Source: Candidatus Desantisbacteria bacterium CG1_02_49_89 (GTDB lineage: Bacteria; Desantisbacteria; UBA1551). Taken from it: 11,668 nucleotides of DNA. Below, piece by piece: positions 1 through 11,668 of this stretch. The translations under genes were made by a program, and so were the position numbers. The notes under the pieces were generated by a model. It had not been told where the DNA came from and ran no database searches. It was given only the letters and a program-made list of their open reading frames with translations. The stretch is taken from assembly GCA_001871075.1 (NCBI GenBank), contig MNUP01000015.1, positions 1 through 11,668 on the forward strand, read 5' to 3'. The stretch's first letter is position 1. Each line of letters begins with the position of its first letter.

Positions 1-75
1 GCTCCCTTTGGTCGCTCGCAATGACAACTCAAAGCAGAATCAAATGTCAAGGGATTTATGTGACACCATACTAGT
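1..75. repeat. 75-bp direct repeat, copy 1 (left end cut by the window)
   Basis: Positions 1-75 match 167-241 with a single difference (t at 61, c at 227), an offset of 166 bp. The first ~25 bases equal the right arm of the palindrome at 109-191, so this copy is probably the right half of a further palindrome lying outside the window. The remainder is a non-palindromic tail ending in actagt. No coding potential is seen. Near identity suggests recent duplication or two recent insertions. Confidence 0.93.
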
Positions 76-108
76 GTAGTGTCTCTAACAGATCTTTACA
101 TTTGGGCT

Positions 109-191
109 GTCATTGCGAGGAGTGTTAACGACGAAGCAATCTTGACCTAAAAATCGAGATTGCCACGCTCCCTTTGGTCGCTCGCAATGAC
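109..191. repeat. MITE/REP-like imperfect palindrome ('cattgcgag ... ctcgcaatg' type)
   Basis: The outer arms gtcattgcgag (109-119) and ctcgcaatgac (181-191) are perfect inverse complements. An inner pair, caatct (137-142) and agattg (157-162), closes around a 14-nt loop. The stretch between the pairs is imperfectly complementary. Short palindromes with these words occur as dispersed intergenic repeats in many uncultured bacterial genomes (recalled, not searched). No ORF is inside, so any mobility would need enzymes supplied elsewhere. Confidence 0.75.
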
Positions 192-241
192 AACTCAAAG
201 CAGAATCAAATGTCAAGGGATTTATGCGACACCATACTAGT
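167..241. repeat. 75-bp direct repeat, copy 2
   Basis: This is the second copy of the repeat at 1-75, with one mismatch. Its first 25 bases form the right arm of the palindrome at 109-191. It stops at the actagt hexamer (236-241). In copy 1 the sequence continues past actagt into a longer imperfect palindrome (62-83, gacac ... gtgtc), which copy 2 lacks. Confidence 0.93.
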
Positions 242-258
242 ATCCAGGATCCAGGATC
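242..258. repeat. Short heptamer tandem repeat (atccagg, 2.4 copies)
   Basis: The unit atccagg is repeated from 242, ending in a partial atc. It begins directly after the 75-bp repeat and lies just upstream of the ABC transporter ribosome binding site (aaggtg, 266-271). It is short, so chance is possible, but other spacers in this window are also made of short reiterated words. Confidence 0.55.
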
Positions 259-276
259 TGTTTTTAAGGTGAATAT

Positions 277-1260
277 ATGGAAATTGTAAGTGTAAAGAAC
301 TTAACGAAAAAATTCAAGGACTTCACCGCGGTTGACGGCATAACCTTTGACGTGCAGGAGGGCGAGATATTCGGCCTGCTCGGGCCCAACGGCGCGGGCA
401 AGACCACCACCATACGGATGCTCATAACCCTTATACCGCCTTTTTCAGGCGGGGCAACGGTCGCGGGCAGCGACATCCTGAAAGACAGGGACAGGGTCAG
501 GGAGAACATAGGGATAGTTTTTCAGGACCCCGCCCTTGACAGGCAGCTGACAGGAAGGGAAAACCTGGATTTCCACGCCAGGATGTATAACATGCCAAGG
601 GAGAAACGCCTGCAGAAGATAACTGAGGTCCTTGAACTCGCGGACCTTACCGAGAAAGCGGACGAGCTTGTCGAGAATTATTCGGGCGGCATGCAGAGGC
701 GGCTTGAGATCGCAAGAGGGCTCATGCACGCCCCCAAGGTTTTGTTCCTTGACGAACCGACCCTTGGCCTGGATGTCCAGACCAGGAGAAAGATCTGGGA
801 CTACATCCAGAAACTGAACAGGGACCAGGGCACCACGATACTCATAACGACCCATTATATGGATGAAGCCGACTACCTGTGCGGCAGGGTCGGCATAATG
901 AACAGGGGAAAGATAGTGGCGCTTGACACGCCCAGGAACCTTAAGAACCTGATAGGGGCGGACGTTGTCACCCTTGAAATGGAAAACGGGGATCCCGGGC
1001 CTTTCGGGAAACTGGATTACGTGAAGAAAACCGTTGCGCACGGCAACCTTGTGAACCTTAGCGTTGAGAACGGAGAACGGAAGATCCCTCTCCTGATGGA
1101 ATTCGCGCAGTCTCAGGGCGTTAAGATCAAAAGCGTTGAGCTTCACAAACCAAGCCTTGAGGACGTTTTCCTGCAGTACACGGGAACCACCATTAAGGAA
1201 GTGAACACGGACAGCGAGGAAAGATCGCGGATAGGAATGAACATAAGAAGGGGCAGATAG
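277..1260 (+). CDS. ABC transporter ATP-binding protein (DrrA/ABC-2 exporter type)
   Basis: This is the ATPase subunit that powers an ABC-2 type exporter at the inner face of the cytoplasmic membrane. All nucleotide-binding motifs are intact in the 327 residues: Walker A GPNGAGKT (36-43), Q-loop Q83, signature YSGGMQ (135-140), Walker B KVLFLDEPT (154-162, with D159 and E160) and H-loop H193. The C-terminal segment ending in PSLEDVFLQYTG (292-303) is typical of the DrrA/CcmA-like exporter branch, whose members move drugs, lipids or polysaccharides; the substrate cannot be read from sequence. The ATG start has aaggtg five bases upstream and gives a canonical N-terminus (MEIVSVKNLTKKF). The stop lies one base before the permease start, so the two are surely co-transcribed and translationally coupled. 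A charged 24-residue tail follows the conserved region. Confidence 0.95.
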   Translation: MEIVSVKNLTKKFKDFTAVDGITFDVQEGEIFGLLGPNGAGKTTTIRMLITLIPPFSGGATVAGSDILKDRDRVRENIGIVFQDPALDRQLTGRENLDFHARMYNMPREKRLQKITEVLELADLTEKADELVENYSGGMQRRLEIARGLMHAPKVLFLDEPTLGLDVQTRRKIWDYIQKLNRDQGTTILITTHYMDEADYLCGRVGIMNRGKIVALDTPRNLKNLIGADVVTLEMENGDPGPFGKLDYVKKTVAHGNLVNLSVENGERKIPLLMEFAQSQGVKIKSVELHKPSLEDVFLQYTGTTIKEVNTDSEERSRIGMNIRRGR

Positions 1261-1261
1261 A

Positions 1262-2035
1262 ATGAAAGCGATAAGTTTCCAGGCAATATACGTGCTCTGG
1301 CTCAGGGAAATGAAAAGGACGTGGCGGGCGAAAAGCCGGGTCATCGGTTCGCTTGTAATGCCGCTGTTTTTTCTCGTTTTCATGGGCGCGGGTTTCAGGA
1401 AGGCAACGCTTCCGGGCATGCCCGCGGGTGTGAATTATATGACCTTCCTTATACCGGGAATAGTCGGGATGACGCTTCTTTTCGGGAGCATGTTCGGGGG
1501 ACTGCAGGTGCTCTGGGACAAAGAATTCGGGTTCCTCAAGGAGATAATGGTAACGCCCGTGACAAGGCTTTCAATTGTCCTGGGCAGGATGGCAGGCGGT
1601 TCCACATCAGCCCTTATACAGGGATTCATGATATTAATATTAAGCACTTTTCTCGGGTTCCGAATTCCCGGGATCACCGGCCTGCTTGTCTGCGTGGCAT
1701 TCATGCTGCTCATAACTTTTACCTTCATAGGCCTGGGCCTTGCTTTCGCTTCCAAAATGAAGGATATGCACGGGTTCCAGCTCGTTATGAATTTCGTTGT
1801 ATTTCCTATTTTCTTCCTTTCCGGGGCTCTTTTTCCCATACAGGAACTTCCGGGATTCATAAAACCCCTTATCTATATCGACCCGCTTACGTATGGCATT
1901 GACGGGATGCGCGGCGCTCTCATGGGTTCTTCCGCGTTCCCCGTCTGGCTGGATTTCGCCGTTCTCTCCTCGATCTGCATCGTGATCGTCTCAATCGGCT
2001 CCATCCTGTTCGAAACCACAGAAGTAGGGCAGTAA
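1262..2035 (+). CDS. ABC-2 type exporter permease
   Basis: This is the membrane subunit paired with the ATPase immediately upstream. At 257 residues it has the usual single-domain ABC-2 length. About six hydrophobic segments can be read: ~26-45, 61-82, 106-130, 136-162, 172-193 and 229-250. The cytosolic N-terminus is basic (REMKRTWRAKSR). The family hallmark is present between segments 5 and 6: FPIFFLSGALFPI (181-193), followed by LPGFIKPLIYIDPLTYGIDGMR (196-217), the region with the PLTY/DGMR-like conserved positions. The start is one base after the ATPase stop, and the purine run agaagggg at the end of the ATPase gene can serve as ribosome binding site. The nearest relatives by motif are DrrB/NodJ-type permeases. 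The cargo is unknown, and nothing nearby identifies it. Confidence 0.93.
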   Translation: MKAISFQAIYVLWLREMKRTWRAKSRVIGSLVMPLFFLVFMGAGFRKATLPGMPAGVNYMTFLIPGIVGMTLLFGSMFGGLQVLWDKEFGFLKEIMVTPVTRLSIVLGRMAGGSTSALIQGFMILILSTFLGFRIPGITGLLVCVAFMLLITFTFIGLGLAFASKMKDMHGFQLVMNFVVFPIFFLSGALFPIQELPGFIKPLIYIDPLTYGIDGMRGALMGSSAFPVWLDFAVLSSICIVIVSIGSILFETTEVGQ

Positions 2036-2040
2036 TCCTT

Positions 2041-2206
2041 AAATCGTTGAACATCGTTGTGACTTCGTTGTAAAATCGTTAACAACGATTCACCAACGAT
2101 TTCCGGAGAGTCATTAGCCCTGCTCTGACTCGTAGGTCCCTGTGTTGAGTTCCGGTTTCATCGGAACTACAGGGATAACGACTCTATAACGATTGGATAA
2201 CGATTT
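2041..2206. repeat. Spacer with phased atcgtt/aacgat words forming a branched inverted repeat
   Basis: The words atcgtt (2043, 2053, 2075; variant ttcgtt at 2064) and their inverse aacgat (2084, 2095, 2188, 2199) recur about every 9-11 bases within each cluster. They pair at long range: aaatcgtt 2041-2048 with aacgattt 2199-2206, and atcgtt 2053-2058 with aacgat 2188-2193. Inside lie two branches. The first is a hairpin at 2065-2099 (tcgttg/caacga plus aatcgtt/aacgatt). The second is an arm with 2107-2122 opposite 2170-2185 (14 of 16 positions) and an inner stem agttccg 2148-2154 with cggaact 2162-2168. No T-run follows, so it is not a classical terminator. Confidence 0.75.
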
Positions 2207-2227
2207 ACTGACGTTTTAAACAGAAAC

Positions 2228-2255
2228 TTGACAATTTATCAAATATTAGTAAAAT
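2228..2255 (+). promoter_or_regulatory. Candidate sigma70 promoter of the alcohol dehydrogenase
   Basis: A perfect -35 hexamer TTGACA (2228-2233) and a 5/6 -10 hexamer TAAAAT (2250-2255) are separated by 16 bases in an AT-rich stretch. The expected transcription start is near 2262, only about three bases before the annotated ATG at 2265. No Shine-Dalgarno sequence is visible in front of the gene. Confidence 0.65.
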
Positions 2256-2264
2256 ATAAGTACT

Positions 2265-3386
2265 ATGACAGACTATATGCTATTCAATCTCCCTGTTAAA
2301 ATATATATGGGAGATAGTATATTAGATAAATTAAAAGAGACCGCGGGATGGGGCAAAAAGGCGTTCCTTGTCACAGGCAGGAATTTCGCGCTGGGCACAG
2401 GGCTCCTGCAGAAAGCCGAGGCGTTGCTGAAGGAAGCGGGGGTCGGGACAAGCAGGTTCACGGAAGTTGAGCCTGAGCCCTGCGTGGAAACCGCTGAAAA
2501 AGGCGCGAAGGCGTGCAAAGATGCGGGCTGCGACTGCGTTGTAGGCATAGGGGGCGGAAGCCCCCTTGACACCGCGAAGGCGATAGCGATACTCGCCACC
2601 AACGCCGGCAGCCTGCGCGATTATTTCGGGGAGGAAAAATTCCCCAATGACCCGCTCCCGGTCATCGCGGTCCCGACCACCGCGGGCACAGGCAGCGAGG
2701 TCGCGAGGTACGCTGTGATGGTGGACTGGTCCATACCCGGAAAGAAAACGATCTCTTCATATAAGATCCTGCCCAAGATAAGCATACTTGACCCTTCCCT
2801 TACCATCACCCTTACAAAAGAACTGACGGTTTTCACCGGAATGGACGCGTTCTCCCATTCCCTTGAAGGCTACATGTCAACGGGCGCGAACCCGCTCTCA
2901 GACCTGTTTGCGGTGGAAAGCATGAAGATCATAAGCAGGAACCTGCTGAAGGTGCTTTCGAAACCCGGGGACGCCGGCCTGCGCGGCAGCATGCTCTACG
3001 CCTCGATGCTCGCGGGAATGGTGATAAATAAAACGGGCACGATAATAGTGCACGGCATGGCTTACCCGCTTGCCCTCGGTTACAGGCTGAAGCACGGCCA
3101 GACCAACGCGATGCTGCTTTCGTCTGCGATAGCATACCTGTACCCGCATTACAGGGAAAAACTCATCCTGCTGGAAAAAGAACTGGGCGCGGACATCCGT
3201 GCCGTGCTTGAGAGACTCGTGAAGGGGACAGGCGTTTCCTTCCGGCTGAGAGATTGCGGCGTGTTAAGAGAGGATATAGATAAGCTCGCGCAGGAAGCCG
3301 TTGGCAGCTGCGAAAGGGCGATGAAGCGTATGAAAGTAACGCTTGGCGCGGACGACTTTAGAAAGATCTACGAAAAAGCCTTCTAA
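2265..3386 (+). CDS. Iron-containing alcohol dehydrogenase (group III)
   Basis: This is a cytosolic NAD(P)-dependent oxidoreductase interconverting alcohols and aldehydes or ketones, probably used for reductant disposal in fermentation. The 373-residue length is standard. The N-terminal FNLPVKIYMG (7-16) and the cofactor loop GGGSPLDTAK (96-105) are typical, as is PTTAGTGSE (137-145). Metal ligands equivalent to those of E. coli FucO are all present: D194 and H198 (GMDAFSH), H263 (VHGMAYP) and H277 (LKHG). The residue matching FucO His267 is Tyr267, a variant I believe occurs in other subfamilies. The substrate is unassigned; butanol, 1,3-propanediol and lactaldehyde dehydrogenase-like enzymes share this fold. 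The start at 2265 fits family alignments, but Met5 (2277) is an alternative. There is no ribosome binding site, and the first ~70 bases are markedly AT-richer than the rest, consistent with leaderless or weak-SD initiation. Confidence 0.93.
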   Translation: MTDYMLFNLPVKIYMGDSILDKLKETAGWGKKAFLVTGRNFALGTGLLQKAEALLKEAGVGTSRFTEVEPEPCVETAEKGAKACKDAGCDCVVGIGGGSPLDTAKAIAILATNAGSLRDYFGEEKFPNDPLPVIAVPTTAGTGSEVARYAVMVDWSIPGKKTISSYKILPKISILDPSLTITLTKELTVFTGMDAFSHSLEGYMSTGANPLSDLFAVESMKIISRNLLKVLSKPGDAGLRGSMLYASMLAGMVINKTGTIIVHGMAYPLALGYRLKHGQTNAMLLSSAIAYLYPHYREKLILLEKELGADIRAVLERLVKGTGVSFRLRDCGVLREDIDKLAQEAVGSCERAMKRMKVTLGADDFRKIYEKAF

Positions 3387-3403
3387 CGGGCAAGTAAATA
3401 AAC

Positions 3404-3409
3404 TATAAT
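3404..3409 (+). promoter_or_regulatory. Possible -10 element before the AAA ATPase gene
   Basis: An exact TATAAT lies in the short AT-rich spacer after the alcohol dehydrogenase stop, 37 bases before the next start codon. The -35 position at 17-base spacing (ttctaa, 3381-3386) matches only 3 of 6, so promoter status is uncertain in such AT-rich sequence. Confidence 0.35.
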
Positions 3410-3446
3410 TTGCTAAATATCAAAAATATAGTAAAAGGTGTAAAAA

Positions 3447-4973
3447 ATGAATAACAAAATAAAAAAGAATCCCTACGATCATGATTTATTCGGTCTTCAT
3501 CTAAATCAGGAATTGGAGGATTTTATAGAGGAGATAAATCCTTGGTGGAGCGGAAGACCCATGCGGGAATTGCCAAAATTTCATCGTTGGTTATTTGAGC
3601 ATGCGCTACAGCGTTTAAAATCAGGACTTGCGCCTGTGACTGTATTGCGTGGACCACGTCAAGTTGGAAAAACAACACTACAGGAGCATGTCATTGCGCA
3701 TTTAATTGAAAAAGAAAAGATTAATCCGATAAATATTTTACGTATACAATTCGATGAAATTCCTTCCTTAAAAGGATTAAAAGATCCTATTTTAAGTATA
3801 TGTCGTTGGTTCCAGGGTTGTGTTTTAAAAAAGACTTTTAATGAGTCGGCAAAAGAAGGTCGACCGGTCTACATATTTTTTGACGAAGTGCAAAATTTGA
3901 TTGATTGGTCTCCGCAGATCAAATCGCTGGTTGATAACCATTCTGTCAGGATACTTTTAACTGGTAGTTCCGCGCTTCGTATTGAATATGGGCGTGATAG
4001 CCTTGCAGGAAGAATCACTACATTAGAACTTGGAACTTTCCTTTTGCGGGAAATTGCAGAATTGCAGGGTTTTCCGGAAATAGCTCCCTTGCTTAAATTA
4101 AATGGATTGAAAGAACTAACTCAGAAAGATTTCTGGGTATTGGTACGCGAGAACGGAGTAAAACAAAAACTAACACGCGACAGAGCATTTAATCTATTTT
4201 CAGATCGAGGCGGTTATCCGGTTGCTCAGGTAAGAACTGATCGCCCTTGGGGAGAGGTATCTGACCAGCTTAACGAAACAGTAATAAGGAGAGTGATCCA
4301 GCACGATTTAAGAGTAGGAGAGCGAGGAAGAAAACGTGATCAAGATTTATTAGAGGAATTATTTCGTCTTTGCTGCCGTTACATTGGTCAAGCTCCGGGA
4401 CAGGCTCTGTTTATTACAGAATTACGCAGAGCTTTAACCGCCAATGTTGGCTGGAATAGGGTTTTGGCTTATTTGAGATTTCTTAATAATACTTTGCTGC
4501 TTAGGTTGGTAGATCCTCTCGAAATTCGAATAAAGAAAAGAAAAGGTCGTCCTAAGATTTGTCTCTGTGATCATGCTTTGCGCGCAAGCTGGTTGCAGGA
4601 GTTTGTTCCATTATCTCTTGAGGGGTTAGATAAGGCTCCTCATTTGAGCGATTTGGCCGGACATGTTGCTGAAAGTGTGCTTGGATACTTTTTAGGCGGA
4701 ATCCCCGGGCTTGATGTAGCCTGGTTTCCAGAACGCGGAGCTGAACCCGAAGTCGATTATATTATTTCAGTTGGCGAATTTCGGATTCCAATTGAAATTA
4801 AATATCGCAGGCATATTGACCTTCATCGGGATACTATAGGTTTGCGTTCATTTATAGAAAAAACAATATACAATGCTCCTTTTGGTATTTTAATTACTTT
4901 GGATGATAACGTAATCGCCGATGACCAAAGAATAGTTACTATGCCTTTATCATCATTCTTGCTTCTTAGATAA
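3447..4973 (+). CDS. AAA ATPase with C-terminal DUF4143 (PD-(D/E)XK-like) domain
   Basis: This is a predicted cytosolic P-loop ATPase of the large AAA_14/DUF4143 family, whose members are abundant, often mobile and mostly of unknown function. Seen in the 508 residues: Walker A GPRQVGKTT (69-77), Walker B VYIFFDEVQ (141-149, with D146 and E147), a sensor-like LLTGSSA (170-176), and SLAGRI (185-190). A winged-helix-like middle section precedes the C-terminal domain. That domain carries E409, D437 and the E450-I-K452 pair, which resemble the ExnD...ExK residues of a PD-(D/E)XK nuclease fold; whether it cleaves DNA is unknown. The protein is longer than the common ~400-residue members. The ribosome binding site aaaggtg (3434-3440) supports the start. 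The gene is visibly AT-richer than its flanks and prefers CGT for arginine, suggesting horizontal acquisition. Confidence 0.88.
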   Translation: MNNKIKKNPYDHDLFGLHLNQELEDFIEEINPWWSGRPMRELPKFHRWLFEHALQRLKSGLAPVTVLRGPRQVGKTTLQEHVIAHLIEKEKINPINILRIQFDEIPSLKGLKDPILSICRWFQGCVLKKTFNESAKEGRPVYIFFDEVQNLIDWSPQIKSLVDNHSVRILLTGSSALRIEYGRDSLAGRITTLELGTFLLREIAELQGFPEIAPLLKLNGLKELTQKDFWVLVRENGVKQKLTRDRAFNLFSDRGGYPVAQVRTDRPWGEVSDQLNETVIRRVIQHDLRVGERGRKRDQDLLEELFRLCCRYIGQAPGQALFITELRRALTANVGWNRVLAYLRFLNNTLLLRLVDPLEIRIKKRKGRPKICLCDHALRASWLQEFVPLSLEGLDKAPHLSDLAGHVAESVLGYFLGGIPGLDVAWFPERGAEPEVDYIISVGEFRIPIEIKYRRHIDLHRDTIGLRSFIEKTIYNAPFGILITLDDNVIADDQRIVTMPLSSFLLLR

Positions 4974-5008
4974 TAATCATGGAGCAATAAACAATAAGAG
5001 AGATAGAG

Positions 5009-6649
5009 ATGAAAAAAGAGGTTTTAATGATTTGTGTAGTCCTGCTTGTCTGTCTGGCATCTGGCTCAATTGGCGCTGAGAAAAAAACAATTAGGATTGA
5101 AGGAGCCAAACAGTTATGCAGAGGTAATCTTGCGGGTACAGAACTCACTAAGGAAGGACTCATCACACTGAAACAGGCGGGCGTTTCGTCTGTTGATAGC
5201 AAACCAATATATTCCACATTTGGAACCTATACTTATGAGATTGCTTTACCTGTCAACAGCAGCGTTTTGCAGATAGCTGCCCTGGCTCCTGAAATGCCAT
5301 CGCAAGAGAAGAGTCCGTTCAAATGGAGTAACTGGCCCTGTGTTACAACTGATATCATTACCCAGGTGTGTTTTCTCCAACCCAATGGGGAATGGACTGT
5401 TTGGCAGCCTCATAACTTACTTGCGGGCGGCGATTTTAATGATAAGAACCAAAATGGTATTCCGGATTGGACGAATGTATTTTTACAACGGTCTGGCCAC
5501 AATTCCATTTTTGTTGACCGCTCTATTATCGGATGGCAGCCACCCGAAAATAGCTGGTACTGCAACAATGACATGCCGTTGACTGGTAAATTTATGGATA
5601 CGATCGGGCTCCCGATAGATGCTTCGCAGTCTTTCCGCTTGGAGCGTCACACCCATGACGGACAGGATGTAGCGGAAATGTGCAAGGACCTTGTGCCGCC
5701 TAACGCCACGCTCACGGTTTCGGGGTGGAATCGCTACGACATTGAACCGAAAGCTTCCATGGGAGTAATGGCTCGTTTCCACGAGTATGATGCAGAGGGG
5801 CGCCGGATTAACAAGTATGTGTTGTTGGGCGACGATGATTTCCACCAGCCTTCCGGGCATTCTCTGTGGCAGTGGCGCGCCCTGACGTTTACGACGCTGC
5901 CGACTACTGCGAGACTTGGAATCTACCCCATTCGGATGATCACAGCGCAGGGACAGGCTTGGGCAGCGAACTGGGAAGTGCGCGAAGGTGCCGTCTATTC
6001 GGAATGGGGCAGTTCAGAGGCAATTTTTAAAGAAGAGTTTCTGCACCTTGACAACTGGAAATTAAGTCACCCGGCAGTTTCCGCTCTTAAACCAAGTGGC
6101 TATTCGGGAAGCCATTCACTGGTGATGGAACCGCCTCCGCTTGTTGTGGCTACGGCTGTACAGAAGGACTTTATCCAGGTGCAAGAAGGAAAACTCTACG
6201 CCTTTCGCATTGCCATGCAAAATGACGCCTCTGAGAAGTATGAATTGACCCACGAGACCTGGGTTTCATGTTATTTTGAATTCTTTGATGAAAATAAACA
6301 CTTTCTTGATTATGTCAAAGCGATGGCGTTTCGCCCTTCACTGGAGCGACCGATCGGCGCGGCAATGGTTGCTCCACCTGGCTCTCGGTTCGCCCGGTTT
6401 CTACTTGTCGCCTCGCACATCACCTATGGCGATCGCAAGAAAATTACAGAGAGGATGTCAGCGTCTTTTAGTGCTTTACAATTGGAAGAGTCAGCATATA
6501 ACATGACCTGGACACCGCGTCCTGCCGGTGCAGTTATTGAGTTTCAAATGCCGGTCCGAGCCACAAGAATGAAAATTAAGTCTTTGTTGCTGAGCCGCGA
6601 TAGACTTGTCAGTCCGTCTTTTAGTGGCTATAGTATTCTTGTATTTTAA
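5009..6649 (+). CDS. Secreted protein with carbohydrate-binding-like modules, function unknown
   Basis: I do not recognise this family. The 546-residue product begins with a clear Sec signal peptide: KK, a hydrophobic core LMICVVLLVCLA (6-17), and probable cleavage after SIGA (residue 23). A segment at 140-154 opens a probable beta-sandwich module. It contains DKNQNGIPD (145-153), which fits a DxNxNGxxD calcium-binding loop followed by Trp, as at the start of CBM4/9-like domains. A second module seems to begin near 338 (FKEEFLHLDNWKL). Trp and aromatic residues are common, as expected for an extracellular sugar-binding protein. The segments YEIALPVNSSVLQIAAL (76-92) and IEFQMPVRATRMKIKSL (about 513-529) look alike, hinting at a repeated flanking domain. 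No catalytic motif is visible. Arginine codons are mostly CGN, unlike the flanking native genes. The start is chosen for the signal peptide; upstream there is only a weak purine stretch (agagagatagag). Confidence 0.7.
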   Translation: MKKEVLMICVVLLVCLASGSIGAEKKTIRIEGAKQLCRGNLAGTELTKEGLITLKQAGVSSVDSKPIYSTFGTYTYEIALPVNSSVLQIAALAPEMPSQEKSPFKWSNWPCVTTDIITQVCFLQPNGEWTVWQPHNLLAGGDFNDKNQNGIPDWTNVFLQRSGHNSIFVDRSIIGWQPPENSWYCNNDMPLTGKFMDTIGLPIDASQSFRLERHTHDGQDVAEMCKDLVPPNATLTVSGWNRYDIEPKASMGVMARFHEYDAEGRRINKYVLLGDDDFHQPSGHSLWQWRALTFTTLPTTARLGIYPIRMITAQGQAWAANWEVREGAVYSEWGSSEAIFKEEFLHLDNWKLSHPAVSALKPSGYSGSHSLVMEPPPLVVATAVQKDFIQVQEGKLYAFRIAMQNDASEKYELTHETWVSCYFEFFDENKHFLDYVKAMAFRPSLERPIGAAMVAPPGSRFARFLLVASHITYGDRKKITERMSASFSALQLEESAYNMTWTPRPAGAVIEFQMPVRATRMKIKSLLLSRDRLVSPSFSGYSILVF

Positions 6650-6668
6650 CAGAGGTAGCAGTTTTCGC

Positions 6669-6682
6669 CATTGCGAGAAGCA
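6669..6682. repeat. Possible remnant of the 'cattgcgag' repeat
   Basis: In the 96-bp spacer before ligA, cattgcgagaagca resembles the left end of the palindrome at 111-124 (cattgcgaggagtg). The first nine bases are identical. No matching right arm follows, so if related it is a truncated copy. The rest of this spacer shows no clear promoter or terminator. Confidence 0.35.
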
Positions 6683-6688
6683 TGCTGA

Positions 6689-8743
<2,055 letters not shown>

Positions 8744-8745
8744 CT

Positions 8746-8815
8746 ATTGCAAATCTCAAATTGTAAATTTTAAATTGTAAATTTTTGAAACAATTTGACT
8801 TTTGCAATTTGCAAT
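8746..8815. repeat. AT-rich nested inverted repeat upstream of glmS
   Basis: The spacer between ligA and glmS is composed of attgcaaat/caaattg words. attgcaaat (8746-8754) pairs perfectly with atttgcaat (8807-8815). caaattgt (8757-8764) pairs with acaatttg (8790-8797). The central part has aaattgtaaattt twice (8758-8770 and 8772-8784) at 14-base period. There is no G/C-rich stem and no terminal T-run, so it does not look like a terminator. Confidence 0.7.
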
Positions 8816-8822
8816 TTGAAAT
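8795..8822 (+). promoter_or_regulatory. Candidate glmS promoter
   Basis: TTGACT (8795-8800, 5/6) and TGAAAT (8817-8822, 4/6) are spaced by 16 bases. They would start transcription near 8829, leaving the aagggg ribosome binding site (8835-8840) in the leader. An alternative, TTGCAA (8809-8814) with TATAAG (8832-8837), would exclude that site. Both lie in very AT-rich sequence, so support is weak. Confidence 0.3.
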
Positions 8823-8845
8823 TTTAAATGTTATAAGGGGTATAC

Positions 8846-10714
8846 ATGTGCGGGATAATCGGCTATATCGGCAACAGGGACATAATCCCCATCCTCATAG
8901 AAGGATTAAAACGCCTTGAATACAGGGGGTATGATTCTGCGGGCATCGCAGTGCTTGAGAAAGGCAGGATCAGCCTCAGGCGCGCGGAAGGCAAGATCGC
9001 TCTGCTTGAAAAACTCATAAAGCAAAAACCTGTTTCCGGCAGCGCCGGCCTTGGGCACACGAGATGGGCAACGCACGGCCGTCCTTCAGAGGAAAACGCC
9101 CACCCGCACAGGGACTGCACCGGCACGATAGTGATAGTGCATAACGGGATAGTAGAGAATTACCTGGAGCTGAAGGAAAAGCTGAAAAAGAAAGGTCACA
9201 GGTTCAGGTCCGAAACAGATACTGAAATAATAGCCCACCTTATAGAAGAACAATATTGTAGCGGTGCGGCGTTCCGTCGCACAAATAGTCTTGAACAAGC
9301 TGTCCGCAGGGCGCTGAAAGAGATCAGAGGCTCGTACGCGCTGGGCATTATTTCTTCGAAAGAGCCTGGCAGGATAATAGCCGCGAGGTCAGGCAGCCCC
9401 CTTATAATCGGGCTTGGCAAAGGCGAGAACTTCATAGCGTCGGACGTCCCGGCGATACTGGCGCACACCCGCAGGATAATCTACCTGAATGACGGCGAAT
9501 TTGCCGTCCTGACAAGAGAAGGCGTGGATATTACTAAAGCTGACGGTAGAAAGATTATCGGGAAAGAACTCGACGGCAGGATAACCGCGGTCGCCTGGAA
9601 GGCGGGCGCTGCCGAAAAAGAGGGTTACAGGCATTTTATGCTGAAAGAGATACACGAACAGCCCAGGGCTATCGAGGATACTATCAGGGGAAGGATCTCG
9701 CCGGACAAAGCTGAGGTCCACCTGGAAGAGCTGGATCTATCGACGCAAAAAATAAAGAGCATTGACAGGATAATAATAACCGCATGCGGCACTTCCTGGC
9801 ACGCGGGCCTTATAGGCGAATACATGCTCGAGGACCTTGTCCGCATACCGGTCGAGGTTGAGAACGCGGCTGAGTTCAGGTACAGGAACCCGATAATCGA
9901 AAAGAACACCCTTGTTATAGCGATCAGCCAGTCCGGGGAGACAGCTGACACCCTGGGCGCGATAAGGGAAGTGCGCGAAAAGAACGGGACCGTGGTTTCC
10001 ATATGTAACGTTGTGGGCAGCACCATTTCAAGGGAATCAGACGCTGTGATATACACCCACGCCGGGCCGGAGATAGGCGTTGCTTCCACAAAGGCGTTCA
10101 CAACCCAGCTCACCGTCCTTTACCTGCTTGCCATATACATGGGAAAGATAAGGGGCTTTATCCGGGACGCGCAGGCAAGGGAACTGATAGCCGAACTCCT
10201 GAAAGTGCCCGGCATTGTGAAAAGAATGCTGGGGGAGGAAGGGAAAATAATAAAACTCGCGGAAAAATTCCGCAAAAAAACCAATTTCCTTTACCTGGGA
10301 AGGGGTGAGGGATTCCCTGTGGCGCTCGAAGGGGCCCTGAAACTGAAGGAAGTATCGTATATCCACGCTGAAGGCTATCCTGCCGCCGAAATGAAACACG
10401 GCCCCATAGCCCTGATAGACAAAAATATGCCTGCTGTCGTGCTCGCGCTCAAAGGCCGCAGGTATGACAAGATACTGTCCAACATAGAGGAAATAAAAGC
10501 CCGCGGGGGAGAAGTAATAGCCCTCGCGTCTGAAGGCGATAAGGAACTTAAAAAGAAAGCGGACGAAGTCCTTTACGTTCCCAGGACCTGCGTGCAGCTG
10601 TCGCCTGTGCTCGCGGTGATACCATTGCAGCTCCTCGCGTATTACATCGCGGTAAAAAGAGGGTGCAACCCGGACCAGCCAAGGCACCTGGCGAAAAGCG
10701 TGACTGTTGAATAA
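8846..10714 (+). CDS. glmS: Glutamine--fructose-6-phosphate aminotransferase (isomerizing) GlmS
   Basis: GlmS makes glucosamine-6-phosphate from fructose-6-phosphate and glutamine (EC 2.6.1.16), the first committed step towards UDP-GlcNAc, peptidoglycan and LPS sugars. The start is fixed by the mature N-terminal nucleophile Cys2 (MCGIIGYIG), with aagggg five bases upstream of the ATG. The glutaminase domain shows YRGYDSAGIA, GHTRWATHG and HNGIVENY. Two SIS sugar-isomerase domains follow, with ACGTSWHAG, SQSGETADT and GVASTKAFTTQ, then EGALKLKEVSYIHAEGY and KHGPIALI. The C-terminus ends in the standard AKSVTVE. The length is 622 residues against about 608-610 usually. Part of the excess is a run near residues 137-147 (YCSGAAFRRTN) that is encoded by a DNA hairpin (9264-9282) and uses CGT/CGC arginines unlike the AGG-rich rest of the gene. 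The reading frame is intact, so the enzyme is probably functional. Confidence 0.98.
   Translation: MCGIIGYIGNRDIIPILIEGLKRLEYRGYDSAGIAVLEKGRISLRRAEGKIALLEKLIKQKPVSGSAGLGHTRWATHGRPSEENAHPHRDCTGTIVIVHNGIVENYLELKEKLKKKGHRFRSETDTEIIAHLIEEQYCSGAAFRRTNSLEQAVRRALKEIRGSYALGIISSKEPGRIIAARSGSPLIIGLGKGENFIASDVPAILAHTRRIIYLNDGEFAVLTREGVDITKADGRKIIGKELDGRITAVAWKAGAAEKEGYRHFMLKEIHEQPRAIEDTIRGRISPDKAEVHLEELDLSTQKIKSIDRIIITACGTSWHAGLIGEYMLEDLVRIPVEVENAAEFRYRNPIIEKNTLVIAISQSGETADTLGAIREVREKNGTVVSICNVVGSTISRESDAVIYTHAGPEIGVASTKAFTTQLTVLYLLAIYMGKIRGFIRDAQARELIAELLKVPGIVKRMLGEEGKIIKLAEKFRKKTNFLYLGRGEGFPVALEGALKLKEVSYIHAEGYPAAEMKHGPIALIDKNMPAVVLALKGRRYDKILSNIEEIKARGGEVIALASEGDKELKKKADEVLYVPRTCVQLSPVLAVIPLQLLAYYIAVKRGCNPDQPRHLAKSVTVE
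9264..9282. repeat. Palindromic element inserted in frame within glmS
   Basis: gtgcggcg (9264-9271) and cgtcgcac (9275-9282) form an 8-bp stem (one G-T pair) around a 3-base ttc loop, preceded by ttgtagcg (9256-9263). The encoded residues replace what is usually a short linker: from the conserved H-L-[IV] to A-V there are 23 residues here against 17 in E. coli GlmS as I recall it. Small hairpins led by a tgtag-like word are a common style of dispersed repeat; in-frame palindrome insertions in genes are known from Rickettsia (RPE elements). Confidence 0.6.
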
Positions 10715-10720
10715 TAATAC

Positions 10721-10826
10721 CGTCGTAAGTCGAGCGTCGAACGCCGCGCGCAAATACCGTTATACGTCACAGGTCGTACGTTTTAAAGATTTACACGTAC
10801 GACGTAAGACGTCCGACGTACGACGT
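10721..10826. repeat. Nested inverted repeat of cgtacgacgt words in the pta leader
   Basis: The outer arms cgtcgtaagtcg (10721-10732) and cgacgtacgacg (10814-10825) pair at 11 of 12 positions. acgtc (10764-10768) pairs with gacgt (10808-10812). gtcgtacgt (10773-10781) pairs perfectly with acgtacgac (10795-10803) around a 13-base AT-rich loop. The decamer cgtacgacgt occurs at 10796-10805 and 10817-10826, exactly 21 bases apart. No T-run follows the last arm; the ribosome binding site of pta begins a few bases later. Confidence 0.75.
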
Positions 10827-10846
10827 TATTTAAGGAAGGAACAAAC

Positions 10847-11668
10847 ATGGATATTATCGCTCAGTTCAAGGAAAAAGCAAGAAAACAGCCTAAGAGGATA
10901 GTTTTGCCTGAGACCGGCGACCCGAGGATACTGGAAGCCGCCAGCCAGATAAGGATCGAGGCCTTTGCCATACCGGTCCTTGTCGGTAATGAAGCAAAGA
11001 TAAAAGAAACGGGTATAAAGACCACTGCCATAGAAATAGTCGACCCCATGGCAACGCCGAAACTGGAGAAATACGCCGAAGTATACGCCGCTAAAAGGGC
11101 GGGCGACAACATAACAAAAGATATAGCCATGAAGCTGGTCAGGAAGAATCTTTTCTTCGGCGCGATGATGGTAGCCCAGGGGGACGCGGACGGCATGGTT
11201 GCGGGTGCGGCAACAGCTACCGCCACCATAATCCAGGTTTCTGCCCTCGCGATCGGCTACGCCCCTGGCATAAGCACGGCCTCAAGCTTCTTCATAATGA
11301 TAATCCCCGAGTTCCAGGGCGAGAAAGACAAGATACTGATCTTTGCTGACTGCGCCGTGAACATTGAGCCCAGCCCGTCCCAGCTTGCCGAGATCGCCGT
11401 GGCTTCGGGCAGGAGCGCGAAGAACCTGCTCGAAATGGAGCCCAGGATAGCGATGCTGTCCTTTTCCACCAAGGGAAGCGCTTCGCACGCCGCCACCGAT
11501 AAGGTCATCGAAGCATTAAAACTCGCGAGGCAAAAAGACGCCTCCCTGCTCTTTGACGGCGAATTCCAGGCAGACACCGCCCTTATCCAGAGGGTAGCGC
11601 AGAAAAAACTGAAAGAGCCCAGCGAGGTAGGGGGCAGGGCGAACGTGCTTGTGTTCCCCGACCTTAAT
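10847..11668 (+). CDS. pta: Phosphate acetyltransferase (phosphotransacetylase), 3' end outside window
   Basis: Pta converts acetyl-CoA and phosphate to acetyl-phosphate and CoA (EC 2.3.1.8). It links to acetate kinase for ATP in fermentation or acetogenesis, or runs in reverse for acetate use. The 274 visible codons are open to the window edge; the family length of about 330 implies that some 55-60 residues are missing, including the C-terminal catalytic Ser/Arg/Asp region. Family landmarks are present: RIVLPETGDPR (17-27), DGMVAGAATATA (115-126), FADCAVNIEPSPSQLAEIA (166-184), EPRIAMLSFSTKGSASH (198-214), and PDLN at the cut, which normally continues as an AGN-containing motif. A strong ribosome binding site, aaggaagga (10832-10840), lies six bases before the ATG. 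Phosphotransbutyrylase is a relative, but the length and the SFSTKGSA motif favour Pta. The gene is separated from glmS by a 132-bp repeat-rich spacer. Confidence 0.95.
   Translation, partial: MDIIAQFKEKARKQPKRIVLPETGDPRILEAASQIRIEAFAIPVLVGNEAKIKETGIKTTAIEIVDPMATPKLEKYAEVYAAKRAGDNITKDIAMKLVRKNLFFGAMMVAQGDADGMVAGAATATATIIQVSALAIGYAPGISTASSFFIMIIPEFQGEKDKILIFADCAVNIEPSPSQLAEIAVASGRSAKNLLEMEPRIAMLSFSTKGSASHAATDKVIEALKLARQKDASLLFDGEFQADTALIQRVAQKKLKEPSEVGGRANVLVFPDLN

Follow-up and report, generated by a model that had tools for sequence, protein, structure and literature searches.

Short-word palindromes in the spacers of a Candidatus Desantisbacteria genome as probable families of small mobile elements

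Introduction

Intergenic heptamer repeats have been known in bacteria for decades and are usually ascribed to slippage. Among the described systems that come closest to the repeats analyzed here, REPINs are intergenic and non-autonomous and consist of opposed repeats that form a long hairpin (PMC3116915), and TnpA-REP of E. coli is active only on REP stems that retain a conserved mismatch (PMC8266576). Elements of the MITE/ERIC/NEMIS/RUP group are intergenic, imperfect palindromes of about 100-200 bp, some with internal insertions (PMC2229807). The P6b stem of the trnL intron in the cyanobacterium Nostoc is built of complementary 7-nt words that fall into two exchangeable heptamer classes, one class replacing the other while the hairpin is kept; these heptamers occupy a single intron position in cyanobacteria and are not a dispersed family (PMC4476775). 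The TAACTGA repeats of Beggiatoaceae, Cyanobacteria, and Bacteroidetes are abundant intergenic heptamer arrays with a patchy phylogeny, consisting of one exact word in direct repetition, mostly upstream of start codons and in one orientation (PMC4679880).

We analyzed a window of 11,668 bases, meaning the whole stretch of DNA considered here, from Candidatus Desantisbacteria bacterium CG1_02_49_89, the genome of which is a 2.48-Mb draft in 150 contigs. A sequence-only reading of this stretch had described three spacers with the same architecture but different words, had taken each word to be private to its spacer, and had proposed that some process amplifies and inverts a local short word between genes. 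We consider it likely, instead, that the three spacers carry copies of three families of mobile elements, small, palindromic, and non-coding, which belong to a set of at least 12 word vocabularies and spread as whole elements. The best reading is one of several families of non-autonomous MITE/REPIN/ERIC-like elements, probably mobilized in trans as single-stranded hairpins. With the REP/REPIN and RAYT system they share intergenic opposed repeats, a long hairpin, common compensatory changes, and the presence of Y1 genes in the genome (PMC3116915, PMC8266576), and they differ from it in that their arms are arrays of 7-8-nt words. They resemble the MITE/ERIC group in size, intergenic placement, and imperfect palindromy, whereas here there are several vocabularies per genome, arms made of words and exchangeable on one core, self-nesting at one point, and a conserved mismatch per heptamer. 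Word-built opposed arms, several vocabularies, different arms on one core, and a mismatch retained in every heptamer are combined in none of the systems as described in PMC3116915, PMC2229807, PMC4679880, and PMC4476775.

Results and Discussion

Inverted repeats in the spacers of the window

Genes were delimited with a crude home-made gene caller, and their order over the 11,668 bases was ABC transporter, Fe-alcohol dehydrogenase (adh), AAA/DUF4143 ATPase, unknown protein, ligA, glmS, and pta. Word-built inverted repeats were present in the three spacers for which they had been claimed, at 2041-2206, 8746-8829, and 10716-10830, although the ends had been placed slightly short in two of them (8815 rather than about 8829, and 10721-10826 rather than 10716-10830). 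In the first spacer, ATCGTT/AACGATT arrays at 2041-2100 and 2173-2206 flank a hairpin core; the second contains a CAAATTG-type inverted repeat with 41-nt arms that are 73% complementary, and the third a CGTACGAC-type inverted repeat. The ATCCAGG tandem described in a fourth spacer was also found, with 2.4 units at 242-258. When folded as single-stranded DNA and compared with dinucleotide shuffles, the three spacers gave z = -2.3, -2.4, and -5.2 (core), with -6.5 for most of the first spacer. A search of Rfam 15 yielded no match above the gathering score, and membership in an Rfam family was rejected, the sole hit, to U4, lying below threshold and being a chance match.

The island spacers at 3387-3446 and 4974-5008 were indeed free of arrays, but this absence, which had been thought to fit recent acquisition, says little on that point because arrays occur in just 4 of 34 spacers of 30-60 nt. 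The AT-rich island itself (3447-6649) comprises two genes between adh and ligA, encoding the AAA_14/DUF4143 ATPase and the unknown protein, which has no Pfam match; in a relative from the same taxonomic order adh and ligA adjoin and the island is absent.

Word arrays across the genome

Spacers were surveyed in 20 fixed 20-kb stretches (412 kb, 225 spacers), a sample that is not perfectly random because the stretches came from large contigs in which matches had already been detected, often from the beginning of the contig. Tandem word arrays were detected in 74 of the 225 spacers, whereas each of five shuffles gave 0 and coding DNA of matched length gave 3. Inverted repeats with a score of ≥20 were found in 30 spacers (0 shuffled, 1 coding), and the co-occurrence of an array and an inverted repeat was reported for 53 spacers as opposed to 0 after shuffling. 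Word-built inverted repeats are thus far above shuffled controls, and the three spacers are not the only cases in this genome, about a third of the sampled spacers carrying arrays. Arrays had periods of 7 (44), 8 (16), 9 (11), 10 (7), and 11 (2), with none at 5, 6, or 12, and at a lower threshold they occupied 10% of spacer bases. The word classes and several of the tests were picked after looking at the data.

The words proved not to be private to each spacer. Every spacer has 40-120 matches elsewhere in the genome, the counts being 50 for the query 2036-2216, 82 for 8742-8832, 76 for 10712-10830, and 120 for 1-262, inclusive of some overlapping or two-strand matches, and the at least 12 vocabularies form a limited set common to many spacers. 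That the different words do not amount to one dispersed element was borne out. Local generation of the words, with each spacer amplifying and inverting its own word through slippage or template switching at stalled forks, would produce short degenerate words and inverted arms that look like those found, and heptamers are the commonest longer simple-repeat class in many genomes, explained by slippage, in the account of Mrazek et al. (2007) as far as it is relayed in PMC4679880. Each word recurs in tens of spacers, however, with unit number, word order, length, and ends fixed, and we regard such an origin as highly improbable.

A further possibility is that words, rather than palindromic elements, have been dispersed, which would make the arrays simple tandem repeats akin to the STRRs of cyanobacteria or the TAACTGA repeats of Beggiatoaceae. 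The same dominance of 7-nt words, the intergenic placement, and the patchy phylogeny speak for this. STRRs, however, are direct repeats of variable copy number, whereas the arrays here are opposed, inverted pairs around cores with arms of fixed length (median 3.9-4.4 units at periods 7-9), and the TAACTGA sets run in direct orientation apart from one inverted case (PMC4679880); this kinship appears quite unlikely.

Gene strand, which had been named as a possible predictor of the repeats, did not predict their orientation, but the side of the spacer did: of 117 arrays, from 12 word families and with the genes on either strand, 99 had X on the side of the left gene and X' on that of the right gene. 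Although the orientation labels were set after seeing the data, the link between side and orientation inside a family does not depend on the label. Many arrays lie within 0-20 nt of gene ends, mostly between co-directional genes, and this placement would suit selected intercistronic RNA hairpins or binding sites, with copies kept for a function in mRNA stability, translation, or termination. Folding better than that of shuffles points the same way, as do the reported alteration of mRNA stability by ERIC (PMC2229807) and the proposal that TAACTGA repeats are translational sites (PMC4679880). A regulatory origin nevertheless seems unlikely to us, in that orientation tracks spacer side and not gene strand, arrays are missing from a relative with the same genes, and G-U pairs, which RNA selection would tolerate, are rare in family A (below). 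Nor was an intrinsic terminator, that is, a GC hairpin followed by a T run, found in the three spacers.

Element families represented in the window

The resolved vocabularies are whole dispersed palindromic elements of about 75-170 bp, with defined ends and arm lengths, opposed arms, and, in at least one instance, a core that bears different arms; they are often nested in one another. Family A, in the first spacer, has a core of two hairpins at 2101-2178 (+ strand; 21 pairs, copies aligned) enclosed by a left AATCGTT/AACGATT word arm with a period of 10-11 at 2041-2100 (+) and a right TAACGATT word arm at 2173-2206 (-), inverted relative to the left one. The hairpins read CC[GNA]GAGTCA..TGACTC[GNA]GG and TCCCTGT-gttgA-GTTCC..GGAAC-TACAGGGA. 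Across 18 copies, 99.2% of cells were paired and 7 pairs had changed on both sides, while slid structures dropped to 26-44% pairing. G-U pairs were nearly absent and pair types jumped between A-U and G-C, which is a hint, read from the aligned copies, of a DNA-level hairpin or hairpin-templated repair rather than RNA drift; compensated pairs almost without G-U intermediates are also what hairpin-templated repair would leave if the words were generated locally. At the base of hairpin 1 (2101-2140), a symmetric GNA/GNA internal loop closed by CC-GG is conserved though N varies. The gap that separates the family A element from the start of adh (2265) contains a near-perfect sigma-70-like promoter candidate, TTGACA-N16-TAAAAT, at 2228-2255 (+), with 11/12 positions in agreement as a consensus match alone.

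The family A model, R1, identified at least 33 copies in the genome (32 candidates scored) and 0 matches in 144 other genomes, and the 24 strong matches in the 412-kb sample suggest roughly 145 in the genome as a whole. In three stretches the hairpin-1 loop of one family A copy is interrupted by another copy, always at the same point (L131 1975, L128 291, and L128 5426), a further nested case occurs in L017, and copies are also located within arms of different words. The nested inverted repeats therefore follow from the nesting of elements.

The glmS gene (8846-10714, + strand), with SIS and GATase_6 domains, has elements on both flanks. Family B, a YAAATTN heptamer palindrome, occupies 8746-8829 between ligA and glmS. 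Family C, in the glmS-pta spacer, begins 2 nt past the glmS stop codon with an outer left CGTCNNR arm (10716-10750, +), followed by an inner element, AAATACCG..TTTTAAAGATTTA..CGTTATT, with CGTCNNR heptamer arms (10751-10830, +); the centre TTTTAAAGATTTA and the arm order are common to the copies. Mismatches in family C are concentrated in one part of the heptamer, at one position in 18 of 19 copies. Anti-similarity of its arms, indicated by a first test (P = 0.002), is not claimed, because once duplicates had been removed and copies oriented by the centre the within-polarity mismatch excess was not significant (201 vs 196.5, P = 0.18).

At the start of the window, a MITE-like element of ~170 bp with inverted ends CTAGTGTAGTGTC..GACACCATACTAG, family D, spans 71-241 and is preceded by a partial tandem copy at 1-75. 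This family occurs at about 40 places in the genome with 93-99% identity over long stretches, and complete copies have both ends in common and are located at CTAG, with CTAG on both flanks. The ATCCAGG heptamer array remnant at 242-258 adjoins the CTAG insertion point, several other family D copies lie within ATCCAGG/GATGCTGG heptamer arrays, and the remnant is the surviving side of an array holding family D. The family fits a MITE: like the AATTATG element of ~105 bp described below, it is non-coding, at most a few hundred bp long, and present in many copies with inverted ends. No DDE_Tnp_1 partner for it was found in the draft genome. Family D, with its inverted ends CTAGTGTGGTGTC, is often in tandem and at contig ends and therefore probably breaks the assembly.

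Anatomy and mismatched arms of the AATTATG element

The AATTATG element, the arm word of which is also written AATTCAT, is ~105 bp long and occurs at about 50 places with fixed ends AATTATGA..TCATAATT. It has four heptamers per arm and the core CAACAGCAAGGATTTTTATTTAAATAAAATTCCTTG, into the middle of which a CAGGGCTTTAGCCCTG palindrome is sometimes inserted. Unit order is common to the copies, as evidenced by an arm similarity of 27.0, compared with 17.8 when units were shuffled (maximum 18.8). Half-cores of the form AAGGAATTTTATTTAAAT.. bear AATTCAT (72), AACGTGTC (16), or ATCCAGG (7) arms, and because these arms sit on one core, the earlier phrase of one architecture with different words is literally true of at least one core, which bears three arm words.

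Arms within one AATTATG element were less alike (24.4) than arms of different elements (28.5). Mismatches fell mainly at the A/G base that varies in every heptamer, together with the second odd-unit position, and 75 of 100 variable-base cells were mismatched, whereas random re-pairing gave 49.1 ± 4.8 and none of 4000 re-pairings reached as high a value. Because such an excess could also arise from a fixed ancestral asymmetry if orientations were mixed, elements were oriented by the odd unit, and the excess was still present (63 vs 45.1 ± 3.4, 0/10000). At the two inner positions A/G and G/A were both common and G/G was absent. The innermost variable base was linked to the core side, and inversion of the inner part therefore explains part of the mismatches at most; a single inner-core inversion as their whole cause was rejected, the second variable base not being linked to the core side. 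Arm homogenization by template switching, in which one arm is copied from the other, predicts alike arms within an element, and the opposite was found; because the two arms keep differing at one base in each heptamer, arm-to-arm copying is ruled out as the main process. Local generation of the words is thus at odds with the AATTATG data and with the way family C has dispersed. Most word families had too few complete arm pairs for testing, and AAAGTTG, AAACTTTGT, and AACGATT, which are among those with too few paired arms, could be something else.

Candidate mobilizing enzymes and mechanism

The genome contains 10 Y1_Tnp genes, two of which (L220 and L221, contig C23) have the palindromes AACTCAAACCTTCAGGTTTGA and CAGGGCTTTAGCCCTGAG in tandem at their borders, in the manner of a REPtron; short GC palindromes resembling these also occur inside AATTATG elements. 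No family A copy was located within 1.5 kb of the eight Y1 loci examined, so that RAYT proximity was rejected for this family, and no array family consistently flanked Y1 genes; no link between a Y1 gene and families A-C was found. The GTAG that lies 5' of the palindrome in REP/REPIN was absent from AATTATG and family C hairpins, and the corresponding tetranucleotide of family A was GNAG, with a variable second base. We do not file the elements as REPINs because GTAG and RAYT proximity were both looked for and not found. For a reverse transcriptase as agent, there was one PF00078 match only. No target-site duplication was recognized by eye for families A, B, C, or AATTATG.

Under the reading preferred here, an element is a long imperfect hairpin of two opposed arms, each of about four short words (usually 7 nt), around a central core. 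Whole elements disperse into spacers, where they frequently land in the loop or stem of an element already present, such nested insertion giving rise to layered inverted repeats. We infer that mobilization would take place in trans, with a Y1/RAYT-type single-strand enzyme acting on the folded strand as the most likely candidate. A perfect palindrome is unstable, and the regularly spaced mismatches may reflect its avoidance or may be a recognition feature. A recognition role is plausible because E. coli REP needs its conserved stem mismatch (PMC8266576).

A more specific proposal, which we advance tentatively and regard as rather unlikely, is that a common core accepts different arm words as interchangeable recognition modules, with one A-C/G-T mismatch per stem heptamer, and that the mobile hairpin represents a new class. 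If so, the seven-base period would be set by about six paired bases and a single mismatch, and any one mismatch could change arm without the others. The degenerate heptamers of this genome are the arms of dispersed hairpin elements, and in AATTATG, the best-sampled family, the degeneracy is itself structured. The arm difference of one base per heptamer suggests a cause for the seven-base period that is open to testing, and other heptamer-rich genomes can be tested for opposed partners, common cores, and periodic mismatches.

Comparison with other genomes

With the window excluded, the same scan detected arrays in 72 of 219 spacers here and in 0 of 83 in the sole same-order relative; in ten genomes of other lineages, arrays occurred in 2 of 169 spacers. 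The octamer pattern CGTGTCARCGTRTCARCGTGTCA had 57 occurrences in this genome and 0 in 385 others. The set of vocabularies has probably expanded in this lineage, and about a dozen word families, none of them present in the nearest available relative, have reshaped the spacers of one genome. No relative is close enough to offer clean empty sites, glmS being 73% identical at best, and a search for named relatives with LigA yielded only three distant loci, the best of them 54% identical and from an Acidobacteria MAG. In the same-order relative the proteins of the ligA-glmS pair are 72-73% identical to those of the window, and the spacer between the two genes is shorter, 45 nt, and without an array. 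This spacer (L174, about 5105-5150) is a AAAATGGGGACAGCCCCCATTTT hairpin, and a near-identical AAAATGGGGACAGCCCCCATTTT-like palindrome encloses a family A copy in the genome of the window (L015, around 1110-1230).
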